In this document: positions 1 to 64,000 of the stretch, one piece after another
Layout of the letters: each line of letters starts with the position of its first letter
How positions within the stretch are numbered: position 1 is the stretch's first letter
Assembly (NCBI GenBank): GCA_001600175.1
Contig: BCJC01000002.1
Coordinates: 3,073,111-3,137,110 of the forward strand
Reading direction: 5' to 3'
Source of the DNA: Erythrobasidium yunnanense
Taxonomy: Eukaryota; Basidiomycota; Cystobasidiomycetes; Erythrobasidiales; Erythrobasidiaceae
Length of the DNA stretch: 64,000 bases
Notes under the pieces: model-generated
What the model was told of the DNA's origin: nothing
Database searches by the model: none
Seen by the model: the letters and a program-made list of their open reading frames with translations, nothing else
Program-made: the position numbers and the translations under genes

Positions 1-3000
1 TTGTCCTTGCCAATCTGTCTACTTAGAGTATCGTCCAGGGTAATTGCAAATGTAGTAGCAATACCAAAACTGAGAGGGAGAATCTGTCTGTCAATCTGAA
101 ATGTTGCATGAGGTACGACCAGGCGCGGTTTCGTCCAACAGCCTTCTATAAAGACAGAACTTGCTGAGCCAAAGGCTGATCAGATCTCCTCGAAGCCTTT
201 CTGCCATGTGAAATTAAGAGTATACCAGAAGCGCTCTTCTGAATTCTCCAGATTAAAGAGATTCAAGCCAATGTGCCCATCCGCAAATATGCCTGGCGTG
301 ACGTGTGCTTTGAACGTATGAGGGTGGAAGTGAGGGGCTCGATAGATGTGTGGCTGGACCATTTGGATATTTCCTTGTCCATCCAGAGGCCAGGCAGCCA
401 CACAGCCGCTTGCCGTACTGTGATGGCTACTAGTCGTCGCAAACAGAATCTTTCCGCAGGGCGACAGGAGAAGTTCTGCGTACAGTACTTATCAGCACAT
501 GAACACACAATACCTGCTTGTTTTATCTCACCTTGTATCTTTTGCGGTATCACATCGAAGGCCAGGGGCTGAGACACAGACACGGTCTGCACCACATCTG
601 CCGGCACATTTTTTGTTGCCATTTCAAATACTGTGATGGACCGACGACCGCGTGATATGTCAGTGCCGTCGCATCTGCAGGGGAATGCGGACTTACAGAA
701 AGGTCGGCATCAAACGCGTAAGCGACATCCAGATAGAGATGCCGCATAGCGTTGACACTCGCAGCTCCGCTCAGCTGCAACTTCACATGTAGAGGGTCGA
801 AGGCAGTATGACGCATGCTACAGGACTTCGGTGGTCGATCGATGTCGGGAGAGGTGCTTTGGACTGTCTGTTGAGATTGCGGATTTTTTGTAAATTTCGA
901 AGAGAGTTCCGCAACAGCTATAGCACTGTTCGAGTCGAAGTCTTCTACGAATTGAGGCTTCACCGGTTGTCTAGCCGTGACCGGTTGACTTGATGCCAAG
1001 CTGTCCACCGCCCATAAGCCGGGCTGGAAGGAGATATCATTAAGCCGCGCCGGGCTGCCATCGAGAGACGTATAGTGAGAAAAAGTATTAAACGGGCGAG
1101 GTCGCGATGATTCGAAGCCAAGGCTTGACCTGTGCTGAGCCTCCAGAAGAAAAGATGGCAATTTGCCATTACGCGCGACCATGAAGTCTCCCACACGGTA
1201 CAGCGGGACCCGTCTCATATGCTGACCGCCGAAGAACAGGGCGTTCATGCGCTGCACCTGCTCATCTTTGAGGACGGCTGAGTCCGACAATCGCACGATG
1301 CGATATATATACGGACCTAGTATGACATTGCAAGGCGTCAATGCAGATGTAGTTATCAATATCCATGCCGCTCATCAACTCACCTTCCTTGCGTGTCCCG
1401 AGTTTCAGCAACTCCGGATAGAAGATCGCCACTTCTACTGGTTCACAGCCTTCCATTTTGTGCTTTGTTTGAGTCCCTAAAAGACCGTGACCTCGTCGCC
1501 ATTGCGGCGTAGTGTATTGCGAGCCATGTAGCTGTGGGTGATAGAGAAGGTAAGCGAGCGCACATATATTGCATCGCAGGGCGCAACTCACGCGCCTGCC
1601 AAGAAGTTGCCCAAGCGTATGAAATATCGAGATCATTGCGAAATTAATGATATGGTGCTGCTGCTCCTGATTGATAGCGCTCTGAAGCAGCTGCAGCAAG
1701 GCCGTCGAAATGTATATCACGGGATCTGATACGTGATCGTGCGGACTGAGAGGAAGGTTGACAAGATAAGCATCCCTGGCTTGTTCCCTAAGGACTAGCC
1801 TGCATTCCCTGCGAAGATCCGCAAAGTCGTCTCTGATGCCAGCCAATTCTTGGCTTGACCTAGGGTCTTTCTTGAAGTCATGGTAGTACTTCAGAGTGCT
1901 CTTATGGTTCTCTTGTATATCGATGAATGCGGCTTGAATGCCCTTAGCAACTAAGTCAGCCTCGGAATTGTCCACCCTGCGGCATCAAACACACAAGCGT
2001 TATCAGCTTGCAATGTACATCGGCTATCAAGATAAAAGTCGTCGTATGCATACGTCAGCCAGTAGAAAGCTCTGTCCAGCAAAGCTGGAAAGATTGTCTT
2101 GCTCCGGCTCAGGCTTTGCCCGTCATAAGCCTGTATCTCAGTATCCTGGAGGGGAAGCGATGGCAGTGGTTGGCATTCAGCGAGTATTGGCATATCCGTC
2201 TTGCTGGCTGTGTTATGAGAACGAAATGAGAGTTCGGGAGAAGCAAGAGAACCGAAATCAAGGTTGAGACGCGACAGGATCGCAATGAAACGACTTTGCA
2301 TTGGATCGCCAGCATTTATACAACAGGGTGAGGTGAAGCTTGTAGTGAACCTCGTATCACTGCTGACTCTTAACACGAAGGCTCATGCCATAAAAGCAGA
2401 CTCTATCCTGAAACTTGGAATAACGCACATTGTAAATCTCGATGTCGGAGCAGATACGTCGCCTCTGCTGATCTATGAATGCTTGTCCGCGCCAGTCTGG
2501 CTCTTTGAGATTCCAGCCAGAGTACTTCTCGTTGAAATAGGAATACCAGGACAGGAAAGGAGCATCTTTCTCCTGCCAACCCGCTGTAATTGACGGCGGA
2601 GGACCAGGTGCGAGGTTGTCTACCAACCTCATGTATAGAAATGTCGACTTCTGATCTGGCGGTAGTGGCTGACCTCGGAGAGTCCCTTTGACGCAGAAGG
2701 AGCATGGAAGTGTGTAGTGCGTTGCAGACTCCCTTGCCTTACCGGCTGTTGTCTTATTCAGCACGGAATCGAAACCGAGACCTGTTATTTGTAGTGCATT
2801 GCGTTTGACGTGTGAGATTTGACCACTGTCGACATCCGTCAATGCAGATGGGGTCGATTCCTCCCAAGCTTTCAGAGTCGTCCATGATGTAGCGCTGCGG
2901 CTCGAGGCAGTGCTGCTCGCACTCGACGAGCGAGCAAAGCTGCCGCGATCACTGGTGAGGGCGCTCTGGCTATGAACGCTCCCTGAGCGACGCGAGCACT

Positions 3001-3142
3001 GCTTGGCATCTGTAAACAACTTCTTGTTCGGTATTATGGACTCGTAGGAAGGAGGTAAGCCGTTGGGCAGGTCCTGGCTTGGCTCAATCTTGGGCGCCAC
3101 AGCAGAGGTGCGCTTATGCTTCAGCTTGCCTAGCAATTTCAT
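1..3142 (-). CDS. unrecognised multi-exon protein, 3' end beyond window
   Basis: The product is not recognised. Reading leftwards from an ATG at 3142, the first exon (to about 2380) encodes a basic start, a PPxY-like motif (LPPSYES, near residue 30) and a Ser-rich stretch. Coding-looking pieces then continue in shifted frames at about 2330-1980, 1975-1384, 1316-715, 630-532 and 475-180, and an open frame reaches position 1. Two introns are well supported: 1317-1383 (GTGAGT...CTAG, joining LGTRKEG to PYIYRIVRL in phase) and 476-531 (GTGAGA...CGCAG, joining PQKIQ to ELLLSPCGK). The others, around 2330-2380, 1975 and 630-715, are not resolved. The piece LSPCGKILFATTSS looks like one beta-propeller blade, but no full propeller is visible. 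It may be one gene or two; one is simplest because frames chain without a clear terminator. Confidence 0.4.
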
Positions 3143-4978
3143 ATCTTTGCGAATGGAATGGAACCGTCACTAGGTGAGCTTGTGTGAAGTTGCAATGAGT
3201 GTGAAGCTGAAGTGCAAAGTGGGCCGCTTTTCAGGTGGGAGGTGAAGCCCTTTATTCGTGATCTGACAAAGGAAGGGTTTGTGTGATAGAGAATTCCTAT
3301 ACCCATCCAAGTTGATGTTGACTCATCCACTTGCTAGTCGCTTGTCGCCCTTGAGCATGCCCATTAGGAACTGACTGAACAGATGAGGCAGCTGGTCCGA
3401 TCGCTTCGAAAAAGAATACAAGGAGCATTGCGCGATGAGAGAAAGCTAACCAACGAAGCCGTCCGTCCCAAATCTGTAAGCGATACCAAAGTATGAGTTA
3501 GCATCCAGCCTTAATCAATTGCATTGCTGGTAGAGAACGGTGAGATGCGTGATTGATCAGACAAGCCTGTACATAATCTCAACAAGATACACTATCCTCC
3601 CATGATTGCCCACCTCCTCCCACACAAACAAGATCTTCCGCCTACGCACACCCTCAATCGCGATTTTTTGATCTCAAGTCCTCGCATAACCGAAAACCTT
3701 TCGCCGCACTCTTGATGATCATTACAATCACCAAGAGTCCGGGTAGTCGAGAGATCCTGCTATTGAGAATGAACAAGAAAGCGATTGAAAGAATGTGCAG
3801 GAAGGATGACCTTATTAGGAGGAAAGAAAGCGGGCAGGAGGTATGTGTATCTATAGTATATTCATAGAATGGATATAACGAAATAAGAAGGATTTCATCG
3901 GAAGAAGGAGTAGTAGGACAGAGAGCCATGAGGAGGAAAAAAAAAGGTGGAGATAGACTAACCTGCTGATATTGCTCCGGAACACAAGTTGCGACTTTGA
4001 GGTATCACTGCGAAAGAAGAGAAACTACGCAGTGCGCATAACAGAAGTCAGCCTTTGCTCCTCCTAACCGAACAGATGGGGAAGAAAGAGGAGGGAGGCG
4101 ATAAAAGTTTCAGACAATTGGTAAGCTATTGGTAAATAGGTCATCTGCATATCTCCATTGGAGATCAGAAGCAGAACTGTATATTGTATATTTTTACTTG
4201 TCATCATTTGATGAGTTGGCGGCAGGCTCTTGAGTGTAGCGGGATGGTGAGTGGGAGGAAGAGTGAGTGTGTAGAGAACGTTCGCTTACCTAAACTTGGG
4301 GGAGCCTTGCAGTCTTGCTGTTGATGGTGAAATTTTCAGATTGTTTGGTTGCGCGTATTCAGAGGCAAGTCGCAACATCTGAAGAGAAGGACAAAAGCAG
4401 TCAGCATCTGTCTCTCCATCGTATAACCATTCGAAAGAGAGTTTTGCGAACGAGGTCAGTTGGTGATGCATGTATCAAGGTCGAGCATCCCCGCGCCTTT
4501 TTGACGGGCGCAAGTTCGATATATAATTATTCGTGTTGCACAGCACAAGGCTGCGATTCATCAGGACAGAGGTTGCGAGGAACGGGAGATAACAAAGGGA
4601 AGGGATGGGAGGGCAGCGAGAAGAGACAGCAAACTCACCAATCAGGCAGGCGGACCAGTCGCGAGCGGATATCATGGTAGTCGCAGTTAGTAAATGTAGT
4701 AGATAATCATGTATCGGATGCAGTGTCGCCTTGTTTCGTTGCATTTTTGAGCGAGTCGAGCAGAGAAAAGCCAGGGAAGGCGAAATTCGCAGAGCAGAGA
4801 TCTTGAGGATAGGGAAGAGCAAGCAGACCTTAGAAGCCATATACGAAGCGTGTTACCGGCCTGTAGCACTTTGCTTTACCTTGTACAAGCCAGACTTACA
4901 ACCTGCTTTGCAATTGCTTGCCACGGCTCTCAGCTTGTTCACTCACTGACTGGACTTTTGCGGAAAAGACAGCAAACA
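3143..4978. other. long intergenic or leader region, no gene supported
   Basis: This is the largest gene-poor stretch (1.8 kb), between the divergent starts of the left-edge gene and the branchpoint-bridging protein. It has short purine-rich and pyrimidine-rich runs and several isolated splice-like strings (GTAAGC near 3478, CTAAC near 3959), but no reading frame with protein-like composition. The longest open frame (3654-3929, minus) is low-complexity hydrophobic and unconvincing. I saw no tRNA, snRNA or box C/D snoRNA. It probably holds two promoters and the 5' leader of the gene at 4979. Confidence 0.5.
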
Positions 4979-6733
4979 TGTCCTGGAGATGTGAGTAGAA
5001 AAGGTATACAGAGTGTTATACAGATATACTAATGCATTATGCCCCCAGCAAACGCCCAGCGGACAGGCGCAAACGACGGCAGTCTGGCCAATCCTCGACG
5101 ATGGGGAGGAGGAGGAAGCAGCGGCGGTGGTGGTCAGTCTGGAGGGTACAATGACAACAACTATGGGCCACCTCCGTCATCTGGCGGCGGCGGATATGGC
5201 CAGCAGTCTTCGTACGGCCAGCAGTCGCATGGCGGCTATGGCGGGCAATCCTACCAACCTCCCCCTCCTCCGCAAGACAGCAGTGCTCTTGTAGGCCCTC
5301 CAGGCGAGAGGAAGCGTAAATCCAGATGGGGAGACGAGAAGGACAAGATCCAGGTAGCTGGATTGCCCACTGCAATCTCGGGCAACGTCCAAGGAAGAGA
5401 TCTCGAAAACTACGCTATCCACGTCAGACTGGAGGAGATTGCAAGGAAACTACGAAGTGGTGATGTTATACCTCCTGAGAGGGAAAGGTCCCCGTCCCCT
5501 CCCCCAACCTACGACCATCACGGTCGAAGAACCAATACAAGAGATATAAGATACAAGAGGAAGCTCGAAGATGAGCGCAACAAGCTTGTCGAGAAGGCGA
5601 TGAAGAGTGATCCGTCGTACAAACCTCCAACAGAGTATCTCATGCACAAGCGTCTCTCGGGCAGACCCTCAGAAAAGATCTACATTCCCGTAAAGGAGTT
5701 CCCAGAGATCAAATGGATCGGTCTGATCCTTGGACCGAGAGGCAATTCACTCAAGCAGATGGAGAAGGAGACGGGTGCAAAGATCGTCATTCGAGGTAAA
5801 GGGTCTACAAAGGAAGGAAAAGGCCAATTTGGAAACAGGTCGGCAGACGAGGAGGATGAGCTGCACTGCAACATTACAGCAGATTCGCACGACAAGGTAG
5901 AAGCTTGTGCAAAGCTCATCAACAAGGTCATCGCGACGGTAAGCGTCTATTTCCCTCTGTCTTCGATCCTTTCCCGCTAAATTGACCACTTATGTAATTC
6001 GCAGGCCGCTTCCACACCTGATGAGCAGAACGACCACAAGCGCAACCAGCTTCGCGAGCTTGCCATGCTCAACGGAACCCTCCGAGACGACGAGAATCAG
6101 CCCTGTCAAAACTGCGGTAAACTGGGCCATCGCAAGTATGACTGTCCGGAGCAGCGCAACTTCACCGCGAGCATCGTATGCCGAAACTGTGGAAACATGG
6201 GCCACATGGCACGGGACTGTATTGCTCATCGCAATAAAGGAGGAGCTGGAGGACCGCCTGCTACGACGCCGGCTTTCGATTCAGAGTACTCGGCACTCAT
6301 GGCTGAGTTGGGAGAAGGCCCTGCTTCAGCTTCTGGCGGTGGTCTACTGGGTGGACCGCAAGGTGGAAACGCAGACCCTTATGCAGGCGCCTTCGGATCA
6401 GACATGAATGGTCATGGAGGTACTCAAGCAGCTCCTGCAAAAGCGCTTCCTCCATGGCGTATCCCAACAAACTGGCATCCACCACAACCAGCAAATGGTC
6501 GAGATGGCGGAGGGTTCGGACGAGGAGGCGGTGGTCCTTCAGGAATGAACTACAACCCGTATGGATCGTACGGACAGAGCTCGTACGCTGCTGCATATGG
6601 AGATCAGGCTGCTGCAGCTTCTGGAAGAGGTGGATACGATTACTCGGCTAGCTCATACTATGGTGGTGCAGCTGCGGGAGGTGCTGCTCAGTCCGCTTAT
6701 GGTACTGCTGGATACGGAGCTGCGTATGCCTAA
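4979..6733 (+). CDS. MSL5: branchpoint-bridging protein (SF1/Msl5)
   Basis: Splicing factor that binds the intron branch site in the first spliceosomal complex and bridges to U2AF. Exons are 4979-4991, 5049-5938 and 6005-6733, giving 543 aa. The start codon sits in a 13-nt first exon (MSWR), the usual SF1 start. A nearer ATG at 5039 lies inside intron 1. Visible parts: Gly/Gln/Tyr-rich segment (residues ~20-75); a U2AF-ligand motif RKRKSRW (~92); an SPSP motif (~152); a STAR/KH domain (~213-300) with the GPRG loop; two CCHC zinc knuckles ([14 protein letters not shown] and [14 protein letters not shown]); then a Gly/Tyr/Ala-rich tail. The domain order and motifs are seen directly; the function is from the family. 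Confidence 0.95.
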
Positions 6734-7072
6734 GCGAGGCGAATAAGCTGAAGGAGTCATAGCGAACTAACATTGGAGATTCGAAGCGAATCATCCCTTT
6801 CTACTAACAGAATCCAAGAAGAAAAAGACAGGGGTTGTAGTACATAGTGTACGACTAGATACTAACCCATTCGTAGTACTGAAAAGATAGAAACATCATT
6901 TGATGAGAAACAGAAGGACTCCTTTGATGAAAGACAAGTGTTTCCGGCGGGCCGGTGCCCCACTTAGCCGTCTCAGTATAAGTTTGAGCGGTAGATATAT
7001 GTTTTCTTCGTTTCATCATAGCAGTATTGATACTGCTGACTTTCCACTCGAACTGGGCGAGCCAACATCGCG
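6734..7072. other. intergenic, no feature seen
   Basis: 339 bp between the MSL5 stop and the dehydrogenase start, both on the plus strand. It must hold the MSL5 3' end and the dehydrogenase promoter. No repeat or RNA gene seen. Confidence 0.5.
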
Positions 7073-7944
7073 ATGTCCTCTGAAGATGTTACGACAATCT
7101 TCATAAGTGGAGGAAACAGCGGTTTTGGCATCGAAGTGGTTAAGAGTCTGATGCGACATTCAAAACCATATCACATCTTCGTAGGAAGCAGGTCGTTGGA
7201 GAAAGCCAAAGAAGCCATTTCAAAGGCACAACACGAGATTCCGGACACGCGTAGCAAAGTCGTGCCTGTGCAGCTGGACCTTACGGACGATCAATCAATA
7301 GAGCAAGCGTTCCAGACCGTCTCACAGTCTATACCTGTGCTTGACGTCCTAATCAACAATGCAGGTAGAACGGGTCAATCTATTCTGATTGGAATTAAAG
7401 CTAATCCTTTACTTGCTTTGAAGGCGTTAACTTGGATATGTCTATACTCTCTGGAGATATGAGCGTCCGCCAAGCTTGGAACGCTTCTTGGGATGTGAAT
7501 GTCACGGGCACTCAGATCCTTACGGAAACCTTCGCTGGCCTAGTCGTAAACTCGAAAAATCCTCGTATATTGTTCATCACCAGCGGTACCTCTTCTCTCC
7601 AATATGCTTTCCAAGGTATACCCACTACGCGCGGGCAGCCTGCTGCCGGCTGGCCCAAACCTCCTCCTCGCTGGTCTATCACGTCGTATCGCTCTACGAA
7701 GGCTGGGATGAACATGATGATGCTCGAATGGAAGCGACTGCTGGAGAAGGACAATGTGAAAATGTGGTGTGTAGCCCCAGGATTGCTAGCAACGAATTTG
7801 GGAGGTTTGAGTCGCGAAGCTCTAAGGCGGATGGGCGCGAAAGAACCATCGGAGGCTTCAGGTTTCATTGTTGATATAGTAGAGGGAAAGCGGGATGCAG
7901 ATCATGGGAAAGTCATTCATCCGGATGGTGTGCAGCCTTGGTGA
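7073..7944 (+). CDS. short-chain dehydrogenase/reductase (SDR)
   Basis: NAD(P)-dependent oxidoreductase of the classical SDR family; substrate unknown. Exons 7073-7364 and 7424-7944 (intron 59 nt, GTAGAA...AAG) give 270 aa. Seen: a dinucleotide-binding glycine motif SGGNSGFG near residue 12, in place of the usual TGxxxGIG; DLTDD for the adenine pocket; the NNAG motif, completed across the splice junction; a serine in ITSGTSS; and the YxxxK catalytic pair in SYRSTKAG. The C-terminus (IVEGKRDADHGKVI) resembles fungal SDRs of the NmrA/norsolorinic-reductase-like group. All catalytic positions are present, so the enzyme should be active. Confidence 0.9.
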
Positions 7945-8235
7945 CAACTTCCCCGATGTAGCCAGATACGACATAGAAGCAGGTACTATCTGGCTTGGAA
8001 AGGTCTTGCATAGCGAACAGTCGTATTCGAGATCAGCAGCGGTTCCTCGGGATTGTGACGTTTGGATAATGCAAGCCGGTGTCGTGGGAGCGGCCAGCTT
8101 GAGGCGAAGGACACAGTCGACGAAGAGGTAGTCGCTGTGCATGTATGTATGAGGTCTGCATCGCAAGTAGTAGTGCGCGTCTGAACGAGAATTTAGAAGG
8201 TATCAACTTCCTGGAGCCGCACAATTCTGCTTACT

Positions 8236-8886
8236 TCAGCTCTTCGAGTAAGGAGGAGGGCATTGAGGATCCTTCTGTTGAGAAGCCTTAGGCGCGGGGG
8301 ACAAGTGCTGATAGTAGACCTCGGGATAGAAGACCGGCGAGACGCCAAGTGTGAACGGACGGGGCAGCGCTTTCCTTTCCAGGACGATCGCTGTTACGAT
8401 ATCCCGTCGGTGTAGACCGCTCTGAGAGGATGTCCACGACGCGCGTAAATGTGGACGGATGGCTGGCCACATGTTCAAGACGATTTTTGCGACATGCTCG
8501 ACGACCTCATCTCCGTACTTGTCTAAAGCCATCCCAAGCCACTTGATATAGAACTCTGCCCTGCACCACAAGCGCTGGAAGTGATTTTGACTACAAGACT
8601 GATACCCTCCGGTGAATGGAATGCCGCCGTTGCAGAGCCAGTCCAGCTTGTTGCGAAGGCATCTATAGTATCAGCAGAAATGAGTGCACGAGCACTTAGC
8701 TCACGCTCATGAACATTGGCTAGACGCAATGCGGCCTTACTCGAGATCAGCCCGCATTTCGTCAGCGGTCATGGGAGCAGGATACGGGAAGACGAGGTCG
8801 AGGGATGCATCTTGGCCAATAGGACATAGTCGACAGATAGCTGCCAATGGTGCAGGGATGGGTTTGCCTCGAAAGTAGTATTGCAT
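8236..8886 (-). CDS. unrecognised 190-aa protein
   Basis: Not assigned to a family. Two exons, 8886-8741 and 8662-8236, with a 78-nt intron (GTAAGG...ATAG) that joins MRADLE to CLRNKLDW in phase, giving 190 aa. The protein starts MQYYFRGKPIP, is rich in Cys and Trp in its first half (CRLCP, DWLCNGG, RLWCRAEF), has an amphipathic central helix and a Pro-rich tail. No signal peptide or membrane span is clear. Its start codon lies 56 bp from the divergent TRM5 start, so the two genes probably share a promoter. The joined frame and codon pattern support a real gene. Confidence 0.7.
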
Positions 8887-8942
8887 GATATGATGGATCA
8901 ATTTGGAAGAGAAGCAACCGATCTTCTGACTTCGATAATTGC

Positions 8943-10833
8943 ATGCGCTTGGTATCTCTCACTCATTCTGTCTTTCATACCACGCTCTTTCCACACATAC
9001 CACGTCACCGGCTCTTCTCGTCTTCGTCGCTGTGCTTGCGAAAAATGCGAGAATCATCGTTCAATCTGCAACCTCCTGCAAGTGTACGAGCTAGCGGCAG
9101 CGTTGAAAACATAAAGCATATCGATAAAGATGCTTTCAAGACACAGCTGAAGGTCGTCGCGATCCGTATTCCGGCGACGAAAGTCGGTCTGTACAGGAAA
9201 GAGTTCCAAAAGTTAGTGCAAGAAACATTGCAAGAACCTCAGCTCCATGTCTGATGCGATGTTATGCTTTCTGTCCCTATCTCAACTCATGCTGCCATCA
9301 CAGATACACACTAGCGCTACCTAAGATCTCGTCTATCGTGCCAGATCCAGAAAGTCGAGATAGCCGTTTATTACTTCTTGACAAGACAAGCCGAGGTGAT
9401 CTTAGCAGCCTTCACGACCTAAGAGTCGCGCTGACCGACGAATGCAGATGAACTACCTGGCGAATTGCTCGAAATACTGGCACAACGGCAGATAGAGGAT
9501 ATATCGCATACTATCACCTTTGATTACGAATACTGGACGGCAAGTGAGTATGATCATCGAATTCGGAAGTCAGGCAATCCAGGAGTGCTGACCCGTGGCC
9601 AGACCAGGTGCTGAAAGCCCTTCTACCTGAGCATCTGCTAGACGATCTGCCAACATCATTCACCGTAGCTGGTCATATTGGTGAGAAGATATATGCTCTT
9701 TTCAATAAGACAGCAGAGCGCTAAGCCTCCTGCGCAACTTCAGCCCATTTCAATTTGCGCGAAGAGTATCTCCCATTCAAATACTTAATAGGCCAAGTCA
9801 CACTCGACAAGAATGCAGCGATCGAAACAGTTGTCAACAAGCTAGATACCATCGATAACGAGTTCCGCTTCTTCCAAATGGAAGTCCTCGCTGGCCGACC
9901 CGATTTCATTGTCGAGATCAGCGAGAGTGGATGTCGCTTCCGTTTCGATTTCAGTAAAGTCTACTGGAACAGTCGTCTGCAAGGCGAACATGCGAAATTG
10001 GTCGACTCTTTCGCAAAGGAAGACGTCATATGCGATGGCTTTGCGGGAGTCGGACCTTTTGCTATTCCTGCTGCAAAGAAAGGATGCCTAGGTGTCTTTG
10101 CAAACGATCTCAATCCAGCTAGCGCAGAGGCTTGCAAGGAGAATGCTAAGCGGAACAAAGTTGATGCATATATGAGATGCGATAATATGGATGGAAGGCA
10201 ATACTTCAAGAAGGCAGTGAAGGATGCATACAACAATCCTTTCTCCACCACGCGGATAAACATATCAGCAAAACAGGCTCGGAGGGAAAGGGAGCTTAGG
10301 AAAACCACCGTAGCGGAACCTTCAGCTCCAGCTTCGCAACATATACCGCCGAAAGATACTACATCATTTCATCCTGCTCTCGGAAAGTTTATCGATCATT
10401 TCGTTCTCAACCTACCTGCGACTGCGATCGACTTTCTCGATTCTTTCCAAGGCCTCTATGCACCCTTCGTACAAGGTTCCGAAGCAGACAAGCAGGCTTT
10501 TATGGCACTTCTGAAAGCATACTCCGAAGCTCGAGGCTCCAAGAATGGGATCAGGCTACCTATGGTTCATTGCTACTGCTTTACCAAAGAGCTCGAGAAT
10601 TACGAACGAGATATCTGCCGGGTATGCCAAATAGATGTATTGATATTACGATTGATAAGCTGATATATACAAAACAGCGCGCATCCGCTACGCTAGGCTA
10701 TCCGGTCTCATCAGACTCACTAAAAGATTACAGCCTCTCTTTAGTCCGATCAGTAGCACCCAAGAAGGATATGTACAGACTATCATTTCGTCTCCCGGAG
10801 GAAGTTGTATACAAAGTCAAACAAAGTCCATAA
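8943..10833 (+). CDS. TRM5: tRNA (guanine-37-N1)-methyltransferase Trm5
   Basis: Transfers methyl from S-adenosylmethionine to N1 of G37 next to the tRNA anticodon, which keeps the reading frame. Exons 8943-9211, 9304-9395, 9448-9543, 9603-9680, 9744-10621 and 10678-10833 give 522 aa. Seen: the junction-spanning GHIAHFNLREEYLP motif, VYWNSRL, the SAM-binding motif FAGVGPFAIPA, NDLNP, and the catalytic-site NLPATAIDFLD. The first ATG adds 34 residues rich in Arg, His and Ser with no acidic residue, which looks like a mitochondrial targeting peptide. A second in-frame ATG at 9045 would give a cytosolic/nuclear form. The gene ends 10 bp from the convergent neighbour's stop. Confidence 0.95.
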
Positions 10834-10843
10834 GTATTAACCA

Positions 10844-13800
10844 CTATGCAGCTCTCCCCTTGCCTTTATAAAGGTATCCGGCCGACTGCCAATCCTTCTC
10901 AGATCTTGATAGCTGATGCCGGATCTTGGCGTACTCGTCACCCTCCTCATCGCTCGAATAGTCGACCGGAGGAGCTATTCTTGTATTCCACTCTCCAGCG
11001 AAGCCACTACTTTCTTTCAAGATACTCTGAGGTCTGGTCCCGTTCAGGGCGGGTGAAGTTGGTCTTGGGATATTTGCTGGACCACCCGAGTTCTCGTACG
11101 TGGCGTCTGCCCTGGTGTCGCTTGCAAGGCGCACAGACTTCCGTCTTTCAGTGAGGCCTGTAGCCGCGCTGCCTGCTGATAAGATGGAGGCTGGCCGGCC
11201 ATTCGATGTGTAAGTCATTCCTGGAGTCGTGGAAGGTGCGAGATTGGGAGCAGTAGCTGAGGAAGTGAGACTAGGTGTTGAAGCGCCGTTTGTGGTTGTC
11301 TTCTTGACCGTCTTCTTCTTCTTGAGCGGTGCCTCGGCACTAGACAAGGTAGGAGAAGGCAGACTGCCGAGGTTGGGTGTGGTAGCGCTAGAAGTGATAC
11401 CTCGAGATGGGTTCTTTGCGCTTGGCAGAGGCATGCCGTTAACCATGGAAGATTGAGCAGGTGGTGCTACAACCGACATCATGCTAGGCGTGTCTCTGCG
11501 ATTGGCCTGATTGGGGTTGATGATCGTCCCGACAGATTCCTTGTTGGACGACGCAACGATCTGAACAAACGCATACGGGTCGTATGCACCTGCATTCGCA
11601 GTCAACGTCGATGCAGGTCTTGCGCCGGCGCCGGCAGCCTTCTTCTTCTTGACAGTTCCGGTAGTAGTACCGGTTGTGCCGGCTGTGGGAGCTTGGGAGA
11701 CTGTTGTATGATTGCTCTTGACGCTATTCTTGCGCTTCATTGCTGTAGCAGGAGTGGAGCGAGGTGCGCCGACATCTGACATGGCCCGTCTAGCTTCTCG
11801 CTGAGGAGGCGGTACCCATACGTTGCTTGTGTCTACCTTCGTAGCTCGTCTCTGAGGAATACGAGGTACTTCGATATCCGAGTACGTCATTATCATGCTC
11901 GCAGGACGGCTGCGCTGGGAAGGAGGCGACAGAAGGCGATTCTGTCCCGGAGTGTTGTAGACCTTGACAAGGGACTTTGGGTTAGGCGCATCCGAATCAG
12001 AGTCATCCTGAGGTGTCTTCTTCTTGCTCTTCGATAGATGAGTATCTGTTCTTGTTCCCCATCCGGAACCTGAGCTCTTCTTCGATCGCGGGGAGGCCAT
12101 GGTAGTATCTTCCTCATCTGATCCGTACCGCTTCGAAGCACTGAGGTCGCGCTTCTTGAAGAGTCCAGAGACGGCTCCGAAGAAACCGCTATGTCTACTA
12201 TCCTCCGACTTGTTCTTCTTGTGCCCACCCTTCTTTGATCCACCTCTTTCCGTGCCTTCATCTGCTACTGAGGTGCCTGCATCGCTTCTCTCGTAGTATG
12301 CAGCGCTGTTCCGTACACCACCTCCCGAAGACGGTGCTCGACTAGACTGCAGTTTCCTAGATCCGCCTCTGGCAGTACTCGGATTTGACGTCACGTCGTC
12401 GAGAGCTTTGCTCTTCCTGTTGCTAGCGGGGTTGCTGACTGTTCTTCGTCTTCCAGGCTGTAGATCAGCGACTTCATCTTGACCTTCATCGTCTGAGTCT
12501 GGAACAGCTCTGTAGCTCGTAGTTCTGGCATCCGAGCTTGGCAGGAACATATTCGCACCAGGATCATTCCGCTTGCGATGAGCTTCGATAGTGAAGCCGC
12601 TTGCGCTAGGCAGAGGGATGTCCGGAACGGCAGCTGGAGCATCTGGAGAGCCTAGAGATGCAAAACGTCGCTGACGCTCTTCCTGAGTCTCCCGTAGGCG
12701 CTGAGCGGCCACAGCCGCTGGGTTGTTCGGATCTACCGCCTGAGCAGGCTGAGATTGAGCCTGGGTCTGAGCTTGAGGCTGGGTGCCGAAGATATTGGAG
12801 ACGCCAGTAGGTGCAGAAGAGAGACGCTTCCGAGACGCAGCACCGTTTGTGAGGCCGCTATCTGCATTGGCAGCGTTGGTCAAGGTAGCAGGGGCGGCGG
12901 CTCTTGGCTGAGCTTGCTGAGCCGGAACAGGCGAAACAGCGTCTCTAGGAGAAGTTGCTTGCTGCTGCTGTTGTTGGCGGTGCTGCTGTTGTTCCGCCAT
13001 CTCCTTCGCTGCGCGTTCCCTGGCTTTCTGTTCTGCAATCTGTTTGGGCGTCAGAGGTTTATTGACGTGTACTTGAAACTGCTGCTGTCTGCCTCCCTCT
13101 TCATCCGACGAACCTCCTCTTTCCTCTTCTTCCTCCTTAATAGGAGCACCCAAGTTGCTTGCTCCTTTGCTCATTCCTAGCGTGGTGCCCTGCATGCCGT
13201 CGTCTGAATAGTCGTCGGGAAAACCAGCTGCGCGGCGAGCGACTTGAGAAGCACTGTGGGAAGGCGCGATAACGGAGCCTTCCGGTGAGGTAATGCTTGA
13301 GAATGCTCGAGAGTGACGGACGGAACTTGGAGTGGGAGCAACCTGCGTTGGCGGAGGAGGCTGAGGTTGTTGGTGAGGTGGAAGACGCAAGTCGGCTGCA
13401 ACACAAGAGAAAGTGAAATGTCAGCTTCAAGGATGCTGCTGTAAGGGAGCGGCAAGAATGCACTCACTCATGCTTGAGTTATCTGGATCCAAACTGTCCA
13501 AGACATGCATAGCTCTATCCGCCGAATCTCTCCATACATCTGCTAGCTGAGCCATGGCTCGCATTCTCATCCTTAGAGCCTCTCTAAAGATGCGCCGCTT
13601 GACGCCTACAAGCGCTCGTTCTTCGGACTTCAAGGTCGATTCGCATGCTGCTAGCTCGGCGCGCGCTTCTTCCAGCTTGGCTGAGTGTGCTTCAAAAGCA
13701 CTGTCTGATGTAGGTGTCTTCTTGCTGTTGAGCTTGACGAGCTGTGAATTACCGACAGAAAGAAGGCGCTCGGTCAGCGTTATAATTTTCGGGTTTTCCA

Positions 13801-14186
13801 CGACAAACAGACAGCTTGTGACACTGTCTGATAGTAGTGGAGTGACGTGCACTCACTCTGCTGACGAAGATCTCCCTGTCTCTCAAGATAATGCGAATCT
13901 CCGCTTCTCTAGCGGCGACATCCTTCAAGCTTGCTCTGTAATTTCCCAAGCTGATGAGGTATGTCTTCTGAGCATCGAAAGCTTCATCGAACAGTTCGCA
14001 AACTTTGTTCGATACGGTGAGTACGTCTGGCGAGTCTCCCGTATCTGCTGCTGCCCAGCCGTTCAGAGCGTTGTTTGCGACTTCGCACTGGTTTGTATAT
14101 CCTTTGAATGCATCTTGTACTTCCTTCTCTGCTTTGACGAGGTTCAAGAGCAGCCTGCTGTCGTAGGTCGTGGGAGTTTTGACCAT
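10844..14186 (-). CDS. Pil1/BAR-like coiled-coil protein with long disordered tail
   Basis: Exons 14186-13857, 13741-13468 and 13395-10844 give 1051 aa. Both introns have GTGAGT donors and close in phase. The first ~200 residues are a helical region (LVKAEKEVQDAF..., then paired heptad-like helices ending MHVLDSLD) whose layout resembles the eisosome/BAR proteins Pil1 and Lsp1: LVK-E-K start, a DR-x-I-x-x-R-L-x-K-L hinge, and a Lys/Arg-rich last helix. This is inferred from pattern only. The remaining ~850 residues are disordered: poly-Gln/Pro, basic SKK and RRxS patches and many SP/TP sites, suggesting phosphorylation control. A membrane-cortex scaffold is a reasonable guess, not shown. Confidence 0.75.
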
Positions 14187-14593
14187 GATGCTGCGTCAAG
14201 CGCAGGAATCCCGCTCTTTCGCTGGGAGCGGCGTCGAGCAAGTAGAGAGTGTATGTAGATTGCTGTTACTGTCGACTTTCCTAGCTTCTTCCCTCTTCTT
14301 TGGGAGTTGGAGCTGAAGAGAAAGCCTTGCCAGCCTCTTTCGCTGATGTCTCTCTCTCTCACGCAGCGATCGTGCAAGAAGTGTCATCAAACATGGACAT
14401 CAGGCCAGATTATTACGTTAAAGTCAACCACACAGGACCACTCCAATGAATATACGTGCCCTGCGCGAGAGCTGACTACCTTAGTGACAAATCTGGCCTT
14501 CGTAATGGCCTGGGACCTCGTCGTGCTCGGCGCCAATCCGAAAGACTATCGGCCTCGTCCTCTTTGATTCTTGTTCAATACGCAGCCTTCGTT
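14187..14593. other. divergent promoter region
   Basis: 407 bp between the divergent starts of the Pil1/BAR-like gene and the first F-box gene. It contains CT-rich runs typical of fungal leaders and nothing else recognisable. Confidence 0.4.
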
Positions 14594-16249
14594 ATGCCTC
14601 TCCTTTCGCTTCCGATTGAGACCCTCACCCAGATCATTCTATATGCATCCGCAGACGCTCCCGACCCTTGCAAAAGGCTCACTGAGCTGGCCAGAGTGTG
14701 CAAAGCATTCAGTGCACCCTGCCTAAGGGAATTGTACTATTCCTTGCACTGCGAGATCTCCCATGAGGAGCTCCCGGTATTGCATACCTTACAGAGGAGC
14801 GCATCAGCACCGCAAGGTGATGCAATCCCATATGCAGATTTTGTCCGAGCACTAGAAATCACGGAGCTCCAAGAGGACACTCGGTATTTCTTCAATTCGA
14901 GGATCGGAGAGGAAGCTTGGATAGAGATATATGCGGCAGAACGAAGGTATCCGTATCGGGGCAGGAACGATAGTAATCATGCAATTCGGACTTTCCCCCC
15001 TGATCTCGTTGATTTCCCGTTCGAGACGGATCTTCTACCGCGACACAAACCGTGGCCGACGGATCCAAAGTCAATGAAAGATGCACAAGAGTTACACTCG
15101 AGCATGACAAATGCGTTGAAGAAGGAGAAGACGATCGCCATGCTTTTACGGAGCGTAGCACCCTGTCTCACTCATCTTGTCTATCATACAAATCTTCTCC
15201 CTTCCTTGGATGCCGCTCCTACCTTCTCAAAGCTGGTCAAGCTGGAGTCACTAGATATGGCTGCGGACACGGAAGAGGCTCTCCGCGACTACGACTTTGC
15301 AGAATTCTTCATGCTGCCTCTACCGAAAGACCTATTCCTGACGGCTTTCTCAACAACATGGCAGCATCTACGATCTCTGAAATTGGAGAAGTGCTCTTTC
15401 CTCCCCTTTACACGAGAGGACGCTCTCGGGGATGGCTTTGCCGACACCATGAGGCCTGTCTTCCGCTTGGACACACTCAGTCTGAAGCAGTGCACCATGC
15501 CTCTTGGTCTCCTGCCTTGACTCACGGACTCATCGCTCGAGGCGGGAAGTCTGAGGACTCTCAGGCTGGAGTTTATTAGAGCCTCGCCTAAGGAAACACG
15601 TACCCTCATTCTCAGCAGTGGTCCGCACCTCAATTATCTCGCAATCGCCTGCGATGACGTGCAGCATTCTCTAGACGACTCTCCTTCTCATCGAGACCCC
15701 TATAATCGCCAAATGCGTGCATTCGATCCATGCTTCACCACGCTCTCTAGCTTAGAGACGCTGGAGCTGAGAGGAGCAGGCATTACATTAGCACACGTCC
15801 GCTCGATTCCTCAAGAGACTTGGTGCGCGTTGAAGCACGTAGAAATGCTTTCCACCGCTTCTATATCACCACGAGAGATCATGGACGTGTTGCTGGCTAT
15901 TCCTGCTGGCAGCCCATTAGCGTCGGTCACGGTATGTGCACGGGAGGTTGTAGACCGTCGGAATGAGGGACGCCGCGCCATGTGGAGAGGTGTGTCAGGC
16001 CTAGGCAGCGATGATCGCGTACAATGGACGAGGCAAGAAGAGCAAGACCTCCTTGACATGATGTCAAAGAGGAACATCCGGGACATACACCACGTCAGGC
16101 TGAAAGGGCACGAAGAAGTCGATGACGGCGAAGACAGCGATGGATACGGAGAAAACGATAACTGCATGCGGTTCAGCGGAAGTATTCATTGGCAGAAGAG
16201 ACTGCATGCTTATCAGCGGTTTCTCCTTGACCTGAGGCGCGCCTATTGA
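14594..16249 (+). pseudogene. F-box protein A, interrupted by one in-frame TGA
   Basis: Intronless F-box/LRR-like gene, tandem paralogue of the next gene. The F-box is at residues ~4-50 (LPIETLTQIILYAS, LARVCKAFSAPCLRELY). The frame is open from 14594 to a TGA at 15518-15520, then open in the same frame to 16249, for 552 codons in all. The downstream half (LTDSSLEAGSLRTLRL...) aligns with the paralogue. The TGA lies exactly where the paralogue has Trp (GLLP-stop-LTDSS against GLLAW-ISDSS), so it looks like a TGG to TGA change. No GT-AG intron removes it. It could be a recent pseudogene, a truncated 308-aa protein or a read-through gene (UGA followed by C). SCF ubiquitin-ligase adaptor function is from the family. 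Confidence 0.75.
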
Positions 16250-16424
16250 TACTGGAGCGCGACTATACGCATGCTTGCAAGGAGAACCATCTATCAACTA
16301 GGTTCTGACAGCAGAGAGCTAGTTTTTGTTTAATCTTTCTCGCTTCCATGCCTCTTCTTTGCACAAGTCCCTCGCTGTCTTGCCTAGCTGATGCTCTTGT
16401 GACAGCTCCCTTACTGGACCTACC

Positions 16425-17864
16425 ATGCACCTACTCGAACTACCGACCGAGACACTCAGCCAGATCATTCTGTATGCATCGTATGCAGCTCCGACGCGCC
16501 AGAAGCGGCGACTGCTGCTGCTCCAGCTGGCTCGAGTCTGCAAGGCATTCAGCGCACTCTGCCTGCGCCAGATATACACCAAGTTGGCCTATGAGATATC
16601 GCCGAAAGGTGCAAGGCTCCTGGAGACGTTGCAAGCGCCAGCCAGCTCGATCCAGTATGCGCAGTTCATTCGCGCCCTGGCGGTTCGAGAAAGGGACGGG
16701 ATAGCCCCGCGACGTATCGAGAACTCGAGGATCATTCAGAAGGTCCCGCGGGGCCAGAAAGCGAATTGGAACGCAGTCGTAAGAGAGGAGGACAAGATTG
16801 CGAAGCTTTTGCGAGTCGCAGGGCAATATCTCTTGGAGTTGAAGTACGAGACCAATCTGATAGCATCTGCAACAGCCTTTACACACCTCGAAAACCTACA
16901 ACGCCTTACGATTGTCTCCCAGGCCCCGCTGTTGGACGATGTTATCGATCGAGAGGAGATTCTGGGGATAGCTACCTTTACCCTTGCTCTGCCCGCCGAC
17001 ACATTCAAGGCAGCATTCGCGGGCACTTGGAAACATCTCCGCTACATCGACCTATGGAAATGCTCGTTCGCAGACTTCGAAGGCGAGTTCGACGAAGGCT
17101 CCAAGCCTACCTTTCATCTCGACAGCCTTATCCTTCAAGAATGCGAACTACCTGCGGGTCTCCTGGCGTGGATATCGGACTCCTCAGTCAAAGCGGAGAC
17201 CTTAACAACTCTCAAGTTGAGCTTTCTAATAGCGCCTTCAGCAGACATTCAGAGTCTATTGGCTAGAAGCGGACCTCTACTGAAAGTACTGTCATTCTCC
17301 GGCGATGAAACTGTACTAGACGGGGAGAGACCTGCAGATGGCTTAGACCCGCCCTCGTGCTTGATACATCTGAGGCGTCTGGATACTTTAGAGTTGGGAG
17401 GCAGAGCGATCAATTCTATGCACTTTCTTTCGATTCGCAAGAGCATTTTCAGCTCGTTGAAGACTTTAGAACTGGACTTCTGCCCCTTCCTCTCGCCTGT
17501 CGATGTGAGCGAGACATTGAAGAATATCCCCATGGCTTCTACAGCACTCTCAAGGGTAGTATTGAAGGGAAGTGAGGAGGTACGGCGGCGCAATATACGC
17601 GAACTGCAGCGGGATCCGGAAGCCGATACTACAGATCTAGCGGACTGGGCGTGGTCGCGCATCGAATATGTCACGTTCGTCAGTCTGACGACTGCTAGAA
17701 GTATTCAATTTACAGCAGATCGGGCTATAGCGGTAGGGAATAGAGATGAGGAAGAGGAACCCAGCTCGGAAGACGAAGCGGAGTACGATGATGCAGGAGA
17801 GTTCTTTGTGACTGCAGAGCAGGTGAGATCTGTAGCACGAGACATGCAGTCGAAAATGCGCTAA
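16425..17864 (+). CDS. F-box protein B
   Basis: Single-exon gene of 479 aa, the intact tandem partner of the interrupted gene upstream. The N-terminal F-box (LPTETLSQIILYAS ... LARVCKAFSALCLRQIY) would bind Skp1 in an SCF ubiquitin ligase. The rest is a set of irregular leucine-rich segments (LRYIDLWKCSF, LTTLKLSF, LDTLELGG, SLKTLELDFC) that probably form the substrate-binding surface. The C-terminus is acidic (EEEEPSSEDEAEYDD). The spacing from the upstream stop is 175 bp, and the two genes share their F-box and repeat layout, so they arose by local duplication. Substrate unknown. Confidence 0.85.
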   Translation: MHLLELPTETLSQIILYASYAAPTRQKRRLLLLQLARVCKAFSALCLRQIYTKLAYEISPKGARLLETLQAPASSIQYAQFIRALAVRERDGIAPRRIENSRIIQKVPRGQKANWNAVVREEDKIAKLLRVAGQYLLELKYETNLIASATAFTHLENLQRLTIVSQAPLLDDVIDREEILGIATFTLALPADTFKAAFAGTWKHLRYIDLWKCSFADFEGEFDEGSKPTFHLDSLILQECELPAGLLAWISDSSVKAETLTTLKLSFLIAPSADIQSLLARSGPLLKVLSFSGDETVLDGERPADGLDPPSCLIHLRRLDTLELGGRAINSMHFLSIRKSIFSSLKTLELDFCPFLSPVDVSETLKNIPMASTALSRVVLKGSEEVRRRNIRELQRDPEADTTDLADWAWSRIEYVTFVSLTTARSIQFTADRAIAVGNRDEEEEPSSEDEAEYDDAGEFFVTAEQVRSVARDMQSKMR

Positions 17865-18187
17865 TTGCTTTGATCTGGCTGCCATCGCTTCCGGATTCGA
17901 AGTGGGAAGAGGAGAAGAGGATCGAGACCGAAGAGCTTGAAAGGACGTGGGAGAGTGGGTCTGAGTATTAGCATGCAAATCAGAGTGCTTCTTGGCATCT
18001 GTCCTGTTTTGGGGTATATTTACGTGACAGCCCTGTCACGTGACTAACATGAGACATCAATTAATCTGATCTACAAATCCGGCCTGCCACCACACCTGTC
18101 AACTCTTCCTGCTCTTTCTTTTCTTTCTTCCTGACTGACCAACTAGCGCAAACCTTAACCATTTTAGTCGCTCTTCAGGCGCACACG
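17865..18187. other. intergenic promoter region of 7-TM gene A
   Basis: 323 bp. Apart from the 20-bp palindrome listed separately, it has a CT-rich run (TTCTTTTCTTTC) shortly before the start codon, as is common in fungal promoters. Confidence 0.4.
18022..18041. promoter_or_regulatory. perfect palindrome containing CACGTG
   Basis: Inverted repeat ACGTGACAG-CC-CTGTCACGT (9-bp arms, 2-bp centre) 147 bp before the 7-TM gene A start. It includes CACGTG at 18037-18042 and two GTGAC half-sites. CACGTG is the classical site of fungal bHLH factors (Cbf1/Pho4 class); regulatory use here is inferred. Confidence 0.4.
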
Positions 18188-20180
18188 ATGTCTGCTCAAG
18201 CCGCAAATCCGTTCCTGCAACAGCTTGAGCTTCTCAGTGAGCAAAATCCAACCTCTGAATCGAAGAACGAACGGAGACCTGACTACAGTGTGCACTCCGT
18301 ATATGCAGAAGCCAGCGTCCCTACACCTCCTCATAGCTACAGACTCCGTCTCATTGGACTTCTCATTATATGCAGTCTGTGAGTAACCCTCGTTGAAGAG
18401 GGTTGCAGTCAGGTGTTCTGACCATTCTTTGTCTCTAGCCTTACGTTATTGAGTCTCACCTACCTGGTCATTCTCATCCATGACCACTTCAAACGCGGCA
18501 AGCGTATCCATTTATTCAGATACACTCGCCTGCAACATGGCACACGCCTCATCGTTCCCAATACGCTATTCATATATGTCATTCTGGAAGCCTGTGGAGG
18601 AGTGTGCCTTACAGCATATTCGGCCAGAAAATATCAGGCATATATCTTAGACAGCGTCTCCAGAAAAAATTTGAGTATTCTGGGGACAATATCCTGGCTC
18701 TTTCCGCTTACTGCGGCGTGGGTTTTCGTCTTCTCCACGCTCAGCGCTTCATTGCGGGCAAAAGGCGCGTACTTTGCAGAATCGTCCATAGCTACGTGGG
18801 CCCACAACATCATCTTTTTCGCATTCCCTACGACGTACATATGCATTACACTGGTGGGTGTCCGAAGTCTACTGCGAGACAAAGCGTTGCCTGAAATTTG
18901 GCTTGCGCACATCAGCCGTTAGCGTGCCTGGCAAACTACCACGGCAATCAAGTCATAGACATCTTCGACGAGGCAGTCGTCTTGTTAACACGAGGGGCTA
19001 CCGAGATAGCTAATGGTCAAGGTGCCGACCTGACTATTGTGCTTCGTCTCGCTCAAAAAGCAGAGGAAGTGAAGGAGTCCCTGGACATGTCGGTACCTTA
19101 CTTGTGGGCACTGTTGGCTATCGCAATGACTAGTAAGCCTCGCTACTACTGCTCCTTGGCCGAGCTGATAAGCTGTGTCTAGTCACTATCCTTTACGCGC
19201 TGATTACGGCGTTCACTTGGACATTTGTTCGGGCTTTGCGGAAACGTAGGCTCGCTTATCAAAGCGCTCTGTGCGATGATTGTTGATGACCACATATGCA
19301 GAATCCCGCTGGGGTGTCCAACGCTCTAGCTCCATTTTCATTACACAGCAATCGATCAGCGTTATCGACGGCCCACTCGACCCAAAGCTTTCAGATGACG
19401 ATGCCGCTACCCCTGTTCCGCATATCGGCAAGAGACTAGCCTTGGTGAACATTGCTAGGTTGTCGCTATCTGCACTTAAAAAGGCGCGTTCTGCACAAGC
19501 TGTCAATCCTCCAAGTGAAGAGGCTATCAGGCTCGCTCGTTTGGCAAACGATCTTTCTCTATCCGTTCCCCTTCTGTGTGTAGAAGCTGTCTTCTTCACG
19601 GTGGGTGCTTACGATCAGTCGTCTACCTATTGATTCCCCTTGCTGACGATCGTTTCTGACTCAGCTGACTGGCATATTGGTCTTGACAGTCACGGTCAAA
19701 GACCGAAACTGGAAAGCGCGTGAGTTTGAAGGAGACGCTTTGACCTGGTGTCATGGTATTGTAAGTGTGCGCTGTCTCTGGCCTCCATTTTGTGTACCTG
19801 ACGTGCGGGACTAGATCCAGACCTGTATCATTTTATTTTTCATCGTCAACGCCGTCATCAGGCCTGGCCGGTTTGGGAGAGCTACGACTACCGATCAAGG
19901 CGGAGAGAGCACAAAAGGGGCCCTGTCCATCTCTCAAGTTACCCCAATGCAGGACAATCGGGAGTTCCATGTTCAGATGGCATCCTTGGGAAAGCTTGCG
20001 GAAGACGAAGATGCTGGTGCTAGACCGTCCGGTCAAGCTCTTTCAACACTGCTTCCAGACAAGATCGATGAAGAAATCATGCCTAGCTCCGGCCCCGCCA
20101 TGGCGAGACCAAGTCTCGTTACGTGGGACTTAGAGGCTAGCACTGAGGGTGTAGCAACGCTATCTGCTCGGGCAGCCTAA
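18188..20180 (+). CDS. seven-helix membrane protein A (orphan family)
   Basis: Exons 18188-18378, 18439-18853, 18916-19132, 19183-19245, 19302-19600, 19665-19760 and 19815-20180 give 548 aa. The joins were fixed by aligning with the tandem paralogue; several exons have identical length (217 and 63 nt). Seven hydrophobic segments follow a short N-terminal tail (NPFLQQLELL): LIGLLIICSLLTLLSLTYLVI; TLFIYVILEACGG; LFPLTAAWVFVF; NIIFFAFPTTYICITL; YLWALLAIAMTITILYALI; LLCVEAVFFTLTGILVL; and CIILFFIVNAVI. A long loop lies between helices 5 and 6, and a ~110-residue cytoplasm-like tail ends the protein. The topology is receptor-like, but no known GPCR motif is recognised, so function is open. Confidence 0.8.
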
Positions 20181-20707
20181 GCTAGTCAGAACACTATTGT
20201 TAGTGAGCAATGACAAGCCAATTTTTGGCTAAAACTGAAAATGTTTTCGCTCGCACAGCTGGCCGGAAGATCGATTACAGCGTTGAGAGGAATCAGCTAC
20301 AGCTTCACATGAGTCTTTGATATAACTCAGTGCGGTTGCTATTCAAGCGCATCCTAGCTCAAGCCCCCTCCGTCCTCCGCTCCGCACGAACCTGTCTCAT
20401 TGGCCACGCAAGGTCTGACCTGTCGAGATAATGAGGGAGTTAGCTACGCAGACAACAGCGCTAGCAAGTGTACTCCGTCGCATCGAAGGCTCCCTGCATC
20501 GCCCAGTGCATCGAAGTGAAGGCGCTACGGATTTCGATCGGGTTATCGAAGTGCAGGAGGCTGGGGATCGAGGTCGAGCTAATGGCTCTGTCACTTCCCT
20601 ATCTTACTCTGCTCCAATATACTGGCTTCCTGTTCTTACCGAATTCCTGTCTATCCGCCCTTTCTCGGCCTACCCAGCTGCAAGCATCTTGCACACTCGG
20701 TGCGCTC
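20181..20707. other. intergenic between the tandem 7-TM genes
   Basis: 527 bp with no protein-like frame. It must contain the terminator of copy A and the promoter of copy B. No repeat seen. Confidence 0.4.
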
Positions 20708-22594
20708 ATGGCTGCCTCTCCAGCGAACAATCCTTTCCTGCAGCAGTTGCAGCTTCTTCGTGAGCTTCTCGCCGCCTCAAGTATTACAGTCATGCTGCAA
20801 AATAGCTGAAGAACAATGTTACGCGCTCAGAGGCAAGCCTGCCAGCTTCGCCGCCGCCAGGTTATGCGGATCGTCTCATTGCGCAGATGGTGCTCTGCGG
20901 ATTGTAAGTAGCTACAGCATAAAGTATTCGGCCCAGCCGTACCAATATTTCCATCGCACAGTCTCACGCTATGCTGTATCCTCTATCTCGTCATCTCTAC
21001 GCACGAACACAAGAAGGCTGGCAAGAGAATCGCGATCTTCCGGTTGAAACGAGAAAGGCATGGATCACTCATTACCTTCAATACGTTATACCTCTACGTC
21101 CTACTCGTCGGCTTAGGAGGAGCTGTTCTGGAAGTATTTACCGTGCGAAAGTATCTCGCATACTTCCACGGTGGCTCGCGGAAGCATCTACCGATACTTG
21201 TCATCTGCTGTTGGTTATCGCCGCTTTTCAGTACATGGATCTTCGGTGAGCCGCTTCCCTAACTGACTACTACTCGTCCGATCAACGCTGACCTTATCTT
21301 GCACAGTCTTTAGCACCAGCACCGCTGCACTGAGTGTCAAAAATTCGAACGGTTCACTCGGCGGCTCTTTCGCGGCCATATGCGTTTATAACGCAGTTCT
21401 CTTCCTCTTTCCTGCCTGTTATTTAGGAGCCTCTCTAGTAAGCTGGAAGTCCCGCTCACTATATGTAAAAGCTGAAGTGTATGCCTGAACAAGTCAGTGG
21501 GCTCTTTGTTGAATATAAAGACAAACAGAGCCTTAGATCTCGTCGAAGAATTGACCGCTATCCTCACTCAAGGCGCAGCTGCTTTGGCGAGCGGACAAGA
21601 CCTCGACCTTGGCGTCTTGTTGACCCTTTCGCAAAAAGCAATCGAATTGCAAGATCTACAGTCCATCATAAAGAAGCTCACGAACGTAGCACTAGCTATA
21701 GCTATGGGCGGTATGTGTAGCAAGCTTTTCGCTTATACGTCCGAGTCTTACTCTTTAATACCACAGTGGTTGTAGCTTTCGGAACACTTACTCTCGCTAG
21801 TTACACGTTCGTTCTTCTACTTAGAAAGCGTGAGTCCTCATCCCACCCCGGCTCTGGAGATCGCTTATGTCTGTCACCCTACAGAGTCCCGCTTCAATAC
21901 ACACAGCGTCTTTGTGAAGCAAGAACCACGAAGCTTCAGTGCTAGTGGATCTGGTTCGGGGTCATTCAAAAGAACACCACCGATGCAATTGATGAGCCAG
22001 CCAAGTGAAGAAACGAAGACTCTCACTCAACTATGCAGGAATTTGACCATGTCACTACCTGCCACCTTCCTTGAAACCATATTCTTCATAGTGGGTGACG
22101 GACGTGCGGTCCAGGCTGTCGACTGATGTATGTTCTGCGTGCACCAGGTCGCTGGCTCTTTGGTCTTGACAGTATTTCAAACGGAAAGCCGTAGAAAATG
22201 GTCGTTCTGGGAGTTCTACTACGACGCATTCACCTGGTGTCATTGCTCCGTAAGCCTGGACACATCTTGCATCAAACAGCTACTGATCGCGAGACGGTTT
22301 ACCCAGATTCATTCTTGTATAGTCCTCTTCTTCATATTTAACGCCCATTATAGGCCAGGGCGATATGGAAGGTCTCCATCGTCAGACAAGAAGTCTGGAC
22401 ATCTCAACATAAGCCGGCCTCTGCACCACGACTTCTCTGAGCAAGGCGGCAACACCAGTGACTTCCAGATTTCCATGGTGCCTATGGACAGAGCTGCATA
22501 CAGCGCGCCTTACCCGTCAAAGGGCGCTGATGAGCTAGAGTACAGCCCCTCCTTGTGCTCTTCCAGGCCGAGCAAGGCCCATTACGAACCGTAG
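20708..22594 (+). CDS. seven-helix membrane protein B (tandem paralogue)
   Basis: Exons 20708-20759, 20831-20903, 20962-21245, 21307-21437, 21494-21710, 21767-21829, 21885-22090, 22148-22249 and 22307-22594 give 471 aa. It matches copy A along its length: NPFLQQLQLL against NPFLQQLELL at the start, TVRKYLAYF against SARKYQAYI, STWIFVFST against AAWVFVFST, FTWCHCS against LTWCHGI, and RPGRYGR against RPGRFGR. Copy B has two extra introns, and its loop between helices 5 and 6 is shorter by ~30 residues. All seven hydrophobic segments are present and every join keeps phase, so both copies look functional. The divergence shows that this is not a recent duplication. Confidence 0.8.
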
Positions 22595-22670
22595 CTGGCT
22601 ATATGTTCACTACAGCATGGAAATTGATAAAGCGCCCTTATCATACAGGATATTCAAGGTATACTAGAAA

Positions 22671-22710
22671 TTCCTTGTATACAAAGATTTATTTTATTGG
22701 ATACAAGGAA
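22671..22710. repeat. stem-loop between convergent genes
   Basis: Perfect 10-bp inverted repeat, TTCCTTGTAT at 22671-22680 and ATACAAGGAA at 22701-22710, with a 20-nt AT-rich loop. It lies in the 122 bp between the convergent stops at 22594 and 22717. It shares the 12-mer CCTTGTATACAA with the intronic inverted-repeat element at ~27.84 kb. It may be a fragment of that element or a bidirectional 3'-end signal. Confidence 0.5.
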
Positions 22711-22716
22711 AAGTAT

Positions 22717-23647
22717 CTATCGCTCTTCGTCGGACTCGTCTTTGCCGTCATCGTCTTCCTCGTACTCCTCAGACTCCTCTTCGTCCTCCTGCATGTAATC
22801 TCCATCATCTCGGTGTTCTTCAGCTCGAGGTGCTGCCAAAGGCGACGCGACCGCGTCCATTCTCATTCTCTTGCGAGGCGGACTGGGGATCGGGGAGAGG
22901 ACTGTCTGAGCGGCAAGCTAGTATACATCACCGTCAGGACTACGGAGCGAGTCTATGAAGTGTTGCGATACTCACAAGGCGGGCGCTGCGACGTCTAGGG
23001 GGTGTCGTGGGCTTCTGGGACCTGGATGTCTCTCCGCTCTTCTGATTGTCTATCTTGTCTCCAAGTATGTGTATGTCTTGCTTGTCTTCAAAACCAGAAT
23101 CATTGTGGCCATCGATGGGACCGAGCAGGTCATCGAGCTCTCGGTACGCCCCAGGAGTCTCGGGCTGCTCGCACAAGGCAGTATCAGCGTCAAAGCCTTA
23201 TAAGAGAGTTTGGGACGCAGTGTGCTGCTTGTAGACCGACCACCACTTCGGTTGAGCTTTCAGAGCCCTCTTGCTGCATGACTGGTTCAGCGTCCTCAGC
23301 AGCGGCGGCTGGAGAGCCAGCAGGCTGGTGAGACATAGAAAATCGGCTTATTAGAGTCGCACAGAGTACCAATGAGATCCCCCTTATGCACTCACCAAGT
23401 TGTCAAGCGTAGGCTGGAGAGTCTCTTCCTGCACGACAGCCTCGACGTCGGCGGCTAGCGGTACGGCAGAGCTTCGTCTTTTGAAAGCTGACAGTCTGAG
23501 TGAGGTAGCGACAGTGACTGCACTTGGTGCGCTGGACTTTGCAAGATTTCCGATCTGTTCGAGGTCTTCGGGCGTGTTCAGAAGCAGAGGTCGAGCCGAG
23601 AGTAGAGTTAACCTGCGCTGAGCATCCTGAATAGGGTTGGATGACAT
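22717..23647 (-). CDS. unrecognised protein with acidic C-terminus, probably nuclear
   Basis: Begins MSSNPIQDAQRRL at 23647. Exon 1 is 23647-23396 and exon 2 starts at 23324. A later exon covers about 23180-22988 (ELDDLLGPIDGH ... PRRRSARL), then GTGAGT...CTAG, and the last exon runs to the stop at 22717. The junction near 23200 is uncertain: the only phase-compatible intron is 40 nt, shorter than its neighbours. The middle carries basic SPxxPPRKRMR-type patches that look like nuclear localisation signals. The end is almost pure Asp/Glu (EEDDDGKDESDEER). No family recognised. It diverges from the next gene with 195 bp between starts. Confidence 0.55.
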
Positions 23648-23842
23648 CGCTAGAGCCGTCGTTCTTTTGGATGTGACGGATCGGAAGTCTCCCGCACCCT
23701 CTCAGCGGTCCGTGCACAGACAGGAGTTGGCTGATTTTGGGCTTGTCTGGTCTCTTGACAACTTGCCGACTGACACTTCAGACGAGGCAGACTTTTCAGC
23801 ATAATCAGTTTCGCACACACCATCAGCGACCAGTTCATCACG

Positions 23843-26800
23843 ATGGATCAGCCTGGAACGAGTGCTGCAGGACCAGTTGCTTTGGGCGCAGAAGCCCCAG
23901 TCGCAGGGTCTTCAGCTGCACCGCTAGTCGTGACCAGGACACCAATGTCAAAAGCGAGTTACACTGGCATGGAGCAGAATGAAGGCCTCTTCAAGCTGTC
24001 GCCGGCCATTGAGATGAACGACGGAGCGCCAGCTTCAGAGGTCAGGCTTCTTGCTACTGCTAAAAGAGATCTATGCGGAGCTGACTTTGACCAATCTTCT
24101 CGTAGTTGATTATATCGGATCTCGGCTGGCTGCCCGGCCGTCAATTCTGGAACATAGTGAGCAATGTCTGCTGAGCAAGCGCAGCGAGAGGAATTGCTTA
24201 TCGTTGTCCATAGAATGAAGGCGTCGAAAAGAAGGCGCTCAACAACCTCAGAGCAGATTTGGAAGACAATTTCGCACCCGAACACCTCCGCATGGGGAAG
24301 CGACTTCTGTGGGTCAAGATTGACGGTGTTCTTGGGTGGTCTGGTACGAGGAGGGACGTGAAGGACGTGCTACAGGCATATGAGAGCACCCTGAGAAGCG
24401 TTCAGGGCCCTACGGTTCACGGCCTGAGTTGGACTAGACTCCTCAATCAAAGGCCAAGCGAAGCGGACTTGCGCGTACCGAGACCGGAAGACGTAGTCTG
24501 CGTCAATCAGCCTAGAGGTTCTCTGCAGGCCTTATGCCTGAAGGTCAAAGGATTCGATGGACGCACTCTGGTGAGTTCTTTTACTATCACAGTCGCTGGC
24601 GCTTCACGTACTGAATGATTCTGCTATCTAGCTCACATTGGATGCAGAAGACAAGTCTGTGACGATATACAGCTTGACGAGCTTGCTTCTGGGAGCGGCC
24701 GCAGCGGATGGATGCTATCGCTCGGTGGAAAAGGTACTCGTCGGTTATCTGCAAGCTCATTACCCAGCAGACGACCAAAACACCTTAGTGCTGCCCAGTC
24801 GGCAGTCTGCTTTCGACGGTTCAGGTCTCCCTCTCTCAGCTACGGGTTCTGTTGGCCCACGTTATATCATACCTTCCCGAATCACTTTCGAAACAGCAAG
24901 ATGGTTTATCGAGACACACGAACCCTTGCAGAGTATACGTGATCTCTTTGCTATTCTCTACGAAGTTTCTCCCCTTCGCTTCACGAAGTACGAAGGTCCC
25001 CGCAGGACAGCTTCTCGTCAAGATATCGTAAACCTAGTTGGCCGCGACGTGCGCCAGTTGGCTTTCCTAACCCATTCCATCATGGTGACCGACAGCAACG
25101 CCTTCGATACACTAGATATTCAAGCTCTTCGTCGCGGAGTAGAAGTAGGTCTATTTGTCGTTTCGCATTCTTGACGCTGGCTAAGACGATTTCCCTGATA
25201 GCCTGCTGCGCAAGCAGATTTCCTGGCTCCGACGTATACTGTCATCCAGAACGCTATACAAGACCCCTTCGTCAGAGAGCCTAATGCCAACTACTCTACC
25301 CTTCGGCTGCCTTTACCGCAGGGCGCTACAACTGCTCCTAAGTGGGGCTTATTCGAGATGGGCAGTACCGATCATCCTATGCTAGGATGTCATCTTTGCG
25401 ATTTCGTCACTCCCGGCGGAGTAGCGTACGTGTCAGGCAGTCATGCGGCATATGCCCACAAGAACATACCTCATGCAGTCTTTCTCGAAGATTGGAGGGC
25501 GGCTAGCGCGTGCTGGGATGTTCTTCTCATCAACACGAGTGCACCTGGCCGCATGCAGGATCTCAAGCGTACCGAAAATCTGTGGAGCGCCAATTACGAA
25601 CCACTTGGCGACGCAGACTCTGAGCTGCTTGCTCATTTTGGCAAAAAGGGTGACAAGATACTTTGGTTCGTTTTCGACCGCGAGTGCATCGGTAATCCAA
25701 CAGTTGATGCCCTCGCGGACATCACGGGTGACACTTGCAGTCCTGGCCTCGAAGGCAGTCGTAAAGCTGGCGAAGTCCTGATCTATCTTTTCACCACCCT
25801 ACGTCACGTTCTTCGCCCTGCCGCTGTCTCTCATCGCATTCACTTCGGAGGAAGCAATGTGGCCACAGACTCCATCGTTGAGCTTCTCCGTTCCTACAGC
25901 GAGACCCTGCCGCTACTCGTAACTCCTGACTTCTCAGAGCTTCTCGCTCAAGCCCTATTCCTCCTATGCGAACCTACGTCAGATGCTAGCGATAGTGCTC
26001 GCTACCTCGCCATCCGTTCGGATAACAGGAAGATAGTGAATAGAGCAGGCGCTGCTGTTGGCGGCGCCCTTTGGCCTCTGACTTTCAGCACTCTCCGACT
26101 GGAACGATTTGGCCTGATGCTAAAGACTGGCATCTTCATCCGAGAAGACAAGAAGTACATGGTCATCGAGATATTCAGAAGAACTCGTGGAGGAGGTTGG
26201 GAACGCATCGGCTACATCATTGTGGCTTTTGGCAGTTGGGCAAACGTACGCGGAATCAATATGCTCAATAGATACTTGGAGAATGGCGACCTGCGACATC
26301 GCCTGATCAGCAAGGATTACGGTATTGATCCAAAAGATCTTCCTCGTCGTCGGATACTATTCAATGGATTAGAAGCGGATACGCCTTCTTTTCAGCCGGA
26401 TGCAGACTTCATTGCAGGTTGGCGCAATGAGAAGGGGGAGGACGTGCAGGTCTTTGATGACTATAGGCCCTATCTGGAAAGCAACGGAAGCTACGAAGGG
26501 CGCACTCTCATCTTGTCAATTTCGGGCTACGACGGGTTCCTGGCTACGCCGACCGCCATTCTCCAAGCTCTGGGCCACTGGACCGATGGTATTCTTTGCA
26601 TTGTCATAGACATACGAACTGCGACCGGTATCAGCAACTATCAAAGCTCTGGATTCCTCCAGAATGTGCATCTTGAAGTTCCAGCTTTCTGTGCACACAT
26701 TCGCAACGATATGGCAAGAGCGAGGATTATGCTGCTAGAGAAGCAAAAAGAGAGTTGCATTCACCCGACAGAGATACAACATCGAGATGCAGAGATCGCC

Positions 26801-27007
26801 ATAGAGAAGGCGAAGATCGCAGTGCTCAACCCAGACCACGAGCGTCTCTTCGATGAGGTGCTCCGAAACATGCGAACCGAAGTTGAGATACGCTCTCGAC
26901 TTAGATCCGCTCGTAACGTCTTTGGTTCTGCTGGAGGACATCAGGGCACTCAGATGGCGGATGAGCTCGATGACTCTACTGATATCAGCAGGTACGGTAC
27001 CGAGTAG
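23843..27007 (+). CDS. unrecognised 974-aa protein
   Basis: Exons 23843-24040, 24106-24156, 24214-24570, 24632-25144 and 25202-27007; all joins close in phase to 974 aa. I do not recognise any domain. Composition is that of a globular, mainly soluble protein with alternating alpha/beta stretches (ILWFVFDREC, RTLILSISGYDGF, GILCIVIDIR), no signal peptide and no membrane span. It ends in a charged helix (AEIAIEKAKIAVLN ... TEVEIRSRLRSA) and an Asp-rich tail. Exon 2 is only 51 nt. The size, uninterrupted frames and lack of a recognisable fold make it a candidate lineage-restricted family. Confidence 0.75.
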
Positions 27008-27323
27008 ATGGAAATGGAGTCTGCGTGTCGCAAGCGGGGCTCGGCCGGAACGCAAAAGATCGAGTCCATGTCTCCTGTATTCTGACATGCTTTATCTGAT
27101 CCTGTTGTACATTGGCCTAGCAACACGATGCCCAAGTGCAGCTGTTCTGCAACAATGACGCTATTACTCACAAGACCCTACTGACCGCGTTTGCGCCTGC
27201 TAATCTTGACTCTGCAAGTTCGCTAGCTCAGAAGGTTGTATTCAAGCTAGACAACAATGTACTGATAGAGAAATCCTGCGACAACGTCTTTCGCATGCAA
27301 AACTCTATGTTCCCTCGTACCCT
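27008..27323. other. convergent intergenic, no feature seen
   Basis: 316 bp between the convergent stops of the 974-aa gene and the 475-aa gene. No RNA gene or repeat seen. Confidence 0.4.
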
Positions 27324-29256
27324 CTAGGCAGGCTTGCGTCGAGTAATCTTGACTGTGCCGCTGCCATTCTTGATCTCGCGCGTCTCTCCATCCTTCAGGG
27401 CGGGACCTTGAGCAACGACGAAGCCTTTGACAGTAGTGTCTGTCGCTCTCTGCCAATGACGCGAAGCCTGAAGCGGATGTCAGCGCCTGCGCTAACGACG
27501 CTGAAGCAGACTCACGTCGTTGACCTGATGATTGGCAATTTCCCTCATGAGCCAGTGACTTATCTTATAGCCCTTGACTTGAACCTTGACGTAAAGATAC
27601 TTGTCTTGATTCAGAACATCGTACTTGTCGCCAAGCTGCAGGCAATCGCAGAATTAGCTGAGACACCGCTACATCAGGAATGACAGGACCTACCATCTTG
27701 TAGTATTCATCTTGAACCTCTTTTGGTCGCTTATGCCAATGCATATCCCGATCCAACTTATGTTTCTTCAGATATGCCAGGGAAGTATCCTGAAGGAATG
27801 GTCAGTATGAGAAAAGATGACAGCGGGCAGCTGATAAATCCTTGTATACAAGGAAATAAATCCTTGTACACAAGCTTTTTTTGCTGGGAAGAAGATCTTC
27901 CCCCTGCTTGCAAGAGGTTTCTCCACTCTGCGTCTTGCGCAGAGCTTCTCCAGCACCAAGGAAAAAAAGCTTGTATACCAAGATTTACATCCTTGTATAT
28001 AAGCATTTGTTTAGCCGGCAGGATAGAGAGCTCACCATAATTTCTTTATAAAGACCGGGTTTCCATCCTGGAACGTAAGTTGGCAGGCGAGTAGAGAGCT
28101 GCGTGAGGCTCGCAGGCTGGTGAACAAGATAGACGCCATCGTGGTTGGCGCAGATAATCTTGTCGTCTGCCGGCTCTACCACTTTGGGCTTCTTCTGCGC
28201 GGGGGCGGATGCTGATCTTGCGAGACCTGCGCCTTCGCTCTCCTCCGCTTGAGGCTCATCCTCCTCTGTAGATGCCTTTCTCTTTCTCTTTCGAGGTGCC
28301 CTAGCCTCGCGTACCCTCATCTCGACCTCGGCCAAGTGCGGTCGATCATCTTCTTCAGGATTTGCAGGATCAGGATCTTCAAGGAGATAGGGTAGCTTGA
28401 GAGAGGTCAACTTCGCGAGTTCTGTGATGTATCGTTCGAAGCTGAAAGATCCCTTCATGAGATCAGCGAGTTCTTCGTCCTCCTGCGCCTCAGGCTCTGT
28501 CTGAACCATCATCTCCTTTGTCGATACTGAAGCAGTCTTTGCATTTGAAGGACCAGACACAGTGCTGTTCTCAGTGCTCATGTCTTCCTCCGCGGCCATA
28601 GCATCAGCAACGTCTCGACAACGCTGTCGACGTGTAAAGTCATCTTCAACTTCGTAAGGATCCAGGCCGAATCGGAAGGTGAAGTTAGACTGGAATATAG
28701 TCAGTTACGGCTCTCCACTGGATTCAAGTCAATGCTCACTCTGGGACAGGGATATTCATCGTCCATGATCGGACGGAAGCGGACGTGAATATCGTCCATG
28801 GCGCAGAAGAGCAATGCTCGAACTCTATATGCGGCGTGACGGCTACAGAGAAGGATTAGTCCAGCTTTAATCGCCTTATTGCGCACGGCTCACTGTTTGA
28901 GACGAATCTCTTCAGCTCCTTTCGCGGCGGCTTTGGATGTACGACCAGAAAGAATGGCATGTTGGTAATAGTCGGGCTCCAACTCGTTCATAATGAGTGC
29001 AGCCTCTGTCAGCAACTGTGGGGCTCTCTGGGAAAACGGAGTTCAGCCTGTGCGAGTCTGTTTGCTCGGCCGAACACACCTTCTTTATCTGTTGCATTGG
29101 GCCATCAATCTGACCAACGTTCCCATGACGATCCCTAGTAGCTTTCTTCGTCTCTTTGAAAGTGGTCGAGACGTTGAGGCATTCGAAGTTGAAGGGCGAC
29201 AAGCGCTTCTCTGGCTTCTGGCGCTGTTTTCCCTTGGCTGCTGACTGTTTAGACAT
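27324..29256 (-). CDS. unrecognised 475-aa protein, probably nuclear
   Basis: Exons 29256-29080, 29027-28894, 28842-28740, 28689-28036, 27789-27694, 27635-27516 and 27467-27324; all joins are in phase. The N-terminus is Lys/Gln-rich (MSKQSAAKGKQRQKPEKR). The middle has a compact region (MDDIHVRFRPIMDDEYPCP ... FGLDPYEVEDDF), an acidic linker, and a strong basic patch (APRKRKRKAS) that reads as a nuclear signal. The C-terminal third is well ordered (YLYVKVQVKGYKISHWL, TTVKGFVVAQGPAL). No family is recognised. Its fourth intron is 246 nt instead of the usual ~55 because it holds an inverted-repeat element. Confidence 0.75.
27839..28003. mobile_element. MITE-like inverted-repeat element inside an intron
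   Basis: Two ~50-bp arms, at about 27839-27887 and 27950-28003, are imperfect reverse complements. Each has TATACAAGG-type blocks and both share CAAGCTTTTTTT. They enclose ~60 bp that is itself partly palindromic (GAAGATCTTC). The left end begins with the 16-bp palindrome TCCTTGTATACAAGGA. The whole unit sits in intron 28035-27790, which without it would be of normal length, so this is an insertion tolerated by splicing. It carries no coding capacity and fits a non-autonomous DNA transposon. No clear target-site duplication was found. Confidence 0.55.
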
Positions 29257-29518
29257 CTTGTAGATATTGTGGATCTGTTCAGCTTGCAGAATTTTGCCTG
29301 GGAAGCTTGATTATCCAAGAAGGTGTTGGTGCGAAAGAAAGCCCGGACGATCAGCTTCGAGAACGGTAAATACGAACAGAACGATGATGAAGAGAGATGG
29401 ATGAGAATGAAGGAAGAGCGTACAGGTGGATGTGTAGAAGGGGGTAGACTGGGGTATCAGCGGGAGGTGGTCGTTGGTTTATGCTGGATGCGACTATGAT
29501 ACAACACACTCGTTACAT

Positions 29519-32262
29519 CTACTCAGCTTCGGTCCATCCGCTAGTGCGACCTCGAGTGCTTTCTTCGAACAGCTCCATCGTCAGAGTAGACAGGAAGCCA
29601 GGTACGCATTGCCTCTCTGCAACCCAGAAGTTGACACCCGTCTGGACCCTTTCGCTCGTGACGAATGCATCGTTGCCTCCCACTAGCTGGAACTTGGCTT
29701 TACCAGCTACAGCGCCTTTCTCCTTATCGACTGGTCCAGGGCCAAAGACGAGAGCATAGTCGCTTCCTCCGAAGACTGTAGTGACTTTCATTCGCCCACC
29801 GTCGAGAGGCTCGATCTTGTATCCAAACAGCGAGCGACAGGCATCGCGTAGCTCTTGAGCTGTGCGAGCGAAGATCTCCTTTAGCCTCGTGCGACTCTTC
29901 TCGGCTTGCTCGATCTTGGTTTGAAGTGCTTCATTCTCCGCTACTAAATTGGTATAGGTAGCTCGAGGTACTGAATCCGACTCCTCGTTGCTATCAACGG
30001 CTGTTCCATTCGAGAGCACGGCTGCACTTCCCGCACCGGGACTCTGCTTCTGTGGATGGTCAGACGTCGCCTTCTCCAGCTCGGTCAGCTTTTCGAGCAA
30101 GACTCGATTTTCCTCCTTGAGCCTGTCGAGGGTCTCAGTGCGAACAGCTAGGTCCATAGCAGCGGGGTTCTCGCCTAGCGAAACCACCTTCGTTGTATTG
30201 ACGTTGTATTCGCCTCGGCCGAGAGCATGATTCAGGACATCTAGCTGTGCATCAAGAGAGTCCAGCTCCAATTCTGCTTCAGCAAGCGAAGCCTGAGTAG
30301 TCCGAAGACCTGCAGGTTGACGAGGTCAACGAAGTCCGTAGATGTTTACGGGAACGTGCTTACTTTCGCGCAGCTCTTCATTCTGACGGACTTGTTCGCT
30401 CAAGCTCTTCGAGACATCGTCTTTCCTTTTGCTCGGTGTAGGGGGCATCATCGAGCCATTCGGCGGATAGGTAGGCGACAGCAGACTAGCATCGATTTCG
30501 CGCGTCTCATCGCCACGAGCTTCTAACATGCCTCGAAGGCGTTCTGCTTCTTTCGCATTGCGAGAAGCTTCGGCCTTGTGTGCGTCCAGAAGCTCTTGCA
30601 AGTGAGCTATCTGGAGTGTCTTTTGCTGGTCGAAAGCTGTTTGAGAAGCGCTTTCGCCTGGCCCTGACACAAGAAGGGAAGATTCTTCGGTGGCATACGT
30701 ATTCTGTACATTCAAACATCAGCTCATGTACGATCACGCCAGCCTGGTGACTTACGACCTGCTCCTTGAGCATTTGCAGCTCTTTCGCATCAAGTGCTTG
30801 ATTCCTCTCTAGCACCTCAAGCTTTCGATTGGCGTCCTCCTTCTGCTTCTCTAAGCCAGGCACTACTTCCTCTTCCAGCTCAACGACACGAGCCTCGAGT
30901 TCCTGAATCTGACCATCTCGTACTTTAGTGAGGGATGAGAGGTAGCCGACCTTCTCTTCTAGCGAAAGATTGGCTATGCGTGCGCTTGCGAGTGCTTTCG
31001 TGACGCTCGCCGGGGATGAATAGCGATCCGAAGTCTGCTTCTTGGACGGTGTTCCAGCGCTAGGCGAATTCTCCATCTCTGGCTGCTGCGAGCTATCACG
31101 AAGGAAGATAGCCCATTCATTCTTCTCCTTGAGCAGCGCGCTATTCTCGCTTTCGACCTGGGCCAGCTTGCCCCGCAGCGTTCCCATATTCCTAAGCTTG
31201 CTTTCCAATGCCAGCTTCTCCTCCTTGAGCAGCTCTGCATTCGCTTTGTCCTTCTTCAAAGCTGATATCTCGCGCGTCAACCTCGCATTGGCGTGTTCTA
31301 GCGAGCGTAGATGCGTGACTTGGTGGTGTAGCTCTTTCCGAAGAACATCGGTTGTTCCAGAATCTGCTGCTGGGCGAGGAGCTTCTGAAGATGCTTTGAC
31401 TTCCTTCTCCAGCTCTGTTATGCGCTCATTGGCAGCTTGTAGCGCTTCTTTGCTGTCTTTCAAACGCTGATTCTCTTCGTCCACCTTTTCCAGCTCTTCC
31501 TGCAGCACGCTCATCTGGTTCATAGTGGCTTGTTGCGACTCTACCGCCATCTCAGCTTCGTGCGTCGCCTTGTTTGCCCTGCTAAGCAATGCCTCGTTCT
31601 CCTCCTCGAGGGTATTGCACCTGCTTCTGAACTCCTTGAGTGCAGCAGTCATCTCCCTCAACTGCTCTTCTTGCCTGTTCGCCTTCTCTGCATCTTTCGA
31701 CAAGGCCTTCTCTTCGCGAGCCAGGAGGATTGTCCGTTCTTTCTCAAGGTTGCGCACTCGCTCCTGTAATGATCCTAGTTCTCGCAACAGCATGCCATTC
31801 TCTCGTTGTGACGAGTTCAACTGTCTCTGCAGCGCTCCGGCTGATGATGAGGCTTGCAGGTCGGCCTTCAAGGACGATAAGGACAGCGAGGGAGTGCTAG
31901 GGATGTTTGAGGCATGACTGAGCGCTGAAGTTGGCCTCTTGACTGTACTCGGTGTGCTTAATCCAGCTTGCAATGATGTACGTTTGCCTAGCGTTCTAGT
32001 GCTCGAAGGGGGTGCCATCATGGACGAGGGTTGAGGCAGGCCAGTCGGAGATAGCAACGAAGCAGCAGCAGAAGTTGATGGGCCTGAAGCATCCACATCG
32101 TTCAGCTTTTAGCAGCTGACCGTACCGGCTGCATTTTGACTCCTCACCTCCGCTACGATTCAGGCCATTACCGCTCCCGCTGCTGACAGAAATACGTCGC
32201 GGTATATAGGATGGGATATTCGTCGAAGTTGCAAGCGACGACGGCGGCTGATGGCCAGACAT
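29519..32262 (-). CDS. MAD1: spindle assembly checkpoint protein Mad1
   Basis: Recruits Mad2 to unattached kinetochores in the mitotic checkpoint. Exons 32262-32148, 32083-30756, 30703-30364 and 30309-29519 give 857 aa, the usual size for fungal Mad1. Seen: a disordered Ser/Pro/Thr-rich head (~90 residues); a very long coiled coil with Glu/Lys/Gln heptads (to ~residue 700); a break rich in Pro/Ser near 570-600 (SPTYPPNGSMMPPTPSKRK) where the Mad2-interaction motif is expected; a second coiled coil; and the C-terminal head with the SRTRLKEIF motif (the RLK element that contacts Bub1) followed by the RWD-like fold (SLFGYKIEPLDGGRMKV). The C-terminal motif makes the assignment firm. Confidence 0.9.
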
Positions 32263-32616
32263 GCGGTCCTAGCAAGCGGTTCGAAAGAAGACAAGCATTC
32301 TCTAACATCGAATAGCTTTCTCGAGCTTGAATGAATGTACACGAAAGAACTTCAAAGCGCTTCCTAAGCATAGTGGTCTAGAAGCACACCTGCCAAACTA
32401 CTCGGGTAGCCGCGAGCTGTTCTGAGCTTCTTAACCGCCGCTCTAGTCCTCAATACCTCGCGTAGCTGATGTCTACTTGTGATTTTGTGTGCAACATAGC
32501 TTCTCCTCTGCCTCCCCTGCTCAATGCTCCTTCGGAGCTGTTCCCGATGGCAGATCTGAAGCACCTGTCATTCATAATTACGCCTGTCAGATCGTGCTTT
32601 CTTCGAGACCACATTC
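32263..32616. other. intergenic upstream of MAD1
   Basis: 354 bp between the stop of the small TPR-like gene and the MAD1 start, both on the minus strand. It presumably contains the MAD1 promoter. No other signal seen. Confidence 0.4.
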
Positions 32617-33143
32617 TCAAGCAACGATAGACCACTCACTCCCTTCTCCCTCTCCAGTAGACTTGGCCTCAGCATCAGTAGGCGAAGGTGGAGGAGTCGC
32701 TTCTGCATACATCAAAAGCCCATCAATCAGTCTTTCAAATACGGCAAGCGTTATACAAGGAGCAGCTTACCCAGCAAGCCTTCTATCTCATCTAAAGCCT
32801 GCTTCATTTCCCCGGCTAGCTTGACCAGGTCTGGCCTCAAGGGAGTTGCTGCCATCTTGTCGCAAGCTCGTCGAGCGATCCGCACGCATTTACGAACCAT
32901 CTCCGCATCATCCATACGTCCCCATGCCCATGCTAGTGAAGTATATACGTCTGCCCTGATATACGGCGTGTCTCGCACCAGCAGAATCGTCTCGCCCAGC
33001 ATGACGGCCTTCGGAGGGTTATCATGAGACATTTCTCTTAGCTGTTCGAGCATACGTGGAATCACAGGCTCGAGTTCTTCTTCAGTATTGTCATTGTTTT
33101 CCAGTTCGATCTGGCCTTTGCCATCTTTCTTTCCCGCTTTCAT
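32617..33143 (-). CDS. small TPR-like protein
   Basis: Exons 33143-32771 and 32702-32617 (68-nt intron) give 152 aa. A charged Lys/Glu start is followed by two to three helix pairs (NPPKAVMLGETILLV; ADVYTSLAWAWGRMDDAEMVRKCVRIARRACDKM) with TPR-like spacing (A-W-A-W-G ... A). The second exon adds a Pro/Ser/Glu-rich tail (PPPSPTDAEAKSTGEGEG). Possibly an adaptor; no closer family is recognised. Confidence 0.65.
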
Positions 33144-33667
33144 AGTTCACAAAGAGACGTGTCGCGATAGGTGGGCAGGCACAGTAGCAGATGTCAGTGA
33201 AGTGCGCGGTGCTGATGGACAAACGTAAAGTACTGGAACGCGATTGGCAAAGAGGCAAGGTGCCTCAACCGACTTGCTACTTAAGCATCAACTCAAGTAC
33301 GCATGAGTACGCGCGAATATGGAAGACAGAGCTTTAAAAGAGCTTCTCTCTAGCAACAACGGTGAATGAAAATGAAAATCACCCGGCACATCTACTGAAC
33401 TTCTATACGTAAATCCCTCCGACCGAGGTATACCTCACATAGCTGATATCTACTTATTCTCCTGTGATACATATTGTACTTCTCTGCTTGAAAATAAAAG
33501 TCAGCTAGGCGCCGGGCCTGCCTCACAAGTGGATGACGTACCTTTCTTTTGGCGCTTGCGTAAGGCTTACGTAGTCCTGTCCTGCCTTTTTGTAGGTACT
33601 CAATAGTACAAAATAGATGCGCTTCGCGCAAAATATGTCGTCCAGCGATGTTTGGCGTGGAGAAGAC
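33144..33667. other. intergenic, no feature seen
   Basis: 524 bp between the start of the small TPR-like gene and the stop of the 1255-aa gene, both on the minus strand. Probable promoter of the TPR-like gene; no repeat or RNA gene seen. Confidence 0.4.
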
Positions 33668-36600
33668 CTAGTCTTCCGATGCCAATTCTCCAACAATGTC
33701 CGAGTAGATCTGCGTGAGCCTGTCATGCGAGTCACTCGTTGCTGTATGCCAACATCAGCCTTCGTTCACCATTCTCTTCGTAGCAAAAGCTGACTCACGA
33801 ATCGTCTTCTCTGCACGAAGCGGTGCTGCTTGCGGATATCCAGCCCGCTTAGCAGGCATGTACCTCGTAGCGATAGTAGGCACAGTCTGACCCGCTCTCG
33901 TCGGTGGTGAATTGATAGCTTTTCCATATCCTTCATCTTCGAAATCTTCCTGCCCTTCTGGGATAGAACTGTCCGTCCCGCTTCGAAGCATGCCGCGGAG
34001 TAAGCCGTGATAGCGAGGATCGCCATGACTGTCTACAGAAGTAAGATCATCGTCTACCTCTTCACCGTCTTCGGAGGAAGAGCCCTCCATCGATAGAGAA
34101 GGTCGGCTGCCTATGCTTGAGGTATGGGATAGAGTAGAAGCGGAGACATGGCTGTTATCGCTAAAGGAGGCATGCTCGCTAGATGCGGTATCGCGTCTGA
34201 CAGTCGCAGGCTTCGTGATCTTGGATTGTAAAGTGGCAGGCTTGTCGGCCAGCGAGGGTATAGATTGGTCTGAAGCATATCTGTATGCCAGAAGAGAAGG
34301 CTCGCTTGCATCCCTTGGCAGCGTAGCTGGCTGGCTGACAGGCACTTTGGCTTTAAGCTGTATAGTCACTTTGTTTGTTGGCTGATGTACGCCCGCAGCT
34401 GGCTGAGGGGAAGGTGGCAGAGGAAGAGGAGAGGCAGGCGGCGGGCCGATGGCGCTTATTGACGATACAGAAACAGAAGGTGAAGGTATAGGAGATCGAT
34501 TAGGAGACCTGCTCTTTGTGATAGATAGTGCTTGTATAGGAACGGGTGTGTTTGAGACCTTGCTCTGGCCTGTAGTTCTGCTTAGTTGTGCTTGTACCGC
34601 GTTAGGTGAGCTTGGTGCAGCGATTGACGGAAGAACAGGATCCAGAACAGAATCGTCCGAGACGTTACGTTGACGTCTATTGAAAGATGATTTTTTATCT
34701 GTACTTGCTGAAGGAGGCGCTTGCGGTCGCTGGTTAGTGTGTGCCATAGCTTGAGCTTTCGCGAAAATACCAGGCGAAGGTGATCTCGAAGGCCTAGCAG
34801 GTGCTTGTACCATCTCTTTACCCAAGCTCTGCTGTAATCTCTCTTCCCTTGATGGAATAATGACGTATTCCTTCTCCAGACTGCCTTTCTGGCTCCTAGA
34901 TCCAGAGTGGGTCGCTGACCCGGATGGAGAAGCAGAGCGAGGAGGAACGCTCCATTCGCTAGATGGCAGAGGTGCCGAGTGCGGCTGTCTGATTACAGCA
35001 GTTCTAGGTTGGACTGATAGATATTGTGCATATTGGGATTTCTGGCTTTCATGCGCTTCGCGAATAGAAGGCTGTACAGGACTAGCTGTCGCCGATCTCA
35101 GTTCTGCACGCGCAGAAGTTGGCGCCTCGGATGGCCTGCGAGGACGACCACTGTTTGAGCCCGATGACTGCTGCGCAGAAGAGCCACGAGGAGGGTGAAA
35201 AGAAGAGGTAGCAGAAGCGGGTGGAGATACGCCTGACGCTCTTGAATAGTTTGAGACAGTAGGAGAGGGGATAGCAAGCATATTTTGAGCCTGCTCCGCT
35301 TCCCTTCGTCGAGTACGGCTTTCGTGCAACGTGGGATCTGCAGATCTGGGCATTTGACGATGCTCGATGTAGGGATAGCGTGCTTGTGTAGGTGTTTTGT
35401 GATCTTCACTAGCTCTGCCTCTTGTTTCTTGTCCACCTCCGTTAACCTGGTAAGCCTCTCCCAAGACAGCACTTCCTCCAGCTTGCATGCGCGGCGGGAC
35501 GAAGATATTTCCAGGTACGCTCATCGATCTCTTCCTACCATGTTTCGCTTTCTCCTCTCCCACTCCATTCATCAAAGGCATCTTCGCACCTCGATCCCTC
35601 TGCGCAGCTTTATTGATATCAAACTGCGAGGCGCTGGCAAGCGGATGTTTTCTTCCAGGCAGGAGTGTTCCGATACCAGCTCTCGAGTCTGGAGAAGCGC
35701 CGTTCGAAGGCGAAGCAGCTGCGTTCCAGGCGGATGCTTTTTGCGAGGAAAAAGTGGATGTGGCTAATGGTTTCGTGGGAGTTATAGCTTTGTCGGCGTC
35801 GTCAATCGAGGAAGAAGAATGTACATTGGTATTTAGAGAAGGTAGGGGAGAAGCACGAGATGGGGCGTGAGAGGACGAAGTCGGTGCTGCGAAGCTCCTC
35901 TGTGACGTCTCGGCTGACGTGCGCGAAGGCATGGCAGGTTGCTGAGGAGCGAGAAGGCCAAGTCCTATAGGCTGTGCGTCCTGTCGGGCATGTCGAGTCT
36001 GTTCAGGTGATGCCGGCCTCTCAGCCTGCTCCTTCGCTACTTTAGCGTTCTTCGCATCCTTAGTCTTCTTATCAGACTTGTCCTTCTGTTTATTCTTGTC
36101 CTTCTCTTTCTCTTTCGGTTGCTTGTCTGACGAGTCCTTATTGCCTCCGAAGAGGGCGAAGCGTCCTTTCGAAGGCGTCTTGTCTTTCTTCCCTTTATCA
36201 TCTACAGATAATACCTCGTGAGCGCGCAGGATTGGTTCCTTCGTAGGTGAAGGCGAGTGATGTCTCGCTGTTGTTTGAATCGATGGATCGGCTTGCTTCG
36301 CCACGATTGACCCTGCTAACGGAGGTGAAGGCTGCGCTTGTACTCGTATCGTCTTCTGCGTCTCCCTGCTTCTATCCGAGTCTCTCTTCTGGCCTTTTGC
36401 ACTTTCTTTCCCAAGTGAAGCACCCGAAGTCGAGCTTGCCAGATCATACTTGTCCAAAGTCGAGCCTTCACTAGCTCGTTTTGCATATGCTAGAAGATCC
36501 AATACTTCATCTCTCAGTGTCGTAACGGACGATACGGAAGACGATGAGTTCATAGAAGACGTAACTTGTCTCGTCTGCTGAAAAGGGGAGGAAGAATTGG

Positions 36601-37550
36601 CAGTATGAATGAGCTCTTCTTGGACATCTTCGAGCTTTGCGTTTCGTGAGCGTTGTACTGGGAAGGGTCTTTGCTGACTCGATGTGGAAGAAGCTGGTTC
36701 GGCCTCGTATGTTGTTGTCGAAGTGAAGTTAGCGTCGAATTCAGGTCTTGGTGTATTGAAAGCTTCATAATCGATCTAACATCATCCATTCCCACTTAGT
36801 ACATTATCTACCGCGTTCCAACAGGGCACTTACAGCATTTTTCAACCTCTCCTCCTCTTCTCGCGCAGCTTGTCTTTGCTCTTCGATCGACATCTTCTGA
36901 TCGACCATCATGAGCATGTTCCCGATACTGAAGCGCGCAATATCTTTGGTCTTCTGAGGTGCCGGCGCATTGTGCATTTGCTGTAGCTGAGGAAAGTGAG
37001 ATTGTTGTGCAGGAAAATGATGTGTATGCGAAGGAGTAAATGATGAAGGAGGAGGATCGCCATGCTCTCCTATTCCCAAGCCCAAGCTCAGTTTCTCAAG
37101 CTTGTGTTTCCCCAGATTCCAATGCAGAGGTAAGTCCGGTTCACTCGCACTATCACTCTCACTCCCTGCATCTCTCCTTGCTCCACTAGGATGTCCAGCA
37201 TTGTTCCTCTGTCCTTTCGTTTTCTTCGTTTTCCTACGATGATGCGATGAAGGTGAGGGAGCAGAAGGGAGTGTTGTCTTTAGTTGATTCTGATCTATTA
37301 TGCCCGCCCAGGGTGAGAGATGTGCATGTGTGCTCGCTAGACCCGCTGCGATGCCTTTTGATGATGATGCTGGGCCAGGGAGGTGTGTGCCGGATGAAGA
37401 TGAAGCATTGCTGGGTCGTCCAGCGCTGCTGTTATTGCTACTTGAATTACTGCTGTTACTGCTGTTTGTGCTTGTCCTGCTTGCAAACGCTGCTTCTCCT
37501 CTTCTGCTGCTCTCAGACGACGCCTGTTCGCGGCGCGAGAAGATGCCCAT
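33668..37550 (-). CDS. 1255-aa disordered Ser/Pro-rich protein
   Basis: Exons 37550-36834, 36775-33799 and 33741-33668. The last intron is needed: reading through it gives a stop after ATKRMVNEG, while splicing (GTGAGT...ACAG) adds a helical, acidic end DRLTQIYSDIVGELASED. Start chosen at the Met of MGIFSRRE; an upstream in-frame Met (37712) would add an unlikely leader. Nearly the whole protein is disordered, rich in Ser, Pro and Ala, with a poly-Asn/Ser tract (~residues 30-50), a Lys/Asp/Glu block (KEKEKDKNKQKDKSDKK) and many SP sites. One short amphipathic helix precedes intron 1 (SIEEQRQAAREEEERLKNAI). Function unknown; signalling or cortex scaffolds often look like this. Confidence 0.75.
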
Positions 37551-38325
37551 GCCGCCAACCGAGCGAGTACTGGACCACCTTGATTCAATCAAGAATAAGC
37601 ACAAGAAAGACCAGAGAATCTTCTGAAGGATGTCCTGCTTGTTCCTTTCTTTGCAATTTTCTTGGGAATGTACGTCTGCCAGTCTCCTAGTCGACGGTCG
37701 CAGGAATCGCAATGCAAAAAGGCAGAGACAAGGAAAGATATCAGAGCCAGTCTGAAAGAGAGTGTAGATTCAAGCGAGTGTGATGGGAGCGTCGAGGTGA
37801 AAGGTCACCGTCCTGCGGGCGGTCAGGACAGAGCGGAACGAGCGACGTGAAGAAGCGTCTTTGTTTGGGCGAAAGAGCTGAATCAGATGAGGATGAAGCA
37901 GACTGGATCTGTCATGTTGTGTCTTTCGTGTTGATTGCATTCCTCGCCCTCTTGACAGCTGTCTCTCGGGTCAGGTCAGGTACTCAGCGTGCCATCAAGC
38001 GTGCCTTGATTTGACTTCGACGCGTCTCCATACAAGTCGCGTAAATAGACAGGCTCGAACTTCACAAGCAATATTGCAGCAGATGGCTCTATGCTGTCGT
38101 ATCATATCTATCAGATGAAGCCTCGTTTATATCCTGTATACAATGCACTTTCGGATTCAACGACTTCTCCTACATCAGGGCCGGCCAGCGCAACTTCAAA
38201 TCTGAGCCTTCCCTCGATCAGCGCAGAGTCTTGAAATTTGGCTACAGTAACACTGACTGCAACAAAGTACAAGGAGCCGTAGGAATCTACAGAGTCACCT
38301 TCTCTATACTCAAGAGAGTGCTACG
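37551..38325. other. divergent promoter region
   Basis: 775 bp between the divergent starts of the 1255-aa gene and mitochondrial EF-G. No repeat or RNA gene seen. It includes CTGTATACA at 38133-38141, which resembles the core of the 27.84-kb element, but no inverted arms are present. Confidence 0.4.
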
Positions 38326-41077
38326 ATGTCCCTCGCCGCTGGAAGAAGGGCGGCCGCCATGGTTGGAGGATCAGCAAGAAGAGCTGCTCTAACACCATCA
38401 AGCGGAGCGATAGCCCGGCGTACACCACTTCTACCATGTACTTGTGCATCCACTTCCTCCTCAAGTCTCCTATACACGCCCTATCTCAGCAGAAGATCCT
38501 TTGCGACGAGCTTGCGGACGAGGGCAACTGCTGCTGCTTCAGCTGCATCATCGGACAAACCGCTCCCTGAATTGACTGAACAAGATAGAGCGAGGTTATC
38601 CAAGCTCAGGAACGTAGGGATATCAGCGCACATCGATAGGTGCATTACACATCTCCATCCGAAAGATGCAAGAACAATGCTGATATGTGACATGTAGCGG
38701 CAAGACGACATTGACGGAACGAGTGCTCTTCTATACTGGGCGTATCAAAGCTATCCATGAAGTACGAGGGAAAGATGCCGTGGGTGCAAAGATGGATTCA
38801 ATGGAGCTAGAGCGCGAAAAGGGCATCACTATCCAAAGCGCCGCTACCTTTGCCGACTGGGTAGTAGGTGATAAACAAGCGATCACGCCTTCTCAAGCTG
38901 GGAAATACAACATCAACATCATCGATACTCCCGGGCACGTCGATTTCACTATTGAAGTAGAGCGCGCTCTGCGTGTGCTTGATGGAGCGGTGCTGGTTCT
39001 GTGTGCTGTTGCGGGCGTGCAGTCACAGACGATTACGGTGGATAGGCAGATGAGGAGATACAACGTCCCTCGATTGAGCTTTATCAACAAGATGGACAGA
39101 GCGGGCAGTAATCCATGGCGAGTCATTGAGCAACTTCGTACAAAGCTCAAGATCCCAGCTGCTGCGATCCAGATTCCCATAGGTTCAGAGACGGATTTCG
39201 AGGGCGTTATCGACCTAGTACGAATGAAGGTCATCCGGAATATCGGCGAGAAAGGCGAGACGATAGAAGAATCCGACGTTATCCCAAGTGAAATGCAAGA
39301 ACTTGTGAATGCGAAGAGACAGGAGTTGATAGAGATGGTAGCGGACGTAGACGACGAGTTGGCCGAACTGTTCCTCGAAGAAAATCCGATAAGCAAAGAA
39401 GTTCTAGCACAAGCGATTAGAAGAGCTACGATAGCACTCAAGTTCTCGCCTGTCTTGATGGGCTCCGCCCTCGCAAATAAATCGATTCAACCCCTCCTAG
39501 ATGCAGTATGCACATACCTACCCTCGCCAGACCAAGTCACAGCTACAGCTATCGACATCTCCAAACCCACTTCCACTACCTCTTCTGAGACAGGCGAAGT
39601 CGCTCAAGTGAAAGAAACCACTTTCCCCCTCGTTCCAGCCGCTTCTTCACCTCTCGTAGGGCTGGCATTCAAGTTGGAAGAAGGCCGATTTGGCCAATTG
39701 ACTTATTTGCGCGTCTATTCGGGCGCACTGAAGAAGGGCGCAATGATCACGAATGTCAGGACGGGAAAAAGGGTTAAAGTCCCGAGATTGGTCAGAATGC
39801 ATTCTGATGAGATGGAGGATGTGGATGGAATTGGGGCGGGTGAGATATGTGCTATGTTTGGAGTGGAATGCTCGACGGGAGATACATTCACGGATGGAAC
39901 GGTGCCGTACTCTATGGTGGGTCTCGCTTTCTTCCTCTCTCAATCTTACACATTACACAGAGTACTGACCTAAGTTTGTCCATGTTGGTACATAGACGTC
40001 TATGTTCGTACCGGAACCTGTCATCTCATTAGCGATCCGTCCTAAAGGCCAAGAATCGCCCAACTTCTCTCGCGCTCTCAATCGTTTCCAGAAAGAAGAC
40101 CCAACCTTCCGTGTGCACGTCGATTCCGAGTCTCAAGAAACCATCATCTCCGGAATGGGCGAATTGCACTTGGACATCTATATTGAGCGGATGAAGCGCG
40201 AGTACAACGTTCCCTGTGTGACTGGTAAACCGCGCGTCGCATTCAGAGAGACGATAACGAACGAAGCGGAATTTACGTACACGCATAAGAAACAGACGGG
40301 AGGTGCGGGGCAGTATGGAAAAGTTGTGGGAAGATTAGTGCCTATGGAGAAAGATCAGGAAAGTGGGAAAGATACGGCGTTCGAGTCGATCATCACGGGT
40401 GGTAATATCAAGCAGGCGTTCATCCCTGCAATCGAGAAGGTGCGCAGGCTTCTCACTGTCTTGGAAAGTAGCTGACTGATATGCGATCGCAGGGCTTCCG
40501 AGATGGACTTGAGCGTGGTCCTCTGACAGGCCACGTCGTAACAGGCGTCAAGTTCCTCCTTGAAGACGGCCAAGAGCACCCCGTCGACTCCTCCGAGCTA
40601 GCTTTCCGGCTAGCAGGACAAGGCGGGTTCCGCGAAGGTTTTGCTAAAGCAAACCCCGTAGTGCTCGAACCTATCATGAAAGTCGAGATAGTGGCGCCTA
40701 TTGAATTCCAAGGGACCGTTATTGGAGGTATCAACCAGAGGAAAGGAACGATTGTAGATTCCGAAGCGAGAGATGATGAATTTACATTGCTGGCGGAAGT
40801 GCCGCTTAATGATATGTTTGGATGTGAGTCGCCCTTCCTTGCTGTTCATGGAGAGAAGGTAAGCTGATGTATGGTTTGACCAGACTCGTCCCAGCTCAGA
40901 GGCGCGACGCAAGGCAAAGGAGAGTTCAGCATGGAGTATCTTCGACACTCGGCTGTTCTTCCCAACGTGCAGAAAGAGTAGGTCTTCTGATTCTCTCTAC
41001 TCCGATAATACTTGCGCTAACTCGCTATCTATCGCAGCATGATTGACGATCATACCAAGCTTCGCAAATCAGCATGA
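38326..41077 (+). CDS. MEF1: mitochondrial translation elongation factor G (mtEF-G1)
   Basis: GTPase that moves tRNAs and mRNA through the mitochondrial ribosome. Exons 38326-38639, 38698-39916, 39996-40439, 40493-40823, 40884-40977 and 41038-41077 give 813 aa. The first ~80 residues are Arg/Ala/Ser-rich without acidic residues, a mitochondrial targeting peptide. Intron 1 splits the P-loop (AHID-SGKTT). Also seen: the G3 motif DTPGHVDF, G4 NKMD, the REKGITI switch, and domain [12 protein letters not shown] ~30-residue Thr/Ser-rich insert (around [14 protein letters not shown]) lies between the G domain and domain II. All GTPase motifs are intact. Confidence 0.95.
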
Positions 41078-41719
41078 GTAGCTAATAACCAATGCATGGA
41101 GATATAACCAGAAGAAGATATACCAATACAGACACGTCTTGACACGATTCGTGAACCGCAACAACTAGACAGCAGTTGCATACCGCAGTGCTCGTTATTA
41201 AGGACCAAAGTGCAAAGGCTAGAAAGCATTGTAGAATGATAGAAAAGGGTTGCTGCAAGCATACGGCAATATTAATGCATGTGTAGTATTTGATTTATCT
41301 AATTCAACTTTCTCTTCCCCCCTTCTTCCGCAACAAACCCAAACCGCCGATGAAGTGATGAAAGTGTGGGATTGCAGGAGCCCTGCTGTCTGCTTGACCG
41401 TCGCATTGCCGAAGCACTCAGTCGTTGAAGCTCACTAAAACCCTAACTCCGCGTACGCCTGACCGAGGGAGCCGTCTCTTTGTCATGAAGCCAAGGATGA
41501 CAGGCCTCGGACAATACCTCATCAGTAATCATTACGAATGGCAGACGAAACCTTCATATGCCATCTTCTGGACCCTGCTTCCCTCTTCTGCATCGCTACT
41601 GACATAAGCATCCCGACCTCGCAGTCTTTCAACACTTTAGATTCATCGAAGTGTAAGCTCTGAGCTGTACCAGGCAAGAGCATCGAAATCGTACTTAACA
41701 GCTCTATTGCCAGTCGAAT
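41078..41719. other. intergenic, no feature seen
   Basis: 642 bp between MEF1 and the NmrA-like gene, both on the plus strand. Short open frames are present but have no protein-like features; no RNA gene recognised. Confidence 0.4.
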
Positions 41720-42664
41720 ATGGCTCCTACCATTCTAGTCGTTGGCGCAACCGGCAACACTGGCAAAGCCGTTGTGCGGACCCTCTCTGAACTCCTACCG
41801 AACAGCAAATCCCTCTCTGGCTACCGCATCCTTGCCCTGTCACGCTCTGCCAGCAGTGAGACTGCCCAGGAGCTGGCGAAGCTACCCGGCGTCGAATTCG
41901 AGGAGATCAACTGGCCCGAGATAACTGCAGAATGGCTCCAAGAGCGCGATGTCAAGAGAGTATTCATTGCGTCTCACAACGAGCCTACCCAATTCGCAGA
42001 GGAATCCACCTTTCATCGCGAAGCTCTTGAAGCGGGTGTGGAATACCTCGTTCGCATCTCCACTACAGCTCCAAACGTCAGGTCCAATTGTCGTGCTTAC
42101 TATCCCCGCACACACTGGGCCATCGAGCAATTGCTCAGCTCGCCAGAGTACAGCAGCATGCATTGGTCGTCCCTCCAACCCAACGTATTCATATCGTTCA
42201 TAGTGGCAGGTGCTGTGGAGCTCGTCAAGAAGTATCGCAAGACTGGTAAACAGACCCCGCTCGCACTCAACATCGCAAAGGACGTCAAGAATGCTATTGT
42301 GCATCCGGACGATGTGGGAGTCCTTGCCGCTCATCTGCTTACTCAGCAGGATACGTCGAAATACAACAAGCACAGGATGGTCATCAATGGACCGATTGAT
42401 GTTACTGGCAAGGATATCGTAGATATGGTAGAAGAAGCTATCGGAACCAAGGTAGAGCAAGTGACGTACGAAGACATGTCATGGGTCAAGGGAATGGCAG
42501 AACAAAGCCCTTACTCCACTCATGTCATGTCTACGATCAAGCATGCGCTGGCTACTGGCAATGCAGGGTTGACCACAGCCGCAGACACGACGCAGGATGT
42601 TCTTGAGGTCTGTCCTCCAACAACGACACTCGCACAGGTCTGGAAGCAGCTCTTGGATGCATAG
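41720..42664 (+). CDS. NmrA-like NAD(P)-binding protein
   Basis: Single-exon 314-aa protein of the NmrA/atypical SDR family. The N-terminal Rossmann motif VVGATGNTGKAVV is intact. VFIASHN and the PNVFISF segment follow at family positions, and the classical YxxxK pair is replaced by a looser arrangement (YYPRTHWAIEQ), as in NmrA-type redox sensors. Members either reduce small substrates or sense NADP(H) and repress transcription factors; which applies here cannot be told. No introns, unlike its neighbours, and no targeting signal. Confidence 0.85.
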   Translation: MAPTILVVGATGNTGKAVVRTLSELLPNSKSLSGYRILALSRSASSETAQELAKLPGVEFEEINWPEITAEWLQERDVKRVFIASHNEPTQFAEESTFHREALEAGVEYLVRISTTAPNVRSNCRAYYPRTHWAIEQLLSSPEYSSMHWSSLQPNVFISFIVAGAVELVKKYRKTGKQTPLALNIAKDVKNAIVHPDDVGVLAAHLLTQQDTSKYNKHRMVINGPIDVTGKDIVDMVEEAIGTKVEQVTYEDMSWVKGMAEQSPYSTHVMSTIKHALATGNAGLTTAADTTQDVLEVCPPTTTLAQVWKQLLDA

Positions 42665-42925
42665 ACGGCTCTCTGGATATGTTATTCCGTAGATTATTCG
42701 CTTTAGGCGCGGCGTGCTTGCAGCAAACGCATAATTAGATCGTTGTCTTCATTACCACTCTACGATGATATAGCCTGCATGGGTATTACTCTCAAGTTAG
42801 CGCTAAATTGCTGATGCAATTCGACGTGCTTCAAGCGAGCCTTCCTTGCGCACGTGCCTCCAACATCGAAATCCTGCAGGGCTGACTGCTTCTTTCCTTC
42901 TGCCAATACTACGCACTCCTGCACG

Positions 42926-45684
42926 ATGGCACCAGGGAGGGCACCCGGCAAGGCGAGGAGCACTGGCTCCTCAGTCAACCAGACAAAGCAGCATGTCAAA
43001 GGAACAAACAATTTCTACAGAACAGATGAGAAGAAGGTCAAGATGATAAAGATGCTGGCCAATGGGGGCAAAGCTATAAGAGATAAAGATGGGAAGATCA
43101 TCAAAGAAGCAGAGTATCAGAGTAAAGAAGTCACGCCGGGCAGAGTACAGCCAGACAGGCGGTGGTTTGGTGGGTCAGCAGCCTCGAAAATGCGAATTCT
43201 AGCTGAAGAAGTATTGTTATTCTGTAGGAAATACTCGTGTCATATCGCAGAATGCCCTCACCCACTTCAGAGACTCGCTAGCGGCAAGGCAGTCGGATCC
43301 ATATTCTGTGATCCTCAAGCAGAACAAGCTACCCATGAGCTTGCTACAGGAGTCTACAAAGGTGTGCTGTACCACCTACGGTATATCAAGCTAGTCGCTG
43401 AGTTCGTCCTGCAGCTCTCTCGGCCAAATTTGACGACTGCAGAACCTTTCTCAGACACTTTTGGGCCGAAAGCACAGCGCAAACGACCTCGTATCGATGT
43501 TGGGTCATTCGAAGACCTAGCAACGAATGGTCTGATCAAGCTTACGCCGAAACCTACATATCAACTAGCATCCGAGACGGTCGGGGAAGACGGTGCTGAG
43601 GACGACTCAGCCGCGATCGAAGAAGCAGCACTACATGCCAAAGATCTCGGTGCAGACGAATACAACGAAGCTCAGAAGCTAGAGATCAAAGATGCAGAGC
43701 TGTCGAATGCGCCACTTGATTATATCCTCGCAGCTGGCACAAGCAAACGTATCTGGGCGGAACTGTACAAGGTCATCGATTCAAGTGATATTCTGCTGCA
43801 TGTCCTTGATGCGAGAGATCCTCTGGGAACAAGGTGTCATTCAGTGGAAAACTACCTTGCAAAGGAGAAGAAATCAAAGAAAGTCATCTATATCCTCAAT
43901 AAAGTCGATCTCATCCCAGGCTGGGCAGCTGTAAGTCGACAACACTCTACTTCTGTGCCTTCCTTTCCTTCCCCCTCTCCCCATTTACATCGCCTTCTAT
44001 GCGAAACTCTCCATTTCGAGAAGGTATCGCACACCATGGACTGTCAGGTTTCGCGCAGTATCGCCGCGAAAGGTCGTCCTCTTTTCTCAAGAGTGACTTC
44101 TCGATTAGCAGAAAGATACACACCTATCTTCGCTCAATCCTTCGGGGTCTGTGTGTAAGAGCGTGTTCAGTTGCGTAACGACCGTTACGTCCATGGAAGA
44201 TTACTATTTTCCCTTCTTTTCCATTCGTGGATGGGAGGGTGAGCTTTAAAAGAGTTGAAGGCCGGACTGTGGACTTTGTCAAAGGAGTCTGCACCTTTCT
44301 CCGTGCTGGTCTTCTTAGTTAGGAAGCGAACATCCTCCATACTTCGTTCCCCTTTTCCTTTTCATTACACTTCATATTACAACTCTTCATCGATACCTAC
44401 AGCGAGCAGTATACTGACACTTCGTATCTGTTTGTGAAGGCTCGCTGGGTATCCCATCTCTCGAAGACCCACCCCACCATCGCCTTCCACGCCTCCATCA
44501 ACAACTCCTTCGGTAAAGGTTCCTTGATCCAACTGCTACGCCAATTCTCCAACCTCATGAGCGACAAGAAGCAGATCTCCGTTGGGTTTATCGGCTACCC
44601 AAACGTCGGGAAGAGCAGCATCATCAACACCATCAAGAACAAGAAAGTGTGTAATGTTGCTCCTATTCCCGGAGAGACGAAGGTCTGGCAGTATATTGCG
44701 CTCATGCGACGGATTTACCTCATCGACTGTCCCGGTATCGTACCGCCCTCAGCGAGAGACACAGAAACGCAGAAGGTCTTGAAGGGCGTAGTGAGAGTAG
44801 AACATTTGTCTGCGCCTGGCGACTCTATCCCAACACTGCTTGCGCGAGTAAGACCGGAGTACATGCAGCGGACCTACGGCATAGAAAGCTGGACGGACTC
44901 TGAAGACTTCCTTACGCAACTAGCTGTGAAGCGCGGTAAGCTGGGTAAAGGAGGAGAAGCGAACCTCGACACGGTAGCAAAGATGGTACTCAACGACTGG
45001 ATCCGAGGCAAGATCCCCTATTTCGTTCGCCCACCTGAAGCGGAGGTAGCACCTTCTGCTCAAGCATCTACGTCCACACAGACTATTGAAGAACAAGAAG
45101 TCGGAGCTGCGAAAGCGAAGAATGACGAGAAGGCTTTCGGTACAGGAAGAGTCGCAGGTGTCGTTCAGCCACTGCATCAGATCGTCAGCAGGACACGCTT
45201 TGTGGGAGATGATAAAGACAATGCGGATGATGGAGAAGAATGGACTGGATTTGGTAGTGCAGACCCTGCTAGCGAGGCTGCCGAAGTCGTGGAGAACGAC
45301 CTGGATGCTGAAGGCGGGGCAGAGGCGTCTATCATTGAAGGAGAAGCAGACGTCACTGCTGAAGATGATGAGGATGAAGCTTCTTCTGATGCTGGCGAGC
45401 TCGCTTGGGAAGACCTCGTTGGCGAATCTCTGCCAAAGCCGGCTCCCTCTTCGCCTCGCAAGCGACCTGCGCCTGAGGAGGAGCCTGCAGATGACGATAA
45501 CGATGATGATAATGAGCAAGAGGAGGAAGAAGCTGTCGCTGTCGATCCGCGCAGAAGCCTAAAGAAGGAGAAGCGCATGACCACAAACAAGAAGAAGGCT
45601 GAAAACTACTACACGCATGCCAATGTTAAGGGCAAGAATAAGAACCGTAAAATACCTCGAATTGAAGGTAGAAAAAAGCGGTGA
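42926..45684 (+). CDS. NOG2: ribosome-assembly GTPase Nog2/Nug2
   Basis: Circularly permuted GTPase on nuclear pre-60S particles that acts as a checkpoint before export. Exons 42926-43169, 43228-43361, 43415-43930 and 44440-45684 give 712 aa. Introns 1 and 2 contain no stop in the 42926 frame and together are 111 nt, so an unspliced reading looks open; only splicing restores the family sequence ([37 protein letters not shown]). Motif order is G4 (NKVD, ~288), G1 (GYPNVGKSS, ~350-359) and G3 (DCPG, ~394), as expected for the YlqF/Nog family. The tail is acidic, then Lys-rich. Intron 3 is 509 nt and carries the snoRNA described separately. Confidence 0.95.
44034..44335 (+). ncRNA. snR191: H/ACA snoRNA, snR191-like, in NOG2 intron 3
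   Basis: Guide RNA predicted to direct pseudouridylation of two uridines in helix 69 of large-subunit rRNA. The 5' hairpin has a basal stem CCATGGAC (44034-44041) with GTCCATGG (44189-44196), left guide GTCA (44043-44046), right guide GTTAC (44184-44188) and H box AGATTA (44198-44203), 14 nt after the right guide begins. The 3' hairpin has a basal stem GCTTT (44243-44247) with GGAAGC (44322-44327), left guide AGAGT (44251-44255), upper stem GAAGGCCGG (44257-44265) with CTGGTCTTC (44306-44314), right guide TAGTTA (44316-44321) and ACA at 44330-44332, again 14 nt. The guides pair with GUAAC/UGAC and UAACUA/ACUCU in the conserved sequence around yeast U2258 and U2260. Budding-yeast snR191 has these targets and the same host intron. 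Ends are inferred (3' end three nt after ACA). Confidence 0.85.
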
Positions 45685-45984
45685 TTGCTGTCTGCTGTTT
45701 GCTGTCTGCATTCAGTTTCGGGTCGAGCGGAGCCGCCTCAGGCAGCCCGGACCCAGAGGAAGGCGATGGAGGAACAACCGCGGAGGAGAAGGCTTGGTGA
45801 TGTAAGAAGGTGTTGTTGTGCTACTAGTACTGCAATTCTACCCTCAGGCTTCCTCGATCACTCAGACTTTCGGTAAAGCCGCCCCACTGACGCAGACTTA
45901 CCCGAACCTCCAGGCTACCGTATATCCATCTCACCTTCCTCTCTAATCTCATCCTCTGCTCTCTCTCCGTCTGTAGATAACCTT
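45685..45984. other. convergent intergenic, no feature seen
   Basis: 300 bp between the convergent stops of NOG2 and the DUF4267-like gene. No RNA gene or repeat seen. Confidence 0.4.
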
Positions 45985-46416
45985 CTACTTCCAAGCCAGA
46001 GCAATATAGGCAACTATGGCAGATGCAAGCGAGACGCCACCATGGATGGACAAGGCAGTGACCACCGACTCTGGGGAGTGGTTGTAGACCGCTACAGCGT
46101 CGTTCGCGCCAATGAGAGCGACTGCGATCATCATAATACCGAATGCCCGTCTGTCTCGAAGAAGCGCAAAGGCTACCAGACTGACACCTATGCCTAGGTC
46201 CCTTCCTCCACTCGACTTCATGTAGACATAAGCAGGATCGTTGTTTCCTGTGATGAGCTTTCCAATCGGTGCTCCGAAGTTGACGGACCAGTCCTTAGGA
46301 TGAAAGACCTTGCGGTTGAAGAGGAAGAGCCCGAATGCAGCTACTGCCCATGCAGAATAGTAGAGGCCACCGCTGAGACGAGACGGTCTGCCCGGATTGC
46401 CTTTGATATGCGACAT
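45985..46416 (-). CDS. DUF4267-like small membrane protein
   Basis: 143-aa protein starting MSHIKGNPGR. Four hydrophobic segments (YSAWAVAAFGLFLF; GIGVSLVAFALL; GIMMIAVALIGANDAVAVY; SLASAIVAYIALAW) and the internal RDLGIG ... RDRRAFG ... ND pattern resemble the DUF4267 family of small fungal and bacterial membrane proteins, whose function is unknown. The start is the Met that fits the family length; an upstream in-frame Met at 46500 would add a hydrophilic leader. Single exon. Confidence 0.7.
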   Translation of the reverse strand: MSHIKGNPGRPSRLSGGLYYSAWAVAAFGLFLFNRKVFHPKDWSVNFGAPIGKLITGNNDPAYVYMKSSGGRDLGIGVSLVAFALLRDRRAFGIMMIAVALIGANDAVAVYNHSPESVVTALSIHGGVSLASAIVAYIALAWK

Positions 46417-46667
46417 GGTTTCGGGTCCTGCCAGAACATCAGTTAGCGACTGGCGACTCCGTCCAGACTCTTGTTCATACTGTGCAAGCAAGAAGAGCAC
46501 AAGCTAGCTGATAGATAGGAAAGCAGAAGCGACCGGTCAGACTTGCGTGGACCTCAGGTCGAGTCTGCCTATAAAAAGCGTGTAGGCACGTGTAAGGACA
46601 AGTCGCGTATATGGCTCTACAAGCAGACACGAATCGGCTTGATTGCTTGCTAGCTAGTCTAGATACT

Positions 46668-47819
46668 CTACAGCTTGCTTCTACGCTTCTCATTGACCGA
46701 CAACGGCAGCGTGAGCGCCATCTGATTAGCTATCACTAGGCAATGCTGCTTCTTCCTCCAGTCTTGCGGCAGCTCTCCTTCCTCTCCCAGCTCACATGGC
46801 GCTGACCACACCTCGACTTGATTATCGTGACGGCCGTCCAAGCAATGTCTTCCGCTGGACCAACAGCCGACTGTCCGCTTGGCATGACCTCGCAGACTGC
46901 TCATCTTGACCTTGAAGTCGAGAGTGAGCACCATGGTGGGGAACCAGCTGGGTCCAGCTCGCTGGCCTCTCGGGAGCAGCTCTGGTATATTGCGGAACAT
47001 GTCACCACAGAATGGCCTGTAGAAAGTCTTGTCAGCCATAGCAGGTTCAACAAGGTCTTGGGCTTACAATCCTGCAGCAGTGAAAGCATCTTCCGGGTCT
47101 GTCAAGTGGATCCAGGCGAACCACTCCAGCCCTCCCTTGCCCTCGCTCGCATTCTCCTCATTCCGCTTCTCTATCAACGCATTGTCTTCTGCCCACTTGA
47201 ACTTGTCCTTGAACGAGAACTTAGGTGACAGCCGGCTGAGCTGAGCAGTTGTTGGCGGTGTTGCGAGCGGTATCACTCTAGCATAGGGGGAAGGTTGGGT
47301 GAGAGTCAGAGATGTAGGAGTAGGGAGTTGCGGTTCTGGTGCATCAGGCAGGCTGGTAAAGATGAGGTGTGCCATGATGCGAACGGAATCATCTTGTATG
47401 AGCTCTGCCAAGATGTTTGAGAAACCTCGTCCTTTCTTCAGCATCTGTATCTTGATTACGAAAGGCTTGGTGAGTGCCGAACGCAGGTAGTGCGCTGTGC
47501 AATGGCATATGTCTTGTTGAGAGGTCTTGCTTTGCGACTGGATGGCAGCATCGAGAATAAGGCCAAGCGCGTAGCCTGCAGTCGAGCATCAGGCGCATTC
47601 ACTGAGACTGTGGATATGTAGTCCTTACCGCCATGTGGTATGCTGCAGAAAAGGTCTTGAAGAATCAGCTTTTGTGCAACCGGTTCGCAACATAGCCGAA
47701 AGAAGGTCGACATACGCTGCTATCGTCCATTCTGGATCTACCACACCTTCATAGTGTATAGATCCATCTGGCTGAGTGTCCTTATATCTGGTTTTGAGCG
47801 CTTCAAGCAAGGGCGCCAT
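46668..47819 (-). CDS. thioesterase-like (hot-dog) protein with a 14-nt exon
   Basis: Exons 47819-47716, 47642-47629, 47575-47068 and 47016-46668 give 324 aa. The tiny second exon is required: only with it does the conserved start of the hot-dog fold appear (DPEWTIAAI-PHGG-YALGLILDAA), followed by D-x-C-x-C-T-A-H-Y-L and the KKGRGFSN-x-x-AEL-x-QDD region, the pattern of the thioesterase-like superfamily (TesB/4HBT_3 type). A second hot-dog half follows (SWFPTMVLTLDFKV ... GRHDNQVEVWSAP). Members hydrolyse acyl-CoA or related thioesters; substrate unknown. No targeting signal. Both introns flanking the small exon have good donors (GTATGT, GTAAGG). Confidence 0.8.
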
Positions 47820-48099
47820 CTTGGCAGGAGTGAAGGCAGAGACTCTGAAATGAACATAGTGGAGGCAGATGTGACAGTTCAAATTGTTTCTTACTTTCGT
47901 CTATATACAAGATGAAGGCTATTATACGAGAGTTTCTTATTTCTTTTGCAGGTTTACAGAATTGTCCGTTTAGATGCCAGAGCTTACATCAAGTCTGGTA
48001 GTCGCCATAGAGCGACCAAGTATATAAATCGTGTCTATGACTCCGTCTATCCCGGCCATGCAGGCCTCGAGCTTAGACTAAGCCGATCAGGTAGGACCT

Positions 48100-49423
48100 C
48101 TAGACTCGTCTAGTAGGGATGATGCCAGTGACTTGACCGAAGACGGATGTAGCACCAGAGATCGCAGTCTCGGCTGCACCAGTCACAGCTCCAACCGCCG
48201 TGGAGAGGGCTCCTCCAGCACCGGAAGTGACGACGCCGGCAACACTGGATGCTCCGCTGACAACTGTGCCTGTAACTCCTTCAGCTGCACTACTTGCGGA
48301 AGAGACAGCACTTGTAGCAGAGTCGGTAGCAGCCGATGACTCAGCAGTAGACGTAGGAGCAGCGCTCGAATCGGCGGCGGACGAAGTGGCTCCACCAGCT
48401 CCACCAGCTGTGCTGTTGCCGGTGCTGTTTGTGAAGATACTGTTGATTCCGTTCAGGTAGCCCGCTACGATAGTGGCATAGAGCTCTAGGCCAGCTGGCT
48501 GGTCGCTGCAGCCGAGGGTGATAATTAGCCAAGGGCTACCTGGACAGCAAGTTCGACTTACTTGACACAGAAGTTGACGAAAAGCTGAACAGTCGTCTCG
48601 TTGGTAGTAGCATTGGAGTAGAGAGTAAGGGCGGTCGTTGCGTTGGAGATTATAAGGGCCTCCGACACGTTCAGAGGCTGAGTCAGGTTCCATTGTTGCT
48701 CTAGGTCACCGGTCGTTGCGTTCTGGGTAACGTTCACGAGGACCTCGCTAGCGTTGACTCCGTTGAGAGTCCAGGATCGCGTAGCTCCGACACCCTGGCC
48801 TTCGGCGCTGACAGCCTGGATAGGAGGAGGAACGGCGTTACCCCTGTAGAATTTATTAGTAAATGCACGTTATAAGTAGACTACGATACATACCAATCCT
48901 CAAGAGCAGTGTAGGCCGTTGAGATGTTGATGACCTGTTCAAAGCGTCAGCCCAAAAGCTCAAATTGCATAGATGCATATCGGCTTACCGGGTAAGTGTT
49001 GACACCAATGCTGGTAATCATCATGCATATCAGTGAAAGCCTTGTCGCGAGCAGGCTTCAGGCACTCACGCGTAGGTCACTAAGCAGGATATGAATTAGC
49101 TTGACATCGCAAAGTAATGTACATTAGCGCTCACATGCGTATCCTGACGGACAACCTGTATAGGTCTGCGTGTCATTTCCTGCCTGAGTCTCGGTTGGGG
49201 CGGGAGCTGTCGAGGTTGCGGAGGAGGCAGACTCGATAACAGAGGAAAGAGCCGATGTCACAGAGCTCTGTACACTCGCGGTATCTGTCGCTGAAGCTGA
49301 AGCTAGGTCTGTGGAGGTGCCAGATGCTACAGAGGAATCTGTGATGTTCTCTTGGCGCTTGTAGAGGGGAGAAGCTACGACGGCAGAGACGCCGAGAGCG
49401 AGTGCAGCGGTTCGCATGAGCAT
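48100..49423 (-). CDS. secreted Ser/Thr-rich glycoprotein with SRPBCC/Bet v1-like middle
   Basis: Exons 49423-49135, 49079-49070, 49010-48989, 48934-48894, 48843-48562 and 48505-48100 give 349 aa. The second exon is 10 nt and the third 22 nt; every junction closes in phase. N-terminal signal peptide (RTAALALGVSAVVAS) followed by a KR site. A Ser/Thr/Ala-rich linker leads into a ~130-residue domain (INISTAYTALEDW ... GQGVGATRSWTLNG ... VQLFVNFCV) whose strand pattern resembles Bet v1/polyketide-cyclase folds; this is a weak match. It has at least five N-glycosylation sequons. The C-terminus is a long Ser/Ala/Thr/Gly repeat region without a clear GPI signal. Confidence 0.7.
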
Positions 49424-50218
49424 GGTATGTAGCCTGATTCAGTTGTCGAGAAGAGTAGAAACGTGTATGCTCTGCTGAACTTGAGGGAGGACTAGAAGTG
49501 CAAGCGAAGTATAGAGAAAAGAGAAAGGAAGAAGAGCAGGAGGAGAGCAGAAGAACAAGAGATACTGCGCTCCTTGGCTGCCTTCCCAGTTGAGAAACCT
49601 TATGGCGAACCTGATTGCCGGTGAATTGACTGACATCATTTCCCCTATTTTGGCATTACCGCGTAAAGAGCCTTTTGAGCCCGAGACCAGAGTCGCGACT
49701 GCACGTTCATAGTACGACCTTACTTTGTAGGTGCTTGGGAGATTCAAGGCAGGGACTTGCACAGACATGCATGTCCTGCCCTGCATAGATTCGCCGCGAG
49801 CTTCGACCTTGCTTACAGCGAGACTTGTAAGTCAGATGCATAGCTCTGTCACCTAGCGAGTGCTGCTGATGCTGTCCAGATGGATCATCACACTGGAGGT
49901 CACAGTGAGAGCGAGGCAACTGCGCGCGTCACACACTGCAAGCCCGCGCAATCTTGGCGAGATACGTTAGTACTTTGCAGAGGACAGAAGTACGATTGTA
50001 AGGACCATACGCTGAAAGTATCGACTGCGAAGACCAGAGGAAGGGTATAGCAGTTGGAGGTGAGGCTTGAAGTGCTTAGCTTAGGGAACTGTGGGACACA
50101 GCTGAAAGGGCAAGCGAGCCGAGCATCGATGATAGCGAGTGACAGATGTTCATACGAGAGAAGAGACCATCTTGCATGCGAAAAATCTTTGACATTTCGT
50201 TTCTTTGCGTTTTGCCAT
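49424..50218. other. divergent promoter region
   Basis: 795 bp between the divergent starts of the secreted protein and the pseudouridine synthase. No repeat, RNA gene or convincing reading frame seen. Confidence 0.4.
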
Positions 50219-51153
50219 ATGAGCAGGCTTCCAATCCAGATCTTATACGAAAGTCGGAACTATGTAGCTGTAAATAAGCCAGCGCAGATTGCGATGCAGG
50301 GTACTCCGTACTCGCCAGCTGGCAAAGCCTGGCAGGAATTTCGACACGGTAAGGAGGTCGCGCAAAGAAGAGCGTGCGATGCTGACTATGTGCAAGCAGA
50401 TATACAGAGCAGAGTTGGCGCCAAAGATTCACTTCATGTCGTTCATCGCCTGGATGCGGTACTGGAAGGGCTTCGGGTCTTGTTGGACGCAGAGCTAACC
50501 ATTTGTCACAGGGTACGTCCGGCGTGTTGATCCTGGCCAAGTCGAAGAAGGCAGCATCCACTCTCAGTCAGCAATTCGAGAAACGGCAGATCAGCAAGGA
50601 ATATCTGGCTATCGTCAAGTCGGGAAACGGTCAAGACGGAACGAGCAAGCTTCGTGTCCAACAAGGTGGTTTCATCGATGCACGTCTGAAAGCGAGTGAT
50701 ACAGATGTGCAGCTCTGTAAGCTTTGCTGGCTGGTTGATAGCGCGTTTTGCTTATGCTGTAATTCCAGGCCATCCAGACAAAGATGCAGCTTGCAAAGAT
50801 GCGCGTACAAGATGGCAGCACATAGCATCGAACGAAGTCTATTCACTGCTCAAGCTCCATCCAGAAACGGGTCGCAAGCACCAGATACGCGTACACTGCT
50901 CGAAGGTATTGGGCGCACCCGTAGTTGGCGACTTCAAGTACGGCTATCTGGGCCAGCAAATTGCTGGTCACCTTCTACATTGCCATTTCATCTCATTCTA
51001 CGTAAGCAATCGCCCATTAGACAACCTAGCCCTGCAGCTTACGGAGGACTGAAACAGGTCTGGAGATCAGACGGCAAGCGGGAAACGGTCGAAGTAACAG
51101 CACCAGTATCACTCACCTTTATCGACTTCGCACATCGCTACGACTTGATGTAG
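50219..51153 (+). CDS. RluA-family pseudouridine synthase
   Basis: Isomerises uridine to pseudouridine in RNA without a guide. Exons 50219-50458, 50512-50716, 50769-51001 and 51058-51153 give 257 aa. The catalytic motif HRLDAGTSGV is completed across intron 1 (Asp is the nucleophile). YLAIVKS and the RKHQIRVHCS...GAPVVGDFKYG region are the later RluA motifs. There is no S4 domain. At 257 aa it is short, like the mitochondrial and RPUSD-type eukaryotic members. The first residues (MSRLPIQILYESRNY) show no strong mitochondrial peptide. The last intron is needed to reach the family-like end VEVTAPVSLTFID. Confidence 0.9.
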
Positions 51154-51598
51154 CGTGCCCTTGCGCCCTCGTCTTAGGTCCGGGTCCGAAGTTCACCTGT
51201 GCGCGCTACTTCCGCACCCAACGGTAGCGCAGGTCTTCCTCATATAAAATACGGTCGCCCTGCGTCCTGCTGCACCACTCTCAGCTTCGTCCAAAAGCGA
51301 TCACGACCGCACTCTCCTCATACGCTGGAAGACCGTGAGCAAGAGATCAAGCAGCTGCTTGATTGATGTTTGAGGGCATTGGCATCATACACAAGAGCAA
51401 CAGCTGCTCGTGGCGACAGGCAAAACGGAGCTTGGCCATACAGAACTTGCACGAAGACGACCACGTATTTTCACATCGAAGTGTTATATACAAGGAGACG
51501 ATATTCTGGCAACCCCCCAATGAACTTCCAAAAGCTGTAAAACTAGCGTCCACATTAAGGTCTTCACTACTGACCAATGCTCGGTTTGAGAATGGTCG
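51154..51598. other. convergent intergenic
   Basis: 445 bp between the stops of the pseudouridine synthase and the MFS gene. It contains a TATA-like string (CATATAAAATA at ~51240) and a 78-codon open frame from the ATG at 51366 (plus), neither convincing as a gene. Confidence 0.35.
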
Positions 51599-53654
51599 CT
51601 AATGTTTGATTGCCAGCTGCTGCTCACGCAGCTCGGAAGCTTCGAGTGCGCTTTCTACGTGCTTTGTCATCTGCGCCTCGACCGACTTGGTGAAGCAGGT
51701 GATGACTGCAGTAGCTAGAACCAAGACAGCCATAGCTATCCATACCAGCTTGAAGGCTGACGCATACGCGAACTGCTGTGCTCCCAAGATAGAAGGAATA
51801 GCTGAAGGTGGAAGGCCTACGTGCTGTAAGGCAGCAGGATTGGGGATCCCGAGCGCAATCACAGTAGGCTCCACAAGAGAGTCCGGCAATCCAAGCGCTT
51901 GTAAAGCGGAAGAAACTTCTTTGACTAGGGCACCTTGAAGTTTGGCCTGGCAGAATGCATCTCAGCAAGTCTCTATTGACTACAGCTAGACTACTCACAG
52001 TCTCTATTGCGGTAAAGATCGTGATACCGATGACACCTCCCAATGCTCGGCAGGACAGTGCCAGAGTGGCAGCCGTTCCGATCAGATATGAAGGTACCGA
52101 CAGAGCAAGCGCCGTGACTGGAATCTGTTGGAGACCATCAGGCACGTTCTGTTGCATTCAGACGGGAGAGACTCACGCTCGTCGTCACTGCAGTACCCAG
52201 GCCAGCTAGTGCAGACAAAGCCAGCCACAACGCCTTGCGATTCGGGTTGACGAGCGCCAGGAGCGCCACGAATAAAGCGCACCAAACCAAAGCGATTACA
52301 AGAATCATGCGATAGCTTTTCGTCCGAGCCATAAAGTGTCCAGCAGGAAGACAGAATGCGAAACTAAGGATGAGGTAAGGTAGGAAAAGAACGTTGGCAG
52401 CCATAGCATCCGGAGTGAAGACTTCCTGCAGGTAGTTGGGCGCGATGACGTTGAAGCCAAGCAGAAGCATGCCGTCAATGGTGCAGACTGCGAGCAGGAT
52501 AGGGTAGTTTCGATTCTTGAGCAGCCGAGCATCCAGTATGCCGTCTCGTTTGATGAAGCGTTGGTGAAGACCCCTGGAATGCCGGTTTGTGTCAGTAACG
52601 CTTCTGTTGTAAGTCAGACTAAGCCTACCAAGCAATTAGGCCTACGCAGCCAGCAATGAGAGGGCCCAGAGTCTTCCCGGAGTTCCATGGAGTCGCGGCT
52701 TGTCCACCTACCGCTAGTGCGTATACCAAAGTCTGTGCGCCCCGAATGTCAGCCTTTCCTTGTGACTTGAAAGCTCGTGGCTCGCTTACAGCTATGCTGC
52801 CGGCAAACAACAGGACACCGACCCAATCGATCTCGCGCATTAGCTTCGAAAGGAGCTGATCTCGGCGGAAGCGTGGAGGAGGAGGTCGATAGAAGAAGAA
52901 GTTCATGAGGCCAACCAGGCCAGCCCAGATTGCTGCAAAGTAGTATGCCCAGCGCCAGCCACCATTTCCACCAGCATTGATGTTAACGAAGTGTGCATAA
53001 AGGAGCGTGCCCAAGATTGAAGCCGATCCGTTGATGGTGGTGGAGATAGCTAGAGAGTATGGACGAAGTACATTCGGCATGATCTATCATCAGAAATTAG
53101 CCATGATCGTCTGTTGAGTCGGAGGGAGGGGGACATACATCCTGTGTTCCGGCTATAGAAGTAAGGAGACCACCAATACCGATGGCAGATATGCATTGTG
53201 CAGCAATGAGTTGACCGACCGACATTGCTCTTCCTCCAACGATGGACCCAGCTACGACCAAGACGCTACCACCCACGATGAACCACCGCTTGCCGAGACG
53301 ATCTGACAGAAGACCGCAAAGCGGACCAACAGCGATGGCTACCAAGAAATTGGCATTTGCAACCAGAGCCACTTTATCGACACCCCCCACGTCCATGATC
53401 TGGTAACGTAGAGTGGTTGCAATGATGTTGAAGATGGTAGCGGATGCATTAGCGAGAGATAGGGATATGACTGCTAGCCAAGTCTTCCAGGTCAGAGAAT
53501 AGTGGTCCGCATTGACAGCTTCGGAAGGCTTCCCAGACGGGGTCGTGAAGAGAGGCCGACCGCCAACAGGTTCTTCATATGTCTTTTCCAAGTGTTCAGT
53601 GTCTTCGACAGGCTTGCCATCCTGCAGCACTTCAGGAAGATTGTGCTCCGACAT
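51599..53654 (-). CDS. MFS drug/toxin exporter (DHA2/TRI12-like)
   Basis: Proton-driven exporter of the 14-helix type. Exons 53654-53139, 53083-52790, 52732-52629, 52573-52177, 52124-51999 and 51946-51599 give 594 aa. A hydrophilic 55-residue head is followed by helices that include the A-loop motif GLLSDRLGKRWF and motif C-like stretches (SAIGIGGLLTSIAGTQD). A long central loop (RPPPPRFRRDQLLSKL) lies between the halves, and a large loop precedes the last helix, as in TRI12/siderophore-type members. The start is 291 bp from the divergent FAD monooxygenase start, which suggests joint control. Confidence 0.85.
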
Positions 53655-53945
53655 GTTCGCTAAGGTCAGTCAGATCTGGATGAGAGGGGAGCGGGCTAGT
53701 GTGATTCAGAGGAACAAGAGGTGTGGACACCCCGCCCTGTCTCTTTCATTGGGAGATCCAACTTTAGGGTCAAGTGGAGAAGGTCGGAGATGACTTTTCA
53801 GAAGGTCAATTTCCCCACCGTCCCTGAATATGAAGGCAGCACGCAGGAGATCGTGTGGGACATCTCCATGGGCCTTGCTCGCATCGTGACAGCAAGTAGG
53901 CCTTCGATCCAGCATTCTGTATTTATCTGAGTATAGCCGGAAGAC

Positions 53946-56186
53946 ATGGGTGCGCCAAATGCTGCCCTTAACAATGGCAAAGAATCGTTGAATGGTCATC
54001 ATATACCACGGGAAGATGCACAAGTCTTGATTGTCGGCGCTGGTCCTTGTGGACTCATGCTGGCGTACTTGCTTGCCAAGCTGCAAAGTAGGTATTTGAA
54101 CTGCTGTACGCAGATTGCGATTGACCTTGGCTTCCATTACGTATAAACAGTCTCAACACTTGTCATAGAGAGACATACTACGCGACTTGGAGCGCCCAAA
54201 GCCCATGCTCTCTCTCCTCGTTCTCTGGAGATATGCCGTCAAGCTGGCTTGAGCATCCCCGAGATCCGGTCCTGGGGTTCACCTCGCGCTCACGCACGCC
54301 ATGTACGCTTTGTATCGAGCCTGGTCGGGAAAGAGCTCGGCACTCTACCATACGAGCGAATGGATACCCAAGTCTTGGAAGATACTCCGGAGGTGCGATT
54401 CAATATATAGATGGACCATCAAAGCAGCAGCCTGACAATCGGATCTCTGCTTTAGATCCTGCACAACATAGCTCAGCCCGACTTTGAGACCCTTCTAGCT
54501 GGCAAGCTCGAGAAGGAACCGCTGTGTCAGATCAGACGAGGAAAGACCTGGATGAACTGCGAGCAGGTCAGCCTCCCATCGCAGACGATGGACGCAATTC
54601 GTGATTGGCTTACTCGGTATACAGACGCGGACTGGCGTAGTCTCAACCATCCAAGATACACACGATACAGGAACTTTCGGAGAGGTGCATTCCGCCTTTG
54701 TAGTCGCATGCGATGGAGCCAAGAGTCGTGTGCGACAGAGTGTGGGTATCGAGATGAGCGGTGAAGATGCATGTGAGTCGATCTAGGCTTCTTCCGAGGT
54801 TAACGTGGCCTCTGACACTCGTACGGCGTCAGACGAGACCTTGCTTACGCTGCATTTCCGAGCGAATCTGCTGCCTGTCGTAAAGTCACAAGTCGGCATT
54901 CTCTACTGGGTCATGGACCCCGCTGCTCGGTAAGTGTGGCGCGCTTTGACCCTGTCTGTGCTGTCCTGACCCAGCACGTATGCTAGTGGGTTCGTAATAG
55001 GTTACGATCTTGGCGGATCCAAGCCAGGCAACCAAGTCTTGATCCATAATTTCGATGCATCCACGCGAAACGGCCGCGAGTTTACCGAGGAAGAATGCAA
55101 GCACGTCATCAGAGCTGCTATCGGGACAGACCTGCCTTTCGAGTTTATGGGATCAGCACCTTGGGTACTCAGCCGCAAGGTAGCCGATCGTTACCGCTCA
55201 CAGAACGTCTTGCTAGCCGGAGATGCTGCGCATGCGTTTCCGCCGACTGGAGGCCTGGGCTTGAACACTGGCATCGCAGGTATGTTAGGATCTTTAAGCA
55301 TTGCTTTCTGTGTCTGATCATGTTCTCATGGCCAGATGTGCATAACCTTGGTCTTAAGCTGGCTAGCATTCTAAAGGGACAAGCGGCTTCCAGTGTTCTC
55401 GATGTCTACGAGCGCGAGCGTCGGCAAGTAGCGCTTGTCAATGCTGCGCAGAGCTTGAAAAACGGGAAGGCAGTCTTTTCGCTATTGAGAGAAGTCTCGA
55501 CGGTGGCCACGGAAGAGAATGCCGCACGGGCGGAGTTGCTGCAGCATCTGGAGAAGCCTCAGGTGCAGACGCGCCTAACAGAGCTTATTCAGCAACAGCA
55601 AGAACACTTCAACAATGTGAGCTTGTATACGCTACAATTTCACTTCGTTCACTCACTGATCGAGAGATAGCTCAATCTGCATTTAGGATACGTGTACGGC
55701 CGGACATCCATACCATCTTCAGCATCCACATTCGAGGCCTCCTTTAGCGTTGGCGGACGTTTGCCGCATGCGTGGATAGTGCCCAGCGATGAGGCCGGGA
55801 TGCTCGTTCCTCCGGTTGATCTTTCGTACGTGGACGATGCCGACAACAACTTCAAGCAAGCCCGTCGTTACAGTACTCTGGATCTGGTGCACCTGAATGG
55901 AGTCGCTTTCATCGGCAACAACAGCCAGAGCCACGAAGAAATCTATCGCATAATCAGCGAGGCGGCTCAAGCTCATAAGGTCGCTGTCAGGCGTTCTACC
56001 CACACCGCTGACTTCGACTTCTTGGACTCTGGAGGCGCTGGCAGGGAGTTGTGGCTCGATCTGCTGCACGGTCCTGCTCCGAAAGCATTGCTGATACGTC
56101 CAGATCAGCACATTTTGGCGATTTTGGATGGTAGCGAGACGCGTGAAACGTTGTATAGCGTAGTCTCTGGGTATGTCGGGCAGTGA
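53946..56186 (+). CDS. FAD-dependent aromatic hydroxylase (PheA/TfdB type)
   Basis: NAD(P)H-using flavoprotein that hydroxylates aromatic rings. Exons 53946-54087, 54151-54392, 54456-54566, 54625-54772, 54833-54929, 54987-55279, 55336-55616 and 55671-56186 give 609 aa; all joins keep phase. Seen: the FAD Rossmann motif LIVGAGPCGLMLAYLLA (~residue 30), the DG motif (ACDGAKSRVRQSVGI), and the second FAD motif (LLAGDAAHAFPPTGGLGLNTGIAD). A C-terminal thioredoxin-like domain (LIRPDQHILAIL) is typical of phenol hydroxylases. Substrate unknown. It sits between a divergent MFS exporter and a CocE-type hydrolase, a cluster-like arrangement. Confidence 0.9.
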
Positions 56187-56859
56187 GCAGTCGGCGTGAG
56201 GACGCGCATAAAAGAGGTTCCGTATTCGAGCTCGAGTAATGAAGGATTCATGAGGGACTGCATATGATTGATAATTGATGAGCATTTGAACGACATTCTG
56301 CCGGTGGTAATCAGCTTTCGAGGCTGCGCGAGCGAGTCTTGAAGGCCAAAGTGCTGCAAACAGATTGGCCTGAAGACCACTATGCGGGCGACTTCGTTAG
56401 CTATGTAGGCGCAGATAGACGAGGAGTTATCCAGCTAAGAGCTGACCATCGAAAAGGTCGTTCTTTCGTGTGACTGCGCTCGTGTCGCTGCAGATGCTCT
56501 CTCTTCTTGTACGTCTGACTTCATGTTTGGCAAGACAAGAGAAGGTCTTGATAGCCGGCTGTCTAGCCTGGGCGTCTATCATCTGGTGTCGCACTCTCGT
56601 CTTGGTGGAATCAGCGTCCGTCTACTCAAGCAACGCGATCAATCGAAGATGAAGCTTCAAATGCCAAATATCTGGGTCGTAATACTGTCTGCGATTGCTT
56701 TTGGACCTCGACCTAGGTACTAGAGACGAAGGCACTTCAATTACAATGCTGTCTATAATCAGTCTGAAGGAGCGTGTGGAGACCGGCTGCCAGGTTTTGG
56801 CCTTTTCACGACTATGGGCCGTACGCCTGCTGCTACTTAGCAGAAGATCATTGAGAACG
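56187..56859 (+). pseudogene. possible remnant of a class V aminotransferase
   Basis: About 150 codons of protein-like sequence at ~56282-56723 lack any N-terminal half. One piece (AGGNQLSRLRERVLKAKVL, 56300-56360) and a second (GVYHLVSHSRLGGISVRLL, ~56570-56625) resemble in order and spacing the C-terminal region of phosphoserine aminotransferase (GG...L...KA..., then GL..L.GHRSVGG.R.S.Y). A 37-nt GT-AG segment (56457-56493) could join the two. There is no PLP-lysine domain upstream. The resemblance is weak and judged by eye; the segment could instead be chance. Confidence 0.3.
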
Positions 56860-58931
56860 ATGGAGACAACACCTGTCACGAAGCGCAACGACGTGCTTTG
56901 GACAGAAGGTCACCACAACCCTGCCGGCATCTGGTGCGAGTTTGAGGAGAAGACGACCGTACTGCCCAAAGGATGGACGAAAGAGCCTGGCAGGAGACCT
57001 TTCGCATGCGATACAATATGGCAGAAAGACATCCCAGTTCCCATCCGAGATGGAACGCTGCTAAGGGCAGACGTCTTCCGGCCAGAACAAGCGGAATCTC
57101 CTGTACCTTGTATTATGGTGTGGAGTCCCTTTGGAAAATCTGGTAATGGTCTACTCTCCCTCAACCTCATCAAATATCGAGCAGGCGTGGCCAAAGACGT
57201 GACGAGCGGACTTGAGAATTGGGAAGCCCCAGACCCGGCAGACTGGTGCGCTAGGGGATATGCAATAGTCAACGTGACAGCTAGAGGTATGTGATTATGC
57301 GCCCCTTGCCTTGAGTAGGCCGCCTTGCTGAGATGGCAGAGAACAGGATGCTTCGATTCCGAAGGTGACTTTGTCGTGTACGGCACACAAGTAAGCGACG
57401 CATCATCAAGGAATGCAATACCAATATTGACTGTGTCAGCAGGAAGGGCAAGATGGGCATGATGCTGTGGAGTGGATCGCTCAGCAGGAGTGGTGCTCCG
57501 GGAATATAGGCATGGCCGGCAACTCATGGCTGACATCCACCCAATGGTGTGTGACCCGATTTTAACAATGCGATACCCTTTGCTGAGCTTAACTACGATC
57601 TTTGCAGGTTCATTGCAGCGCAAAAGCCACCGCACCTGAAAGCTATAGCACCTTGGGAAGGCTTAGGCGACTACTATCGACAGTCGATATGTCGCGGCGG
57701 TATCCCTGACTCCACATTCTGGGAAACTCTCTTCAGCCTTTTCGGAGGCAAGAACCGGCGCGAGGACGTTACTGCTATGGTGCATGCCCGGCCTTTCATC
57801 GACGACTACTGGCTCGATAAGAAACCGAAGTTGGAAAATATATCCATACCTATGTATGCAACAATGAGCTACTCGACTCTACTGCATACAGAAGGGTCGT
57901 TCAGAGGCTTCTTCTTCAGTAGCTCTCAGCAGAAATGGTTCGTGAAACTAGTTTTCTGAACCTTGGGACTCATGCTGAATATGTCGTTTGTCAGGCTACG
58001 CATCCATGACACTCAAGAATGGCACGATATTTACGATCCCAAAAACCTCGATGAAATGCAGGCTTTCTTCGATCATTTCCTGAAGAATAGCACTAGGAAT
58101 GGCTGGGACAAAACTCCGCGTATGAGACTCTCTCTGCTTGGATACAATCTGCCCAATGTCGTATCGAGGCCAATTTCGACGTATCCTCCCAAAGACGTCG
58201 AGTATAGGCTTCTACACCTCGATGCAGCCAATGCGTCTCTCACCAGAAATCCTGCATCTGACACGTCCTTCACGACTTACGATGCCACAGAAGGTAACGA
58301 CGCGCGGATGGACAATCTAGTCGGGGCGTCCTTCACCTACCGCTTCGAGGCATATACAGAGCTCATCGGCTGGTCCAAGGCAACTTTGTATATGTCTACG
58401 GAAGATGCGGACGATATGGACGTATACGTTGTTCTTCGCAAGATGGATGCAAATGGGCGGGCGCTGCAATCTTACAATATCCCGTTTACAGATCTGCCTA
58501 CAGGCACAACAACAGAAGATCTGCCATGGGAGAATGTCTTCCGCTACATCGGCCCGAGTGGAAGGTTGCGAGCTTCTCACAGATCTGTTGAGCTCGAACC
58601 GGGTCTGACAGATGACCAGAGAGCACAACTGGGGCCGACCGTAGTATGGCATCCTCACGACAGGGCGGAGAAGCTAGAGAAGGGCAAGGTGTACAGACTG
58701 GAGATCACCATCTGGCCAGGTGGTATGATCTTCGAGCCAAACGAGTCCCTGCGCTTGGAAGTTAAAGGCTGTCACCCTATCATGCCTGAATTCGAGCCTC
58801 TGCTTGGCAAGATGAAGAACTACAACGTTGGGAAGCATCGCATCCACACGGGCGCCGACTATCCTTCAACCTTGCTGGTCCCCCTAACGGAACAGCGGGT
58901 CGAGTCGCGACTTAGAAAGATACTGCCTTAG
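56860..58931 (+). CDS. CocE/NonD-type alpha/beta hydrolase (X-Pro peptidase S15 family)
   Basis: Serine hydrolase that cleaves esters or amides. Exons 56860-57286, 57347-57390, 57443-57546, 57608-57937 and 57995-58931 give 613 aa. Seen: the N-terminal strand pattern IPVPIRDGTLLRADVFRP, typical of CocE; the nucleophile elbow GMAGNSWL (Ser in G-N-S-W-L); IAPWEG after it; and the C-terminal jelly-roll domain (ELIGWSKATLYMS ... IFEPNESLRLEVKG) that marks the X-Pro dipeptidyl-peptidase/CocE superfamily. No signal peptide. It lies on the same strand as the FAD hydroxylase, 673 bp downstream, which may place it in the same degradation or tailoring pathway. Confidence 0.9.
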
Positions 58932-59118
58932 TCTCTGATCGGGGGTTGTTGTATATGTGGACCTTGGTCGGTGTCATAGAACACAGCGCAGCGCCATTGT
59001 TGAGCTCCCGCTCGCGACTATACGTCTTGACTTCAAGCGGAATTGGATCTCACGGAAGTCTTCTGCGCGAAGTCGCGACGCTGCCGACGATAGAACCACT
59101 CAACTTTGCTGCGCGACA

Positions 59119-62100
59119 ATGGACAAGCTCAAGAGCAAGATACATTCGGCCAAGAGCAAGGTCCAAAATGCGGTAGACGACGTCCAAGCAGATCTCAGCA
59201 GATTCAAGATAGCAGCGCAGGTGATACTACGGCACCTACGATTACTCTGAAGTCCAAGTAGCTCACCCCAACGTACTGTTTGTGTTTGCCCGGCTATTCT
59301 CAGACGACATGGAATCCCAATCATGCAAGCTGGGCAGCAGCGACTCACGTTCAGTATTATAATGACTGATGTACGTAATTGCAGCGCCACGACGAAGAGC
59401 ACGAACAGGCAAACGACCGGCTGCGACAAGAGGTCATGGACACACACCGCTTCCAATCTTTTGCACACCAGAGAGAGACAAACGATGTCAAGTGGTATAT
59501 CGATGGTCATGACTACTTCTGGGCACTCTCCGAGATCCTCGAACAGGCAAGGGAAACAATCTGGATTCTCGACTGTGCGGGACGGCCCTTGAACATGATA
59601 CTTCTGCTTGACTACGGGCTGATATACGTGTCGTTGTTCAGGGTGGTTATCCCCAGAAGTCTACCTACGTCGCCCGCCAGCTCAGCATGAAGAATGGCGA
59701 CTCGACCGGATTCTGAAACGCAAAGCAGAGCAGGGCGTACGCGTCTTCGTACAAGTGTACAAAGAGGTAAACTCGACAATGACGATGAACAGCAAGTATA
59801 CGAAACACGCGCTCGAGGAATTGCATGAGAATATAAGTGTCATGCGGCATCCTGACCATTCTGGAGGTGCGTCCGCTCGCTCTTCCTGATCAATTTGTAT
59901 AGTCCTGACGTTGACTTTTATCAGGCGAGATCGTGATGTATTGGTCGCACCACGAAAAAGTCGTCCTCGTCGACAATGCCCTCGCCTGCATAGGTGGTCT
60001 GGATCTCTGCTACGGTCGCTGGGACACGCACAACTTCCCCTTAGCCGATGTTTTCCCAGACAACCTACGAGCTACACTCTTCCCCGGACAAGACTATAAT
60101 GATGCTAGAGTAGCGGACTTTGAGAATGTTCAGGCGTGGGCGGGGAACCAGCAGGCTAGGTCTGAATTAGGGAGAATGCCGTGGCATGATATACATACAA
60201 TGATCTGTGGGCCGGCGGTGATGGTGCGCGGACTTCCTCTCCTGCGATAATTCTCGGGAAAGATCGATATGATGCTGATGCAATGGTGGTTCTGGCTGCA
60301 GGACATCGCGCAGCACTTTGTGGAAAGATGGAACTTCTGCCGCGATCTCAAGTATAAGCACTCGGATCGCTTTCCTCTCCTCGATTGGCCGCATGACGAT
60401 CCTCTTAATGTACGTCGCTCGGCTAGCTGCTAACAAACTACTTAAAAGCTGATACCTTGGTTGCTCCAGGACCAACTCATGCGCCATCCGTGGACTGGTC
60501 GACTCCGCCAGTTGGGCTACCGTTTCCGGTGCCAAGAAGTACATCTCGACGCCCGTCCTAAAGGCAATATGAATGTCCAAGTAGTCCGCAGTGTCGGCGA
60601 CTGGAGTATAGGCTGGGTCACCGAACACTCCATCCAAAATGCGTATATCCAGATGATCAGAGAGGCAAACCATTTTATACTCATCGAGAACCAGTTTTTC
60701 GTATCTTGGCCAAGTCAGAAAGGCGCGGTCAGGAATGGAATCGCAGCTGCTATTGTAGAGAGGATATTATCGGCTGCGAGGAATGGCCAGAAATTCAAGG
60801 TAAGCCCCAACATTTTTCGTAAATCAAGACCGCGCGGCTGAGAATAGCATGTGCCCTGTAGGTCATGGTCATCATCCCTGAAATACCATGTTTCGCAGGC
60901 GATTTGAAAGCATCAGCGGGCACGCTTGCCATTATCGACGCACAATATCGCTCTCTGTGTCGGGGCAAAGAAAGTATTTTCGGCATGATTCAAGAAGCAG
61001 GCTTCAATCCTCGCGACTATATCACGCTGTTCAACCTCAGGCAATATGACAGGAGTGAGTGCAATCGGCTTGTTGCTAGGAAGGGAAGGTAGCTGATGAG
61101 AGGTGGTGCGCGCAGTCAAGTATAATCCGGAAGTCCTGCAGCAGATGGAGCGGCAGAGCGGTGTGTCGTGGGGAGAGGTGCAAGCTGCTATGGCTAGAGT
61201 CAATATCGGCGATAACCCACCAGAACTGGAGAAGGAGGTGCGTAATTTAGTCTCTGCACAGCTGTTGATTATTGGCTAATAGGCTATTCATCAGAACAAT
61301 GCACATATACGCTTCAAGCCGATGAAGGTGAGATGAGGAACGAAGCTGTATTGCACATAATCTGAACAGATGTGATTTCCAGTTCGGAGACGCCATGCAC
61401 TCGGCTGTCACAGAAGGCAAGTCCAAGTCTAAAGAAGACGAGATTGTCACTATCGATCTACCCGAAACACTCAAAGAAGCCCAAGAGACACTCCGGCGCT
61501 TCGAAGCTTCGTGTCCCGAAGAATGGCGCAACGTACCGCCTACCATCTCTCGCAATACTTTGCAAAGCGGAAGAACAGTCCATGACGAACCGTGGTATGG
61601 CTCAGAAGCATCGGAGAAAGACGCTTACGTCTCGGAGGAACTGTATATACACTCGAAGATGCTTATTGTTGATGATCGAAGAGTACTTATCGGCTCGGCG
61701 AACATCAATGAAAGAAGTCAGCTTGGAGATAGAGACTCGGAAATTGCGGTCGTGGTGGAGGATGAGGACATGGTTGAATCGTAAGTAGATTTTCAGACCT
61801 CTGCAAGCCAGGCTCATAAGAATCTCCTGCAGAACGATGGATGGCCAGAAATGTCAGTGCTATGTCCTTACGGACAGTCCAAGTGTACTGAGGAGAGATG
61901 ATTCTTCACTTTGCAGACATGGCATCCCGCTTCGCAACGACGTTAAGAAGAGAGCTTTTCAGACAGCATTTAGGTCTGGCACCCCCGCAAGATTGTCCTG
62001 GGCCAGTCTACGCAGCTATGCACTCTGTCGGAACACCTATCGAATATGACTTCGGATCTCGGGAAGACCAGATGGTTGAGGTCAGTCAACGACCCGTTTT

Positions 62101-62579
62101 GCCTATTGTCAGTCCAATACTAAGAAATACCTTGTACCGTCCAGGATCCCCTGAACGACGACTTCCAGCGTCTCTGGAACGAGACTGCCCGAACCAACGC
62201 GCAAATCTACCAAGAACTCTTCCATTGCGTCCCCGCTTTTGGCGTAAAGAACTGGGACGACTACAAGACCTGGGTGTCGCCGACTAAGAAGATCGGCCAT
62301 ATCTACAATCAGGACAATCTCGAACTATCGTATATCAAGTCGCAACTTGCTAAAATCAGGGGTCACATCGTGGAGATGCCTACAGGTGAGAAAGCTTAGC
62401 TTGTGAATGGCCAGAATCTAGCTGATAAGTGCTTGTTTCGCAGACTTCCTAGAAGAAGCTGGCCTTCTGGAGATGTCTGCGGCAGTCAATCCGCTAACAT
62501 TACCAAGTAGGCAGTACCACCTCGCCGGGCAGCCATTTGGTTCAAGGCTGACTTGTTCTCCGTGCCAGTCTACCTATAA
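59119..62579 (+). CDS. phospholipase D, HKD type, without PX/PH domains
   Basis: Hydrolyses phosphatidylcholine to phosphatidic acid. Fifteen exons: 59119-59220, 59385-59574, 59642-59866, 59925-60223, 60302-60409, 60470-60799, 60862-61054, 61116-61237, 61295-61327, 61383-61780, 61833-61852, 61917-62080, 62145-62385, 62444-62506 and 62569-62579; 832 aa, phase closed throughout. HKD motif 1 is HHEKVVLVD and motif 2 is HSKMLIVDD, followed by GSANINERS and the RDSEIAV motif, all intact. [15 protein letters not shown] precedes the first HKD, as in Spo14-like enzymes. The N-terminus is a short helical segment ([19 protein letters not shown]) instead of PX and PH domains. Exon 11 is 20 nt and the last coding exon 11 nt. 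Confidence 0.9.
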
Positions 62580-62719
62580 AATAAGCCCTCGCGACTCGTT
62601 GGGTATGCTTGATCTAGATGATTGGGCTAGAGAGGGTTGATACTAGGAGTGTTTCGTCATGTGGTAGTGTAAATGGCTAGAGAACAGTAATGCAAGCTAT
62701 GTACAATGAGTGACTATGC

Positions 62720-64000
62720 TTAATCAATGACGATGACGGGAGGTACTGGCTTGTCTATGTCCATATGCTCGACCTCCGTTTTCTTGGGCGTCCTAAGACT
62801 CCTTGCGATTTCCCGGAACATAGGCAACACACCTTCGCCAGTTGCAGCGCTCACTGCGAACCAGTTGATCCGCACTCTTGACATCGCTGGCGGGACTTGC
62901 TGGGCGCGTAGCCAGTGCAAAGAGGTTTGTTTGGCTTGTTCGATTCGCTCAGGCATGTTATCGGGTGCAAAGAGGTCGCATTTGTTGGCTACGAGGCAGA
63001 TCAAGCTGTTGTTTGCCGGGTCTTGTAGATACCGCAAGGCTTCCTCTTGCGCATGTGTGAAGGAAGACTGTGCCGAGTCTGTCAGCTTCTACAGTGTACC
63101 ACACGCTGTAGGTAGACTTACCTGATCGTTGACATCGTAAACAACCATCTGGACTTGTAGACCTGCCAAGGCTGCTTTGCCAGAGTATTCTTGATTCTGA
63201 AAATCCCACTGTTCCGTCGCTTGCTCCGCGCGTCGATAGACAAGCTTATTACGCTGTTTGCCCTTCTCAAACAGATTGACGCGAGCTTCGGGCTCCTTCT
63301 CGAGGTTCTGTTTTTCTCGCTTTGTCTGAGGAGTTCGCTGCTGTGTTTGTTGCATGATGAGCGAGGTCTTGCCAGATCCGGCAGCGCCTGTTCAGATCGT
63401 TGTCAGCTACACACTCACTTACGTGCGTAAAAAGGGGCTTACCAGATACAGTCACAGTATGGAAAGTGCAGCCAGCGCCTGCATCGACAGCAATGACGCT
63501 ACGCTTCCCGATCTTCCTTCCAGCTTTCTCTGCCTCTATCTCCTCCGCAACCAGCTCTTCTCCCGGCTGTTCAGTTCCGGAATCGGATAAAACAGCAGCT
63601 TGTTTGCGAGACTTGGCCTTCGATGACGCTTTGACAGTAGGTGAGGCAGCTTCTATTGTTGCAGAAGCAATGCGAGCACGCGTCATGCTTCGCGTCACGC
63701 GGTCACTTCCAGGTGTAAGCGAGGTAGCACGGAGCTTTTGCTTTGTTGGCGTTTCTGTCAGAGCTGGTGATGGCGATCGTGAGATTGGCTCGTCGATAGC
63801 TTTTTTGACTTCTCTAACTGGCTTTGCAGCACTTCGAGGCAATGCTGGCTGTAGACAAGGCTCTTTTGTCTCAGCTTTGATAGGTGAGGGGCGCTTGCGA
63901 CTGGCCAGAAGCGCCTCATGAAGCTCCTGAGTTTTGACAGGCGAATCGAGAGCCGATATAATGGAGGGAGAGACTGTGCGAATCCGGACCTTCCGCTTGC
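62720..64000 (-). CDS. divergent Rab-like GTPase with long N-terminal extension (5' partial)
   Basis: Exons to the window edge: >64000-63443, 63387-63122 and 63067-62720. The frame is open at 64000, so the start is outside the window. At least ~185 residues of Ser/Lys/Arg-rich, disordered extension come before the GTPase. Seen: P-loop GAAGSGKTSL (completed across the intron), VVYDVNDQSSF as in Rab strand 4, G4 NKCD, and G5 SAAT. Between the P-loop and strand 4 lies a ~65-residue Gln/Lys/Glu-rich insert, and the G3 position reads WDFQNQE instead of WDTAGQE, so the usual DxxG glycine is missing. No C-terminal prenylation cysteines (ends VPPVIVID). Nucleotide turnover may be altered. Confidence 0.8.

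Follow-up and report, generated by a model that had tools for sequence, protein, structure and literature searches.

A putative snR191-type H/ACA snoRNA in the third NOG2 intron of the basidiomycete Erythrobasidium yunnanense

H/ACA RNPs consist of a stable RNA bound by Cbf5/dyskerin, Nop10, Nhp2 and Gar1. Their snoRNAs follow a common plan (hairpin, H box with the motif ANANNA, hairpin, ACA near the 3′ end), and each guide is bipartite, lies in an internal loop and is located about 14 nt before the box. Human U19/SNORA74 is a guide of the helix-69 sites equivalent to those of the yeast snoRNA considered here. In yeast, snR191 is reported to guide positions 2258 and 2260 of the 25S rRNA (PMC8307265). 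According to the main text parts of Lim et al. 2021 (PMC8476143), the position of the NOG2 intron is conserved in eight intron-poor fungi with an H/ACA snoRNA inside (snR191 in yeast); these species include Ustilago, Pseudozyma, Malassezia and Meira, part of the Meira prediction being of low confidence. The same parts indicate that this intron position is kept in 72% of the fungi studied and already propose a coordination of the snoRNA with NOG2 expression; a table of that study has eight Pucciniomycotina, and neither E. yunnanense nor its class is named in these main text parts. On the yeast side, excerpts of Hooks et al. (PMC4202332, PMC4937481) and of a Candida study (PMC5033589) describe loss of the intron copy or an snR191 made outside NOG2, the latter being the case of Candida parapsilosis (PMC5033589). 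The yeast NOG2 intron is described as accumulating as a stable intron (PMC10667330) and was also seen as a maintained intron (PMC4937481). In yeast carrying a synthetic chromosome XIV, removal of the NOG2 intron harmed growth and, in the part of the report that deals with it, NOG2 mRNA and protein were no different (PMC10667330). A survey of literature titles, with subscription papers and supplements outside its scope, returned none on this snoRNA in the Cystobasidiomycetes lineage.

The window analyzed here is a stretch of 64,000 nt from Erythrobasidium yunnanense (Cystobasidiomycetes; contig BCJC01000002.1 of assembly GCA_001600175.1), for which a sequence-only reading had proposed a complete snR191-like snoRNA in the intron of NOG2. 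The identity of the host gene is backed by the Pfam domains of its product (NGP1NT in the first half and the MMR_HSR1 GTPase in the second half) and by relatives named NOG2, the best of which are those of a Cyphobasidiales MAG (64%) and of Cystobasidium minutum (59%), as found with a query in which both short introns were still read through. Alignment with relatives places these short introns and gives them lengths of 58 and 53 nt, and the spliced reading frame is open (Table 1). The third intron had been described as nearly ten times as long as its neighbours; its 509 nt are 8.8 and 9.6 times the length of the two others. A DNA search of the genome (20.9 Mb, 10 contigs) found this stretch once, so that no near-identical second copy was seen.

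Table 1. Features of the NOG2 locus and of the putative snoRNA (positions in the window)
Feature	Position	Strand	Description
NOG2 host gene	42926-45684	+	exons 42926-43169, 43228-43361, 43415-43930 and 44440-45684; product of 712 aa
Third NOG2 intron	43931-44439	+	509 nt, phase 0, GTAAGT...AAG
Putative H/ACA snoRNA, snR191 type	44034-44335 (approximate ends)	+	boxes, guides, spacing and core in common with the RF01263 consensus and L005
5′ hairpin basal stem, left strand CCATGGAC	44034-44041	+	perfect 8-bp pairing with 44189-44196
5′ pocket left guide GTCA	44043-44046	+	4 bp; 3′ side of the yeast 25S 2258-equivalent site
5′ pocket right guide GTTAC	44184-44188	+	5 bp to the 2258-equivalent site
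5′ hairpin basal stem, right strand GTCCATGG	44189-44196	+	pairs with 44034-44041
H box AGATTA	44198-44203	+	14 nt after the first G of GTTAC
Middle hairpin	44211-44239	+	follows the H box and precedes the 3′ guide hairpin; -13.6 kcal/mol for 44204-44242
3′ guide hairpin	44243-44327	+	predicted fold: basal stem 44243-44247/44323-44327, upper stem 44257-44265/44306-44314
3′ pocket left guide AGAGT	44251-44255	+	5 bp; yeast 25S 2260-equivalent site
3′ pocket right guide TAGTTA	44316-44321	+	6 bp to the 2260-equivalent site
ACA box	44330-44332	+	14 nt after the first T of TAGTTA; proposed 3′ end 3 nt further on
Candidate branch point CTGAC	44414-44418	+	branch-point-like, located by eye; A 22 nt before the last intron base

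All the coordinates, motifs and 14-nt spacings previously claimed for the snoRNA, together with its 8-bp basal stem and 9-bp upper stem, were re-found in the sequence. The element follows the H/ACA plan, one hairpin preceding AGATTA and one preceding ACA. The earlier description of a two-hairpin RNA holds insofar as both guide hairpins are present, but there is an extra hairpin, located after the H box and before the 3′ guide hairpin. The latter has a basal stem of only 5 bp and an upper stem of 9 bp. We consider, with a probability of about 0.9, that 44034-44335 is an snR191-type H/ACA guide that is spliced from the NOG2 intron and directs both helix-69 isomerizations. Expression, processing, RNP assembly and modification are steps that we infer: the third NOG2 intron would be spliced out, the snoRNA would then be trimmed and would associate with the H/ACA core proteins, and each pocket would present one helix-69 uridine of the 25S rRNA (2258 and 2260 in yeast) to Cbf5 for isomerization.

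Comparison with the closest described elements supports this assignment. S. cerevisiae snR191 and its Rfam family RF01263 share with the window element a NOG2 intron as host, GTCA/GTTAC and GAGT/TAGT guides and the H box AGATTA. The RF01263 consensus comprises GTCA, GTTAC, AGATTA, GAGT, TAGTA and ACA; the window displays the same elements in the same order and with the same 14-nt spacings (including the one between the start of the right guide and ACA), except that TAGTTA replaces TAGTA. The NOG2-intron snoRNAs described in the main text parts of Lim et al. 2021 (PMC8476143) resemble that of the window in their host, conserved intron position and H/ACA type. The window snoRNA nevertheless differs from the known ones by: (i) its 5′ hairpin (163 nt compared to roughly 70-80 in RF01263 and in the ascomycete intron L005 presented below), (ii) its middle domain (one hairpin between H box and 3′ hairpin compared to a larger two-hairpin domain in RF01263), (iii) its 3′ guide (5+6 bp compared to 4+4 for snR191/RF01263 in a hand count), and (iv) its length (about 302 nt compared to the 274 nt given for snR191 in an excerpt of PMC12389098).

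These differences have consequences for detection by covariance models. The match to the Rfam snR191 model that the sequence-only reading led one to expect was not obtained, since the window snoRNA has no RF01263 match either at the gathering cut-off (46 bits) or at E ≤ 10. Permissive Rfam searches gave no snoRNA match in the 509-nt intron, including none of the U19/SNORA74 type; their weak matches were in coding sequence, with one to a human lncRNA model at E 9.2. Likewise, an RF01263 search of the whole genome found nothing among the 28 of 396 first-look candidates that were scored. Of 14 control genomes, 7 gave chance matches to the same model at E ≤ 10, none of them above the cut-off. The model misses the window because of a 5′ hairpin of about twice the length and because there is one middle hairpin instead of two; the Rfam seed was presumably built from ascomycete yeasts. 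As no covariance-model match reaches 46 bits, the snoRNA is filed here as an H/ACA snoRNA of snR191 type and not as a member of RF01263. The only Rfam match of the window at the gathering cut-off is an snR61-type C/D snoRNA, outside this locus.

A bridge between the Rfam family and the window is provided by an ascomycete NOG2 intron. A scan of prokaryote genome contigs by NOG2 alignment found four relatives among 114 stretches, namely a fungal one (L005) and three in archaea-titled records; there was none in the 44 stretches of viral contigs. L005 (NYXK01000235.1, 107 kb) is titled MAG: Deltaproteobacteria bacterium isolate CPC1. Its NOG2 is listed as 100% identical to three jgi proteins and to that of the leotiomycete Cadophora malorum (Ascomycota), and this fungal gene with its intron is an apparent contamination of a prokaryote species-representative MAG. 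The location of an snR191-type snoRNA in a NOG2 intron of conserved position is corroborated by L005, whose intron interrupts the gene at the same codon boundary and in the same phase 0 as that of the window (boundary letters GVA|AAWV against GWAA|ARWV) and matches RF01263 over 243 nt (5805-6047; 43 bits, E 3.6e-7, three bits under the cut-off). Beyond intron position and phase, L005 and the window have in common their guides and the order and spacing of the elements: GTCA and GTTAC are found in both as well as in the RF01263 consensus, and GAGTTGAAGGCC at the 3′ left guide is letter-for-letter the same. L005 differs from the window by its intron length (329 nt), its H box (AGATTG compared to AGATTA in the window and in the consensus), its right 3′ guide (TAGTA, as in the consensus, compared to TAGTTA in the window) and two mismatches in the basal stem. 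This three-way comparison was made by hand from the cmscan alignment, MAFFT having aligned the 3′ parts poorly.

The basal stem of the 5′ hairpin lies directly 3′ of GUUAC in the RF01263 consensus, in L005 and in the window. It reads CCAAAACU/AGUUUUGG in the consensus, CCAUCGUU/AACUUUGG in L005 (six of eight pairs) and CCAUGGAC/GUCCAUGG in the window, where all eight pairs are complementary. From the consensus, of which Rfam marks the outer five pairs and the inner three are our extension by hand, to the window, five of the eight pairs are changed on both sides and all eight are still paired. Furthermore, when the L005 snoRNA was aligned locally with the intron of the window, the score was higher than that of every one of 1010 control segments (250 taken from the window, intron pieces included, and 760 from 20 further stretches) and was equalled or exceeded by 3 of 2000 shuffles, under a scoring scheme that also gives unrelated sequences high scores.

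The match between the guides and their target was scored on the yeast helix-69 letters, which we take to stand for the host target, because the own 25S of this species was not found in the assembly: neither helix-69 patterns nor a peptidyl-transferase pattern had a match there. An isolated 5.8S-like stretch of 125 nt (L002; G000:C1:4391638-4391762, minus strand; 61 bits, model positions 40-154) is the sole 5.8S match, and Rfam searches of the 14 kb around it gave neither 18S nor 25S; the assembly did not yield the main rDNA. Of 30 uridines in the yeast helix-69 stretch, the best one for the H-box hairpin is the 2258 equivalent (9 bp, the next reaching 6) and the best one for the ACA hairpin is the 2260 equivalent (11 bp, the next reaching 7), which agrees with the two sites assigned by the sequence-only reading. 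The dual-guide score, defined as the base pairs of both pockets against the 2258/2260 sites to the exclusion of basal stems, is 20 bp for the intron with this yeast target (5′ pocket 4+5, 3′ pocket 5+6). This value is reached by none of 2000 dinucleotide-shuffled introns (maximum 19; eight reach 18) and by none of 760 pieces of this genome, each 509 nt long (maximum 16). When the letters of the target were shuffled, a value of 9 was attained in the 5′ pocket by 0.6% of 4324 uridines, and a value of 11 in the 3′ pocket by none of the 4324. Most of the specificity therefore resides in the 3′ pocket, and the 5′ pocket match taken alone is not strong. A descriptor of the geometry of the element has the snoRNA locus as its sole match in 579,570 nt, although it was drawn up after viewing the window and the RF01263 alignment and is not blind. 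The L005 intron has a dual-guide score of 0 and is missed by the descriptor because of its AGATTG H box; therefore, neither test is a general detector.

It might be argued that the third NOG2 intron is merely long or structured and that its snoRNA features arose by chance or are the remains of a dead copy. The failure of all Rfam snoRNA models in the intron speaks for this, as does the predicted stability of 44030-44340, whose fold z-score of -2.79 (2 of 100 shuffles being equally stable) is only moderate support. However, the joint chance tests on shuffles, genomic segments and the descriptor, the homologous intron position and motif order of L005, and the basal stem that keeps its pairing through two-sided changes all argue against it, and the DNA search, in which this stretch occurred once in the genome, showed no near-identical second copy that could take its place. 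We regard such an origin as extremely unlikely. A different proposal is that the intron itself is what is kept, mainly as a stress-stable excised intron or as a regulator of NOG2, which would be compatible with a guide role. The stability of the yeast NOG2 intron after excision, as described in parts of PMC10667330 and PMC4937481, is in line with it; on the other hand, the partial account of the yeast intron removal in PMC10667330 gives no change in NOG2 mRNA or protein, and the letters identified as common to the window, RF01263 and L005 sit in guides, boxes and stems. As the main reason for the retention of this intron, this proposal seems very unlikely.

A further question is whether both pockets work. 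The two guide pockets proposed from the sequence alone were recovered in part when the RNA was folded in isolation: the AGAGT/TAGTTA loop is open in the predicted fold, with 3′ guide bases unpaired at probabilities of 0.55-0.98, but the 5′ pocket does not belong to the minimum-energy fold. In the isolated fold, the 5′ guides have unpaired probabilities of 0.00-0.02, except for one GTCA base at 0.99, because GTTAC is almost always paired with an upstream GTAAC in the predicted ensemble. Opening the guides and the H box in a constrained fold gives -53.0 compared to a minimum of -56.3 kcal/mol, a cost of 3.3 kcal/mol. Only the 3′ hairpin might then act as a guide, the 5′ pocket having drifted and being locked shut and one of the sites being modified by another RNA or enzyme; the closed form favoured by this energy difference, the accessible 3′ guide and the more easily matched 5′ pocket on shuffled targets all point that way. 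Nevertheless, the RF01263 consensus has the same GTCA, GTTAC, stem position and H box, the pairing of the basal stem survives two-sided changes, and a fold prediction made in isolation from core proteins and target is a weak indicator. Guidance by the 3′ hairpin alone is thus unlikely, and we retain the dual guide as the preferred reading. The 5′ guide stands beside a copy of the rRNA target letters GTAAC in an inverted repeat (GCGTAAC GACC GTTACGT, 44173-44190), with predicted masking of the guide. The enlarged 5′ hairpin could conceivably be a switchable guide masked by this internal target mimic (GTAAC, 44175-44179), whose 5′ pocket would open only upon RNP assembly or upon meeting the pre-ribosome, an idea that we hold to be quite improbable. 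Since GTAAC beside the guide is absent from the RF01263 consensus and from L005 in the printed cmscan alignment, masking by a target mimic would be specific to the lineage, and the masked 5′ guide, if true, would be a lineage-specific feature.

This work adds a divergent snR191-type member from a Cystobasidiomycetes basidiomycete, one that the current Rfam snR191 model misses. Taken together, the window and L005 support a single snoRNA-host pairing that predates the split between Ascomycota and Basidiomycota. The suggestion that this pairing is ancient in fungi thus agrees with the main text parts of Lim et al. 2021 (PMC8476143), where it was in essence already published. The suggestion that it couples snoRNA supply to Nog2 expression is unproven, in view of the excerpts on yeast intron removal with no change in NOG2 mRNA or protein (PMC10667330) and on the C. 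parapsilosis snR191 located outside NOG2 (PMC5033589). The novelty is low, as the locus corresponds to a real snoRNA whose type and place are both known, in a lineage for which no report was found; the gain consists of a better annotation and a seed for an improved model and not of a new principle. Elsewhere in the window, open frames on the plus strand at 5039-6733, with KH-like and zinc-knuckle-like parts recognized by eye, resemble a gene for the branch-point-binding protein (SF1/MSL5).
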